This document shows, one piece after another, positions 1 through 50,888 of a stretch of DNA of 50,888 nucleotides. Every line of letters starts with the position of its first letter. The stretch's first letter is position 1. Made by a program: the position numbers and the translations under genes. Under the pieces are notes generated by a model that ran no database searches, was not told where the DNA came from, and worked only from the letters and a program-made list of their open reading frames with translations. The DNA is from Candidatus Alcyoniella australis. GTDB taxonomy: Bacteria > Lernaellota > Lernaellaia > JAVCCG01 > Alcyoniellaceae. Location of the stretch: contig JAVCCG010000106.1 in the NCBI GenBank assembly GCA_030765605.1, positions 1 to 50,888 of the forward strand, written 5' to 3'.

Positions 1-1275
1 ATCGTGCTCACGGCCGCCGGATGTTTGCTGCTGCTGTGCGCGCTGGTCTACGGCCCGACTCTGCTCGGAATGTTGAGTGCGGATCTGCCGGGCAAAGCGC
101 GCCAGGGAGCGCTGGCCGACAGCCGACTATGGTTCGCGCTGCTCGGGCTGTTGGCGTTGCTCGCAGCGCGCCTATCCGCGCCGCGCATCGACAAGCTCGA
201 CGACCGTAAGGCTCAGCGTCGTCGCAGCAACCTGGTGCTGTTCCTCGTGGCTCTGCTGCTGCCGCTTTGCGCATCCGAGCTGACGTTGCGACCGTTCTCC
301 AAGGCGCACTACTACCGGGCGATCACCCAGCACGATTCGGAACTGGGCTGGCGCAATAAGTCCGACGTTCGCGTGCAGCGCCAACGGGGCGTGGTCCAGC
401 TCAACAGCAAGGGGTTGCGCAACCCGGAGATCGACTACGCCAAACCAGCGGGCGTTCAGCGGATCATGTTCCTCGGAGATTCGGTGGCATTCGGATCGGG
501 CTTGCCCGGCGAACGCTACACATTCGCGTACGTGACCACCCAGATGCTCAAGCAGCGCGGCTATACGTCGTTGGAATATTTAAACGCCGGGGTCGAGGGC
601 TACTCGCCGTGGCAGGAGCTGATCTACCTTCGGCGCGAGGGGCTGCGTTTCGACCCGGACTGCGTGGTGCTGTGCTTTGTGCTCAACGATCTGGTGGAGA
701 AGTTCACCCTGCGCCGCTTCGGCGGCGAGCGCGAGGCCGTGCAGGTCCCCCCGCTGTACAGGCGGATCACCGACAGGCTGTGCGCGGCCTCGGCGATATT
801 TTATTTCGGCCGACAGCTCAGCGCGCGGCTGCGCCTGGGAAGCGACGTGCAACGCGGGGCCTCGCTGCTCCAGACCGAGTCGGTGCTCAAGCTGGCCCGC
901 GGGGGGCGCTCGCCGGAGTTCGACGAGGCCTGGCGGATTACGTTGGAGAACGTGGACGGGATCGTCGAGCTGTGCCGCGAGCACAAGGTCAAGCTGATGA
1001 TCGCGCTGTTTCCCTACAAGTTTCAGTTTATGGACCCACAGGGCCTGACCCAACCTCAGCAGCGGATGCTCGCATTTGCGGCGCAGCGCTCAGTGCCGGC
1101 CATCGACCTGCTGGGCCCGCTGCAGCAGCAGGCTGAGCAAAACAACGTGACCGTGCTCGACCTGTTCTGGGACGATGTGCACCCCTCGGCCGCGGGCAGC
1201 TTCTTTATCGCCATTACGTTGGCCGAGTTCATTACGACCCAGGGCCTGCTCGAACCGGGCGCGCCGACCGATTAG
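1..1275 (+). CDS. SGNH/GDSL-type hydrolase with N-terminal membrane segments (5' end outside window)
   Basis: The frame is open from base 1 with no upstream stop, so the true start probably lies outside the window; the GTG at 4 is only the first in-window start codon. The visible part begins with about three hydrophobic segments (roughly residues 1-25, 43-60 and 74-93 counted from base 4). An SGNH hydrolase domain follows, with Gly-Asp-Ser at 158-160 in an FLGDS context, an LND block near 229, and a D-x-V-H-P motif whose Asp and His fall at 390-393. These are the usual nucleophile and Asp/His of the family. Such proteins esterify or deacetylate envelope glycans or lipids, often beside membrane O-acyltransferases; the substrate here is unknown. 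The stop overlaps the convergent tdh stop by 4 bases. The family call is firm, the role is not. Confidence 0.85.
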   Translation: MVLTAAGCLLLLCALVYGPTLLGMLSADLPGKARQGALADSRLWFALLGLLALLAARLSAPRIDKLDDRKAQRRRSNLVLFLVALLLPLCASELTLRPFSKAHYYRAITQHDSELGWRNKSDVRVQRQRGVVQLNSKGLRNPEIDYAKPAGVQRIMFLGDSVAFGSGLPGERYTFAYVTTQMLKQRGYTSLEYLNAGVEGYSPWQELIYLRREGLRFDPDCVVLCFVLNDLVEKFTLRRFGGEREAVQVPPLYRRITDRLCAASAIFYFGRQLSARLRLGSDVQRGASLLQTESVLKLARGGRSPEFDEAWRITLENVDGIVELCREHKVKLMIALFPYKFQFMDPQGLTQPQQRMLAFAAQRSVPAIDLLGPLQQQAEQNNVTVLDLFWDDVHPSAAGSFFIAITLAEFITTQGLLEPGAPTD

Positions 1276-2324
1276 AAGTCAGGGATTAGGACAACCTTAC
1301 CCGACTGCCCCTCGGACATCAGCCGCAGCCCCTCCTCGAAACGGCTCATCGGCAGCTGGTGGGTGATCACCGGCCGAATATCGAGGCGACCCGAGTTGAG
1401 CAGGCGTGAGGCCTGGAACCAGGTGTCGAAGATCTTGCGGCCGGAGATGCCGTAGATCTTTGCGCCGCGGAAGATCACCGCGTCGGCAAGGTCGATCTGC
1501 ACCGGTCCCGGCGGCAATCCGAACAGGCTGACCGATCCGCCGTAGGCCAGCAGCTCGAAGCCGATGCGGATCGCGTTGGGGTTGCCGCTCATCTCGAGCA
1601 GTACGTCGGCCATGTGGCCGCCGGTGATCTCGCGGAAGCGCTCGACCGTCGAGTCTTGCTTGGGGTTGAGCACCTCGTCGGCGCCCATGCGATACCCCAG
1701 CTGCGCGCGGAAGGCGTTGGGCTCGATACCGATCACGTGGCTGGCGCCCATCACTTTGGCGATGGCCACGGCGAATAGGCCGAAGGGACCAAGGCCCGTG
1801 ACCGCGACGATTCTGCCGGTCAGCTCGTGTTCGGTGGCCGCGTAGACCGCGTTGCCCAGGGGCTCTTGCAGGCAGGCGATCTCCGGCGACATGCCTGGCG
1901 GATTTTTCCAGGCGCACTTGGCCGGGAATGAAACGTACTTGGCGAAACAGCCGTCGAAGTCCACGCCGAGGATCTTGGTGTTGGGGCAGTAGTGGGCCTG
2001 GTTGCGCCGGCACTGATCGCATTTGCCGCAGGTCCAATGCGTCTCGGCCGAGACCATGTCTCCCACCGCGACGTTGGTCACCTTGGCGCCGACCTCGATC
2101 ACGCGACCGGCCAGCTCGTGGCCGACGATCCGCGGCGGCTTGATCCGACCGGCCGACCACTGGTCCCAGTTGTAGATGTGCAGGTCCGTGCCACAGATGC
2201 TCGCGGCCAGCACCTCGACCAGCACGTCCTTGGAGCCGGGTTGGGGAATCGGCCGTTGTTGCAGCTCCAGGCCCGGTCCGGGCTCGGGTTTGACGATGGC
2301 CTTCATTGACTCAGTGCTTGCCAT
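1272..2324 (-). CDS. tdh: L-threonine 3-dehydrogenase
   Basis: A zinc-dependent medium-chain dehydrogenase of 350 residues that oxidises L-threonine to 2-amino-3-ketobutyrate with NAD+. The catalytic zinc ligands are visible as Cys44 in CGTDLHIYNWD and His69-Glu70 in VGHE. The CGTDxHIYNWDxW stretch is characteristic of Tdh rather than of general alcohol dehydrogenases. Four structural-zinc cysteines sit at 99, 102, 105 and 113. A Rossmann segment (VTGLGPFGLFAVA) follows. The ATG at 2324 is chosen because GGAGG lies 5 bases upstream; longer starts reach back into the divergent gene, and a second Met six codons on is also possible. No kbl (glycine C-acetyltransferase) partner is next to it. Its end overlaps the SGNH gene tail to tail. 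Confidence 0.92.
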   Translation of the reverse strand: MASTESMKAIVKPEPGPGLELQQRPIPQPGSKDVLVEVLAASICGTDLHIYNWDQWSAGRIKPPRIVGHELAGRVIEVGAKVTNVAVGDMVSAETHWTCGKCDQCRRNQAHYCPNTKILGVDFDGCFAKYVSFPAKCAWKNPPGMSPEIACLQEPLGNAVYAATEHELTGRIVAVTGLGPFGLFAVAIAKVMGASHVIGIEPNAFRAQLGYRMGADEVLNPKQDSTVERFREITGGHMADVLLEMSGNPNAIRIGFELLAYGGSVSLFGLPPGPVQIDLADAVIFRGAKIYGISGRKIFDTWFQASRLLNSGRLDIRPVITHQLPMSRFEEGLRLMSEGQSGKVVLIPDF

Positions 2325-2370
2325 CTGTTCCTCCGATCGATGCGCACTCCGGGCCCTGGATCCGCCTGCG

Positions 2371-4005
2371 ATGGGGTACAATGCGTTCGTGTCAAAGGCC
2401 CGTAAACAGCGTAGTGGTCGGTCCGGGGTGTCAGGGGTAAGGGCGCGCCGCGCAACGGCGGGCTCAGCCTGTAAAACGGTTTTAGTCTACCCCAACAAAC
2501 GCCAGATCGCCATGACCAACCTGGGGTTCACCTGGGTGCGCGAGCTGCTCGATCGGCTGCCCGGAGTAAGCTGCGAGAGCGCGGTGCTCGACCCGGATAA
2601 CGGCCGCACATTGAGCCTGGAGAGCGGGTCGCCGCTGAGCGAGTTCGACCTGGTGGCGTTCTCGCAAAGCTTCGAACTCGACCACTTGAACGTGGTCGGC
2701 ATGCTGCGCGCGGGCGGGGTCGAGCCGCTGGCCCAAGCACGGCCCGCCGGAGCGCCCTACGTTATCGCCGGAGGGATCGCCGCGGCGATCAACCCCGAGC
2801 CGTTGGCGCAAATCGTCGACGCCTTTGCCTTGGGCGAGGCCGAGGCGCTGCTGCCAAAGCTTGGTCCGTTTCTGGCCCAGGGCCCGGACCGCATCGAGCG
2901 CGCACGCTGGTTGCGCGAGCTGGCCGACCTACCGGGAATCTACGTGCCGCGCTTCTATCGTTGGGATCCGCTACGCGGGCACTTGCCCGAGCCCGGCCTG
3001 TTGCGGCGCGTGCGTTATTTGCGTTGCGAGGCAGCGCCGGAGGAGGTGCCGGTCTCGCCCGCGGGCGCAGGGACATCGCAGTTCGGCGACGCGTTGATCG
3101 TCGAGGTCGGCCGTGGCTGCGGCCGCGGTTGCCGGTTCTGCGTTGCGGGCCGGATCTATCGTCCGGTGCGCTTCCAGCCCATGGCGCGGCTGCGCGAGGT
3201 GATCGATCGCCGACTTATACCAGGCCGTGAGATCGGCTTGCAGGGCACCGCGGTCAGCGACCACCCGCAGATCGCCGAGCTGATTCGCGAGCTGGCCGAC
3301 GAGGGCCACCGCGTGAGCCTGAGCTCGATCAGGGCCGGGTCGTTTGGCCCTGAACAATACGCCGATCTGGCGCGCTCGGGATTGCAGCAGGTGGCCCTGG
3401 CGCCCGAGGCCGGCAGCGAGCGGCTGCGCGGCCTGATGGGCAAACGCATCGATGACGAGGTGTTTGTGGCCGAGGCCGAACAGATCGCCGCGGCGGGCAT
3501 CAAACGGGTCAAGCTGTACTTCATGAGCGGACTGCCGACCCAGACCGCGGCCGATGTCGAGGCCGTGGCCGCGCTCGCGCGGCGGATTCGGGGCGTTGCG
3601 GGCAACAGGCTGCGCGTGCTGGTCGGCCTGACGCCGTTCGTGCCCAAGCCGCACACCGAACTGCAATGGCACCCATATGCGCACCCTAAAGAACATGCGG
3701 CCATGGTCCGGCGCGTGCGCGAACTGTTGCGCCATGAGCGCGGGATCTCGGTCAGCGCGGAGTCGGCGCGCCTCTCGCAGGTTCAATCGCTGCTGGCGCG
3801 CGGTGATCGCGATCTGTATCCGTTGCTGCATAGCGGCGAAAAGGGAATCAGCGCCGCGTTGCGCGCCTGGGGCGGAAAGATCGACGAGCACACCGGAAGG
3901 CCGCGCAAGGCGGACGAGCCGTTCCCCTGGGAGATCGTCGACGTCGGTGTTGAACGCGGCCTGCTCTACCAGGGATATCAGCGCGTGATCGAGGCCACGG
4001 ATTAA
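2371..4005 (+). CDS. Radical SAM protein with N-terminal B12-binding-like region
   Basis: A protein of about 544 residues. It contains the radical SAM cluster motif C-x3-C-x2-C (CGRGCRFC, cysteines about 250, 254, 257), which binds the 4Fe-4S cluster that cleaves S-adenosylmethionine. The first 200 residues look like the cobalamin-binding-type Rossmann domain common in this superfamily (VLVYPN start, then YVIAGGIAAAINPEPLA and FALGEAEALLPKL). No clear DxHxxG cobalamin motif is seen, so B12 binding is uncertain. The C-terminal part has the usual KLYFMSGLPTQT and FVPKPHTELQW segments. The substrate cannot be told. The start is ambiguous: ATG 2371, GTG 2389 and GTG 2428 are all in frame, and none has a strong ribosome binding site. 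It is divergent from tdh. Confidence 0.8.
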   Translation: MGYNAFVSKARKQRSGRSGVSGVRARRATAGSACKTVLVYPNKRQIAMTNLGFTWVRELLDRLPGVSCESAVLDPDNGRTLSLESGSPLSEFDLVAFSQSFELDHLNVVGMLRAGGVEPLAQARPAGAPYVIAGGIAAAINPEPLAQIVDAFALGEAEALLPKLGPFLAQGPDRIERARWLRELADLPGIYVPRFYRWDPLRGHLPEPGLLRRVRYLRCEAAPEEVPVSPAGAGTSQFGDALIVEVGRGCGRGCRFCVAGRIYRPVRFQPMARLREVIDRRLIPGREIGLQGTAVSDHPQIAELIRELADEGHRVSLSSIRAGSFGPEQYADLARSGLQQVALAPEAGSERLRGLMGKRIDDEVFVAEAEQIAAAGIKRVKLYFMSGLPTQTAADVEAVAALARRIRGVAGNRLRVLVGLTPFVPKPHTELQWHPYAHPKEHAAMVRRVRELLRHERGISVSAESARLSQVQSLLARGDRDLYPLLHSGEKGISAALRAWGGKIDEHTGRPRKADEPFPWEIVDVGVERGLLYQGYQRVIEATD

Positions 4006-4053
4006 CATCCGGACCCGATGTAGTGTGCAAAGAAAATTGGAGTGGAGGCGCCT

Positions 4054-4545
4054 ATGACGGTCGGCGGCAGGATGCGCGCGTTGACGATCGCCGGACTGGT
4101 CTGCCTGGGCCTGGCCGGATCGATATTACACATTGGCCTTCACTTCCCCTACGACCAGGGCCTGCTCTACACCTACCTGATTCCGATTGTCTCGCTGTTG
4201 CTATCGGTGTTGGTGGTGCCGCTGCTGTTCGGCTTGCGGCGTAGCGCCTGGGCGCAGTTGCTCAACGGCATGACCTCCATCGTCGGCATTGTCAGTATGA
4301 GCCACTTCTGGCTGGCCACCGGGCGCAACACTTTGGCCGATTCGCTGATCCTGATAACCAAATGGGCTCTGGGCCAGCTGCTGTTTGAGGCTGAGCTGGA
4401 CTTTCGCGCCGGACGCGCCTGGAACGCGCAGGCCAGGCGACCCAAGTGGTGGCGTTTCCTGCGGCCGGTCTGGTGGCTGATCCACCTGGTCGCCATCGCA
4501 GCGGTCTACGCCCTGGGCGTGATCGTTCTGGGCGGGGAGGGTTAG
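4054..4545 (+). CDS. Integral membrane protein of unknown function, about four helices
   Basis: A 163-residue protein with hydrophobic segments near residues 10-30, 38-62, 72-90 and 137-158. They are separated by a basic loop containing RRSAWAQ and an Arg/Trp-rich stretch (ARRPKWWRFLRPVWW). I do not recognise a family. ATG 4054 is chosen because GGAGG sits five bases upstream; an upstream in-frame GTG at 4042 would include that ribosome binding site. The gene is immediately followed by a 32-codon reading frame that begins directly after its stop codon, so the two are probably co-translated. Confidence 0.7.
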   Translation: MTVGGRMRALTIAGLVCLGLAGSILHIGLHFPYDQGLLYTYLIPIVSLLLSVLVVPLLFGLRRSAWAQLLNGMTSIVGIVSMSHFWLATGRNTLADSLILITKWALGQLLFEAELDFRAGRAWNAQARRPKWWRFLRPVWWLIHLVAIAAVYALGVIVLGGEG

Positions 4546-4644
4546 ATGCTGAGCAAGATCTTCTGGCCCAAGGTCGGCTGGTTCGTGCTGCACGCGCTGG
4601 CCGTGGCGCTGTTCCTGGCCCTGGCCGCCGCCGTCAGATTCTAA
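4546..4644 (+). CDS. Small 32-residue single-pass membrane protein
   Basis: A short open frame starts at the base after the stop of the preceding membrane protein, with GGAGG six to ten bases upstream inside that gene. The product is 32 residues: a short start (MLSKIFWPKVG), then one hydrophobic helix rich in Ala, Leu and Val, then a VRF tail. Ribosome binding site, coupling and a clean helix argue for a real gene. There is no homology evidence that I can see. It may be a small partner of the upstream membrane protein. Confidence 0.5.
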   Translation: MLSKIFWPKVGWFVLHALAVALFLALAAAVRF

Positions 4645-4657
4645 TCAGGCTCACCCG

Positions 4658-4688
4658 AAAAAAAGCCGCGCCCGATCGCAGGCGCGGC
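4658..4688 (-). terminator. Rho-independent terminator of the ffh-rplS operon
   Basis: On the minus strand an 8-bp perfect stem (GCCGCGCC at 4665-4672 pairing with GGCGCGGC at 4681-4688, 8-base loop) is followed by seven T residues (4658-4664 read as A on the plus strand). It lies 26 bases beyond the rplS stop. The U-tract is only on the minus-strand transcript, so it serves that operon. Confidence 0.9.
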
Positions 4689-4713
4689 CTTGGATTGGTA
4701 ATTTTGTCGAAGA

Positions 4714-5061
4714 TTATTTAAAGCGCTTCTCTTTGATGCGGGCGGCTTTGCCGCGGCGATCGCGCAGGTAGTAGAGCTTGGCGCGGCGCACGGCCCCGTG
4801 GCGCACCAGCTCGACCTTGTCGATCGTCGGGCTGTGAACGGGGAAGATGCGCTCCACGCCGATGCCGAAACTGACCTTGCGTACGGTGAAGGTCGCGCGG
4901 TTGCGGCCGTGCTTGATGCGGATTACTACGCCCTCGAAAACCTGGATCCGCTCTTTTTCGCCTTCTCTGATCTTGGCGTGAACGCGAACGGTGTCGCCCG
5001 GGGCAAATGTCGGATGCTGGGCTGTCTCTTCGGATTTTTCGTAGACGATTATGGGGTCCAT
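4714..5061 (-). CDS. rplS: 50S ribosomal protein L19
   Basis: A 115-residue ribosomal protein at the 30S-50S interface. The family motifs are obvious: [44 protein letters not shown] and a basic tail [18 protein letters not shown]. Two ATG codons stand in tandem. The second (5061) is preferred because AGGAGG lies 5 bases before it, against 2 bases for the first. It is the last gene of the ffh-rpsP-khpA-rimM-trmD-rplS operon and is followed by a strong terminator. The 86-base gap to trmD contains a small GTTCG/CGAAC hairpin but no gene. Confidence 0.97.
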
Positions 5062-5150
5062 CATCGCCTCCTGTAATTTATGTTCGTATTCCCCTGCGCC
5101 GCGTGTTCGAACCGAACGAGCGCGCTAGGGGGTGAGGGCAGAAATGATAC

Positions 5151-5834
5151 TCATTTTTTCGTTTCGTGCAAGAGGTCGGGCCGTCTTTTAGCGGTTCGCA
5201 GCCTGCTTTGCTCGCGGCGCCAGGCTGCGATGCGCCGATGATCGCCCGAGAGCAGCACCTCGGGAACGCCGCGTCCGGCGTAAATCCGCGGTCTGGTGTA
5301 CTGCTGATATTCCAGTTGCTCGGGGAAACTTTCGGTCGCCAGGGACTCGGCGTTGCCAAGCACGCCCGGGACCAGCCGACCCACAGCGTCGATCACCACC
5401 ATTGCCGCGGGCTCGCCGCCGGTGAGCACGTAGTCGCCGATCGACAGCTCGAAATCGCAGTACCCCTCGGCCACCCGCTCGTCGACCCCCTCGTAGCGGC
5501 CGCAGATCAAGACCAGCCCGCGTTGTGCGGATAGTTCGCGGGCCAGGTTCTGGTCCAGGGTTCGGCCCTGAGCCGAAAGTAGGGCGGTGGACAGCCCCTT
5601 GCGGCGGCCGCGGATCTTGCGCAGGGCGCGGGCGATCGGCTCGACCTTCATCACCATCCCCGGCCCGCCGCCGAACGGGTAGTCGTCGGTGGTGCGGTGG
5701 CGGTCAACGGTATAGGCGCGCAGGTCGTGGATGCGGATGTCGAGGATTCCGCTCTGCTGGGCGCGGCGGATGATTCCCTCGCGCAGAAAGCCGTCGAACA
5801 TTTCGGGGAAGATTGTCAGCACGTCAATGCGCAC
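5151..5834 (-). CDS. trmD: tRNA (guanine(37)-N1)-methyltransferase
   Basis: A 227-residue SPOUT-class methyltransferase. It methylates G37 next to the anticodon of tRNAs reading CNN codons, preventing +1 frameshifting. Visible motifs are the MRIDVLTIFPEMF start, DDYPFGGGPGMVMK, LICGRYEGVDERV and the trefoil-knot SAM-binding segment SIGDYVLTGGEPAAMVVIDA. Length and all motifs are normal. It begins four bases after the rimM stop, the classical arrangement. Confidence 0.97.
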   Translation of the reverse strand: MRIDVLTIFPEMFDGFLREGIIRRAQQSGILDIRIHDLRAYTVDRHRTTDDYPFGGGPGMVMKVEPIARALRKIRGRRKGLSTALLSAQGRTLDQNLARELSAQRGLVLICGRYEGVDERVAEGYCDFELSIGDYVLTGGEPAAMVVIDAVGRLVPGVLGNAESLATESFPEQLEYQQYTRPRIYAGRGVPEVLLSGDHRRIAAWRREQSRLRTAKRRPDLLHETKK

Positions 5835-5838
5835 CGGT

Positions 5839-6381
5839 TCAGGCCTCGTCGTCCTCGAGCAGGCCGGGCAGCAGCCGCACGCGGATCAGACCCTGCTCGG
5901 GCAGCACCTCGAGCACCACCTGAGGGATGTTGGGCAGCAGCAGCTCGCGCCCCTGCGCGTCGCGCACTACCAGCACGTCGTTGGCCCCGGTCTCTAACAG
6001 GTCGGTCACCTTGCCCAACGTCCGGCCGTCGTGCTCGACGACCTGCAGACCGACCAAGTCTTGCCAGTAGTGCCGGTCCTCGTCGTCGGCCGGGGCGTCG
6101 TCGCGGTGCATCAGCACCTCGCAGCCGATCAGCTCTTGGGCGCGCTGGAGCGAGTCGATCTGCGCCAGCTGGACCCGCACCATCGCGCCCTTGAGCGGGA
6201 GCACGCGTTGTAGTTCGCGCTTCACCTCGCCGCCTTGTTCCACGACGTAGACCGCGCGCAACGAGTCGATATGCTCGGATTGCGGGTTGTACAGCTTGAG
6301 CCGCAGCTCTCCGCGCAGGCCGACCGTCTTGGTCAGGCGGCCTAGGGGGATTAGCCCGGAACCCCTGCCGCGCTCGGGCAT
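5839..6381 (-). CDS. rimM: Ribosome maturation factor RimM
   Basis: A 180-residue protein with the N-terminal RimM beta-barrel (IPLGRLTKTVGLRGELRLK) and a C-terminal PRC-barrel (YWQDLVGLQVVEHDGRTLGKVTDLL, then NDVLVVRD and LLLPNIPQVVLEV). It assists 16S 3'-domain processing and S19-dependent 30S assembly. It lies between khpA (8 bases upstream) and trmD (4 bases downstream), as in most bacteria. Confidence 0.95.
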   Translation of the reverse strand: MPERGRGSGLIPLGRLTKTVGLRGELRLKLYNPQSEHIDSLRAVYVVEQGGEVKRELQRVLPLKGAMVRVQLAQIDSLQRAQELIGCEVLMHRDDAPADDEDRHYWQDLVGLQVVEHDGRTLGKVTDLLETGANDVLVVRDAQGRELLLPNIPQVVLEVLPEQGLIRVRLLPGLLEDDEA

Positions 6382-6389
6382 TAGGGCGC

Positions 6390-6620
6390 CTATTCGAGAA
6401 TGTCGAGCACTGAACGCTTGCCCGACTTGGTGCTTGCGGCTGAAAGAATCGTGCGCATCGCGCGGGCCGTGCGGCCGTTCTTGCCGATGACTTTGCCCAG
6501 GTCGTCCGGCGCGACTCGCAGCTCGAGAACCAGCGTGCGTTCGCTGTCTACGTCGCTGACCTGTACGTCGTTGGGATTGTCGACCAGCGCCTTTGCCAGA
6601 TATTCAATTAATTGTTTCAT
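6390..6620 (-). CDS. khpA: KH-domain RNA-binding protein KhpA
   Basis: A 76-residue single KH-domain protein with the RNA-binding GxxG loop as GKNG within [21 protein letters not shown]. The N-terminal segment ([18 protein letters not shown]) is typical of KhpA (YlqC). In other bacteria it partners KhpB in post-transcriptional control of cell envelope genes. It lies between rpsP and rimM, the conserved position. Confidence 0.95.
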
Positions 6621-6669
6621 AATGTCATCGCCCCGCCCGCAGCCGATAGACCACGGGCGGGATAGCGTG

Positions 6670-6945
6670 CTAGTTGCTGGCCTCGGCCGCGGGCTTTTTC
6701 AGCATCCCGGCCTTGCGCAGTAAAACAGCCACAGTTTGGGTCGGTTTCGCCCCCTGCTGCAGCCAGTAGCTGACGCGGTCGGTTTTGAGGCGGACCTTGT
6801 CCTTCTCTTCGACCTGCCTGGGATTGTAGCTGCCGAGGATTTCCAGCTCTTTGCCGTCGCGCTTGGAAAGGCGCTCCGCGGCCACGATGCGGTAGTGCGG
6901 CTCATGCTTGCCGCCTACGCGTTTCAACCTGATTTTAACCGCCAT
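6670..6945 (-). CDS. rpsP: 30S ribosomal protein S16
   Basis: A 91-residue protein with the S16 signature [21 protein letters not shown] and the conserved LEILGSYNP, followed by [24 protein letters not shown]. It binds 16S rRNA early in 30S assembly. A GGAG lies upstream of the ATG. It is 19 bases after ffh. Confidence 0.97.
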
Positions 6946-6964
6946 TTATCTCGCTCCTGTTGTG

Positions 6965-8305
<1,341 letters not shown>

Positions 8306-8352
8306 ACTTTCCCTTATGACCGGCTGTGTGTCGGCCGCAAAAAAGGTGTCTG

Positions 8353-8380
8353 AGGATAACAGATCAGCGCGGTGCGTCAA
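8353..8380 (-). promoter_or_regulatory. Candidate sigma70-type promoter for the ffh operon
   Basis: Minus strand: TTGACG (8375-8380), 16-base spacer, TATCCT (8353-8358), about 48 bases before the ffh ATG. It matches 5/6 and 4/6 of the consensus boxes. Confidence 0.45.
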
Positions 8381-8441
8381 GCTGGCTGGAAACCTCGTTG
8401 CCGCGGTGTTAAACTCCGCGAACTTCGGAAAGGACGGAACT

Positions 8442-9440
<999 letters not shown>

Positions 9441-9465
9441 CAATCCTGCGGGATAATCGATTTTA

Positions 9466-10986
9466 ATGTCTATTCGCGCCTGCGCACTGGCGGCGACTAT
9501 CGTCGCGGCACTGTTGTTCTCAGCTGCTTTCGCGGCTGACGATCCGCAGGCGCTGTACCTGCAGGGAGTGGAGCTGTTCCACCTCGAGCAGTGGCAGGGG
9601 AGCCTGGATCAGCTTGAGGCCGCGCTGGTTGCGACCACGCCGGCAGCGGCCTTTGCCCCCGACGCCACGTTCAAGGCCGCGGAGTGCCGCTATCGCCTCG
9701 GCGACCTCGGCGGCGCGCTCGAGGGATTCCGCGCCTATGTGGCGCACTATCCGCTGGGCGCCAACCGCCGGGCCAGCGAGCTGCGAATCGAGGCCATCGA
9801 GAGCAGCCTGGGCCGCTCGGATTTGGCCCCGCCCATTGTTCCCGGCGTTCTGGAGCAGCTTAACGCGGTGCGGCTGGAGCGAATTCGGGCCCGCGACTGG
9901 CCGACCCTCGAGGCCCGGCTGCTCGAGCTGTGGCGCGCCGGATTCAACGCGGTGGTGCTCGATGTGAGTCTACAGCCCGGAGCGGAGGGCCACGCACTGT
10001 TCGCTCCTGCGGAGCGCGGCGGGCTGTACTTTCCCGCACGCAACGCGCCGCTGGTTGGCGACCTGACCACGCGGCTGGTGCAGATCTGCCACAAGTACGG
10101 CCTGCGCATCTTTGCCCGAATGAGCACCCTGGACAGCCGTTGGCTGGTCAGCGCCGAGCCCGGTGTCGCCGACGTACGCTTCGACCTGGAGTCGGGCAAG
10201 CTGATGCGCGGCCAGCGGCTCGACCCTTTCAGCGAGCGCGCGTTGCAGCTACTGGAGGGAATGTACGAGGATCTGGGGGCCACGGGAGTCGACGGCGTGC
10301 TGCTGGCCGACGATTGGCGGATCGCCGAGCTCGAGGGATTCGGCCCGGCGGGCCTGGCCGCCTACAACGAGGCCTACGGCGAGCAGCTCGAACCGGGCTC
10401 GTGTTTTCTCGATCAAAGCCACGACGCCTATGGCCGAATCCACGTGGGGCGCTATTCCGAAGCCTTCGGCCGTTTCGCCGAGCTCAAGTCGCGACGGCTG
10501 ATGCAGATCGCCACGAGACTGCACGCTGCGGCGCGGCGCAACAACCCTCGATGCGGATTGATCCTCGAGCTCGACCGCTCTTGCCTGATCGATCCCCAGA
10601 GGGCCAAGGCACGCCTGGGGCACGATTTTGGCCGGGCTGTCCAGTCCGAAGCCGACTACCTGCTGATCAGCTTGCACCACCGACGGATGCAGGCGGAACT
10701 GACCTTGACGGGCCAGCAGACCTTTAGTCTAATGCGACGAATTATCGAGCTGGGCGTCTCGCGGATCGAGCGCCCCGGACGTCTGGCGATCGAGCTGCAA
10801 CTCGTGGACCAGGCTGCCTTCAGGCCGCTGCCCGGGTGGGAGCTCGAGGCGGAGCTGTTTGCAGTGCGCTCGCAAAAGCCGGTGAGTGTGCTGCTCACGC
10901 CATACTGGCCGGGAATAAAATGGCATGATCTGGGCCGGCTGCTCGGGAATCTCCCCGAGCCCTCGAAGATTAAGGAAGATCAATGA
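9466..10986 (+). CDS. Exported TPR protein with PgaB C-terminal (GH153-like) hydrolase domain
   Basis: A 506-residue protein with a cleavable-type signal peptide (about residues 1-23, AAFAADDP). A tetratricopeptide-like region follows (about 25-130: ALYLQGVELFHLEQWQGSL, then FKAAECRYRLGDLGGALEGF). The main domain (about 140-440) resembles the C-terminal hydrolase half of PgaB. Matching blocks are GLYFPARNAPL, a DLTTRLVQICHKYGLRIFA segment, RLDPFS, YEDLGATGVDGVLLADD (acidic pair 282-283) and AYNEAYG. In PgaB this half cleaves partially deacetylated poly-N-acetylglucosamine; the deacetylase half is absent here. The stop overlaps the next ATG (ATGA), so it is translationally coupled to the selenoprotein gene. 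The domain assignment rests on motif order and is not tested by alignment. Confidence 0.65.
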   Translation: MSIRACALAATIVAALLFSAAFAADDPQALYLQGVELFHLEQWQGSLDQLEAALVATTPAAAFAPDATFKAAECRYRLGDLGGALEGFRAYVAHYPLGANRRASELRIEAIESSLGRSDLAPPIVPGVLEQLNAVRLERIRARDWPTLEARLLELWRAGFNAVVLDVSLQPGAEGHALFAPAERGGLYFPARNAPLVGDLTTRLVQICHKYGLRIFARMSTLDSRWLVSAEPGVADVRFDLESGKLMRGQRLDPFSERALQLLEGMYEDLGATGVDGVLLADDWRIAELEGFGPAGLAAYNEAYGEQLEPGSCFLDQSHDAYGRIHVGRYSEAFGRFAELKSRRLMQIATRLHAAARRNNPRCGLILELDRSCLIDPQRAKARLGHDFGRAVQSEADYLLISLHHRRMQAELTLTGQQTFSLMRRIIELGVSRIERPGRLAIELQLVDQAAFRPLPGWELEAELFAVRSQKPVSVLLTPYWPGIKWHDLGRLLGNLPEPSKIKEDQ

Positions 10987-12200
10987 AACGCAACTGGCTG
11001 ATTCAGCTGATGTTGGTTTTCACCGCGACGCTGTTCGCGCTGAGCTGCGGCGGACCCCAGGCAGGGACGCAGACGCCCAAGTCGAGCAAGGGCGTGGCGA
11101 TCGTCTTTACCTCGTTCGTCACGGCCGAATACGGCCCCTGCGGTTGAAAGGGTAATCCTTCTGGCGGTCTTGCCAGAAAAGCAACGCGGATTAACGAACT
11201 AAAATCGCAGGGAGTGAACCCGATCGTCCTGGACGCGGGAAACCTGCTGTTCAAGTCCAGTAGGGCGATGACAGAAAATCGCGACAAGTCCCTGGCCCGG
11301 GCCCAGATGATCTGGGCCGCGACGAGCGCCATCGGACTCGACGCGTTCTGCCCCGGATCGATGGATTTTCTCGGCGGCCTGAAGCTGCTCGAGGGTTTTC
11401 GCGACCAGGGGAAGGTGCCGTTCCTCGCGGCCAATTTGAGCTATCCCGACGGCAAGCCGTTTGGCGACAAGCGCTACGTGGTGCTCGAGCGCAACGGCGT
11501 ACGGGTCGGGATCTTCGGACTGGCCGGCAAATCGATCTTCAGCGAGCGAATGGACCTGATGATCGACCTCAAGGTCGGAGATCCGCTTGAGGCCGCGCGC
11601 CCGATCGTGCGTGAGCTCGAGGGCAAGTGCGACGTGATGTTGCTGCTCTCCGAGATGGACAAGGCCGAGATCGAGCGCTTCTGCGAGCTGTTTCCGCAGG
11701 TCAAATTCGTGATTGCAGGCAACCACGTGGTCGGATACTCCAGCCGCGCGCGTCGCATGGACGACACTTACGTGATGCAGGGCATATCGCGGGGCAAGAG
11801 TCTGTCGCGCCTTGATCTGAACGTGGTCAACGGCAACTTCGACCTGCGCGACTCCCGCGAATACGACGTGGCCAAACGCAGCTTCGAGCGTTACGACCGC
11901 GACTACAAGCGGATTATGGAGCAGACCTCAGGCGAGGATCCGGAGGAGTTCTTTGAGAACGACCAGCGCAAGCTAGCGCGTTACCGCCGGGTCAAGGAGA
12001 GCCGCGAGAAGTACACGCAAATGCTCGAGCAGCTTGATCCGAACCAGTCGAACTTCGCCGTGGGCACCATCAACCTTGGTAAATCCGTGACCGAGGATGC
12101 GATGGTTCAGGCGTTGATCGACGCCTATGAGCTCAAGTGGAGCTCGGACTACTCGACCGGCGGCAACACCCTGGGCACCAAAGCTCCGGATCCGCACTGA
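10983..12200 (+). CDS. UshA-like metallophosphoesterase-family selenoprotein (UGA at 11145 read as selenocysteine)
   Basis: The frame starts at ATG 10983 after AAGGAAG and runs to 12200, with a single in-frame TGA at 11145-11147 (residue 55). If read as selenocysteine, the product is 405 residues. It has a signal peptide with a possible lipobox ending at Cys22 (LFALSC). A GPCGU-KGN-SGGLARKA segment puts C53-G54-U55 where relatives of 5'-nucleotidase (UshA) carry P-C-G-C before GGLARR. Downstream come VLDAGNLLF, FCPGSMDF, FLAANLSYPDG, VGIFGLAG and VIAGNHVVGY, all in the order of the UshA fold. The usual D-x-H metal motif at the N-terminus is not recognisable. A SECIS-like hairpin lies 12-31 bases after the UGA. 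I recall UshA-like (seleno)proteins being named in public annotation, which supports the reading. A plain gene call would start at GTG 11214 and lose the signal peptide and CGU. Confidence 0.85.
11145..11178 (+). promoter_or_regulatory. Sec UGA codon and bacterial SECIS element
   Basis: UGA is at 11145-11147. A perfect 7-bp stem follows: TTCTGGC (11159-11165) with GCCAGAA (11172-11178). Its six-base loop is GGTCTT. The loop GGT begins exactly 18 bases after the UGA, as codon +7. From memory, E. coli fdhF has GGU as codon +7 and the same GGUCU apical loop that SelB binds. The E. coli bulged U in the upper stem is not seen here. Confidence 0.85.
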
Positions 12201-12219
12201 GTCGGAGGATTATCGATCG

Positions 12220-13497
12220 ATGCAATCATCTGCCGGGCATCGTATTTCGCCGTTGCAGGGGTTCTTATGCGCGCTGCTGATCGCCGTTGGGATCTGCGGT
12301 TGCCCCTCGACGCAGCCTGGGCAACCCACTGCGTTGCCGCAGATGGCTGCGGGCTCGGAGCACTTGATAATTCTTAGCGCCGGCAGCGTACGCGCGATCC
12401 TCGATCCGCAAGACGACCAGGGCCGGTCTCTGGGCGGCTTCGGCCGCCGCGGCACCTATTTGCAACTCACGCGTCAGTCGGGCATCGACCCGGTGGTGCT
12501 CGACGCGGGCGACCTGCTGTTCAGCGCAGCGGCGCTGCCCCGCGACGATAAACGTCGGCGGGCCGATCTCGATCGCGCAGCGCTGATCATCGAGCTTTTA
12601 AACCTCAGCGGCCTGGACGCCTACGTGCCCGGCGAGATCGACATGGCCGCGGGCTGGGAGCAGTTCAGCGCACTGCGCTCCAGTGCGAGCTTTCCGTTTC
12701 TCGCGGCCAACCTGGTCCAGGAAGCGGGCAGCCCGGCCCTCGACGCGTTTGTGGTGATCAACCGCGGTGAAATAAAACTCGGGGTGTTCGGACTGGTCTC
12801 GCCCACGCTGTTTGCACAGACCCCGGCCGTGCTCTACGAGGGTCTGAGCGTCAGCGATCCGGTGACTGCCGGACGCAAGGCGGTCCACGACCTGCGCAAC
12901 CGAGGCGTGGATCTGATAATAGCCCTGACGCACCTCGATCCGGCGCAGCTTGAGACCGTGGCGCGCGATGTACCTGGGATCAACCTGGCCCTGTCCGGCC
13001 ATTCAGCATCAGGGGACCCGCCGTTGAACACTGCGCTGCATGGCCTGCCGGTAATCAGCGCCGGTAGCGGCAACACCCACCTGGCGCGGCTCGACGTGTT
13101 TCTGCTGCCCACAAAGAGCGAGGGCGGCGCGTCGCGGGAATTGCTCGACGGTACCCAGGGCAAGCGGCTGCGGCAAAGCTTTGATGAGGCCAACCGCGAG
13201 CTGCTGCGCATTGAGCGCGACGCGGGCCAAGGGTCGATCGACGATTTTCTCGCCCAAAGACCGGAGCAACACGAGCGCTATGGGCGGCTGCTCGCGCAGC
13301 GTAGCACGGCAGCCGAACAGCTCGGCGCGATCATGGGCCGCGATCACTTCGTGTTCAGCGCGGTGGCGCTGGACCGCACCATCGGCCGTGACAGGCAAAT
13401 CGAGGAGACGATCATGCCCTGGCGCATTGCGCACGCGCCGGATACTATCCCCAACCAGGCCCTGCGGCAGGCGGAGGAAACGCCCCAGGACCTGTAG
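12220..13497 (+). CDS. UshA-like lipoprotein, paralogue lacking the Cys-Gly-Sec motif
   Basis: A 425-residue lipoprotein (signal peptide, lipobox ICGC with Cys28). It aligns without gaps to the preceding selenoprotein over the motif region: P-Q-D-D-Q-G-R-S-L-G-G here against P-C-G-U-K-G-N-P-S-G-G there. It also shares VVLDAGDLLF, YVPGEIDMAAG, FLAANLV, LGVFGLVS and ALSGHSASG. The C-terminal 120 residues are charged and probably helical, as in the neighbour. The Cys and Sec are replaced by Gln and Asp, so it is either a non-redox partner or has a different activity. GGAGG lies 11 bases before the ATG, a slightly long spacing. It follows the selenoprotein by 19 bases, so probably the same transcript. 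Confidence 0.75.
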   Translation: MQSSAGHRISPLQGFLCALLIAVGICGCPSTQPGQPTALPQMAAGSEHLIILSAGSVRAILDPQDDQGRSLGGFGRRGTYLQLTRQSGIDPVVLDAGDLLFSAAALPRDDKRRRADLDRAALIIELLNLSGLDAYVPGEIDMAAGWEQFSALRSSASFPFLAANLVQEAGSPALDAFVVINRGEIKLGVFGLVSPTLFAQTPAVLYEGLSVSDPVTAGRKAVHDLRNRGVDLIIALTHLDPAQLETVARDVPGINLALSGHSASGDPPLNTALHGLPVISAGSGNTHLARLDVFLLPTKSEGGASRELLDGTQGKRLRQSFDEANRELLRIERDAGQGSIDDFLAQRPEQHERYGRLLAQRSTAAEQLGAIMGRDHFVFSAVALDRTIGRDRQIEETIMPWRIAHAPDTIPNQALRQAEETPQDL

Positions 13498-13503
13498 AGC
13501 CCC

Positions 13504-13532
13504 TTGACCGAGCACGAAGTATTTGATGTACT
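13504..13532 (+). promoter_or_regulatory. Candidate promoter of the gap-pgk-tpiA operon
   Basis: TTGACC (13504-13509), 17-base spacer, TGTACT (13527-13532), matching 5/6 and 4/6 of sigma70 boxes. It leaves a leader of about 105 bases before gap. Confidence 0.45.
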
Positions 13533-13645
13533 TTAACAACTCAGCTCTTGAAGAGGCCGCACAAGTACCTGTTTACATCTTGAGACACCCAACAGCCTCA
13601 TAAGACAATTCATCGCGTGCGGCGTCTAGCCATATGGAGGAAGTA

Positions 13646-14644
13646 ATGGCAGTGAAGATTGGGATTAATGGTTTCGGCCGTATTGGCCGCAGTTTCCTGC
13701 GCGCAATCGGCGGCCGGGACGACATCGATTGTGTCGCGATCAACGACCTGACCGACCCCAAGACCTTGGGCCACCTGTTCAAGTACGACAGCGTGATGGG
13801 TCCGTTCAACGGAACCATCGAGGTCGAATCCGATGCGATCATAATCAACGGCAAGCCGATCAAGGTGATGGCGACCAGGGACCCGGCGCAGCTGCCGTGG
13901 GCCGAGCTGGGCGTCGAGATCGTGCTTGAGGCCACGGGCCTGTTCCGCAGCGGTGAGACCGCGGGCAAGCATATCGCGGCCGGCGCCAAGCGCGTGGTGA
14001 TCAGCGCTCCGGGCAAGGACATCGACGGGACCTTCGTAATGGGCGTCAACGAGGGCGACTACGATCCTGAGAAGCACTTCATCATCAGCAACGCCTCGTG
14101 CACGACCAACTGTCTGGCGCCGATCGCCAAGGTGCTCGACGAGACGGTGGGCATCGAGCACGGCCTGATGACCACGATCCACAGCTATACCAATGATCAG
14201 CGGCTTCTCGATTTTCCGCACAAGGATCTGCGCCGCGCCCGCGCGGCCGCGGTTTCGATGATCCCGACGACCACCGGCGCGGCCAAGGCCGTGGCCCTGG
14301 TGCTGCCGCAGCTCGAGGGCAAACTCAACGGCATCGCAATCCGTGTGCCCACTCCCAACGTCTCGCTGGTTGACCTGAATATCATCAGCTCCAGGGCGAC
14401 GAGCGCCGAGCAGATCAACGGCGCGATTGCGCAGGCGGCCCAGGGCGCTCTCAAGCCCTACGTTCGTTACAGTGATGAGCCGCTGGTCTCGGTGGACTTC
14501 ATGCAGGATCCGCACAGCTCGATTTTCGACGCAGAGAACACGATGGTGATCGGCGGGCGGATGGTCAAGGTGCTGGCCTGGTACGATAACGAGTGGGGCT
14601 ACTCCTGCCGACTGGCCGATCTGATCGCCTACATCAGCAACTAA
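13646..14644 (+). CDS. gap: Glyceraldehyde-3-phosphate dehydrogenase, type I
   Basis: A 332-residue glycolytic enzyme converting glyceraldehyde 3-phosphate, NAD+ and phosphate to 1,3-bisphosphoglycerate. The Rossmann start is [18 protein letters not shown], catalytic Cys152 is in [12 protein letters not shown], and [20 protein letters not shown] and [11 protein letters not shown] are all present. ATG 13646 is preferred over ATG 13634, because GGAGGA lies between them and sits 4-5 bases before the second. It is the first gene of a gap-pgk-tpiA cluster. Confidence 0.97.
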
Positions 14645-14725
14645 GTACACACCCCGGCGGCGCATGCGGAACCCTGTCCAGGGCCCTCGTATATTCGCCT
14701 GCCGACTGCGCACGGGAGCGCATAG

Positions 14726-15910
14726 ATGGCTATTAAATACGTCGACGAGTTAGAGCTCGAGGAAAAACGGGTATTCATCCGCGCGGATCTCAACGTGCCG
14801 CTGGACGACCAGGGACAGATCACCGACGACACGCGCATCCGCGCTGTGCTGCCCACGATCAAATACGTGCTGAACAAGGGCGGCCTGGTTGTGCTGGCCA
14901 GCCATTTGGGGCGTCCCAGGGGCCAGCGCGTCGAGAAGTACAGCATGATGCCGGTGGCTGAGCGGCTCAACCAGCTGCTCGACCGTGAGGTAATCATGGC
15001 GCCCGACGTGGCCAGCGACGGGGTCAAGGTCGTGGCCGGCCAGCTTAAACCGGGCCAGGTGCTGCTGCTGGAGAACCTGCGCTTTCACCCCGGCGAGACC
15101 AAGAACGACGAGGCCTTCGCCCGCTCGCTGGCCGATATGTGCGACGTCTACGTCAACGACGCTTTCGGCGCCTCGCACCGCGCGCACGCCTCGATCGATC
15201 GGATCACACATTTCGTCTCCGAGAAGGCGGCGGGCTTTCTGTTGCGCAAGGAGATGAACTACTTCAGCCGCGTGCTGGACAAGCCGATCTCGCCTTTTAT
15301 CGCAGTGCTCGGCGGGGCCAAGGTCTCGGACAAGATCGGAGTGATCGAGAACCTGCTCAAGCGCGTCGACTCGGTGCTGATCGGCGGCGGCATGGCCTAC
15401 ACCTTCCTCACGGCCCAGGGTTTCGACTGCGGCGAAAGCTTGGTCGAGCGCGAGCGGATCGAGGATGCCACGCGGATTATACGCCTGGCCAGGATCGAGG
15501 GGACCGGGTTGCTGCTGCCCGTGGATCACGTGGTGGCGCGCGAGGTCTCGGCGCAGGCCGACTCGCGTCTGGCCGACAACGACGACATCGGGCCGGGTTG
15601 GCGCGGCCTGGACATCGGCCCGCGGACCATCGAGAATTTCTGCGCGGTGATCGCCCGGGCGCGGACGATAGTCTGGAACGGGCCGATGGGCGTGTTCGAG
15701 ATCGAACAGTTCAGCCGCGGCACGATGGCCGTGGCCAAGGCGGTGGCCGACGCCGACGCCACCAGCGTGATCGGCGGTGGCGACTCGGTGGCCGCGGTCA
15801 AGATCGCGGGGGTCGCCGACAAGATCAGTCACATTTCCACCGGCGGAGGCGCGAGCCTCGAGCTGCTCGAGGGCAAGCGGCTCCCGGGCATCGTCGCGCT
15901 GGAGAGCTAA
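14726..15910 (+). CDS. pgk: Phosphoglycerate kinase
   Basis: A 394-residue kinase transferring phosphate from 1,3-bisphosphoglycerate to ADP. Motifs: VFIRADLNVPLD near the N-terminus, ASHLGRPRG, LLLENLRFHPGE, VYVNDAFGASHRAHAS, PFIAVLGGAKVSDKI, and at the C-terminus WNGPMGVFE and VIGGGDSVAAV with STGGGASLELLEG. GGGAG lies before the ATG. It is 81 bases after gap and followed by tpiA. Confidence 0.97.
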   Translation: MAIKYVDELELEEKRVFIRADLNVPLDDQGQITDDTRIRAVLPTIKYVLNKGGLVVLASHLGRPRGQRVEKYSMMPVAERLNQLLDREVIMAPDVASDGVKVVAGQLKPGQVLLLENLRFHPGETKNDEAFARSLADMCDVYVNDAFGASHRAHASIDRITHFVSEKAAGFLLRKEMNYFSRVLDKPISPFIAVLGGAKVSDKIGVIENLLKRVDSVLIGGGMAYTFLTAQGFDCGESLVERERIEDATRIIRLARIEGTGLLLPVDHVVAREVSAQADSRLADNDDIGPGWRGLDIGPRTIENFCAVIARARTIVWNGPMGVFEIEQFSRGTMAVAKAVADADATSVIGGGDSVAAVKIAGVADKISHISTGGGASLELLEGKRLPGIVALES

Positions 15911-15935
15911 CCTGGACTAAGTAAAAAACCAGGTT
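15909..15935 (+). promoter_or_regulatory. Inverted repeat spanning the pgk stop, before the tpiA ribosome binding site
   Basis: AACCTGG (15909-15915) and CCAGGTT (15929-15935) can form a 7-bp stem with a 13-base A-rich loop. It starts within the pgk stop codon and ends two bases before the AAGGGG of tpiA. No T-run follows, so it is not a terminator. It may set mRNA stability or tpiA translation. Confidence 0.4.
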
Positions 15936-15948
15936 TAAGGGGAATGCA

Positions 15949-16704
15949 ATGAGACAGCCGCTGCTCGCGGGCAACTGGAAGATGAACAAGACAATCGGCC
16001 AGACTCGCGAATTTATCGAGCGCTTCGTGCCGCTGATCCGAGACGTATCGGAGCGTCAGGTGGCGATCATGCCGCCGTTCACTGCGCTGCCGGCGGTGGC
16101 GCAGTTGCTCAGCGGCGGCCCGGTGGCCTACGGCGCGCAGAACTGCGCAGGCGAGGCCGAGGGCGCGTACACCGGCGAGGTCAGCCCGCTGATGCTCGGC
16201 GACCTGGGATGCCGGTTCGTGATCATCGGCCACTCCGAGCGCCGCCGCTATTTCGGCGAGTCCAACGGCTCGTGCAACAAGAAGATCAGGCTGACGCTGC
16301 AGCACGACCTGACGCCGATCTACTGCATCGGCGAGACGCTGGACCAGCGCGAGGCCGACGAGACGCTGAAGACCATTGAGAACCAGGTTAAGACCGGGCT
16401 GGCAGGCATCGGCGAGCGCGTGAGCGAGATCGTCATTGCCTACGAGCCGATCTGGGCCATCGGCACCGGCGTGACCGCCACGCCTGAGCAGGTCCAGCAG
16501 GTCCACGGACACATTCGCAACATGGTCGCCGAGACCTACGGCTACTCCGGCGCCGAGGACCTGCGCATCATCTACGGCGGATCGGTCAAGCCCGACAACG
16601 TCGACGAACTGATGGCCCGGCCCGACGTGGACGGCGCGCTGGTCGGCGGGGCGAGCCTCGATCCCGATGACTTTGCGCGGATAGTGAAATTCAGCGATAA
16701 ATAA
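15949..16704 (+). CDS. tpiA: Triosephosphate isomerase
   Basis: A 251-residue TIM barrel interconverting dihydroxyacetone phosphate and glyceraldehyde 3-phosphate. The active-site Lys is in AGNWKMNKT, His in IIGHSERR and the catalytic Glu in AYEPIWAIGTG; the phosphate-binding IIYGGSV and LVGGASLDPDDF segments are present. AAGGGG lies upstream of the ATG. It completes the gap-pgk-tpiA cluster. Confidence 0.97.
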   Translation: MRQPLLAGNWKMNKTIGQTREFIERFVPLIRDVSERQVAIMPPFTALPAVAQLLSGGPVAYGAQNCAGEAEGAYTGEVSPLMLGDLGCRFVIIGHSERRRYFGESNGSCNKKIRLTLQHDLTPIYCIGETLDQREADETLKTIENQVKTGLAGIGERVSEIVIAYEPIWAIGTGVTATPEQVQQVHGHIRNMVAETYGYSGAEDLRIIYGGSVKPDNVDELMARPDVDGALVGGASLDPDDFARIVKFSDK

Positions 16705-16716
16705 AAACAGTTCAAT

Positions 16717-16746
16717 TTACCCGTACGCCGATCGCGCTGATATAAT
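16717..16746 (+). promoter_or_regulatory. Candidate promoter of the NYN-domain gene
   Basis: A perfect TATAAT (16741-16746) is preceded by TTACCC (16717-16722) at an 18-base spacing. It lies 28 bases before the GTG start. It would allow the gene to be expressed apart from the glycolytic cluster. Confidence 0.5.
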
Positions 16747-16774
16747 TCGCGTGAACCGGCTGGAGGATATTTAA

Positions 16775-17566
16775 GTGTCTGAACGAGAACGCGATCTGGC
16801 GGTCTTCATCGATTTCGAGAATCTCGCCCTGGGTTTTAAGAACCGCAACGGCAAACAGTTCGAGATCCAGAAGGTTCTCGAGCGCCTGGTGGACAAGGGC
16901 AAGATCATAGTCAAGAAGGCTTACGCTGACTGGTCGCGCTATGCCAGCTACAAGCGGGAGCTGCACGAGGCGGCGATCGAGCTGATCGAGATCCCGCGGC
17001 GCTCGATGACCGGCAAGAACTCGGCCGACATCCGGCTGTGCGTGGACGCGATGGACCTGTGCTACTCCAAGGAGCACGTGGACACCTTCGTCATCGTCTC
17101 GGGCGACAGCGACTTCTCGCCGCTGGTGAGCAAGCTCAAAGAGAACGGCAAACACGTCATCGGTCTGGGCATGAAGGAATCGAGTTCCGACCTGCTGGTG
17201 GGCAACTGCGATGAGTTCATCTACTACGACGACCTGATGATGCCGCAGATCGCCGCGCCCAAGATCGACCCGGCGTTGCCCAAGAAGAAGCAGGAGGCCT
17301 TCCAGCTGCTGCTCGAGGCGGTGATCGCCCTGGTGCGCGAGAACAAGGACGTGCTCTACAGCTCGATGGTCAAAGATACGATGAAGCGCAAACGACCGAG
17401 CTTCAACGAGACCTACCACGGCTACCGTAGCTTCCAGGACCTGCTCGAGGACGCCCGGGAGAACAACCTGATCAAGCTCCATACGGACTCGCGCTCGGGC
17501 ACCTACGTGGTTACCGGGTTCGGCCAGATGGAGCAATCCAACGGATCATCTCCAAGCCGCCGCTAG
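16775..17566 (+). CDS. NYN-domain (PIN-like) protein with C-terminal OST-HTH/LOTUS-like domain
   Basis: A 263-residue soluble protein. The first 150 residues are an NYN domain with the acidic residues expected of a metal-dependent RNase: Asp13 in FIDFEN, Asp85 and Asp91 in NSADIRLCVDAM, Asp111 and Asp113 in SGDSDFSPL, then GLGMKESSS. Residues about 170-250 (LLLEAVIALVRENKDVLYSSMVKD, then GYRSFQDLLEDA) match the winged OST-HTH/LOTUS RNA-binding type. The start is GTG after GGAGG at 8-9 bases. It follows tpiA but has its own TATAAT. This LabA/DUF88-type architecture is widespread; the RNA target is unknown. Confidence 0.85.
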   Translation: MSERERDLAVFIDFENLALGFKNRNGKQFEIQKVLERLVDKGKIIVKKAYADWSRYASYKRELHEAAIELIEIPRRSMTGKNSADIRLCVDAMDLCYSKEHVDTFVIVSGDSDFSPLVSKLKENGKHVIGLGMKESSSDLLVGNCDEFIYYDDLMMPQIAAPKIDPALPKKKQEAFQLLLEAVIALVRENKDVLYSSMVKDTMKRKRPSFNETYHGYRSFQDLLEDARENNLIKLHTDSRSGTYVVTGFGQMEQSNGSSPSRR

Positions 17567-17686
17567 ATTGCGGCGCGCACGCCCTTCTCTGAGACCGTCC
17601 GTCGGGTTAAACTGCGGTCGTTAAAACGATCACGGTTTGACGCCGACCCGATATTTTCGTCCAACGGACGGCGGAGGAGGGGGCCG

Positions 17687-19786
17687 ATGGATTACAGAAC
17701 TCACGCGCTGCTGGCCGTACTGGCCGCCTGTTTGCTACTGATCGCGGGTTGCCAAGGCGACGGGAGCACTGAGGGCGCCGACGGGCCGAACCTGGCCGCG
17801 GCCTCCTGCTCGTGGAGCTGGGCTCTTGAGGACGACGGCGCGCTGAGCATCAGCTGCGGCGAGCGCGAGATGCTGCGGCTGCTTGGCGCCGAGCGCCACC
17901 GTTTCGCGCCCGACGTCTCGATGCTCTTCGGACTGTTCGATCACCGCAAGGCCGGTGAAACTTCAGTCGAGCTGACCCTGGCCCAGGGCGATGACGAGAT
18001 CGTGTTGCTCGACGGCGAGACGCAAGCCGGAGCGCTGAACTTTGAGTGGACGGCCCAGGGCGACCTGCGGGTGATCGTCGAGCTTGCCCAGGATTACGTC
18101 GGCTCCTCGATCAAGCTGCTGTGCGAGGCTGAGCCCGACGACATGTTCTGGGGCTTTGGCGAGCAGTACAACTTCATCGACTTCCGCGGCCGGTCCGTAC
18201 CGATCTGGGTTTCGGAGCAGGGGCTGGGTCGCGACGAGGACCCGCTGCTGCCGTTCACCGGCGACCTGACCGACAGCTATTTTCCGATGCCGTACTTCAT
18301 CGATCCGGCGGCCGGGCTTGGCTTCCTGCTCGAGAACAGCGAGTACTCGTACTTCGACCTGGGCCAGTCCGACCCGACGCAATGGAGCGTCGAGGTCTGG
18401 AACGGCGAACGCGCCTCATTCCTGCTGCTGCCCGGGCCGCAGCCGATCGACGTGGTGGCTCAGCTCACCGCCGAGGTCGGTAGGCCGAGCCAAACGCCGC
18501 CGGACTGGGCGTTCTCCGGAGTGCTACTCGCGGCCCAGGGCGGCGAGGACAACGTGCGCCGCCGTGCGCAGACCGCCATCGACGCCAAGGTGCCGCTCAG
18601 TGCAATGTGGGTCCAAGACTGGGTCGGTATTCGCCATTTCGGATTGGGGAACTACGGCGTGAAGTACCACTGGACCCAAGATCAGGAACTCTACCCCGAG
18701 CTGAACCTGTTGATCTCCGACCTGCGCGACCACGACATACGCTTTCTGGGCTACTTCAATCCGTTCGTGGTGCCGGCCTACGAGCACTACCAAGAGATGG
18801 CCGAACTGAACTATCTGATCCGTCGCAACACCGGACGGCCCTACAAATTCCTGATCAGCGTTTTCAGCGGCAGTCTGCTCGACGTGTCCAACCCGCTAGC
18901 TATCGAATACTTCCAGGGCTACGCCCAGGCTGCGGCCCAGATGGGGCAGGCGGGCTGGATGTGCGACTTCGGCGAGTGGCTGCCCTATGACGCGCAGCTC
19001 GCCGGCGGCTTTGCGCCCTCGTATCACAACCAGTACGCGACCCAGTGGCACCGCATCAACCGCGAGGTGCTCCAGGCCGCATACCCTGAGGGCGACTGGC
19101 TGATGCTCACCCGCAGCGGCTACACCTACGAACATCAGGTGGCCCAGGTGGTTTGGGCCGGCGACCAGGAGGCCGACTGGAACGAAAAGGACGGCCTGCC
19201 CACGGTTGTCAGGGCCGGGCTGAGCCTCGGCCTGAGCGGCGTGCCGTTCTTTACCCACGACATCGGCGGCTTCTCCGGCGGCCCGCGCACCAAGGAGCTG
19301 TTCCTGCGCTGGACCGAGCTGGGCGCGTTCACCCCGGTGATGCGTACCCACGACGGTCTGCTCAAGGAAGAGAACCACAGCTTCGACAGCGACGCCCAGA
19401 CTCTCCAACACTTCTCGCGCATGGCCCGCATCCACGGCGCGCTGCTGCCGTACTTCATGCAGCTTGCGGACGAGGCAGTGCAACGCGGACTGCCGATGCT
19501 GCGTCACACCTGTCTGGTCGACCCCGACTGGAGCGGTTCGTATATTGCCCACGAGCAGTGGATGATCGGCAACGACCTGCTGTTCGCGCCGGTGGTGCGC
19601 AAGGGTGAGGATTGGGTGCAGGTGCTGTTCCCGCAGGGCCAGTGGGAACACCTGCTGACAGGCGAGCGCTTTGAGGGGCGCACTTCCGCGGTGGTGGACG
19701 CGCCGCTGGGCGCGCCGGCGGCGTTTGTGCGCGTGGGAGAACCGCTGGAGCTGCGGCGGCTGGTCCAAGAGGCGCTGGACGACTAG
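17687..19786 (+). CDS. Glycoside hydrolase family 31 lipoprotein
   Basis: A 699-residue lipoprotein (signal peptide, lipobox IAGC with Cys22). The GH31 nucleophile is Asp427 in WMCDFGEWLP, and the probable acid/base is Asp493 in WAGDQEADWNEKDG. MWVQDWVGIRHFG, FFTHDIGGFSG and MRTHDG are also GH31 segments. The QDW-GIR and GDQ-ADW---DG spacing resembles the sulfoquinovosidase (YihQ) branch. However, the Arg-x-x-Trp sulfonate-binding pair expected after QDWxGIR is not clear, so an alpha-glucosidase or alpha-xylosidase activity is equally likely. Being a lipoprotein, it acts outside the cytoplasm. It is followed 15 bases later by the LtaS-like gene. Confidence 0.9.
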   Translation: MDYRTHALLAVLAACLLLIAGCQGDGSTEGADGPNLAAASCSWSWALEDDGALSISCGEREMLRLLGAERHRFAPDVSMLFGLFDHRKAGETSVELTLAQGDDEIVLLDGETQAGALNFEWTAQGDLRVIVELAQDYVGSSIKLLCEAEPDDMFWGFGEQYNFIDFRGRSVPIWVSEQGLGRDEDPLLPFTGDLTDSYFPMPYFIDPAAGLGFLLENSEYSYFDLGQSDPTQWSVEVWNGERASFLLLPGPQPIDVVAQLTAEVGRPSQTPPDWAFSGVLLAAQGGEDNVRRRAQTAIDAKVPLSAMWVQDWVGIRHFGLGNYGVKYHWTQDQELYPELNLLISDLRDHDIRFLGYFNPFVVPAYEHYQEMAELNYLIRRNTGRPYKFLISVFSGSLLDVSNPLAIEYFQGYAQAAAQMGQAGWMCDFGEWLPYDAQLAGGFAPSYHNQYATQWHRINREVLQAAYPEGDWLMLTRSGYTYEHQVAQVVWAGDQEADWNEKDGLPTVVRAGLSLGLSGVPFFTHDIGGFSGGPRTKELFLRWTELGAFTPVMRTHDGLLKEENHSFDSDAQTLQHFSRMARIHGALLPYFMQLADEAVQRGLPMLRHTCLVDPDWSGSYIAHEQWMIGNDLLFAPVVRKGEDWVQVLFPQGQWEHLLTGERFEGRTSAVVDAPLGAPAAFVRVGEPLELRRLVQEALDD

Positions 19787-19801
19787 AGCGAAGCCGGTCC
19801 C

Positions 19802-21988
19802 ATGTCCCAAAGTAAAGCACGGCGAGGCGGCGGCAGCGGGATGCTCTATCTGCTGCTGGCTACGTTGCTGCTGTGTTTGGTCGACGGCGCCTACGGTCTG
19901 GGGCTGAGGCTTTTCGCAAAATCATCGAGCCTCGGATATCAGGACGCGTTGTTCATCATAATCTGCATCGCGTACCTGGCGCTGGCATGCTGGGCTCTGA
20001 CCCACCGCGCGCGATCTGCCTACTGGTTGCGCACAAAGCCGCGTTGGATTTGGGGACTGATCGCGGCCGCGAGCCTGGGAGTACTGCTGCAATGGCTGCG
20101 CCTGCCGCTGTCCGCGTCGCTGTTTTCGCTGTTTCACAATCTGCTTCTCTACTGCTGGCCGCTGGTGCTGCTGCACGCGCTGTGTTTCCCCGAATTTTGG
20201 AAACGCACGCTCGACTTTCTGCGCGTGGAGCGCAGTCCGCGACCGGCCGCCGCGTTCTGGATCACGCCGCTGCTGTGGACCTTCGCGCTCTACCTGACGC
20301 TGAATTGGATCTCGGTCGAGTACTTCGGCGTGCAAGTGCGGCCGCTGCTGCTGCTGCCCGATCCGCTGATTGTGCTCGCTGTGGCCTATTTGCTGATGAG
20401 CTTCGCGCGCACCACGCTGCTGTTCGTGCCGACTCTGGCGCTGCTGCTGGCGATCGTGCAGATCGGCAACGCAATTAAGGTCGGCTTCCTCGGTGGACCG
20501 CTGGGCCCCGACGATCTGGCCGCGTTCGACGAGCTGCTGATGATCATGAAGGGCGGCAACCTGGTGCTGGTTGTGGCGCCGCTGGCCGCTTTGGGTCTGC
20601 TGCTCGTGGTCAACTTCAAACCGCGCAAAATTGCATCGCCGATTGCGCTGCTGTTGTTGGCAACGACCCTGGCCGTGCTGCATTACCAGCCGCGATTGAT
20701 TCTTGACCCTCTGGACAGCGCATTTGGAAACATCCCCTGGAACCAGGAGAAGAATTTTCGGCGACGCGGGGCTGTGGTGCATTTTGTTCAGGAGTACGCC
20801 CGGCGTCTGGCCGAGGCGCCGCAAATCCCGGACGCGCAACAGGTGGCCGCAACGCTGGACGCACTGGGGCGCGGGCCGATTGCGACCCCGCAGGTCGAGC
20901 GCCGCAACGTGTACGTGCTATTGCTCGAATCGTTTTGGGACCCGACTGCGCTTTGCGCCTCGGGCCTGCGCGGGGATGCGCTTGATCCGCGCTTGCGCGA
21001 GCTGTGGGAGAACGGCGGACGCTCGCGGGCGCTGAGTTCAACAGCCTTCGGCGGCACGCCCAACGCCGAGTACGAGCTGCTGTGCGGCGTGCCCTACCAC
21101 TCCAAGCGGATCGTGTTTACCAACGGCGTGCGCAACTCCATGCCCTGTTTGCCCGCACTGCTGGCTGACCAAGGGTTCCAGACTTTGGCCCTGCACCCCA
21201 ACATCCCGGACTTCTGGAACCGCTTCAACGTCTACCCGCGTCTGGGGTTCCAGCGCTATTTGGCCAAAGAGGCGTTCGAGTTCGACGACCTCAACGGAGA
21301 CTTTCTTTCCGACGCTTCGCTGCTACGCCAGGTGAACGCGATTCTCGAACGCGAGACGGGAGCGCCGCGCCTGGTCTACGTGTTGTCGATCACCGGGCAC
21401 TACGACTACCCGCTCAACGAATCGCTGCGCCCGCCGCTGGTGAGCGCGGATGATCCGCTGGTACAGCGCTACGCCAACTCGATCCGCTATACCTCGGCCG
21501 AGGTTTTTGATTACATCGATGCGCTGCGCAGCCGCGATCCTGAAGCGCTGATCGTAGTGCTGGGCGATCATCTGCCGTATTTGGGCAAGAGCCAGACGCC
21601 GTACATCGCGTCCGGGTTGTTGGCTGCACAGCGCGAGGATTATGACGCGCAGAACTACTACAACTTAAGCGCCACGCCCTTGATCGTGATCAACGGCCGA
21701 GACGGCCCCCAGGCCTTGGGCGACGTGGCGATGTACGAGCTGCCGCGGATCGTGCTGGGCCTGCTCGGCGCAAAGGGCGACTCGTGGATGAGTGCCTTTG
21801 ACTATCCGGGCGAAGATAAGGCGCGGCCGTTTAACGATGCGCTGCTGTTGATCGATCCTGCCCGCAATCTTACGCTGTGCCGCTTTGGTCGCGACGAGCC
21901 GGACTGTGGCCCGGCCCTGGAATGGCTGGCGAATGTGGACCTGCTGGCCACGGACGTGGCCCTGGGCGACCAGCACGGCCTGCATTAG
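19802..21988 (+). CDS. LtaS/OpgB-like membrane sulfatase-family phosphoglycerol transferase
   Basis: A 728-residue protein. The N-terminal 290 residues contain about six to eight membrane helices. A periplasmic alkaline-phosphatase-fold domain follows. Recognisable elements are the metal-binding Glu in LLLESFWDP, the nucleophile Thr419 in FGGTPNAEYELL (position equivalent to the KTSDAE Thr of LtaS), SITGHYDYP and VVLGDHLPYLG. These enzymes move phosphoglycerol or phosphoethanolamine-type groups onto envelope glycans or lipids. In a Gram-negative host, decoration of a periplasmic or surface glycan is likelier than lipoteichoic acid synthesis. The start ATG is 15 bases after GH31. Confidence 0.88.
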   Translation: MSQSKARRGGGSGMLYLLLATLLLCLVDGAYGLGLRLFAKSSSLGYQDALFIIICIAYLALACWALTHRARSAYWLRTKPRWIWGLIAAASLGVLLQWLRLPLSASLFSLFHNLLLYCWPLVLLHALCFPEFWKRTLDFLRVERSPRPAAAFWITPLLWTFALYLTLNWISVEYFGVQVRPLLLLPDPLIVLAVAYLLMSFARTTLLFVPTLALLLAIVQIGNAIKVGFLGGPLGPDDLAAFDELLMIMKGGNLVLVVAPLAALGLLLVVNFKPRKIASPIALLLLATTLAVLHYQPRLILDPLDSAFGNIPWNQEKNFRRRGAVVHFVQEYARRLAEAPQIPDAQQVAATLDALGRGPIATPQVERRNVYVLLLESFWDPTALCASGLRGDALDPRLRELWENGGRSRALSSTAFGGTPNAEYELLCGVPYHSKRIVFTNGVRNSMPCLPALLADQGFQTLALHPNIPDFWNRFNVYPRLGFQRYLAKEAFEFDDLNGDFLSDASLLRQVNAILERETGAPRLVYVLSITGHYDYPLNESLRPPLVSADDPLVQRYANSIRYTSAEVFDYIDALRSRDPEALIVVLGDHLPYLGKSQTPYIASGLLAAQREDYDAQNYYNLSATPLIVINGRDGPQALGDVAMYELPRIVLGLLGAKGDSWMSAFDYPGEDKARPFNDALLLIDPARNLTLCRFGRDEPDCGPALEWLANVDLLATDVALGDQHGLH

Positions 21989-22079
21989 CCAACCTATCCC
22001 AATACAAAAGCCTTAGTCGCGGGAAGGGTCGCCGGGTCAAGGCTATGGTCCGCTCGCGAGCTTTGCTGCGGCCCAAATC

Positions 22080-23780
22080 CTACCCTTCTGGAGGCTCGAA
22101 CAGGCACAGCGTGGCCACCGGCTCGTGCTCGAACACCGAGAGCCGGGCCAGGGCGCGGCGCACGAATTCGGGCAGGTCCGCGGAGAGCCGCATGTCCTCG
22201 CGCGATAAGCGCAGCATCTCTTTGACCGTCTTGGGTCGCGGGAATTCCTGGATCAGGATCGGCTGCTCCTCGGGCACGTTGCACAGACCCTTGAGGTGCC
22301 GCACCGCGTCATCGAGTCCGCCGAGCTCGTCGACCAGTCCGACCTCAAGGGCTCGGGAGCCGGTGTAGACCCGGCCTTGAGCCAGCTGGTCGATTTGCTC
22401 GTACTGCATGCCGCGCCCCTGCGCCGCCTTTTCGACGAAATCGCGGTAGGTTTCGCGCATCAGCTCCATCAACTTTTCGCGGGACCGTTCGTCGAGTCCG
22501 ACGAAGTCGGAGTAGAGCCAGGCGTTATCACCGCGCGTGATGAGTTCCTTGTTGATCCCCAGCTTTTGGTATAGCCCGCTGAGGTTGAGCTTTCCGCCGA
22601 CCACGCCGATCGAGCCGGTGAGCGACGAGGGCTCGGCGAAGATCCTGCGCGCGCCCATGGCGATGTAGTAGCCGCCCGAGGCCGCTACGTCGCCGAAGCT
22701 GGCCACCAGCGGTTTTTTCTCGGCCAGCAGTTGGGCCTCGCGCCAGATTATGTCCGAGGCCGTGGCGCTGCCGCCGGGGGAGGACACGCGCAGTACCACG
22801 CCGCGCACGTTGCGATCGCGCCGCAGCGCTTTAAATATTTTGGCAAAGGCGCGGGGGGTGATTGCCGGATCGGACAGCGGGCCGGGCGAGCGGGTGAGTA
22901 TCTGTCCGCTGGCGTAGACGATCGCCAACCGTTGGTTGCTGCCCAGTGCGCGCAAGGCTCGCGGGCGCTGCAGCGCAGCGAGCAGCCGCGGTGCGGGTAT
23001 GTTGCGCGAACCCTCGCCCTTGAGCCTGGAGCGCAGCTCGTCGGGATAGAGCACAGCGTCGATCAGGCCGGACTCCAACGCGGTCTGCGGACGATAGGGA
23101 CCGTTGCCCAGCAGTTCGGCCGCGCGTTCAAGGTCGATCCCGCGGCGCTCAGCTAATGTGCGACACAGCACGTCGTAGGTATCGTCCACCAGTTGCTCGG
23201 CCATCTCGCGCGCCTCGTCGCTGAGCTGCGTGCGCTCGAGCATCTCGCCCGCGCTTTTGTACTTGCCCACGGCAAGCACCTCGGGCTCCACGGCCAACTT
23301 GTCCAGCAGTCCGCGCGCCAGCAGGTATTCCGAGCGCAGGCCGACAAGCTCGAGGGTCTGGGCCGGCGGCAGCACGATCTCGTCGGCTTGCAAGGCGATC
23401 AGGTACTCGCGCATCGACGCGCCGTGCTCGAGCAGCGCGATGACTTTGATCTTGTTCTCGCGAATCCGGCGCACGTTGTCCGCAAGGTTTTGCACCCGCG
23501 CCAGGCCGCCTCCCAGGCGGCCGATGGTCAGCACTACAGTGGTAACGCGGCTCTGGTCGGCCAGGCTCGCCAGCGCGCTGAGCAGCCGTAGCAGGGTGCG
23601 CCGTCGCGGCAGCAGCCCCAGCGTCCCTGCACGGAATATCTCGTGCTCGGGCAGCGAGCCACGCAAAGGCAGCCAGACGGTGTTGGGCCGGCGCACGCTC
23701 AGATAGCGTTGGTCGAGCTGGATCCGCAGGCTCAGGGAGAGCCGTCGAAAGAAGTTGGTCAGCCTGGCAATAATCGGCAT
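22080..23780 (-). CDS. sppA: Signal peptide peptidase SppA, long (67K-type) form
   Basis: A 566-residue protein with two tandem ClpP-like halves. The catalytic Lys is probably Lys175 in GKYKSAGEMLERT of the first half. The nucleophile is Ser368 in FGDVAASGGYYIAMGA of the second half, with SSPGGSATAS and LTGSIGVVGGKLN. It degrades leftover signal peptides in the inner membrane. The start is very well supported: GGAGGTGAG directly before the ATG. An obvious N-terminal membrane anchor is weak. It lies 33 bases after the glycosidase-like lipoprotein, so probably the same transcript. Confidence 0.92.
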   Translation of the reverse strand: MPIIARLTNFFRRLSLSLRIQLDQRYLSVRRPNTVWLPLRGSLPEHEIFRAGTLGLLPRRRTLLRLLSALASLADQSRVTTVVLTIGRLGGGLARVQNLADNVRRIRENKIKVIALLEHGASMREYLIALQADEIVLPPAQTLELVGLRSEYLLARGLLDKLAVEPEVLAVGKYKSAGEMLERTQLSDEAREMAEQLVDDTYDVLCRTLAERRGIDLERAAELLGNGPYRPQTALESGLIDAVLYPDELRSRLKGEGSRNIPAPRLLAALQRPRALRALGSNQRLAIVYASGQILTRSPGPLSDPAITPRAFAKIFKALRRDRNVRGVVLRVSSPGGSATASDIIWREAQLLAEKKPLVASFGDVAASGGYYIAMGARRIFAEPSSLTGSIGVVGGKLNLSGLYQKLGINKELITRGDNAWLYSDFVGLDERSREKLMELMRETYRDFVEKAAQGRGMQYEQIDQLAQGRVYTGSRALEVGLVDELGGLDDAVRHLKGLCNVPEEQPILIQEFPRPKTVKEMLRLSREDMRLSADLPEFVRRALARLSVFEHEPVATLCLFEPPEG

Positions 23781-23813
23781 CTCACCTCCATAGGTACGCT
23801 CCGCCGCTCGCTC

Positions 23814-25979
23814 TCAGATTATCTCCTGGAGCAGGCTGTGGAAGTTCATGTACAGCGGGTCGAAGTTGCGTTCGATGGCCTGGGCCTCGCGCCGCGTGTA
23901 GAAGATCACGTGATGCACGGTCCAGATGTAGCGGAACGGATAGCTGGTGACGTTGCCCGGCTCGTCCCATCCGCTGGACCACTCGAAGGGGTAGCGGTAG
24001 GCGGCCTCGCGTTTGCGCACCACACCGGCGGCCTGCCATTTGATGTCGTCGCGGGCCTCGGCGAAGTGTACGTAGGCCTGATCGGCGCTGTGGTCGGCCA
24101 GCCCGAGTTCCGCGCCGCGCATCTGGCAAACGCCGGCGTAGAGCCGGTAGCTGTGAGCGCAACGCAAGGCGTTGATCCGCACCGAATCGATCAGCTCCTC
24201 CAGCCAGGGCAGGGTCTGCTCGGGAACTTGCGTACGCAGCTGCACCAGCCGCTCGGTCCAAGCCTCGTAGCTCAGCGCCATCTCGATCAGGGCGGGGAGG
24301 ATCTGCTGCTCAAATCCCGCGAGCTGCGTCCGGTCGGCGTTGTACAGCTCTTGGAAGGTGATCGGTTTGGGATGGGTCAGGATGCCGACCAGCCAGCCCA
24401 GTTCGTCCAGGGCGTCCTCGGCTGCGATGTAGGGAATCAGCCCGCGGTCGATCAGCGTGCTCTGCTGATAGCTGATCAGCTCGGTGAGCACCTGACCGAC
24501 CTCGACTCCGGCCTGGGTTCCGAAGATCTGTCCCAAATCGACCAGCGGGTCGGTCCAGTCCAAGCTTGCGTCCCAGGAAAAGCGCGCCAGGGCCCAGTCC
24601 TGCAGCCAGTAGCCCCACTCGTGGCCCGTAGTGAAAACGACCTGGCCGTCGATCTTGGCCCCGGCGATCAGCACCGTATCTTTCCAACGGGTGTAGAGGT
24701 AGAGCGGCATGAACAGCGGCACGTCGATGTCAAAGGTGCACCAGTAGGCGGTTTCCGGGTAGTAGTAGACCGGCCGCTGGCCGATCGTCTCGATCAGGAA
24801 GTCGCGCATGTAGAGGAAGTCTTGGTTGCCGTAGACATCGGCCTTGCCCTCGAGGTCGTAGAACATCACGGTGTGCGGGTAGACGCCCATGCGCGGGTCG
24901 GCGAACTTGGCGAGGAAGTTGAAGTTGATGTCGCCGTAGTGCTCCGCGGTCTGGCCGGTGCTGCAGTGGACCTTGACCGAGGCGTCGGTCCCGGGCCAGC
25001 GCTGCGCCAGATACTCGGCAGTGAGGTCCATCCAGGCCACGGTCAACTCGTCGTCGGCCTCGACGAACTCCGAGCCGCCCATCTCGATGTTGATGTGGTC
25101 CCAGGGGACCTGCATCAGCTCGTCGATGTTGGAACGCAGTTCATCCGCGCACAGCTCCCGCGGTCGCGGCACGATCATGTACGACTTCTGCTGGCTGAAC
25201 ACGAAGCCGACGACAATGCCGATCTTCACGCCGCGCAGGTGCGCGTACTCCGCGATCTGTGCGGCCAGGGGCAGCCAGTTATCGAAATCCACGGTGCGCA
25301 GCAGTTCCCACTGCACGTAGTTGATCTTGTTGCGCACGCACCAGTCGATCCAGCGAAAGGCGTAGGGCAGGTCGGCCTCGTCCGTGCCAAGCAGGAAGCT
25401 GATCGCCTCGATCGGGTGCATGGTGTGGATGTGAAAACCGCGGCGCTCCATGCTCGGCGATTGCTGTTCGTCCAACGTTGGCGGCCATGCGAGCAGATCG
25501 ACCGGCGGCACGTACGATTGCTCGGGATGGAAAAATCTGAGTCCGATGCGTTCGAGTAATTCGTAGAGCCCGTAGGCTGTGCCGATCGACGTTGGACCGG
25601 CCACGCCCACAACCTGGCGGCCATCGACATTTGCCGAGCGCAGTCTGAATCCCTGGGGGTTCAGGCCGTCGATCTCGTCTTGGCGGAACACGCCGAAATC
25701 AACGGCGCGCTCGCCGATCAGCACGCACAGCCGCGAGCCGTCGGCAGCGGGCAGTGAATCGGATAGGGACGCATTGTCGGCCAGACTTTCGGAGAGCAGC
25801 AGCAGCGCGTCGTCCAGCGCGCTTTGCAGCACACCGTCGCCCGACTGCGGCGCGACCAGGGCTACGGCGGCCAGGTCGTCAAGCTCCAGAAGCTGATCGC
25901 CGTCGTCCGCCCCGTCGTCGCAGGCGCACAGGGTTAGGGCGATCAGCGCCGCGGCCAACAGCGTAACAAGTCGGCTCAT
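23814..25979 (-). CDS. Large lipoprotein resembling DUF4838/alpha-glucuronidase-like glycosidases
   Basis: A 721-residue lipoprotein with lipobox LCAC (Cys20), followed by a short Asp-rich linker (DDGADDGDQ). The next region (VLIGERAVDFGVF, then GPTSIGTAYGLYELLERIGLRFFHPEQSYVPP) matches the N-terminal domain seen before DUF4838 and in GH20/GH67-type enzymes. After it come SMERRGFHIHTMHP and a probable TIM-barrel region with INIEMGGSEF, HINFNFLAKFADPR-like and YYYPETAYW segments. The polysaccharide substrate is not evident. It precedes sppA and is divergent from the GT-C cluster. The family call is by motif only. Confidence 0.65.
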   Translation of the reverse strand: MSRLVTLLAAALIALTLCACDDGADDGDQLLELDDLAAVALVAPQSGDGVLQSALDDALLLLSESLADNASLSDSLPAADGSRLCVLIGERAVDFGVFRQDEIDGLNPQGFRLRSANVDGRQVVGVAGPTSIGTAYGLYELLERIGLRFFHPEQSYVPPVDLLAWPPTLDEQQSPSMERRGFHIHTMHPIEAISFLLGTDEADLPYAFRWIDWCVRNKINYVQWELLRTVDFDNWLPLAAQIAEYAHLRGVKIGIVVGFVFSQQKSYMIVPRPRELCADELRSNIDELMQVPWDHINIEMGGSEFVEADDELTVAWMDLTAEYLAQRWPGTDASVKVHCSTGQTAEHYGDINFNFLAKFADPRMGVYPHTVMFYDLEGKADVYGNQDFLYMRDFLIETIGQRPVYYYPETAYWCTFDIDVPLFMPLYLYTRWKDTVLIAGAKIDGQVVFTTGHEWGYWLQDWALARFSWDASLDWTDPLVDLGQIFGTQAGVEVGQVLTELISYQQSTLIDRGLIPYIAAEDALDELGWLVGILTHPKPITFQELYNADRTQLAGFEQQILPALIEMALSYEAWTERLVQLRTQVPEQTLPWLEELIDSVRINALRCAHSYRLYAGVCQMRGAELGLADHSADQAYVHFAEARDDIKWQAAGVVRKREAAYRYPFEWSSGWDEPGNVTSYPFRYIWTVHHVIFYTRREAQAIERNFDPLYMNFHSLLQEII

Positions 25980-26146
25980 CTACATCTCCCGGGTCGTGGT
26001 TTTTCCGCTTTAAGCGCCATTGTCTATAGCTCGTATACGGACTGCCGTGCAACGCATCCAGGTTAATCAAGTTGGACCTCGGCGGCAACGATCAGCCGTG
26101 CTCGAACATCGTATTGTGCGATCCGGACTGCTAATATTCGACGGAC

Positions 26147-27697
26147 ATGACGAAGCTTGGGTCCACTACTGCCGGGCGTTTTTGGCTTGCAGCGGCGTTG
26201 ATCGTACTGCTGAGCCTGGCGCTCAATTTTCTCGGCATCGGTTTCGGCGTGCCGGGGATGATCAGCTGGACCTCCAACTCGATCCGCGTGGACACGGTGA
26301 TCGAGAACGGCACGTACATCTGGGAGTGGTACGGCCCGGCGGTCTATCGCGTTTCCATTGCCGCCTGCCGGGTTTCCGACCTGATCGCGGGACGGCCTGA
26401 TCCCACGGGCTGGCGCTGGCTGATCGCCCAGCGCACGCTGCACGTGCTGCTGTGCAGCGCCTGCGTATTGATCTTGATTGTGCTGACGCGGCTCACCACT
26501 AATCGTTCGATCGCGCTTAAAGCAGGGATTATCGGAGCCTGTTCGCCCGTGTTGGTATTTTGGTCCAAGACCGAATCGGCCAATCCCCAGGTTCTGTTCT
26601 GGGCGATGCTGTTTCTGCTGTGCGGCACTCTGGCCCTGCAACGGCGGATGCTGCGCTGGTGGTTGTTTGCCGGGCTGTTCGCCGGAGCCACGGTGGCCAC
26701 CAAGGAAGCGTTTTGGGGCGTGGGATTGGCCCTGCCCGCAGTTGCACTGTTTTACGAAATTCGCATTGGGCAGGGTGTCCAATGGCGAAGTTGGATCGGC
26801 CGTTCGCTGCTCTTCGGGCTCGTGGCCGTGGCGCTTTACGCGGCGATCACCGCCCTGGACCCGGAGCTGTTCGCCACGCGGGTGCACAACTACACGCTCA
26901 AGACCGAGTTGATTGCGCCGCAAGTCGGGCTGCCGATGGTCGTGCTCGGTCTGTTGTGGCATCTGGTGTGGGCGTTGATCCAGGTGACGTTCGGCGCCTC
27001 CCAGGGGCTGTTCGTTTTTCTTTTGGTCATGCCGCTGTTGATCGTCGGGCTGGTGCGGGCGCGCGGCCGGTTCGGCGAGCGTAGTTATGGGCCGCTGCTG
27101 ATCGCCCTGCTGACGATCTGGCTGCTGGAGGCCTCGATCACCTACCGTGAGCTGCATGCCCAAGACTCGCTGTTTCTGTCATTGGCCTATACGCCGCTCG
27201 TGGCCATCGGCATCGAGCGTTTCAGCAATACCCGATTGCTGCCGCGGGGCGTGCGCAAGATGGGAGTGGCTGCGCTGTGGATTATCATCGTGGCCTTCGG
27301 CCTGCTGATCGATCTGAACATGATCTACAACCCGCGCTACGACCTGCTCGAGCTTGGACAGGACGATCCGCAGCCACGCAAGGTCTACTATCATCAGCTT
27401 CGGGATGTGGACTTTCCGGCGTTGCCCGAGCACTGGACCGAGGTTAAGGACCTGCGATCAGCAGACTTGTTGGTGACCTATCAGCGCGAGGAGTTGCTTG
27501 AGCCGCGCGCGCTGTTTTTCGATTGGGAGATCACGCACCAGATCGACACCTATTTGCCGCTACGCCTTCCCGAGCCCAACTACAACATCGCGTATTGGAT
27601 AATGGAGCCCAAGAACAGAGGCGTCCAGGGTGATATCGCCGTTCCCCCGGTTGATGGTCAAAGTGGAAATCGCCCCGCGGACGGTGCGCTGCGATGA
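26147..27697 (+). CDS. GT-C fold membrane glycosyltransferase, paralogue 1 of 3
   Basis: A 516-residue polytopic protein of the ArnT/PMT-like GT-C type: a first helix, then a periplasmic loop (LGIGFGVPGMISW), eight or more further helices, and a soluble C-terminal tail. These enzymes use polyprenyl-phosphate sugars outside the inner membrane. FWSKTESANPQVLFW, TKEAFWGVGLALP and the tail LIDLNMIYNPRYDLLELG are shared with the next gene. The second gene's start overlaps its stop as ATGA. The usual acidic pair of the first GT-C loop is not obvious in this copy. Acceptor and donor are unknown. Confidence 0.75.
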   Translation: MTKLGSTTAGRFWLAAALIVLLSLALNFLGIGFGVPGMISWTSNSIRVDTVIENGTYIWEWYGPAVYRVSIAACRVSDLIAGRPDPTGWRWLIAQRTLHVLLCSACVLILIVLTRLTTNRSIALKAGIIGACSPVLVFWSKTESANPQVLFWAMLFLLCGTLALQRRMLRWWLFAGLFAGATVATKEAFWGVGLALPAVALFYEIRIGQGVQWRSWIGRSLLFGLVAVALYAAITALDPELFATRVHNYTLKTELIAPQVGLPMVVLGLLWHLVWALIQVTFGASQGLFVFLLVMPLLIVGLVRARGRFGERSYGPLLIALLTIWLLEASITYRELHAQDSLFLSLAYTPLVAIGIERFSNTRLLPRGVRKMGVAALWIIIVAFGLLIDLNMIYNPRYDLLELGQDDPQPRKVYYHQLRDVDFPALPEHWTEVKDLRSADLLVTYQREELLEPRALFFDWEITHQIDTYLPLRLPEPNYNIAYWIMEPKNRGVQGDIAVPPVDGQSGNRPADGALR

Positions 27698-29241
27698 AGT
27701 TTTTTATCGACCATTTGGCGCTGTCGGTAGTATTGATTTTGCTGTTGAGCTTGGGGCTGAACTCGCTGGCCATGGACTTCGGAGTGCCCGGCCAGCCCTC
27801 GTGGACCGCCAATCCGATCCGGCTTTTCGACGTGGAGAATTACGGCCTGACAATCCAGGATCACTACGGGCCATTGTGCTTCAGCGTGGCGCGTCTGGCC
27901 TGCTTTATCGCCGACTCCGTGGTACACGATCCGGAATATAGGGAATGGAATTGGATCATTGCCCTTCGCGCGATGAACATCCTGTTCTGCACTGCCTGTG
28001 TGTTGGTTCTGATGCTGATCACTCTGATCACCCACAGCAGGCTCGTGGCTCTGCAATCCGGATTTATTTGTGCCTGTGCGCCGGCGGTGGTTTTCTGGGC
28101 CAAGAGCGAATCGGTTAACCCGCTGGTGACGCTGCTGTTGATGTTGACGATCCTGGCCGCGGTGCATCTGCTGCGGAGCTCGCGCCCTCAGGCCTTGTTG
28201 TGGATCGTGTGTGGGGTGCTCGCCGGGCTGACGATCTCGGCCAAGGAGACCTACTGGGGGATACTTGCCGCACTCCCCGTCGTCTATATTCTGAATTGCT
28301 GGAGGCACGACTGGCCGCTGAGCAGAATCGTGTTTCAGGGTCTGCCGTGGTCCGTGCTCTACGTCGCGCTGGCCGTAGTGATCTATTTTAAATTCACCTT
28401 CTCGGAACCCGAGCTGCTCAATGTCCGTATTTCGCACTATCTAGGCCCGATACAGGGGTCCGAGCCCGCGCCGGTGATGAATCTGTTGGAGTTGCTGGGA
28501 GTAATCGGCCAAAAGATGTTGACCTGGCTGTTCGTAGTGCCGCTGACAGCGTTGAGCGGCCTGTTTTTCAACCCATTTTCATATTTCTTCGGCCTAATCG
28601 GCCTGGCGGCTTCGATTCGCGGATCGAGCTTCGGACGCTGGACGCCGTTGTTGCTGGCATACGTCACGACCTGGTTGATGTCGATTCTGCTGCTGTGGCG
28701 CGATAACCTGCCCCAAGACGTACTGCCGTTGGCGCTGTGTCTATCGCCGTTGGTGGCCCTGGGAATTTCCACGGTCTTTGGTTGGCGGCGTTTGCCCGTG
28801 TGGGCAGCCAGGACCGGGATCGGGGCGGTATATACCCTGATCCTGCTGTTTGGTCTGCTGGTCAATCTGAACATGATTTACAATCCGCGCTACGATCTGC
28901 TGGAGCTCGGTCGGGACGACGACCGGCGGCACAGTGTAATTTTTGCGGTGCAGCGGGAAAACCGCGAGCCCGCTTTGCCAAAGCATTGGTCGCGGGTGGA
29001 GGACGTCAATCAGGCGGATATGCTGGTGGTTGAGCTGAATAGCTACAACAAGCAAGAATCCCTGCTTCGACTACCGTTCCCGATCGAGGATTCCGGGGAC
29101 GAGCAGTGGTGCCCGATGCAGCGGCTGGACACTCCTTCCCTGTTGGGATTCCTGTTCCCCAACTACAACATCAGTTACCTGGTGATGGAGCGGCGGCGCG
29201 AATGCCCTGAGCTGCAATCCGGGACGCAACAGGTCCAATAG
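27694..29241 (+). CDS. GT-C fold membrane glycosyltransferase, paralogue 2 of 3
   Basis: A 515-residue polytopic protein, collinear with the preceding one. The first loop reads AMDFGVPGQPSW, followed by YGPLCFSVARL, FWAKSESVNPLVTL, SAKETYWGILAALP and the tail NLNMIYNPRYDLLELGRDD, and it ends near FPNYNISYLVMERR. The ATG overlaps the upstream stop by four bases, so it is coupled. Its Asp in the first loop (MDFG) matches the IDYG of the third copy. Confidence 0.75.
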   Translation: MKFFIDHLALSVVLILLLSLGLNSLAMDFGVPGQPSWTANPIRLFDVENYGLTIQDHYGPLCFSVARLACFIADSVVHDPEYREWNWIIALRAMNILFCTACVLVLMLITLITHSRLVALQSGFICACAPAVVFWAKSESVNPLVTLLLMLTILAAVHLLRSSRPQALLWIVCGVLAGLTISAKETYWGILAALPVVYILNCWRHDWPLSRIVFQGLPWSVLYVALAVVIYFKFTFSEPELLNVRISHYLGPIQGSEPAPVMNLLELLGVIGQKMLTWLFVVPLTALSGLFFNPFSYFFGLIGLAASIRGSSFGRWTPLLLAYVTTWLMSILLLWRDNLPQDVLPLALCLSPLVALGISTVFGWRRLPVWAARTGIGAVYTLILLFGLLVNLNMIYNPRYDLLELGRDDDRRHSVIFAVQRENREPALPKHWSRVEDVNQADMLVVELNSYNKQESLLRLPFPIEDSGDEQWCPMQRLDTPSLLGFLFPNYNISYLVMERRRECPELQSGTQQVQ

Positions 29242-29242
29242 T

Positions 29243-30712
29243 ATGGGTCGCCGCCGTTTCCTGCTGCTCGCCGTCTGCTGTGTGTTGCTCAGCCTGGGGC
29301 TGAACCTCTACGGAATCGACTACGGCGTGCCCGGCGATCCAAGCTGGATGCCGCACCCGCTGAAAATGGGGAACTACCTGGAGCAGGGAGCACTCGACAG
29401 CGACTACGGCCCGCTGCCCCAGGTGATCGCCGGACACGTCTGTCGTGTGGGCGAGCGTTTGTTAGGAGCCGACCGGCCGGGGCACTGGAATTGGATCGTG
29501 GCCCAGCGGTTGTTCAACAGCCTGCTCGGCGCGTTGAGCGTGGCGTTGCTGATCGCCATTGCGGCGCTGACCCACGGCCGGGCCGTGGCGCTTTTCGCCG
29601 GACTGCTTGGGGCCTGCGCCGAGGGCCTGATCTTTTGGTCTAAAACCGAGTCGGTCAATTCCCAGGCCGTGTTCTGGACAATGGCCCTGCTGCTCGCCGC
29701 TGCACTGATCGGTAGATACCGCCACCCGCTGCTGTGGCTGCTCGCTGGAGTCTGCGCCGGGCTGCTGCTGGGCACCAAGGAGACATTCTTCGGCTACGCG
29801 GCGGCGTTGCCGCTGCTCGCTGCGGGATTCTACGTCGGCCGCGAACAGCGGCGTTGGTCCACAGCGACCTGGCTGCTGCTCGGCGTGCTGCTCTACGGCC
29901 TGGCCGCCGCGGGACTCTACCTACTGGCCGGCGCCACCGATTGGCAACACTTCATGCTGCGCCTCGCGCGCTACACCAGCCCCGACCTGAACACCACCAT
30001 GCCCGGCCGCACCCTGTATCAGAGTACTGTGCTGGAGTACTACACCAGCCAGGTCACCAACGTGCTGATCCTCGGCGGCCAGGTGCTGTTTCCCGGGGCG
30101 TTGCTGTTGGTGCTGGTCGGGCTGGTCGGACGTCGCCGTCCGGGTTGGGGGCTGCGCCTGCTGCCGTTGGCCGTGGCGCTGGTCGGCTCGCTGCTGTTGA
30201 TGTTCGCCGTGCCCTGGACCATCGGCGTCAAGCGGGTGATCGAATCCTACGACCTGATTCCCTTGGGCCTGGCCCTGGCCGTGCCCGCAGGTGCGGGCTT
30301 GTTGCGCATTCAACGCACGACGCGCATTACGCGGCCGCTGCGCCTAGCCGTGGTGATCCTGGTCTGCTGTTACATCCTGCTGGTCGGTCTGAGCGTGGAT
30401 TGCAATTTGATGCACAACGCGCGCTACAAGTTAGCCGCAATCGGGGACGTTGACCCCGGGCCCCATCGGGTTTATTTCGAGTTCTCACCCGAACACGGCG
30501 CACCGCTGCTGCCTCCGGGCTGGACCGTACAGGATTCGCCGCAGGGAGCTGATCTGCTGATCGACTTGGCCGACGAGCAACAACTGCTGCTCGACCGCGG
30601 CTGGCAGGTCAAGTGGCGGGTCGATCCGCCCTGGACCAGCAGTCTGACTTGGTTCGAATACTCCTTTGACAGCGGCTACGTGGTGCTCCAGTGCCCGGGC
30701 GAATGCCGCTGA
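29243..30712 (+). CDS. GT-C fold membrane glycosyltransferase, paralogue 3 of 3
   Basis: A 489-residue polytopic protein starting one base after the previous stop. The first loop is YGIDYGVPGDPSWMPHP, then DYGPLPQVIAG, FWSKTESVNSQAVFW, GTKETFFGYAAALP and a shorter tail (SVDCNLMHNARYKLAAIG). It is more GC-rich and more divergent than copies 1 and 2, which suggests it is the oldest split of the three. It is the last gene before the AT-rich ATPase island. Confidence 0.75.
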   Translation: MGRRRFLLLAVCCVLLSLGLNLYGIDYGVPGDPSWMPHPLKMGNYLEQGALDSDYGPLPQVIAGHVCRVGERLLGADRPGHWNWIVAQRLFNSLLGALSVALLIAIAALTHGRAVALFAGLLGACAEGLIFWSKTESVNSQAVFWTMALLLAAALIGRYRHPLLWLLAGVCAGLLLGTKETFFGYAAALPLLAAGFYVGREQRRWSTATWLLLGVLLYGLAAAGLYLLAGATDWQHFMLRLARYTSPDLNTTMPGRTLYQSTVLEYYTSQVTNVLILGGQVLFPGALLLVLVGLVGRRRPGWGLRLLPLAVALVGSLLLMFAVPWTIGVKRVIESYDLIPLGLALAVPAGAGLLRIQRTTRITRPLRLAVVILVCCYILLVGLSVDCNLMHNARYKLAAIGDVDPGPHRVYFEFSPEHGAPLLPPGWTVQDSPQGADLLIDLADEQQLLLDRGWQVKWRVDPPWTSSLTWFEYSFDSGYVVLQCPGECR

Positions 30713-30740
30713 GAACGCTTGTAGAGATGGCTGACGGTGC

Positions 30741-30767
30741 AAAGCGTGCCCGGCTCGTACACGCTTT
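30741..30767 (+). terminator. Possible terminator-like hairpin after the GT-C cluster
   Basis: AAAGCGTG (30741-30748) pairs perfectly with CACGCTTT (30760-30767) across an 11-base loop, 28 bases after the third glycosyltransferase stop. There is no U-tract beyond the TTT of the stem, so it may only protect the mRNA end. The remaining bases 30768-30859 hold no gene that I can see. Confidence 0.35.
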
Positions 30768-30859
30768 ATCATGGACCTGCCGCTGGACCCCAGCGATTGA
30801 CCGCGGCTTCGAGCTGCGACTCTGATGCGGCGATTTAAATAAAACACTGCTTAACTCTG

Positions 30860-30889
30860 TTGCAATTTTTAGGGGAGATTTCCTATAAT
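30860..30889 (+). promoter_or_regulatory. Promoter of the SMC-like ATPase gene
   Basis: TTGCAA (30860-30865), 18-base spacer, perfect TATAAT (30884-30889), in an AT-rich stretch that begins just where the composition changes. Transcription would start near 30896 and give a leader of about 120 bases. Confidence 0.6.
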
Positions 30890-30978
30890 TTTTCCGTGCT
30901 TTTTCTTTTCCGTCGCTGCATAATGTGATCATCCTTATGATTGTTCTGCCGTCCGTCGTAGCTATTTAGCGAAAACGA

Positions 30979-31008
30979 CTCCGAAGTGCGATAAAAAATC
31001 GTTCGGAG
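30979..31008 (+). promoter_or_regulatory. Leader hairpin covering the ATPase Shine-Dalgarno sequence
   Basis: CTCCGAA (30979-30985) pairs with TTCGGAG (31002-31008), and inner CGAT (30989-30992) pairs with ATCG (30998-31001), leaving a GTG side bulge and an AAAAA loop. The GGAG ribosome binding site (31005-31008), six bases before the ATG, is entirely within the 3' arm. Translation should therefore be low unless the hairpin opens. Confidence 0.6.
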
Positions 31009-31014
31009 ATTTTG

Positions 31015-34000
31015 ATGTCTAGTCCAACTTCGATCACAAGACATTCGATAGAATCCTTGCTCGACGAGTTAGTAAGCGGCCGGGCTATAACCGACGAATA
31101 CGGTCAGGACTTCCAGCTCAATTCGCCTGCCGCGCGGGCAGTACTCGATTGGTATCGAACGCACCCCCAGAATTGGTCAGGCAACATCAATAGTGATATC
31201 GCCAAGGACCTGGCCGATTCAATCGATCTACAGCCTCCTACGCTCCCACCTTTGCCAGAAGCACCGTCTCGGACGAAGGGCCCAATATTTCGTTTGCTCT
31301 CCGTGAAGGCGCATCGGTTCGCTGGCATTCACCGTTACGGCAAACCAAATGAACCACCTAAAGATTTCGAATTTGAATTTGATCCCAACCGGCAGGTCCT
31401 CTTAATCGAAGGTAGTAATGGTTCAGGGAAAACTTCAATCCTATCAGCCATCTGCTGGGCGTTAACGGGCAAAGTATTCCGATCACAACGAGAACCAGAG
31501 TCGGTTGATGATAAGCGCATGCTGGTCAGCCTGGAAAACTCTGTTACATCGACCTCCGATGACGCTATTAAGTGTGAAGTCCGACCAATAACGCCAATGC
31601 CATCGGCAGAGGTTCTTCAAGAGAAATCACAAGAGCCGATTTGCCTCGATACATCGGTTGAGCTCACGTTTGGGAGGCAAAACGGGAAAAAGATTGTAGT
31701 ACGCCGCGCCTATAAGCAGAACAGCGCAGGCCGGGTGCAGGTTGTTACTAGCGGGATTGAGGATCTGGGCATCGACCAGATGTCGCTCAACATTGGGACT
31801 GCTATGCCGGGGCTTATCCCATACATCCACCTTGGGAAGTCTTGCGATTTGGGCGAATCAGTAGCCGAACTAACGGGGTTGAGCCCTCTTCTCGATTTAA
31901 CGGACCACGCTCGGCGTGCGCGTGTTAGGTTTACTGGTAAATTATCCAATGAAGCCGATTCAAGAATTGCTGATAAGGATAGGGCTTTCTCTGATCAGCG
32001 ATCGCGTCTTGAAAAACGCACCCAGGATAATCCAGCAATAAGTCCTGGGTTGGAAATACCAATGCCCGGGGACGAAGAGACCACGATGGCACGACTCGTC
32101 GCGCTTAAGTCCCGCTTCCAAGAACTAGAAATGGTGGCGTACCACGCTGCACAGGATATTCTCACTGACTCGTTCGACCCAGCTAATGCTGAATCGCGAC
32201 GACGCCTTGCTGATGAAGTGGGCCCAGCGATCGGATCCTTGGACGTTCAACACCTTGCAAGCATGCGTCGACTGCTTGATCTGAGCACTCTAACTGAGGA
32301 CGATCTTTCATCAGCAAAGAGCATTCTCGACGAATTGGTGCGGGACGCCAATCGGTTGGTTGAGCTCTCTGTGCGCGTAGAAGAGGCCGAGCGATTGCGC
32401 CTCTATGCAAAGCTGGCAGCCTGGATGGAGGATATCCCAGAAGAGCGTCGACGAACCGATAAATGTCCGGTTTGCGGTACAGCGTTGATGGATAAGATAG
32501 ATTCGATAACCGGCCGCGACATTACGGACCATCTTTGCCGGTCGCTGGATGGCACCGAGAAATTTCCGGAGACGTCCCCAAAGCGTTGGGAACAAGCTGC
32601 GATAAACAAACTCCGAAGCGAGCTGCCCAATTTACTTGTTCAAGAGATCAATCGTGATCTTCCCGGCCAACCTGCTGATTTAATTAGGACTGGCATTGTC
32701 GATGAGCTTTTCCAGGGGCCGGTTTTCGGTGGCATCCTGGCTTCTCTTAGAGCACCAACGGAGCAGTTCCTAACGACATCCTTGTCCGGACTTCCAAGAT
32801 ACAATGACCCGCCTCGTAGCGTACTACACGAACCCATTGCCACACCCTTTAGTGAGTTGAGCGACTTGATTGACCGGATTCGCAAGGCCGTAGCCTTTGC
32901 ACAATGGGGCATGGCGAATACTCTGGCTGTCTCGGATGTGTGGAATAAAACCATTGGTCATTTCGTGTTGTCCGATGGCCCAGATGCTGAGACAAGTCCG
33001 GGCTTTCTGCTGGGCCAATTGCAGAAACTTAACGAGATGGTCAAGCACGCGGAACCGCTTAAAGAGTGCATCCGTGATGTCGATGAATTAAGACGCACGT
33101 GGGAAGATCGCAAGAGCATTGTCCAGCTAAAAGAACGCTACCGCAGAGCTGCTATCGCAGTCGAGGAACTAACAGGCTTACGCGAGTTGGTAGAGGGTAC
33201 GATTCAATCACTATTGTCAACCCTGGACGAGCAAACGCGTATATGGAAAAAGGCGCTGTTTCTTCCTGCGATTAGAGGCGCACCATGTCTGGCCAAAACA
33301 AGTGTAAGCGCTAAAGGGGCACTAGCAGTAAGCGTGGAATCTGAGGGGTCTTATGCTTTAGGTGAGCACGTGTGCAACTCGTCGGATCTTCGAGCAACGC
33401 TATTGGCTTTTCTTCTAGCCTTTCGAGAACATTTATTAGAAAAACGAGGGGGGCTATCGCTTCTTTTACTGGACGAGCTTCAGGAACTTTTTGATCCGCA
33501 TAATCGTCGTAGGGTGGCAAGAACCATTGCAACTTTAGTTGAAAAGGAATCACAAATTGTAGTGACTACGAATAATAACAACTTTGCATGGGATATTAAG
33601 TCTAAGGCCGGCCGGGATTGCGTTGATCACCGCTGCATACACCCTTTGAATCGGGTTCGTTCCTGCCTTAGTTTGGGATTAACATTGGAGGACGTGAAAT
33701 CCAAGCTGCGAGCTTTTGAAAATCCAGAGAACAAAAATAAAGACAAACCAGCCCAAAAGTACTTGAATTGTCTTCGTATATTTTTAGAGAACCAACTTAC
33801 GGATATGTTCACTAGTACATATGTGAGGTTGCCGTCTCGTCCATCTTTGTCTAATTCGATTGATGCAATTCGTTCACGTATAAAAAGCGGCATCGAACCA
33901 TTCAATCTACAGGTTTTTACAATTCTAGTTGGTGATCAAGCCTTAACAAGCGGGAGTGAATTTCTAGACCTTATGAATGAAAGTCACCACGGAAGAAATG

Positions 34001-34950
34001 AAACCATCACATTTAATGATGTCTTTACAATATTAACAACGTGCAAACGAGTTCACCGTAATGTGGATCGGGCACATGAGCAATGCGAATTATGGATGCT
34101 GCGGGATCCACCCCTTGCTGCTCTAAATCAGCCCTCCGGACCAACGCCTGTCCGGGTTCCCTCAAGTAGAGTGCCAATAGTCTCGGATTTGGCAGCATTT
34201 ATGGGGCAAGAACTAATTCCTGATGAGACTATTAATGGTGATGAGTTTTCTTTCGAAGCCTTTGATCACCATGCCGTCTACAATATTAATACGCATAACT
34301 TCGGATTCGCCGGAGCGAGGGGCTGTAAGGCGATCGTAGATTGCGCAGATAACGCAAGGCAAGCAGATGATTCGTTGGTAATTGCACTACACAGAGATAG
34401 TATTTATGCTAGACGGTTAGCAAGGCAGGATAGTCGGCCCGAGATCGTATCGTTGACATCAGAGGCTATAGATCCTCGCAAACGTCTGCCATCCTTGCTC
34501 CTTCCGACAGCGGAAGTGCGGTTGCTCCCGGTTGTAGGAATACTATTCGATGACCAACCGACTTCCTTTCAGTTGCGTGGAGAAGCAGTGTTAGAGGAGT
34601 ATTCACCTATTTTGGAGCGTGTGGATCTGGTTTTTCGAGTTTCTGGAGACAGCGCCTCACCATTGGCATTAGACGGACAATGGTTGCTCGGAGGAAAGGT
34701 GGTTTCACCGGATCAACTGGCAGATCTCAAAGGCCGCATCGTTGCGATCAGCACATCGGAAGGCAATTATTTAAAGCGCATCGGGAACACGCTTTCTGGG
34801 GCAAGTCATGTGCGGTTCTTTGAGCCGATCGGTGTACATGGCGAATCCAAGCTGATTGTCACAGAAGAAGATCAAGACGGATTTAGCATGATTCCATCGT
34901 TACAGTCGGCAAGGCTAATCCTGGGTGTCATATACGAACAGGCGGAGTAG
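31015..34950 (+). CDS. Large SMC/RloC-like ATPase, probable defence protein
   Basis: A 1311-residue protein in a visibly AT-richer block. Walker A is EGSNGSGKTS (Lys139). A zinc-hook-like CPVCG at 484-487 sits between helical stretches. A signature-like SDLRATLLAFLLAF lies near 790, and Walker B is LLLLDELQELFD (Asp820-Glu821). So it is an SMC/Rad50/AAA_13-type ATPase with a short hook. After it come LRIFLENQ (Arg921-x3-Glu925) and NESHHG (His991), an R-x3-E...H arrangement like the PrrC/RloC anticodon-nuclease family. Residues about 1060-1190 resemble the LexA/S24 core: LVIALHRDSIYARRL, then a strand region and VRLLPVVGILF. The expected catalytic Ser and Lys are not visible. ATG 31015 fits GGAG at six bases. 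Single gene, no partner beside it. Confidence 0.75.
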   Translation: MSSPTSITRHSIESLLDELVSGRAITDEYGQDFQLNSPAARAVLDWYRTHPQNWSGNINSDIAKDLADSIDLQPPTLPPLPEAPSRTKGPIFRLLSVKAHRFAGIHRYGKPNEPPKDFEFEFDPNRQVLLIEGSNGSGKTSILSAICWALTGKVFRSQREPESVDDKRMLVSLENSVTSTSDDAIKCEVRPITPMPSAEVLQEKSQEPICLDTSVELTFGRQNGKKIVVRRAYKQNSAGRVQVVTSGIEDLGIDQMSLNIGTAMPGLIPYIHLGKSCDLGESVAELTGLSPLLDLTDHARRARVRFTGKLSNEADSRIADKDRAFSDQRSRLEKRTQDNPAISPGLEIPMPGDEETTMARLVALKSRFQELEMVAYHAAQDILTDSFDPANAESRRRLADEVGPAIGSLDVQHLASMRRLLDLSTLTEDDLSSAKSILDELVRDANRLVELSVRVEEAERLRLYAKLAAWMEDIPEERRRTDKCPVCGTALMDKIDSITGRDITDHLCRSLDGTEKFPETSPKRWEQAAINKLRSELPNLLVQEINRDLPGQPADLIRTGIVDELFQGPVFGGILASLRAPTEQFLTTSLSGLPRYNDPPRSVLHEPIATPFSELSDLIDRIRKAVAFAQWGMANTLAVSDVWNKTIGHFVLSDGPDAETSPGFLLGQLQKLNEMVKHAEPLKECIRDVDELRRTWEDRKSIVQLKERYRRAAIAVEELTGLRELVEGTIQSLLSTLDEQTRIWKKALFLPAIRGAPCLAKTSVSAKGALAVSVESEGSYALGEHVCNSSDLRATLLAFLLAFREHLLEKRGGLSLLLLDELQELFDPHNRRRVARTIATLVEKESQIVVTTNNNNFAWDIKSKAGRDCVDHRCIHPLNRVRSCLSLGLTLEDVKSKLRAFENPENKNKDKPAQKYLNCLRIFLENQLTDMFTSTYVRLPSRPSLSNSIDAIRSRIKSGIEPFNLQVFTILVGDQALTSGSEFLDLMNESHHGRNETITFNDVFTILTTCKRVHRNVDRAHEQCELWMLRDPPLAALNQPSGPTPVRVPSSRVPIVSDLAAFMGQELIPDETINGDEFSFEAFDHHAVYNINTHNFGFAGARGCKAIVDCADNARQADDSLVIALHRDSIYARRLARQDSRPEIVSLTSEAIDPRKRLPSLLLPTAEVRLLPVVGILFDDQPTSFQLRGEAVLEEYSPILERVDLVFRVSGDSASPLALDGQWLLGGKVVSPDQLADLKGRIVAISTSEGNYLKRIGNTLSGASHVRFFEPIGVHGESKLIVTEEDQDGFSMIPSLQSARLILGVIYEQAE

Positions 34951-35009
34951 GTCGTTTCGGCAGTCGGCTTATAATTTATCGATTCAATATTTTCCCCGCC
35001 TCAAAGCCG

Positions 35010-35909
35010 CTAGCGGCGGGGGAGGAAGCGTTCGGCGCGGACCAGAGAGATCAGCGCGCCCAGTAGCCCCAGGGCCACTCCGGCGGCCACGATCAGCGCG
35101 CCGCGTCCCGCTCCCAGGGCCTCGAGCTGCGCGCCGCCGAGCCAGAAGCTGGGCTGCAATCCGATTCTGATCACGACCCAACTCGACAGCGGCAGCAGCG
35201 TTGCGGCCGCCACAACTCCGCCGATCAATCCAAGCAGTGCGCCCTCGATGTAGAACGGCACCAGCACAAAGGCGCGCGTGGCGCCCACCAGCAGTGCGAT
35301 CTCGATCTCGTCGCGCCGGGCGCTGAGCGTAAGCTTGATCGTGTTCGCGCCGATCAACGCCACGGCCAGGGCCAGGAACAGTCCGACGATCGTGCCCGCG
35401 GCGGTGATCCAGCCCAGCACGCGCTCCAGCCTGCCGATCCAGTCGCCGCCGCGATAGACCTCGTCGACGATCGGTCGCTGATAGAGTCGCTGTTCGAGCT
35501 GCGCGATTAATTCCGGCTCGAGATCGCCGGTCTCGATTTCCAGCAGGTCGCTCAGCGGGTTTTCGTCCAGATCGTCGAGAAACGTCACGTAGTCGCCCAG
35601 ACGGCGGCGCAGGTCGTCCAGGGCCTGCTGCTTGGTGACGTAGTCCACGCTCTTGACCTCGGGCCAGCTGGAGACCTCGTCGTAAAGCCCGAGCACCATG
35701 TCCGGGTCCGCGTCGTCGCGCATGAAGCAGATCAGGTCGACCTGTTCGATCCAGCCGCCAGCCAGGCTGCGCATGTTCGACACGGCGATCCAGAACGATC
35801 CGAGCAGCACCAGGCCCACGGCGATCACCGCCGCGGACGAGAGGTTCAGCCCGGGACGCGAGCGGATGTTGGCCAGCGCCCTGCTCAGCAGGATGCGCAG
35901 CATCGCCAT
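35010..35909 (-). CDS. ftsX: Cell division permease-like protein FtsX
   Basis: A 299-residue protein with FtsX topology: an N-terminal helix (LNLSSAAVIAVGLVLLGSF), an extracytoplasmic domain of about 115 residues (ICFMRDDADPDMVLGLYDEV, then YVTKQQALDDLRRRLGD and ENPLSDLLEI), and three C-terminal helices (AAGTIVGLFLALAVALIGAN, LGLIGGVVAAATLLPL, ALIVAAGVALGLLGAL). With FtsE it regulates periplasmic cell-wall hydrolases at division. Its ATG overlaps the ftsE stop by one base. Confidence 0.93.
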   Translation of the reverse strand: MAMLRILLSRALANIRSRPGLNLSSAAVIAVGLVLLGSFWIAVSNMRSLAGGWIEQVDLICFMRDDADPDMVLGLYDEVSSWPEVKSVDYVTKQQALDDLRRRLGDYVTFLDDLDENPLSDLLEIETGDLEPELIAQLEQRLYQRPIVDEVYRGGDWIGRLERVLGWITAAGTIVGLFLALAVALIGANTIKLTLSARRDEIEIALLVGATRAFVLVPFYIEGALLGLIGGVVAAATLLPLSSWVVIRIGLQPSFWLGGAQLEALGAGRGALIVAAGVALGLLGALISLVRAERFLPRR

Positions 35910-36586
35910 CAGCGTGCGCCCCGCAAGGCCGAGTCCAGGCGCAGCTTGCCGCGCTCGAGGGTCAGGGTCCGCCGCGGATAGCTCTCGATCAACGAGCGGT
36001 CGTGGGTTGCCAGCAGCACGGTGGTGCCGCGTAAATTGGCCTTGTGGATCAGCTCCATGATTTGTGCGGCGTAGTCCGGATCGAGGTTGCCCGTGGGCTC
36101 GTCCGCGAGCAGGATCGTCGGGTCGATCACCAGCGCGCGGGCCACGGCCACGCGCTGCTGTTCGCCGCCGCTGAGTTCCGCGGGCAGTGCGCGCTCCTTG
36201 GCCTGGATCCCGACCAGGGCCATCACCTGGCGCACCTGACGTTCGATTCGCTCGCGCGGTATGCTCAGCACCTCGAGCCCCAGGGCGATGTTGTCGAACA
36301 CCGAGCGCGAGGAGATCAGTTTGAAGTCCTGGAACACAATTCCGAGGTTGCGTCGCAGAAACGGGATCGACGAGGAGCGCAGCTTGGAGATGTTGCGGCC
36401 GCCCACCAGCACCTGGCCCGAGCTGGGCTGCTGTGCGGCGTAGAGTAACTTAAGCAGCGTGGTCTTGCCCGCGCCCGAGGGGCCGGTCAGGCAGCAGAAC
36501 TCGCCTTTGTGTACGTGAAACGACACGTCGTCCAGGGCTGCCGTGCGCGGGCCATAGTGCTTGGAGGCGTGTAAGAGCTGAATCAC
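35909..36586 (-). CDS. ftsE: Cell division ATP-binding protein FtsE
   Basis: A 225-residue ABC ATPase. Walker A is [12 protein letters not shown], the Q-loop is IVFQDFKLI, the signature is [15 protein letters not shown], Walker B is [12 protein letters not shown], and the switch His is in LLATHDRSL. The start [13 protein letters not shown] and the [15 protein letters not shown] segment are typical of FtsE. It overlaps the upstream acyl-CoA synthetase alpha gene by four bases and is coupled to ftsX. Confidence 0.95.
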
Positions 36587-38025
36587 GCCCCAGATCTTAG
36601 CGCGCGCCAGCGGTGAACGCTATACAGTGCGGCCAAGGCGCGCACCGCGCGTTCGGGGCTGGAGAAGAACGGCAGGTCCTTGTCGATCAGTGCGCGGATC
36701 GCGCGGTCCGAGCGGTCGAGCATGGTCACGCCGACCACCGGCTTGCCGTTGCTGTCGATTGTGCGGCGCAGATTATCGATCAGCTCGGATTGACCGGTCC
36801 ACAGCCCTTCGATCACATCGGCGGGCACCAGTTTTTTAATCGAGGCGCTGGTGGCGAAGAAGTCGACGCTGAACACGCCGTAGATCAGCAGGCCGTCGAT
36901 CAAGGGGTCGGCCAGCAGCAGCTCGGGCAGCAGGCCCAGCAGCAGTTCGTGGCGGTCGGTGAACGTCAGGTCCACCGGGTTTTTCAGCACCGCGGTTTGC
37001 GGCATGTGCTTGCGCAGCTGGATCATCGTCGACTCGGAGAGACGCGGCACGCGCAGTCCCCAACGCCAGGCCTCGTCCGCAGCCGTGACCGCGGGCCCGC
37101 CGGAGTTGGTGATGATCCCGATGTTCGGCCCGGCCATCGGCGGCATCAGCGCCAGGCAATTGGCGACCTCGTACAGTTCCTCGGGGCCGCGGGCGCGGAT
37201 GATCCCGGCTTGGCGGAACATGTTGTCGATAAGCAGGTCATCGGAGGTGATTGCGGCAGTGTGCCCCACGGCCGCGCTTTGGCCGCTGGGCGTGCCGCCG
37301 ACGTACATTGCGACCACCGGCTTTTTCAGCGCCAAACGGCGCGCGGCCTTGAGGAACGCGCGTCCGCGGCGGAAGCCCTCGATGTAGAGCGCCACGGCCT
37401 TGGTGTGCGGGTCGTGCTCGAAATATTCCAGGGCGTCGACCATGTCCAGGTCAGCCTCGTTGCCCAGGCTCAGCCCGGCGCTGAGCCCGACGTCGAGGCG
37501 CCGCAGCAGCGGGAAAGAGTGCGTGAGGTAGGTCCCCGAGTGGCTGGCCAGGCCCACGAGCCCGGGCTGCACGTTGTAGGGGAAGTAGGTGAAGTTGAAC
37601 GGGTGGCGCGTTTCGAGCACGCCGATGCAGTTGGGCCCGATCATGCGGATGCCGTGGCTGCGGATCACGCTGATCAGCTTGCGCTGCAGCTCCTGGCCCG
37701 CATCGTCGCCCTCGGCGAATCCGCCGGAGATCACCACCGCGTGCTTGGTTCCCAGGCGTCCCGCCTGGTCGAGCAGCTCGATCACCTGCTCGTTGCGCAC
37801 CACCAGCACCAGCAGATCCGGAACCTCGGGCAGCTCGTCCAGGGAGCGGTAGGCCTTGACCCCCAGCACCTGGTCCAGCCGCGGGTGGATCGGGTACAGC
37901 CGACCGGGGAAACCACCGTCGACGATGTTCCCCATCTGGGCCGTGCCCATGGTGGTGACGTTGTTGTTCGCGCCGACGAATGCCACGGCCTGCGGATGCA
38001 GGATGCGTCTGATCGGCGAGTCCAT
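36583..38025 (-). CDS. ADP-forming acyl/acetyl-CoA synthetase, alpha (CoA-binding) subunit
   Basis: A 480-residue protein with the CoA-binding Rossmann domain (HPQAVAFVGANNN, then GFPGRLYPIHP), the first ligase domain (MIGPNCIGVLETRHPFNFTY, then SHSGTY and SLGNEADLDMVDALEYF), the phosphohistidine segment AAVGHTAAI, and the second ligase domain (GIITNSGGPAVTAADEA). With the beta subunit upstream it makes ATP from an acyl-CoA, ADP and phosphate, or the reverse. The stop of the beta gene and this ATG overlap as TAATG. Which acyl group is used is not evident; it could also belong to the Pat-like acetyltransferase branch, but no GNAT domain is present. Confidence 0.88.
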   Translation of the reverse strand: MDSPIRRILHPQAVAFVGANNNVTTMGTAQMGNIVDGGFPGRLYPIHPRLDQVLGVKAYRSLDELPEVPDLLVLVVRNEQVIELLDQAGRLGTKHAVVISGGFAEGDDAGQELQRKLISVIRSHGIRMIGPNCIGVLETRHPFNFTYFPYNVQPGLVGLASHSGTYLTHSFPLLRRLDVGLSAGLSLGNEADLDMVDALEYFEHDPHTKAVALYIEGFRRGRAFLKAARRLALKKPVVAMYVGGTPSGQSAAVGHTAAITSDDLLIDNMFRQAGIIRARGPEELYEVANCLALMPPMAGPNIGIITNSGGPAVTAADEAWRWGLRVPRLSESTMIQLRKHMPQTAVLKNPVDLTFTDRHELLLGLLPELLLADPLIDGLLIYGVFSVDFFATSASIKKLVPADVIEGLWTGQSELIDNLRRTIDSNGKPVVGVTMLDRSDRAIRALIDKDLPFFSSPERAVRALAALYSVHRWRALRSGA

Positions 38026-38711
38026 TATTCGTCAGTCGCTTGGGGCGTGAGCCGTACCAGGGCGTCGACGGCCAGCGGGCCCTCGGGGCCGATCATCAGC
38101 GGATTGATGTCGAGCTCGGCCACATCGGGCAGCTCTAGGGCCAGGGTGCCGACGTTGATCAGGATCTGCGCCAGCCGATCGCGGTCCACCGCGGGCATGC
38201 CGCGGAACTCGTCGAGGATCTTGCGACCGCGGATCTGGTCGATCATCTCCAGGGCGTCGACCTTGTCCAGCGGCGCGACGCGCAACGCCACGTCCTTGAG
38301 GATCTCGGTGAACACGCCGCCCAGGCCGAAGGCCACAACCGGCCCGAACTGCGGATCGCGGGTCATGCCGACCAGCAGCTCGCGGCCCTCGCCGATCATC
38401 TTTTGCACCAGCAGCCCCTCGCGGCCGGGGATATCAGCGGCCAGCAGCTCGTCGGCCGCCTGCCGCAGCTCGTCGTCGTCGTCGATCCCCAGGCGGATCG
38501 CCTTGTGCTCGGTCTTGTGCAACAGCTTGGCCCCCGTGGCCTTGAGCGCCACCGGATAGCCGATCTGTTGGGCCGCGGCCAGGGCCGCGTCAGCGTCCTG
38601 GACCACTTGTTCGGGTGTGATCGGGACGTCGTAGGCTTTGATCAATTTCTTGGCGTCGTGCTCGGTCAGGCTCTCGAGGCCGGCGGCACGTGCTGATGCG
38701 ATGATGTCCAT
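38025..38711 (-). CDS. ADP-forming acyl/acetyl-CoA synthetase, beta (ATP-grasp) subunit
   Basis: A 228-residue ATP-grasp subunit. Visible are TEHDAKKLIKAYDVPITPEQ, IGYPVALKATGAKLLHKTEHKAIRLGI, the ATP-grasp LVQKMI, DPQFGPVVAFGLGGVFTEILKDVALRVAPL and DINPLMI. ATG 38711 is chosen because it has an upstream GGAG, starts just after the secA stop and fits the family start; a longer frame would run into secA. It is split from its alpha subunit as in many archaea and some bacteria. Confidence 0.88.
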   Translation of the reverse strand: MDIIASARAAGLESLTEHDAKKLIKAYDVPITPEQVVQDADAALAAAQQIGYPVALKATGAKLLHKTEHKAIRLGIDDDDELRQAADELLAADIPGREGLLVQKMIGEGRELLVGMTRDPQFGPVVAFGLGGVFTEILKDVALRVAPLDKVDALEMIDQIRGRKILDEFRGMPAVDRDRLAQILINVGTLALELPDVAELDINPLMIGPEGPLAVDALVRLTPQATDE

Positions 38712-38715
38712 ATGC

Positions 38716-41412
38716 TTATGCTCCACAGCACTTTTTATATTTTTTGCCCGAGCCGCAGGGGCAGGGGTCGTTTCTTCCAACTTTGGGCGTGGCGCGCCGC
38801 ACCGTCTGCTGCCGCTCCTGTTGCGGTTCGGACTGGGGACGCGCCTGATCGGCTGCGTTCATGGCCTGGGGCATAGGCATGCCCGGCAGCATGTCGCGGC
38901 TGAAATTGATCGGCGTCCGGCGTCGCTGCCTGGCGCGATCGGCCTCGACCTCCTCGGGAGTGCGCATCCGGACGGTCAACAGCGCGGCGGCCGCGTCGTC
39001 GTCCACGCGCTCCATCATGTTTTCGAACATGTCGTAGCCCTCGCGCTTGAACTCGCTCAGCGGATTGCGCTGGGCGTAGCCCACCAGGCCGATGCCGCCC
39101 TTGAGGTCGTCCATCGAGCGCAGGAACTGTTTCCAGTGGCGGTCGATCACCGAGAGCAGCACCAGGCGTTCGAGTCTGAGCATCGTCTTGGGGCCGTACT
39201 CCTCGGCCTTGCGCTCAAGGGACTCCACCGTGGTCTGATGGACCATCTCCTCGAGTCCCTCGTAGGTCAGCGAGGACCAGGTATCCTCGTCGCAGACCAG
39301 CTCGCAGCCGAATCGCCGTTTTAGTTCGTCGCTAAGCCCCGCGCGGTCCCAATCTTCGGGGAACTGCTTGGGCCCGGCGTGCTCGGCGGTCAGCCGCTGG
39401 GCCGCGCCGCGCAGCAGCCGCAGACCCTCGTCGTCGAGGTTGTCGGAGGTCAGCACCTCGCGGCGTTTGCCGTAGACCACCTCGCGTTGCATGTTCATCA
39501 CGTCGTCGTATTCGAGCAAATGCTTGCGGATGTCGAAATGGTGCCCCTCGACCTTGCGCTGGGCGCCCTCGATCATCTTGCTGACCATGTTGCTTTCGAT
39601 CGGCATATCGTCCGGGATCTGGTTCAGCGCAAGCTGCGGCATGCGGTCCGCACCGAAGATCCGCATCAGGTCGTCCTCGAGGCTGAGGTAGAAGCGGCTG
39701 GAGCCCGGATCGCCCTGGCGTCCCGAGCGGCCACGCAGCTGGTTGTCGATCCGGCGACTCTCGTGACGCTCGGTGCCCAAAATGTGCAGACCGTCGGACT
39801 GGATAACCTTCTTCTTCTCCTCGGCGCTGGCGGTCTGGGCTTCGGCCAGGGCCTGGGCGTATTCCTCGGGCGCCTCGTCGGGGTCGGCCTTGAGCAGCGC
39901 AATGCCCTCGGGATTGCCGCCGAGCTTGATGTCGGTGCCGCGGCCGGCCATGTTGGTCGAGATCGTCACCGCGCCGAATCGTCCGGCCTGGGTCACGATC
40001 TCGGCCTCGCGCTCATGCTGCTTGGCGTTGAGCACGTGGTGCGGGATGCGCCGCACCTTGAGCAGTTTGCTCAGCCGCTCGCTCTTCTCGATGCTCACCG
40101 TGCCGACCAGCACCGGCTGACCGCGCTCGTGGCAGTCGACGATATCCTCGATCACCGCCTTGAACTTGGCCTTCTCGGTCTTATAGACCATGTCGGAGCG
40201 GTCGTCGCGGATCATCGGCACGTTGCTGGGGATCACCAGCACGTCTAGGTCGTAGATCTTCTTAAACTCGACGGCCTCGGTGTCGGCGGTGCCGGTCATC
40301 CCGGCGAGCTTGTCGTACATGCGGAAGTAGTTCTGGAAAGTAACCGTGGCCAGGGTCTGGTTCTCCGACTCGATCGGCACGCCCTCCTTGGCCTCGAGCG
40401 CCTGGTGCAGGCGGTCGGAGAAGCGGCGGCCGTCCATCATCCGGCCGGTGAACTCGTCGACGATGATCACCTTGCCCTGCTTGACCACGTAGTGCACGTC
40501 GCGCTCGAACACGCTGTAGGCCTTGAGCGACTGCTCGATCATGTGCAGCAGATGGGCGCTGCCCGGGTCGTAGATGTTTTCCAGCGCCAGCCGTTCCTCG
40601 ACAAAGCTGATCCCCTCGTCGGTGAGCATCGCGCTACGCGCCTTCTCGTCGACGGTGTAGTGCTCTTCGGCTTTGAGCAGCTTGGCCACCTTGTCCACGC
40701 GGTAGTACTCGTCGGGCGAGTCGTCGGTGGGTCCGGAGATGATCAACGGCGTGCGCGCCTCATCGACCAAAATCGAATCGACCTCGTCGACGATCGCGTA
40801 GTGCAGATCGCGCTGCGCCCACTGCGACGGGTCGTGCTTCATGTTGTCGCGCAGGTAGTCGAAACCGAACTCGTTGTTCTGGCCGTAGGTCACGTCGGCG
40901 CGATAGGCCTTTTGGCGATCCCCCTCGTCCATGCCGTGGACGACGTACCCCACGTCGAGCCCGAGGAAGCGGTAGATCGTGCCCATCCATTCGGCGTCGC
41001 GTCTGGCCAGGTAGTCGTTGACCGTGACCAGATGTACGCCGCGGTCGGTGAGGGCGTTGAGGTAGATCGGCATGGTCGCGGCCAAGGTCTTGCCCTCGCC
41101 GGTTATCATCTCGGCGATCTTGCCCTCGTGCAGGGCGATGCCGCCGATCAACTGCACGTCGAACGGACGCTGGCCCAGAGTGCGCCGCGCAGCATCGCGC
41201 ACCGTGGCAAACGCCTCGGGCAGCAGCTCGTCCAGCGACTCGCCGTTTTCCAGCCGTCCCTTGAACTCGGCGGTTCGGCCGACCAATTCCGCGTCAGACG
41301 CAGCCCGGGCCCGCTCCTCAAACTGGTTGATGCGCTCCACCAGTGGTTGGATGCGTTTCAGCTCGCGGTCGTTCTTGCTGCCGAAAATCTTGGTCAGGGT
41401 CTTGCCGATCAT
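38716..41412 (-). CDS. secA: Preprotein translocase ATPase SecA
   Basis: An 898-residue SecA motor. It starts [20 protein letters not shown]. Walker A is [12 protein letters not shown] (GEGKT 105-109), then [52 protein letters not shown]-type [14 protein letters not shown], and [14 protein letters not shown]. The C-terminal zinc-binding tail is [13 protein letters not shown], which binds SecB or phospholipids. ATG 41412 is chosen by homology; no clear ribosome binding site precedes it. The acyl-CoA synthetase beta gene starts four bases after its stop. Confidence 0.97.
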
Positions 41413-41693
41413 GGGGGCATAGATTAGCGCCGCCAATCCACGATGTCCAATGCCCCCGGGCATCCTCCCTGTACAGGGCTGATTTCCACACTGTATCGTA
41501 GTAGGAGCCCAGGGCCGCCGAGGCTTCCCAAACCCAGGGAAAAGACCATGGATAGGATGATGCGCTTGATGAGCATTGACCACCGTCCCAGGTCGTAGGG
41601 AGCTGTAAAAATCCAAGAGCCATCACGCGTGTAAGGCGACTCATTTAATTATTTATGATATTAATTGAAGAACTTTTATAAAAAGGAAATGTA
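41413..41693. other. Non-coding stretch between secA and an AT-rich orphan
   Basis: I see no gene here. The secA-proximal 200 bases keep the host composition. From about 41640 the sequence becomes strongly AT-rich (TTTAATTATTTATGATATT). The switch marks the left edge of a compositional patch that includes the next gene. A repeat or attachment site was not recognised. Confidence 0.4.
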
Positions 41694-42203
41694 ATGGGAT
41701 GGGTTATACCAATACTATCGATAGTTGGCGCATTGTTCTCAGCATGCTTTGCATTTTTGGGGTGGATGTTAAACAGAAGACATAGAAGGGCAGAAGCCCA
41801 CGAAATTATACATAAAAAATACTATTCGCTGATGAATTTCAGGCCAACCCATCCCAAAATACTATCACAGGGTTTTCAATGGGACTCCGATTGTTTTAGG
41901 CGAATATATGAGCAGAAAGATGAAAAGGATCAGGAATGGGTAATATATTACAGCTATGTGGAGATGGCTTTAGGCTTTTGTAATGAAGTGATTTATGCCG
42001 CGAAAAGAGGCTTGCTCGAAAAAGTGGCATATGAGCAACACTACTTGCCGTTGTTGAAGTTACTGCTGGCTGAGCATCAACCTATTATTCAAGACATGAT
42101 GCGGGACGAACCGTATGTTTCACAGTTGATTCGTGAGCTTTGGGATAATCTCGCCGCTGAAGGATGGAATTGGGAACAGGCACACCTTAAGCTTAAGAGC
42201 TAG
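41694..42203 (+). CDS. AT-rich orphan: single-pass membrane-anchored protein of unknown function
   Basis: A 169-residue protein with one N-terminal helix (about 5-26, VIPILSIVGALFSACFAFLGW) followed by a basic stop (NRRHRRAEAHE) and a helical cytoplasmic-side domain rich in aromatic residues (YYSLMNF, WVIYYSYVEMALGF, YEQHYLPLLKLLL). AAGGAA stands before the ATG. Its base composition is much lower in GC than the flanking secA and outer-membrane protein genes, suggesting transfer. I do not recognise a family. The shape is like small accessory proteins of phage or defence loci, but nothing supports that directly. Confidence 0.6.
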   Translation: MGWVIPILSIVGALFSACFAFLGWMLNRRHRRAEAHEIIHKKYYSLMNFRPTHPKILSQGFQWDSDCFRRIYEQKDEKDQEWVIYYSYVEMALGFCNEVIYAAKRGLLEKVAYEQHYLPLLKLLLAEHQPIIQDMMRDEPYVSQLIRELWDNLAAEGWNWEQAHLKLKS

Positions 42204-42221
42204 CAAAGGCTGCCCGACAGA

Positions 42222-42926
42222 CTAGAAATGCACCACGCCGCTGAGCGTGAGCACGTTGCCGCCGGCGTTGAGCGGGCCCTCGTCGTCGGGTTTGAACTCG
42301 TCGATAACTGCGAAGCTCAGGCGGTCTTCCAGGGCCACGCCGAAGTGCTTATTGAGCCGCACCTCGAATCCGGCCATCAGGCCCCAGCCGAACCCGTCGC
42401 CGCGCTCCGAATCGTCGAACTTGGCCGAGTACGGCCCGTAGTCCACGTCGGCGACAAACTCGGCGCTGGCCGTGTAGAGGCCCAGCAGCGGTCCGCCGTA
42501 GAGGTCGGTCCGGCCGGTCTGCCAGTGGAAGCGCGGGTTGAGGTCGATGTGAAACACGTTGATCGTCATCCGCGAGTCGACCTCGAATCCTGAGACGTTG
42601 AAGTCGTACTCGCGCTGGTTGCCGTAAATCCCGAGGTCGAGCCCCAGGCCGAACCAGCGCAGGAACAGGTACTCGTAGCCCAGCTCGAGGGTGGCGCTGT
42701 CAAAGTCCTGGATGCGGTAGGCCTGGTCCCAGATATATTCCCACTCGCCATCCTCGACCACGCCATCGTCGTCGGGCCGGGTGCCTTCAGTTTCGGTGGT
42801 GTCCGGGAACCAGTTGTGATAGCCGATGCGGATCGAGATCCGATGCCTGGTCTCGAACGACTCGCGCGCCAGGGCGCTCGAGGCCGACAGCGCCAGCAGC
42901 ATGACGATAATCAGCAGCTTTTTCAT
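42222..42926 (-). CDS. Outer-membrane beta-barrel protein
   Basis: A 234-residue protein with a signal peptide (MKKLLIIVMLLALSASSALA) and alternating amphipathic strands (LELGYEYLFLRWFGLGLDLGIYG, FHIDLNPRFHW, LYGGPLLGLYTASAEF, FGWGLMAGFEVRLNKHFGVALED), ending in a C-terminal Phe (SGVVHF) as expected for BAM-assembled barrels. An acidic insert lies near residues 45-60 (RPDDDGVVEDGEWEY). ATG 42926 is preferred over an in-frame TTG two codons upstream. OmpW-like size; ligand unknown. Confidence 0.75.
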   Translation of the reverse strand: MKKLLIIVMLLALSASSALARESFETRHRISIRIGYHNWFPDTTETEGTRPDDDGVVEDGEWEYIWDQAYRIQDFDSATLELGYEYLFLRWFGLGLDLGIYGNQREYDFNVSGFEVDSRMTINVFHIDLNPRFHWQTGRTDLYGGPLLGLYTASAEFVADVDYGPYSAKFDDSERGDGFGWGLMAGFEVRLNKHFGVALEDRLSFAVIDEFKPDDEGPLNAGGNVLTLSGVVHF

Positions 42927-43001
42927 TGCCAATCAGTATAGCAGGCAAGCCCCAGGCTTGGAGCCCCTATGGGACTTGCGAATGTTGCCGGTTTTAAGCG
43001 A

Positions 43002-43190
43002 TCAGCCGGCTGGTTTCTTGCGGTAGATGTTGAGCCCGATCTTCTTCTCCTCGGCACCCGGGACCGACATATTGCCCTCGGTGGTGGCGATGATGATCGA
43101 CTTGCCCGAAGCCGAGGTCCCGAACTCCTTGCTCAGGTCCACCTTGATGGTCAGGATGGCGCCTTCCAACTGCATCTCGATATTCTTCAT
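43002..43190 (-). CDS. Small conserved protein of unknown function
   Basis: A 62-residue soluble protein (MKNIEMQLEGAILTIKVDLS start; FGTSASGKSIIIATTEG centre). AAGGAG lies upstream of the ATG. I recall very similar short proteins in deltaproteobacteria, all without assigned function. The predicted strands and the G-rich turn suggest a small beta-sandwich. It stands alone between the outer-membrane protein and the acyltransferase. Confidence 0.7.
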   Translation of the reverse strand: MKNIEMQLEGAILTIKVDLSKEFGTSASGKSIIIATTEGNMSVPGAEEKKIGLNIYRKKPAG

Positions 43191-43345
43191 GCCCGATCTC
43201 CTTATCCAGCCGCGGTTATTAATACACAGCCCATAATATTAGCGCCTTTGCCTACGGCGATAAACCTTCTATATCAGATATTGATATTTTTTTTAGCGAC
43301 GGACGACTTTACGCGCCGCAGCAGGAGCTTGATCGATAGTGCAGG

Positions 43346-44155
43346 CTAAAGATACTTCTCCGGCTCGGCGGCGATCCGGTTTATCGAGCGCACAAAGGCG
43401 TTGACGTGGGCGCCGTCCACCAGCCGGTGATCGAGCATCATCGACAGCGGGATCACCTGCCCGACTGTCAGATTGCCGTCGACGACCTGCGGCTGGTCCA
43501 TGATGCTGTGCAGGAAGAAGCGCGAGAAAGTGCGCAAAATCTGCATCGCGCCCTTGGTGGCCAGGAAGTTGTTCGTGTCCACATTGTTGGCCTTGGAGAG
43601 CACCAGGTTGGTAGTCAGGTTGCGTTCGTAGACAATCTTGAACTGGCGCTTTTCGCTGATCACGCGGTACAGGCCGGAACGGAGGTAGAGCTTGGGCACC
43701 AGGCCGACGCGCATTTGACCCAGTTCGTCGTACTCGGCGCGTTTGAGTTGCTTGAGCAGTTCCATCTCATCAAAGATCTGTTCCAGCGACTTGGTCTGCG
43801 GGTCGTCCATCAGCAGCATTGTCAGGGCGCGTTCGTCGCCGGGCAGCAGGAACGGATTGGAGATCGTGATCGTCTCCAGCTCGTACATCTTGCGGTCGAG
43901 CACAACACAGTTGTACTCGGGGTGCTCGACAAAGCACATGGCCAACAGCTTGTTAAAGGCGTGGACCATGGTGATCGGCCTGCCGCTGCTCTCGCGTCGG
44001 GCGTTGACCAGGTTGCGCAGGGGACCGGCGTCCACATTGACCACGATGGTGACGTAGGGGTCGGGCGATGTCGAGAACATCACGATCTGGTTTTGTCGGG
44101 CGATGCCGATCTCGTCCACGCTGAGCTTGCGCAGTCTCAGAGGTCGCTTTACCAC
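43346..44155 (-). CDS. Stand-alone E2-type (2-oxoacid dehydrogenase) acyltransferase domain protein
   Basis: A 269-residue protein. The whole product corresponds to the catalytic domain of dihydrolipoamide acyltransferases: it ends with SMMLDHRLVDGAHVNAFVRSINRIAAEPEKYL, with His243 of the H-x3-D-G motif. ITMVHAFNKLLAMCFVEHPEYN and ATKGAMQILRTFSRFFLHSI fit the central sheet. There is no lipoyl or E1/E3-binding domain, so it is not a normal pyruvate dehydrogenase E2. The GTG at 44155 is chosen because GGAAGG stands nine bases upstream; a longer frame to 44230 has a low-quality Arg-rich start. Confidence 0.78.
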   Translation of the reverse strand: MVKRPLRLRKLSVDEIGIARQNQIVMFSTSPDPYVTIVVNVDAGPLRNLVNARRESSGRPITMVHAFNKLLAMCFVEHPEYNCVVLDRKMYELETITISNPFLLPGDERALTMLLMDDPQTKSLEQIFDEMELLKQLKRAEYDELGQMRVGLVPKLYLRSGLYRVISEKRQFKIVYERNLTTNLVLSKANNVDTNNFLATKGAMQILRTFSRFFLHSIMDQPQVVDGNLTVGQVIPLSMMLDHRLVDGAHVNAFVRSINRIAAEPEKYL

Positions 44156-44230
44156 GATGTTGCTTCCTTCCCGGCTCCCGGTAAGAGCCCGGTTCACTGA
44201 ACGCAGGCGTTTCCGCCTACGAAGCGGCAC

Positions 44231-44258
44231 ATATTACGCTATGCCCGTGATTTGTCTA
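44231..44258 (-). promoter_or_regulatory. Candidate promoter of the E2-type acyltransferase gene
   Basis: Minus strand TAGACA (44253-44258), 16-base spacer, TAATAT (44231-44236), about 75 bases before the GTG. The surrounding 44156-44411 gap is AT-rich and I see no gene in it. Confidence 0.35.
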
Positions 44259-44411
44259 TTAGCTGTAAGTAGTTATTTGCATTTGGTTTGTATTAAGTTC
44301 GTATCAAAGGGCAGCGGGATTGATAAAAGCAAAAGCAACCCCCAAACGTTTAATTACACCTATGATGTTGATTGTAGTGCAAAAAATCGTGCAACTGCGA
44401 TCTGCTCGGGC

Positions 44412-44882
44412 TTAGGTGTCCAGCGGCGGCTCGTTGATCTGTTCGTTGGTGAAAATGTGGTATACGCCCAGGCCGATGCCGCCGAAGAGCATCACGAACG
44501 CCACCAGGAAGACGACCAGGCCCAAAGTCGGAAGGCCGTTGAAGCGCACGCTGATCGTCTTAGCGGCGCTGATGCTCGAGTTGCCCTGGTCGTCGGTCTG
44601 CAGAAATCCGACCGAGGCCATGCCCGGATGCAGCGGAATCCATTGCAATCGACCGGCCTGGTCCGTGGAGCCGATCGACTGCGGCTCCGTGGCCACGGCG
44701 CTGTTGGGGTAGTACACCGCGCCCAGTTCGCGTCCGGCCGCGGGCGCGTCATCCTGGGTGACGATCAGCGTATTCGATTGGTCGTAGACCGCGCGGCCGT
44801 TTTCCAGCTCAACGCCCGCCAGGCTCGAGCCGTACAGGCAGAGGACCAGGATCGCGACGCTCGCAATTAGCGCTCTGCTGAT
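44412..44882 (-). CDS. Membrane-anchored small protein behind the transporter remnant (start uncertain)
   Basis: About 156 residues from the first hydrophobic residues: an N-terminal helix (ALIASVAILVLCLYGSSLAG), an extracytoplasmic beta-type domain (VELENGRAVYDQSNTLIVTQ, AVYYPNSAVATEPQSIGSTD, GRLQWIPLHPGMASVGFL), and a second helix (LPTLGLVVFLVAFVMLFGGI) with a short tail. The domain resembles Ig-like or carboxypeptidase-regulatory-like segments. No ATG, GTG or TTG lies near the natural start. The nearest in-frame ATG is 44993, deep inside the transporter remnant; a GGGGGG lies before an ATC at 44882. It probably was translated after the now truncated transporter gene. Confidence 0.5.
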   Translation of the reverse strand: MSRALIASVAILVLCLYGSSLAGVELENGRAVYDQSNTLIVTQDDAPAAGRELGAVYYPNSAVATEPQSIGSTDQAGRLQWIPLHPGMASVGFLQTDDQGNSSISAAKTISVRFNGLPTLGLVVFLVAFVMLFGGIGLGVYHIFTNEQINEPPLDT

Positions 44883-45145
44883 AGCTTGATCCCCCCGCTG
44901 TGCCCTTTGCCCGGCATGCGACAGAGGGTAAGCGCCGCGCCGGTGCTTATCGTTAGCCAGACAATCAGGCACAGCAGCGGCAGGAACGACCACTGTTCGC
45001 TCACCAGCTTGAATCCGTAGAGGCCGCCCTTGAAGATGTTCTCGCGCAGTTCCGAGAGCACGCCGAAGCCCAAAATGCTGATCAGGATTAGCGGCATCAC
45101 GTATTTAATCAGGTAATCGAACCACGCCCCGAGTTTGAGCGAGCT
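44867..45145 (-). pseudogene. 3' remnant of a sodium-dependent (NSS family) transporter gene
   Basis: Only the last 90 or so codons remain. They encode LGAWFDYLIKYVMPLILISI, then LRENIFKGGLYGFKL and SFLPLLCLIVWLTISTGAAL, which match the final two helices of neurotransmitter:sodium symporter family proteins. Upstream the frame runs into sequence that on the other strand is the tail of an unrelated gene, so the first four-fifths of the transporter is missing. The remaining frame is intact to its stop, which suggests a fairly recent break. Confidence 0.65.
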
Positions 45146-45146
45146 G

Positions 45147-45284
45147 GTGGCGTTGATCAACGCACTTGACGCCGAGCTCGATCGCCGCAACTTGGGCCCC
45201 GCGCAGACCGTCACGCTCCCCTACGACGAGGACGAGCAGATCGTGCTCGGACCCGAGCATGGATGCATTGAGCCGACGGAATAA
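45147..45284 (+). pseudogene. 3' remnant of a paralogue of the following tandem gene pair
   Basis: The plus strand here encodes 45 residues: INALDAELDRRNLGPAQTVT, then YDEDEQIVLGPEHGCIEPTE before a TAA. This matches the C-termini of the two genes downstream (AIDAELQRRETG, then DDNQQIVLGAEYGCIE). No ATG, ribosome binding site or upstream helix is present. It is more GC-rich than the two complete copies, so it comes from a diverged third member. Confidence 0.6.
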
Positions 45285-45375
45285 TTATTACTACGCTGTT
45301 TTTCAGTGAATATTTACCCGGGTTGGGCGTATATTATTGCCAGACGAGTCTGATCCTCTGCTGAGGGGCTGTTGC

Positions 45376-46656
45376 ATGTGGAAAAAAGTATTACTTGGTT
45401 TGTTGGCCTTGGTGCTGATTCTGCTTGTCAGCGCCGCGCTGTACCTGAACTACCGCATGCAGCGCTTCAAAGGCGAATTGCTAGACGAGCAGTATTTACA
45501 GGCCAAGTATCTGGAGTTCGAGCAGTTGGCGGCTGAGTTGGAGTCGCGTTCTCCGGCTGATCAATCGGCACTTGACGAGCTTGTAAAACAGTACAGGGCC
45601 GACCCTAACTATTTTTTTACTAGGGTGAAAGTTTTTGACCACGATTGTGAATTAATCGCTGCGCAGATCGCCGAGCACAGACCGCAGCTCGAGCAATTGA
45701 AAAAGTACGACGAACAATATCAGCAGATCATGGCCGACGGATTTGTCTATTACAAGGAGGCAACCATCTTCCAGGGAGATGAGGTCCTTTTTGTCAGTCG
45801 TGATCTGTTTTTATTGCAGTTGATGACTGCGTTGAGTGAGGGGATGGGTGGTCAGAATGCAGAAGCTGCTCAGCGGTTGTTGTTGAATTCCAAGTTCGTA
45901 GAGGGACTCTACGATACGAAGTCAACCATTGCTATGATGTTGGGGGTTTATTTTGAACATCGATTAAATCAGGCAATCGTTTATCTATTGCCCATATTGC
46001 CGAGCGATTATCTACCGCAGATCAAGCAGGTGCTGGTAAACATACCAGACGCCAGGCTGGCGTATCTGGAAACTCTGAAAATTGAGGTTGTAGAGCAATT
46101 ACGATTGGCAGAGTTTACACAGCAGCATAGCGTGATACAAGGACTACGACGGGGAAGCAGTATGCAAGAACTTATGCACCCGGATATGAAGTTGCCGGAC
46201 TTTGTAAATGAACTTCCTGCGGGCAGGAGGCTGTTGGGGCGTATTATCGATAGTATTTGGCTGAGGCTTCTGGCGCAACGAGAAAAATTTGTTATAACCA
46301 AACTAACAATCGATATCATCCAGAGTTGCCAGCAGTGGATCGCCGACGGAGGCCGTGGCGACCCCACGTTGTGCGCTGATAATTATCTGAAAAGTACCAC
46401 CGATATTTTAGAGCCCTTTCTTGCTCCGATGTCCTATATCGGCATAATGAATATTGATAGCTTAATACAAAGACCCCACGATGTGCAGCTCATGCGAGAG
46501 GCGGTGATCCAGGCCATTGACGCAGAATTGCAAAGAAGGGAGACCGGCGGCGATCAGGCAATCACTATACAGGTTGACGATAACCAACAGATCGTGCTCG
46601 GCGCTGAATATGGATGTATCGAGTCTATTAATGAACCGGAGCTTCAGGGTGATTAA
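45376..46656 (+). CDS. Membrane-anchored helical protein, tandem paralogue A
   Basis: A 426-residue protein with one N-terminal helix (KVLLGLLALVLILLVSAALY) preceded by MWKK, which suggests the bulk faces the periplasm. The rest is largely helical (LDEQYLQAKYLEFEQLAAELE, QLKKYDEQYQQIMADGFVYY). It ends in a distinctive tail (AIDAELQRRETG, DDNQQIVLGAEYGCIE). I recognise no family. GAGGGG precedes the ATG at 45376; a longer frame has no ribosome binding site. Its GC is clearly lower than the flanks. A second copy follows after 32 bases. Confidence 0.65.
   Translation: MWKKVLLGLLALVLILLVSAALYLNYRMQRFKGELLDEQYLQAKYLEFEQLAAELESRSPADQSALDELVKQYRADPNYFFTRVKVFDHDCELIAAQIAEHRPQLEQLKKYDEQYQQIMADGFVYYKEATIFQGDEVLFVSRDLFLLQLMTALSEGMGGQNAEAAQRLLLNSKFVEGLYDTKSTIAMMLGVYFEHRLNQAIVYLLPILPSDYLPQIKQVLVNIPDARLAYLETLKIEVVEQLRLAEFTQQHSVIQGLRRGSSMQELMHPDMKLPDFVNELPAGRRLLGRIIDSIWLRLLAQREKFVITKLTIDIIQSCQQWIADGGRGDPTLCADNYLKSTTDILEPFLAPMSYIGIMNIDSLIQRPHDVQLMREAVIQAIDAELQRRETGGDQAITIQVDDNQQIVLGAEYGCIESINEPELQGD
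46513..46620 (+). repeat. 3' repeat unit, copy in paralogue A
   Basis: About 108 bases nearly identical to 47763-47870 in paralogue B; I count seven mismatches, mostly silent. The gene bodies between are far more diverged, so this end has been homogenised or is under special constraint. Confidence 0.8.
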
Positions 46657-46688
46657 TATGGTTCATATCGTCAAGCAGGATTGATTCG

Positions 46689-47906
46689 ATGTGGAAAAAG
46701 ATACTTCTGGGCTTGGCAGCGATAATCCTGGTATTATTGATCAGCGCCGCACTGTACCTGAATTATCGCCTGTCGCATTTCAATGGCGAACTTCTGGATG
46801 AGCAGTATTTGCAGGCCAAGTATCTGGAGTACGAGCCGTTCGTGCAACAGATCGAGGCCCGGACCGTTGAGGACCATCAGGCCTTCAATTCGCTGAAGGA
46901 GTTGTACGCTGAAGACCCTGATCCCATTCCTGTTTGCCGGAAAGCTCTGGAAGGAGATTGTAGGCTGGTAGCTGCGTTTATTTACGAGCATCAGCAGCAG
47001 ATTGATCGGCTCGATACGTACGACCAACAGTATCGTGAGATTATGGCCGACGGCTTTGTCCTGCATCATGAGGCTTTATTCGAATATTTTGACGATCTAT
47101 TGGTCGAATCCCGCGGTCTGTTCCAGTGGCAAATGGAAGCGGCGCTGCTCGATGGTTTACGTTCCAGGCCTCATGATGCGGCCGAGCGCATTTTGCTCAA
47201 CATGCAATTTGTCCAAGGTCTATTCGACACGCCGTCTGGTATTTCGCTGATCATCGGTTTCTATAGCCAGACGAAATTAAATCGGACATTGGTCTATTTG
47301 TTGCCCGCTCTGACGTCCGACGATCTGCGGACGATTAAAAAAGCGTTGGAAGAGTTCCCTGACGCCAAGCAGTCAATCATCAATTGTAATAAAATGGAGA
47401 TTGTGACGTTTGTGCGGCACATGGATCTATTGATAGAGCAAAAGATCACGATCGGTATCGGTATCTATATTGAAAATCAACTGTTGTCGACCATTGCCGA
47501 TCGGTTTTGGCCGGAGTCTTCGGTAAAACGGGAGAGGCTGGTTTTTATCAAAATGCTCAGCGATTTTATCGATGAATATCAAGAGTGGATCGACGACGGA
47601 GCCCAAGGGGAAACTGTCACAGTCCAGGAATCTCTGCTGTTGACGGCATTTGACAGGTTGGAAATACTGCTCGCCCCGGCATCGTATGTTGCAGTAAAGA
47701 ATTTCGACTCCCTGGCGGACAGGGCACGGGACGTTGACCGCCGACGAGTTGCCACAATTCGAGCCATTGACGCAGAATTGCAGAGGAGGGAGACCGGCGG
47801 CGATCAGGCAATCACTATACAGATTGACGACAACCAACAGATCGTGCTCGGCGCTGAATACGGCTGCATCGAACAGATTGAAGAACAGGAACTCCCAAAA
47901 GAGTAG
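46689..47906 (+). CDS. Membrane-anchored helical protein, tandem paralogue B
   Basis: A 405-residue protein, collinear with paralogue A. It has the same MWKK start and helix (ILLGLAAIILVLLISAALY), the same NGELLDEQYLQAKYLEYE segment, the same DTYDQQYREIMADGFVLHHE block and the same tail (AIDAELQRRETG, DDNQQIVLGAEYGCIE). The middle is much less similar than the two ends. AGGA lies before the ATG. Function unknown; by position it may act with paralogue A as a periplasmic pair. Confidence 0.65.
   Translation: MWKKILLGLAAIILVLLISAALYLNYRLSHFNGELLDEQYLQAKYLEYEPFVQQIEARTVEDHQAFNSLKELYAEDPDPIPVCRKALEGDCRLVAAFIYEHQQQIDRLDTYDQQYREIMADGFVLHHEALFEYFDDLLVESRGLFQWQMEAALLDGLRSRPHDAAERILLNMQFVQGLFDTPSGISLIIGFYSQTKLNRTLVYLLPALTSDDLRTIKKALEEFPDAKQSIINCNKMEIVTFVRHMDLLIEQKITIGIGIYIENQLLSTIADRFWPESSVKRERLVFIKMLSDFIDEYQEWIDDGAQGETVTVQESLLLTAFDRLEILLAPASYVAVKNFDSLADRARDVDRRRVATIRAIDAELQRRETGGDQAITIQIDDNQQIVLGAEYGCIEQIEEQELPKE
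47763..47870 (+). repeat. 3' repeat unit, copy in paralogue B
   Basis: The partner of 46513-46620, in the same frame and the same distance from its stop codon within a few codons. Confidence 0.8.
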
Positions 47907-47951
47907 GAATCGGGCCCATGATTGCGAGCAGATCGTCTATCATGGCGGCCG

Positions 47952-48662
47952 ATGTTGTCGCTGATCGTCACTGTTGTCCTGTTGTTATGGCTGCCCGGGG
48001 TTGCCGCGGCCTTTGTGCGCGAGTGCCTGGCGTGTGCGGCCCAGCCCCATGCGTTGCAATGGGTGGCTGTCGGATTGGCGGCCTACTTGCCGTTGCACTT
48101 GCTGGCTGTGCGGCGTTGGCACGGGCTGCTGACCTTTGAGCACGAGCTGACCCACGCGCTGTTCGGCCTGTTGTTTCTGCGGCGCATCCGCAGCTTTGTC
48201 GCCACCTCGCGCGCCGGAGGCCAGGTGGTTCACGAGGGCGGATTCGGCGGCAAGGTCGGCGACGTGGCGATCAGCATGGCGCCCTACGTGTTCCCCACCT
48301 TCAGCGTGGCGTTGGTGCTGCTGCGGCCGCTGTTCACGGCCGACGCGCGGATCTTTGTGGACGTGGCCATCGGCCTGACCCTGGGCTTTCACACCCTGAC
48401 CACTCTGGGCGAGACCTGGGAGGCGTTCCGTTATCGGCGCTTTGTGGGCGTGGACGGCCGCGAGACCGTAAGCGATGTGGCGCGTCACGGGGTGCTGTTC
48501 TCCGCGGTCTACATCGCGTTTTTTGCGCTGCTCTACCACGGGCTGCTGCTGGCGATTTTGGCGGGCGGCTATGGCGAAGCCTGGGAGTTTCTCAAGGCCG
48601 GAGCACTGCTCGGGTTCGAGTACGCGGCGCGGCTGATCAGCTGGACCTGGAGCGTGGTCTGA
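47952..48662 (+). CDS. Polytopic membrane protein with HELTH motif (putative metallopeptidase-like)
   Basis: A 236-residue protein with about five to six helices. His64-Glu65-Leu-Thr-His68 (FEHELTHALFG) is an HExxH zinc motif at the end of the second helix. This arrangement resembles M50/site-2-protease-type or DUF3267-type proteins. A loop with GGQVVHEGGFGGKVGD follows, then PYVFPTFSVALVLLRPLF. The NPDG-type third-ligand motif of true M50 enzymes is not visible. ATG 47952 is chosen by fit to the first helix; a TTG at 47922 is also in frame. Neither has a clear ribosome binding site. Confidence 0.6.
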   Translation: MLSLIVTVVLLLWLPGVAAAFVRECLACAAQPHALQWVAVGLAAYLPLHLLAVRRWHGLLTFEHELTHALFGLLFLRRIRSFVATSRAGGQVVHEGGFGGKVGDVAISMAPYVFPTFSVALVLLRPLFTADARIFVDVAIGLTLGFHTLTTLGETWEAFRYRRFVGVDGRETVSDVARHGVLFSAVYIAFFALLYHGLLLAILAGGYGEAWEFLKAGALLGFEYAARLISWTWSVV

Positions 48663-48714
48663 TCCTTGACCGCTGTCCGGCCCGGCGCTAACGTCAGCAA
48701 CGATGGGGGATGCC

Positions 48715-49497
48715 ATGAAACGCTACGCCGTGCTGTGGATGCTGCTCGCAATTGCCCTGGTCGCGGCCCTGACGCTGGCCGCCTGCGCCAACGACGATGA
48801 CGACGACGACGACGCGTCCGACGACGATCTGACCGACGATGATGATGCTGCTGACGACGATATGGGCGACGACGACATCGACGATGACGACATTGACGAC
48901 GATGATATCGATGATGACGACGACGCCTACTCGCATACGATCGTGATCGACGGGAACAACGACTTTACGGCCGACGAGACCTTCGCCAGCACCACCGTCG
49001 ATTTCAGCGGCTACTTTTCCTGGGACGATTCGTACCTGTACTACGGCATGGACGGCGCGGACATCGGCGGCGGATCGTCGGACAAGTGGCTGCTGCTCTA
49101 CATCGGCGGATCGCCGGGCGCCACGACCGGCGTGTTGTACAACACCCAGCAGCCGACCCTGCCGTTCTCAGCCGCATACCACGTGCGCTGGAAGGCCGAC
49201 GGCTCCTACGCCAACGCCCAGCAGTTCGATGGCTGGGTCGACGCGGTCTGGGACTTCACCGGCGATGTGTTCCAAAGCGGGAATTTCATCGAGCTGCGAG
49301 TGCCCCTGGCCGACATCGGCTCGCCCACGCAGGTCGACGTGCTGCTGTGCATGGTCAACGAGCAATCAATGTCCGAGTGGACCTACGCCGGTGTGCCCGA
49401 TACGATTTTCAGCGATGGATTTGATCCGGATTACGCGCACTGGCTGCGCTTCGACCTGGGCGCGTCCCAGTCGCCGGCCGATTACACGCCGCTGTAG
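48715..49497 (+). CDS. Lipoprotein with long poly-Asp linker and CBM9/DOMON-like domain
   Basis: A 260-residue protein: signal peptide, lipobox LAAC (Cys24), then residues 27-72 almost entirely Asp with scattered Ala, Ser, Thr, Ile and Met. A beta-rich domain of about 185 residues follows (HTIVIDGNNDFTADETF, YFSWDDSYLYYGMDGADIGG, FIELRVPLADIG, ending YAHWLRFDLG). This pattern resembles family 9 carbohydrate-binding/DOMON-like domains. ATG 48715 follows GGGGGA. The linker would be strongly calcium-binding or extended and lifts the domain from the membrane. Confidence 0.75.
   Translation: MKRYAVLWMLLAIALVAALTLAACANDDDDDDDASDDDLTDDDDAADDDMGDDDIDDDDIDDDDIDDDDDAYSHTIVIDGNNDFTADETFASTTVDFSGYFSWDDSYLYYGMDGADIGGGSSDKWLLLYIGGSPGATTGVLYNTQQPTLPFSAAYHVRWKADGSYANAQQFDGWVDAVWDFTGDVFQSGNFIELRVPLADIGSPTQVDVLLCMVNEQSMSEWTYAGVPDTIFSDGFDPDYAHWLRFDLGASQSPADYTPL
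48793..48930 (+). repeat. Low-complexity GAC/GAT tract coding the Asp linker
   Basis: About 46 codons, most of them GAC or GAT, with short internal repeats (GACGACATTGACGAC-like units coding DDIDD). Codon alternation suggests selection for the amino acid rather than simple slippage. Confidence 0.8.
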
Positions 49498-49509
49498 CCC
49501 GAGGTCGGC

Positions 49510-49866
49510 TTACCTGCGGGTCAGCTCCTCGGTGCCGTTCTTATTGTCGCCGTGCATGGCCCATGCTCCACGCAGCTTGTTGCCCGAGACCGTGTAGACC
49601 ACCACGCCGAACCACCCCTGGTTGACGTCGGCGTAGCCCACGGAGAAGCGCTCGCCCTCGAGAATTCCCACGCCCACGTAGACCTGTGCGCCGATGTTCC
49701 AGGTCACGTTGTAGTTGGCGTTGTTCTTGACGATCGAGACCGTGCCCTCATAGGTCCCGGTCCCGCCGGGATTGGTGCCTTTGCAAATGTAGGTTCCCTC
49801 GATGCCCGCGTGGGCCGCGCTGGAGAGGATCACGACCAGGGCCAGGGCGATCAGCAGACGCTTCAT
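49510..49866 (-). CDS. Small secreted beta-rich protein
   Basis: A 118-residue protein with a signal peptide (MKRLLIALALVVILSSAAHA, cleavage about residue 20) and a repeated-strand domain (IEGTYICKGTNPGGTGTYEG, VTWNIGAQVYVGVGILEGE, FGVVVYTVSGNKLRGAWAMH). I recall similar small periplasmic proteins in deltaproteobacteria, some loosely labelled fibronectin-binding. ATG 49866 is chosen, with GGAGG six bases upstream. It is convergent with the Asp-rich lipoprotein gene. Confidence 0.7.
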   Translation of the reverse strand: MKRLLIALALVVILSSAAHAGIEGTYICKGTNPGGTGTYEGTVSIVKNNANYNVTWNIGAQVYVGVGILEGERFSVGYADVNQGWFGVVVYTVSGNKLRGAWAMHGDNKNGTEELTRR

Positions 49867-49990
49867 CAACGACCTCCGATGTCGGTGTGTGCGCTCGATC
49901 TTACTAGTTCTCTGCGCGCCTTAGTAGGTTCGGAATCGATGTTGCGCGCCGTATTGACGAACATTGATTAATCATCCAGTCTAGCCCCCG

Positions 49991-50888
49991 ATGTGCGCCT
50001 TAAGGGTCTATCTGCTGCACGCGCCCAGCGTGTACGACTTCCGCGAACGGACGATCATGCAGGGTCCGGTCTCGGACGTGGTCCCCTCGACCCAGGTCTT
50101 CGAGATGTACCCCGTGGGATTCACCGCCCTGAGCGAGCGGCTGAGCACCATGGGCTACGATGTGCACATCAAAAACCTGGCCTTTCGCATGCTTGCCTCG
50201 CCCCAGTACGACGCCGAGGAGGCGATCCGCAAACTCAAACAACCGTTCGCCATCGGCATCGACCTGCACTGGCTGCCGCACTGTCACGGCGCGATCGAGA
50301 TCGCCCGGCTGTGCCGCAAACATCATCCGGGCGTGCCGATCATCTTCGGCGGCATTGCCGCGAGCTACTTCCACGAAGAGCTGATCGGGTACGACTGCGT
50401 GGACTACGTGGTGCGCGGCGACTCGGCCGAGGAGCCGCTGGGCGAGCTGATGTGGAACCTTGAGAAGGGCCGCCCACTCGATCGGGTCCCCAACCTGACC
50501 TGGATCGACCAAACCGGCGCATTGCGCGTCAACGAGCTGAGCCACGTGCCCGCGGGCGTCTACGACACCTCAAACAACTACCTGCACATGTTCAGCCAGT
50601 CGGTGGCGCACCTGAACATCCGCGACGGCATTCCGTTCCTCGACTGGTTTAGCTATCCGATCACCGCGATCATGACCTGCCGCGGCTGCACCCAAAACTG
50701 CATTATCTGCGGCGGCTCGCGCGACGGATTTCGGCAGTACATGGGGCGCGACAAGATCGCCATGCGTCCGGCCGAACAGTTGATCCTCGACATTCGGCGC
50801 ATCGCACGCTACACCAGCGCGCCGATCTTCATCGTTGGCGATTTGCGCCAAGGCGGCGAGAGCTACGCGCGGCAGGTGCTCGAGGCGC
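49991..50888 (+). CDS. B12-binding radical SAM protein, 3' end outside window
   Basis: The frame is open from ATG 49991 to the window end; 299 residues are visible. The N-terminal part (VYLLHAPSVYDFRER, GPVSDVVPSTQVFEMYPVGF, IGIDLHWLPHCHGAIEIARL, IIFGGIAASYFHEELI, DYVVRGDSAEEPL) matches the cobalamin-binding half of the Ta0216-type B12/radical SAM family. The radical SAM cluster is C-x3-C-x2-C in CRGCTQNCIICGG. The reaction is unknown. No clear ribosome binding site is seen. A palindrome TGATTAATCA (49965-49974) precedes it. Confidence 0.88.
   Translation, partial: MCALRVYLLHAPSVYDFRERTIMQGPVSDVVPSTQVFEMYPVGFTALSERLSTMGYDVHIKNLAFRMLASPQYDAEEAIRKLKQPFAIGIDLHWLPHCHGAIEIARLCRKHHPGVPIIFGGIAASYFHEELIGYDCVDYVVRGDSAEEPLGELMWNLEKGRPLDRVPNLTWIDQTGALRVNELSHVPAGVYDTSNNYLHMFSQSVAHLNIRDGIPFLDWFSYPITAIMTCRGCTQNCIICGGSRDGFRQYMGRDKIAMRPAEQLILDIRRIARYTSAPIFIVGDLRQGGESYARQVLEA

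Follow-up and report, generated by a model that had tools for sequence, protein, structure and literature searches.

A predicted heme-less, UshA-like selenoprotein of Candidatus Alcyoniella australis with an fdhF-type SECIS hairpin

The locus described here poses the question of whether an in-frame TGA ends a gene or encodes selenocysteine (Sec). It lies on a contig of Candidatus Alcyoniella australis (JAVCCG010000106.1) that was analyzed over its whole length of 50,888 nucleotides, to which we refer as the window; the features discussed are collected in Table 1. The frame that opens at ATG 10983 contains a single internal TGA, at codon 55, is otherwise open and terminates at a TGA stop at 12198-12200. 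An earlier note on this DNA had described the frame as interrupted only at 11145 and the ATG as preceded by a ribosome binding site, and we see both, the former in the translation and the latter as AAGGA a few bases 5' of the ATG. As the same note had said, a plain open reading frame call begins at GTG 11214, and a start at this position would lose both the signal peptide and the sole redox motif of the protein. The lipobox that the note had proposed is less clear-cut: its consensus is weak (ALSC), while its cysteine, Cys22, is invariant in nine aligned proteins.

Table 1. Features of the locus, in positions of the window
Feature	Position	Strand	Remarks
Upstream gene, TPR and GHL13/PgaB-like protein	9466-10986	+	4-base overlap (ATGA) with the predicted selenoprotein gene
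Predicted UshA-like selenoprotein gene, heme-less short form	10983-12200	+	405 aa, predicted Sec at residue 55
Signal peptide and probable lipobox	10983-11048	+	ends at Cys22 (FALS-C); weak consensus; Cys conserved across the phylum
Predicted C-G-U redox motif (TGC GGT TGA)	11139-11147	+	residues 53-55; predicted Sec codon TGA 11145-11147
Bacterial SECIS hairpin	11159-11178	+	7-bp stem 11159-11165/11172-11178; loop GGTCTT 11166-11171; GGT is codon +7
Tandem paralogue, P-C-G-C/U motif lost (ILDPQDDQGRSLGG)	12220-13497	+	122 bits to NF041198

The GC content at third codon positions is 0.85 upstream of the TGA, 0.36 from the TGA to GTG 11214, which is the segment that holds the hairpin, and 0.84 thereafter, a profile of coding sequence on both sides of the TGA with an extra constraint over the hairpin. 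The profile bears on one alternative to a Sec codon, namely that the locus is a pseudogene, a Cys-type gene whose TGC became TGA by nonsense mutation and whose 3' part is perhaps expressed from GTG 11214. One base change is enough to convert TGC or TGT into TGA, cysteine is usual at this site in the phylum, and a start codon is available at 11214; on the other hand, the codon structure is intact on either side of the TGA, and the downstream start would remove the most conserved motif of the family.

The element downstream of the TGA argues further against simple decay. The perfect 7-bp stem, the loop GGTCTT and the position of its GGT at codon +7, all claimed in the earlier note, were found again (TTCTGGC-GGTCTT-GCCAGAA). 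The likeness to Escherichia coli fdhF, which that note had pointed out, turned out to be exact, as the MG1655 fdhF sequence has TGA, 18 nt and GGTCT, the same spacing and the identical apical loop; the two elements differ in stem sequence, and the fdhF stem is interrupted whereas that of the window gene has seven uninterrupted pairs. The bSECIS criteria are a spacing of 16-37 nt, a loop of 3-9 nt with a G in its first two positions and a stem of 4-16 bp, and the window hairpin, with 18 nt, GGTCTT and 7 bp, falls within each of these ranges; a scan at Rfam gathering thresholds matched no family. With both strands counted, the window contains 1336 TGA trinucleotides, of which no other is followed at such geometry by a GGT loop on a stem of 7 bp or more. 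When the same peptide was resampled with synonymous codons, 0.02% of the draws combined such a stem length with the loop GGTCT, a figure that is approximate, since the codon usage came from automatically picked predicted ORFs of the window. The codons that build the hairpin are rare in the window (TCT, 3% of Ser; AGA, 2% of Arg; GGT, 10% of Gly; CTT, 5% of Leu), and its folding energy by itself is unexceptional (z -0.82). The only other TGA in the window that is flanked by open frames and followed by a SECIS-like hairpin, a weak one of 5 bp, lies at 50572 on the minus strand.

The earlier note had named the Sec machinery as the check to make in the genome, and all of its components are there. 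The host genome, which is 98% complete, carries a tRNA-Sec with anticodon TCA (UCA; 76 bits) and matches to SelA (580 bits), SelB (356 bits) and SelD (386 bits), and the co-occurrence of SelA, SelB, SelD and tRNA-Sec in one genome is that expected for a selenoprotein gene. The SelD of the host (L018, G000:C133:56714-57634) is itself a selenoprotein, whose frame contains a TGA at the canonical Sec position (GAG-U-ACK). As a normal stop codon, UGA terminates 8 of the 31 predicted ORFs in the window, including one that reads as TrmD. This speaks against a reading of UGA as Trp or Cys through a changed code or general readthrough, which would likewise leave the frame open if TGA stands for a residue; the Cys homologues and the SelABCD set point instead to Sec, and we give that reading practically no weight.

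Homologues within the window's phylum show which residue the UGA replaces. They are present in all seven genomes (7/7) and carry the motif PCGC, TCGC, DCGC or, in one of them, PCDC, with cysteine as the usual residue at the site; the sole PCGU among them is that of L031 in genome G001. Identity to the closest homologues is about 30%. In the alignment, residue 55 is Cys or UGA-encoded in the relatives, in agreement with the claim that the UGA falls at the second Cys of P-C-G-C. The PCGU gene of G001 has the hairpin TCTGGC-GGTCTG-GCCAGA at the same spacing as in the window, and in the phylogeny it is the sister, with full SH-aLRT support, of a Cys gene (L030) from genome G002. G001 has SelA and SelB, whereas in G002, which is 99% complete, SelA had no match and SelB none over the cut-off. 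The pair amounts to a natural test of Sec/Cys exchange, the Cys form being found where selA is absent and its Sec sister where selA is present. A third paralogue in the host genome (L037, G000:C101:23721-24392) combines CGC with a C-terminal multiheme (CxxCH) region, so that one genome contains both a long Cys form and a short Sec form.

Beyond the phylum, a scan of genome contigs with a single protein gave no relatives. A DNA pattern scan of genome contigs for PCG-TGA followed by P-x-G-G-L-A, with the UGA fixed, retrieved no fewer than 118 contigs, and 80 of 80 among the matches listed encode homologues of P0001 by blastp. Their sources include Myxococcota, Fidelibacterota (Neomarinimicrobiota), Acidobacteriota and Thermodesulfobacteriota; the heme-less branch is common in the first two. 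Two records stand apart by their labels. BNCN01000006.1 (L059), deposited as Comamonas sp. KCTC 72670, resembles Myxococcus in its motif, in its set of paralogues and, at 9.0 Mb, in genome size, and is probably a mislabelled myxobacterium; the 3.4-kb contig QMSR01000145.1 (L090) of a Thermoplasmata archaeon MAG bears a PCGU gene whose bacterial SECIS closely resembles those of deltaproteobacteria, and is probably mis-binned.

The SECIS element is conserved among these UGA relatives, with compensatory changes. The loop is GGTCT in 59 of 69 distinct hairpins, and the stem bases covary, as in TCTGGC/GCCAGA, CTTGGC/GCCAAG and CTGGGC/GCCCGG. Over the four pairs tested, 237 of 276 cells were paired, against a mean of 191 (sd 4.6, maximum 206) in 2000 shuffles that ignore relatedness. 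Because the GGLA protein motif fixes part of the stem, Cys genes with GGLA were used as a control. GGT stands at codon +7, the third base of which was free in the search pattern, in 108 of 126 Sec genes and in 1 of 12 Cys genes, a small set (Fisher p = 6e-8), and a stem of at least 5 bp occurs in 83 of the 126 and in none of the same 12 (p = 7e-6). The many PCG-UGA relatives, the fdhF-type SECIS at the exact spacing and the complete Sec machinery all run counter to the pseudogene outlined above, which we regard as highly improbable. The reading of UGA 11145 as Sec put forward in the earlier note is thus supported by the machinery, by the Cys/UGA homologues and by a conserved, covarying SECIS, and from sequence comparison the gene almost certainly encodes a selenoprotein of the UshA-like family.

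This family is already known. A GOS survey of 2008 reported it as 'COG0737, UshA-like, CxU' with 76 sequences (PMC2398784), and the curated model NF041198 is listed in a 2026 review (PMC13188914). In the wide sense of that 2008 category, the window protein has the predicted Sec in a C-x-U motif on an UshA-like domain, and it contains PCG[C/U] followed by P-x-G-G-L-A. It matches NCBIfam NF041198, the UshA-like (seleno)protein with PCGU, at 196 bits (E 9e-58, profile 14-377), short of the 275 bits set as the curated cut-off. Common to the protein and the model are the N-terminal domain and the PCGU motif at an equivalent position; the SECIS type is shared with the long members identified here. 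What it lacks is the c554-type heme region at the C-terminus: the match stops before the multiheme part of the profile (about 395-519), and the protein has no CxxCH. The same division runs through the Sec forms, as those of the long class have four CxxCH and a Cytochrome_C554 match and pass the NF041198 cut-off in 2 of 2 tested, while those of the short class have no CxxCH and stay under it in all four others tested (183-221 bits). The similarity to NF049981, UshA-like (seleno)protein family 2, is limited to a weak match over the UshA-like domain (33.6 bits; cut-off 140), and the motif is CxU, not the CxxU of that family; a Pfam search of the window protein found no family. The window gene is a heme-less short form of the family that was published in 2008 and has a curated model.

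What such a protein does is suggested by its fold and by what the fold has lost. The AlphaFold model (pLDDT 90) has a 5'-nucleotidase as its best PDB match (E 2.7e-19). E. coli UshA, Bacillus subtilis YfkN and SoxB likewise have a metallophosphatase-like (5'-nucleotidase/thiosulfohydrolase) fold; the window protein differs from them in lacking the metal-ligand motifs and the long 5'-nucleotidase C-terminal domain and in having the CGU loop. With this fold, and with weak matches to the SoxB and UshA models, the Sec-decoded protein could still be a nucleotidase or SoxB-like hydrolase. Set against this, a search for the dimetal ligands (DxH, GD, GNH[ED], H, GHxH) found SFVTAE, GN and GSMD at the first three sites of the window protein, and the DxH, GNHE and GHxH motifs, absent here, are unconserved in the family, in which PCG[C/U] is kept in nearly all members. 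Phosphoesterase activity is unlikely because the usual metal ligands are gone from both the family and the window protein, and we consider a hydrolase role correspondingly improbable.

The motif itself is one of the pointers to a redox role. Across 38 Sec proteins, no variation is seen at P52, C53, G54, U55, P59, G61, G62, L63 and A64, nor at G86 and G271, the first nine being required by the search pattern. Since the letters of PCGU, P, GG and [YC]T-GC were partly fixed by that pattern, Cys homologues found without it serve as an independent check, and they have nearly the same motif. C53 and U55 sit 8 to 10 residues past the place of the first metal ligand; the invariant P-C-G-U-x3-P-x-G-G-L-A loop comes shortly after the former DxH metal motif. 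We propose that SelB and tRNA-Sec insert Sec at UGA 11145 by way of the fdhF-type SECIS, for which the sequence makes a strong case, and that the product would be exported and probably lipid-anchored, its mature part keeping the 5'-nucleotidase metallophosphatase fold. Given the Sec reading, the C53/U55 pair quite likely works in the cell envelope as a thiol/selenol redox centre, a role suggested by the motif, by the long form's heme region and by the MauE/DoxX genes upstream of related loci.

MauE has a role in disulfide maturation. In 16 related loci (13 in Fidelibacterota, 3 without a phylum name), the UshA-like gene is immediately preceded by a same-strand gene for a MauE/DoxX membrane protein; no MauE gene is present near the selenoprotein gene in the window, and this conserved neighbour is a lead only outside the window's phylum. 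In the window, the tandem paralogue still has a lipobox-type Cys and, apart from the lost motif, the whole domain, and may form a unit with the selenoprotein gene. In the long form, the fused c554-type heme domain would accept or donate electrons; the short form would need separate electron partners, for which the MauE/DoxX protein encoded just upstream in some Fidelibacterota is a candidate. Our tentative suggestion, to which we would give somewhat less than even weight, is that heme-less short forms are a functional class of their own, so far without a curated model, in which a dead metallophosphatase scaffold has become a selenol redox carrier, exported or lipid-anchored. Its electrons would go to partners in the membrane, for instance MauE/DoxX, whereas the long form would rely on hemes of its own. 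Ordinary annotation would cut the window gene short, and genes of the heme-less branch, which score under the cut-off of the curated model, may therefore be overlooked.
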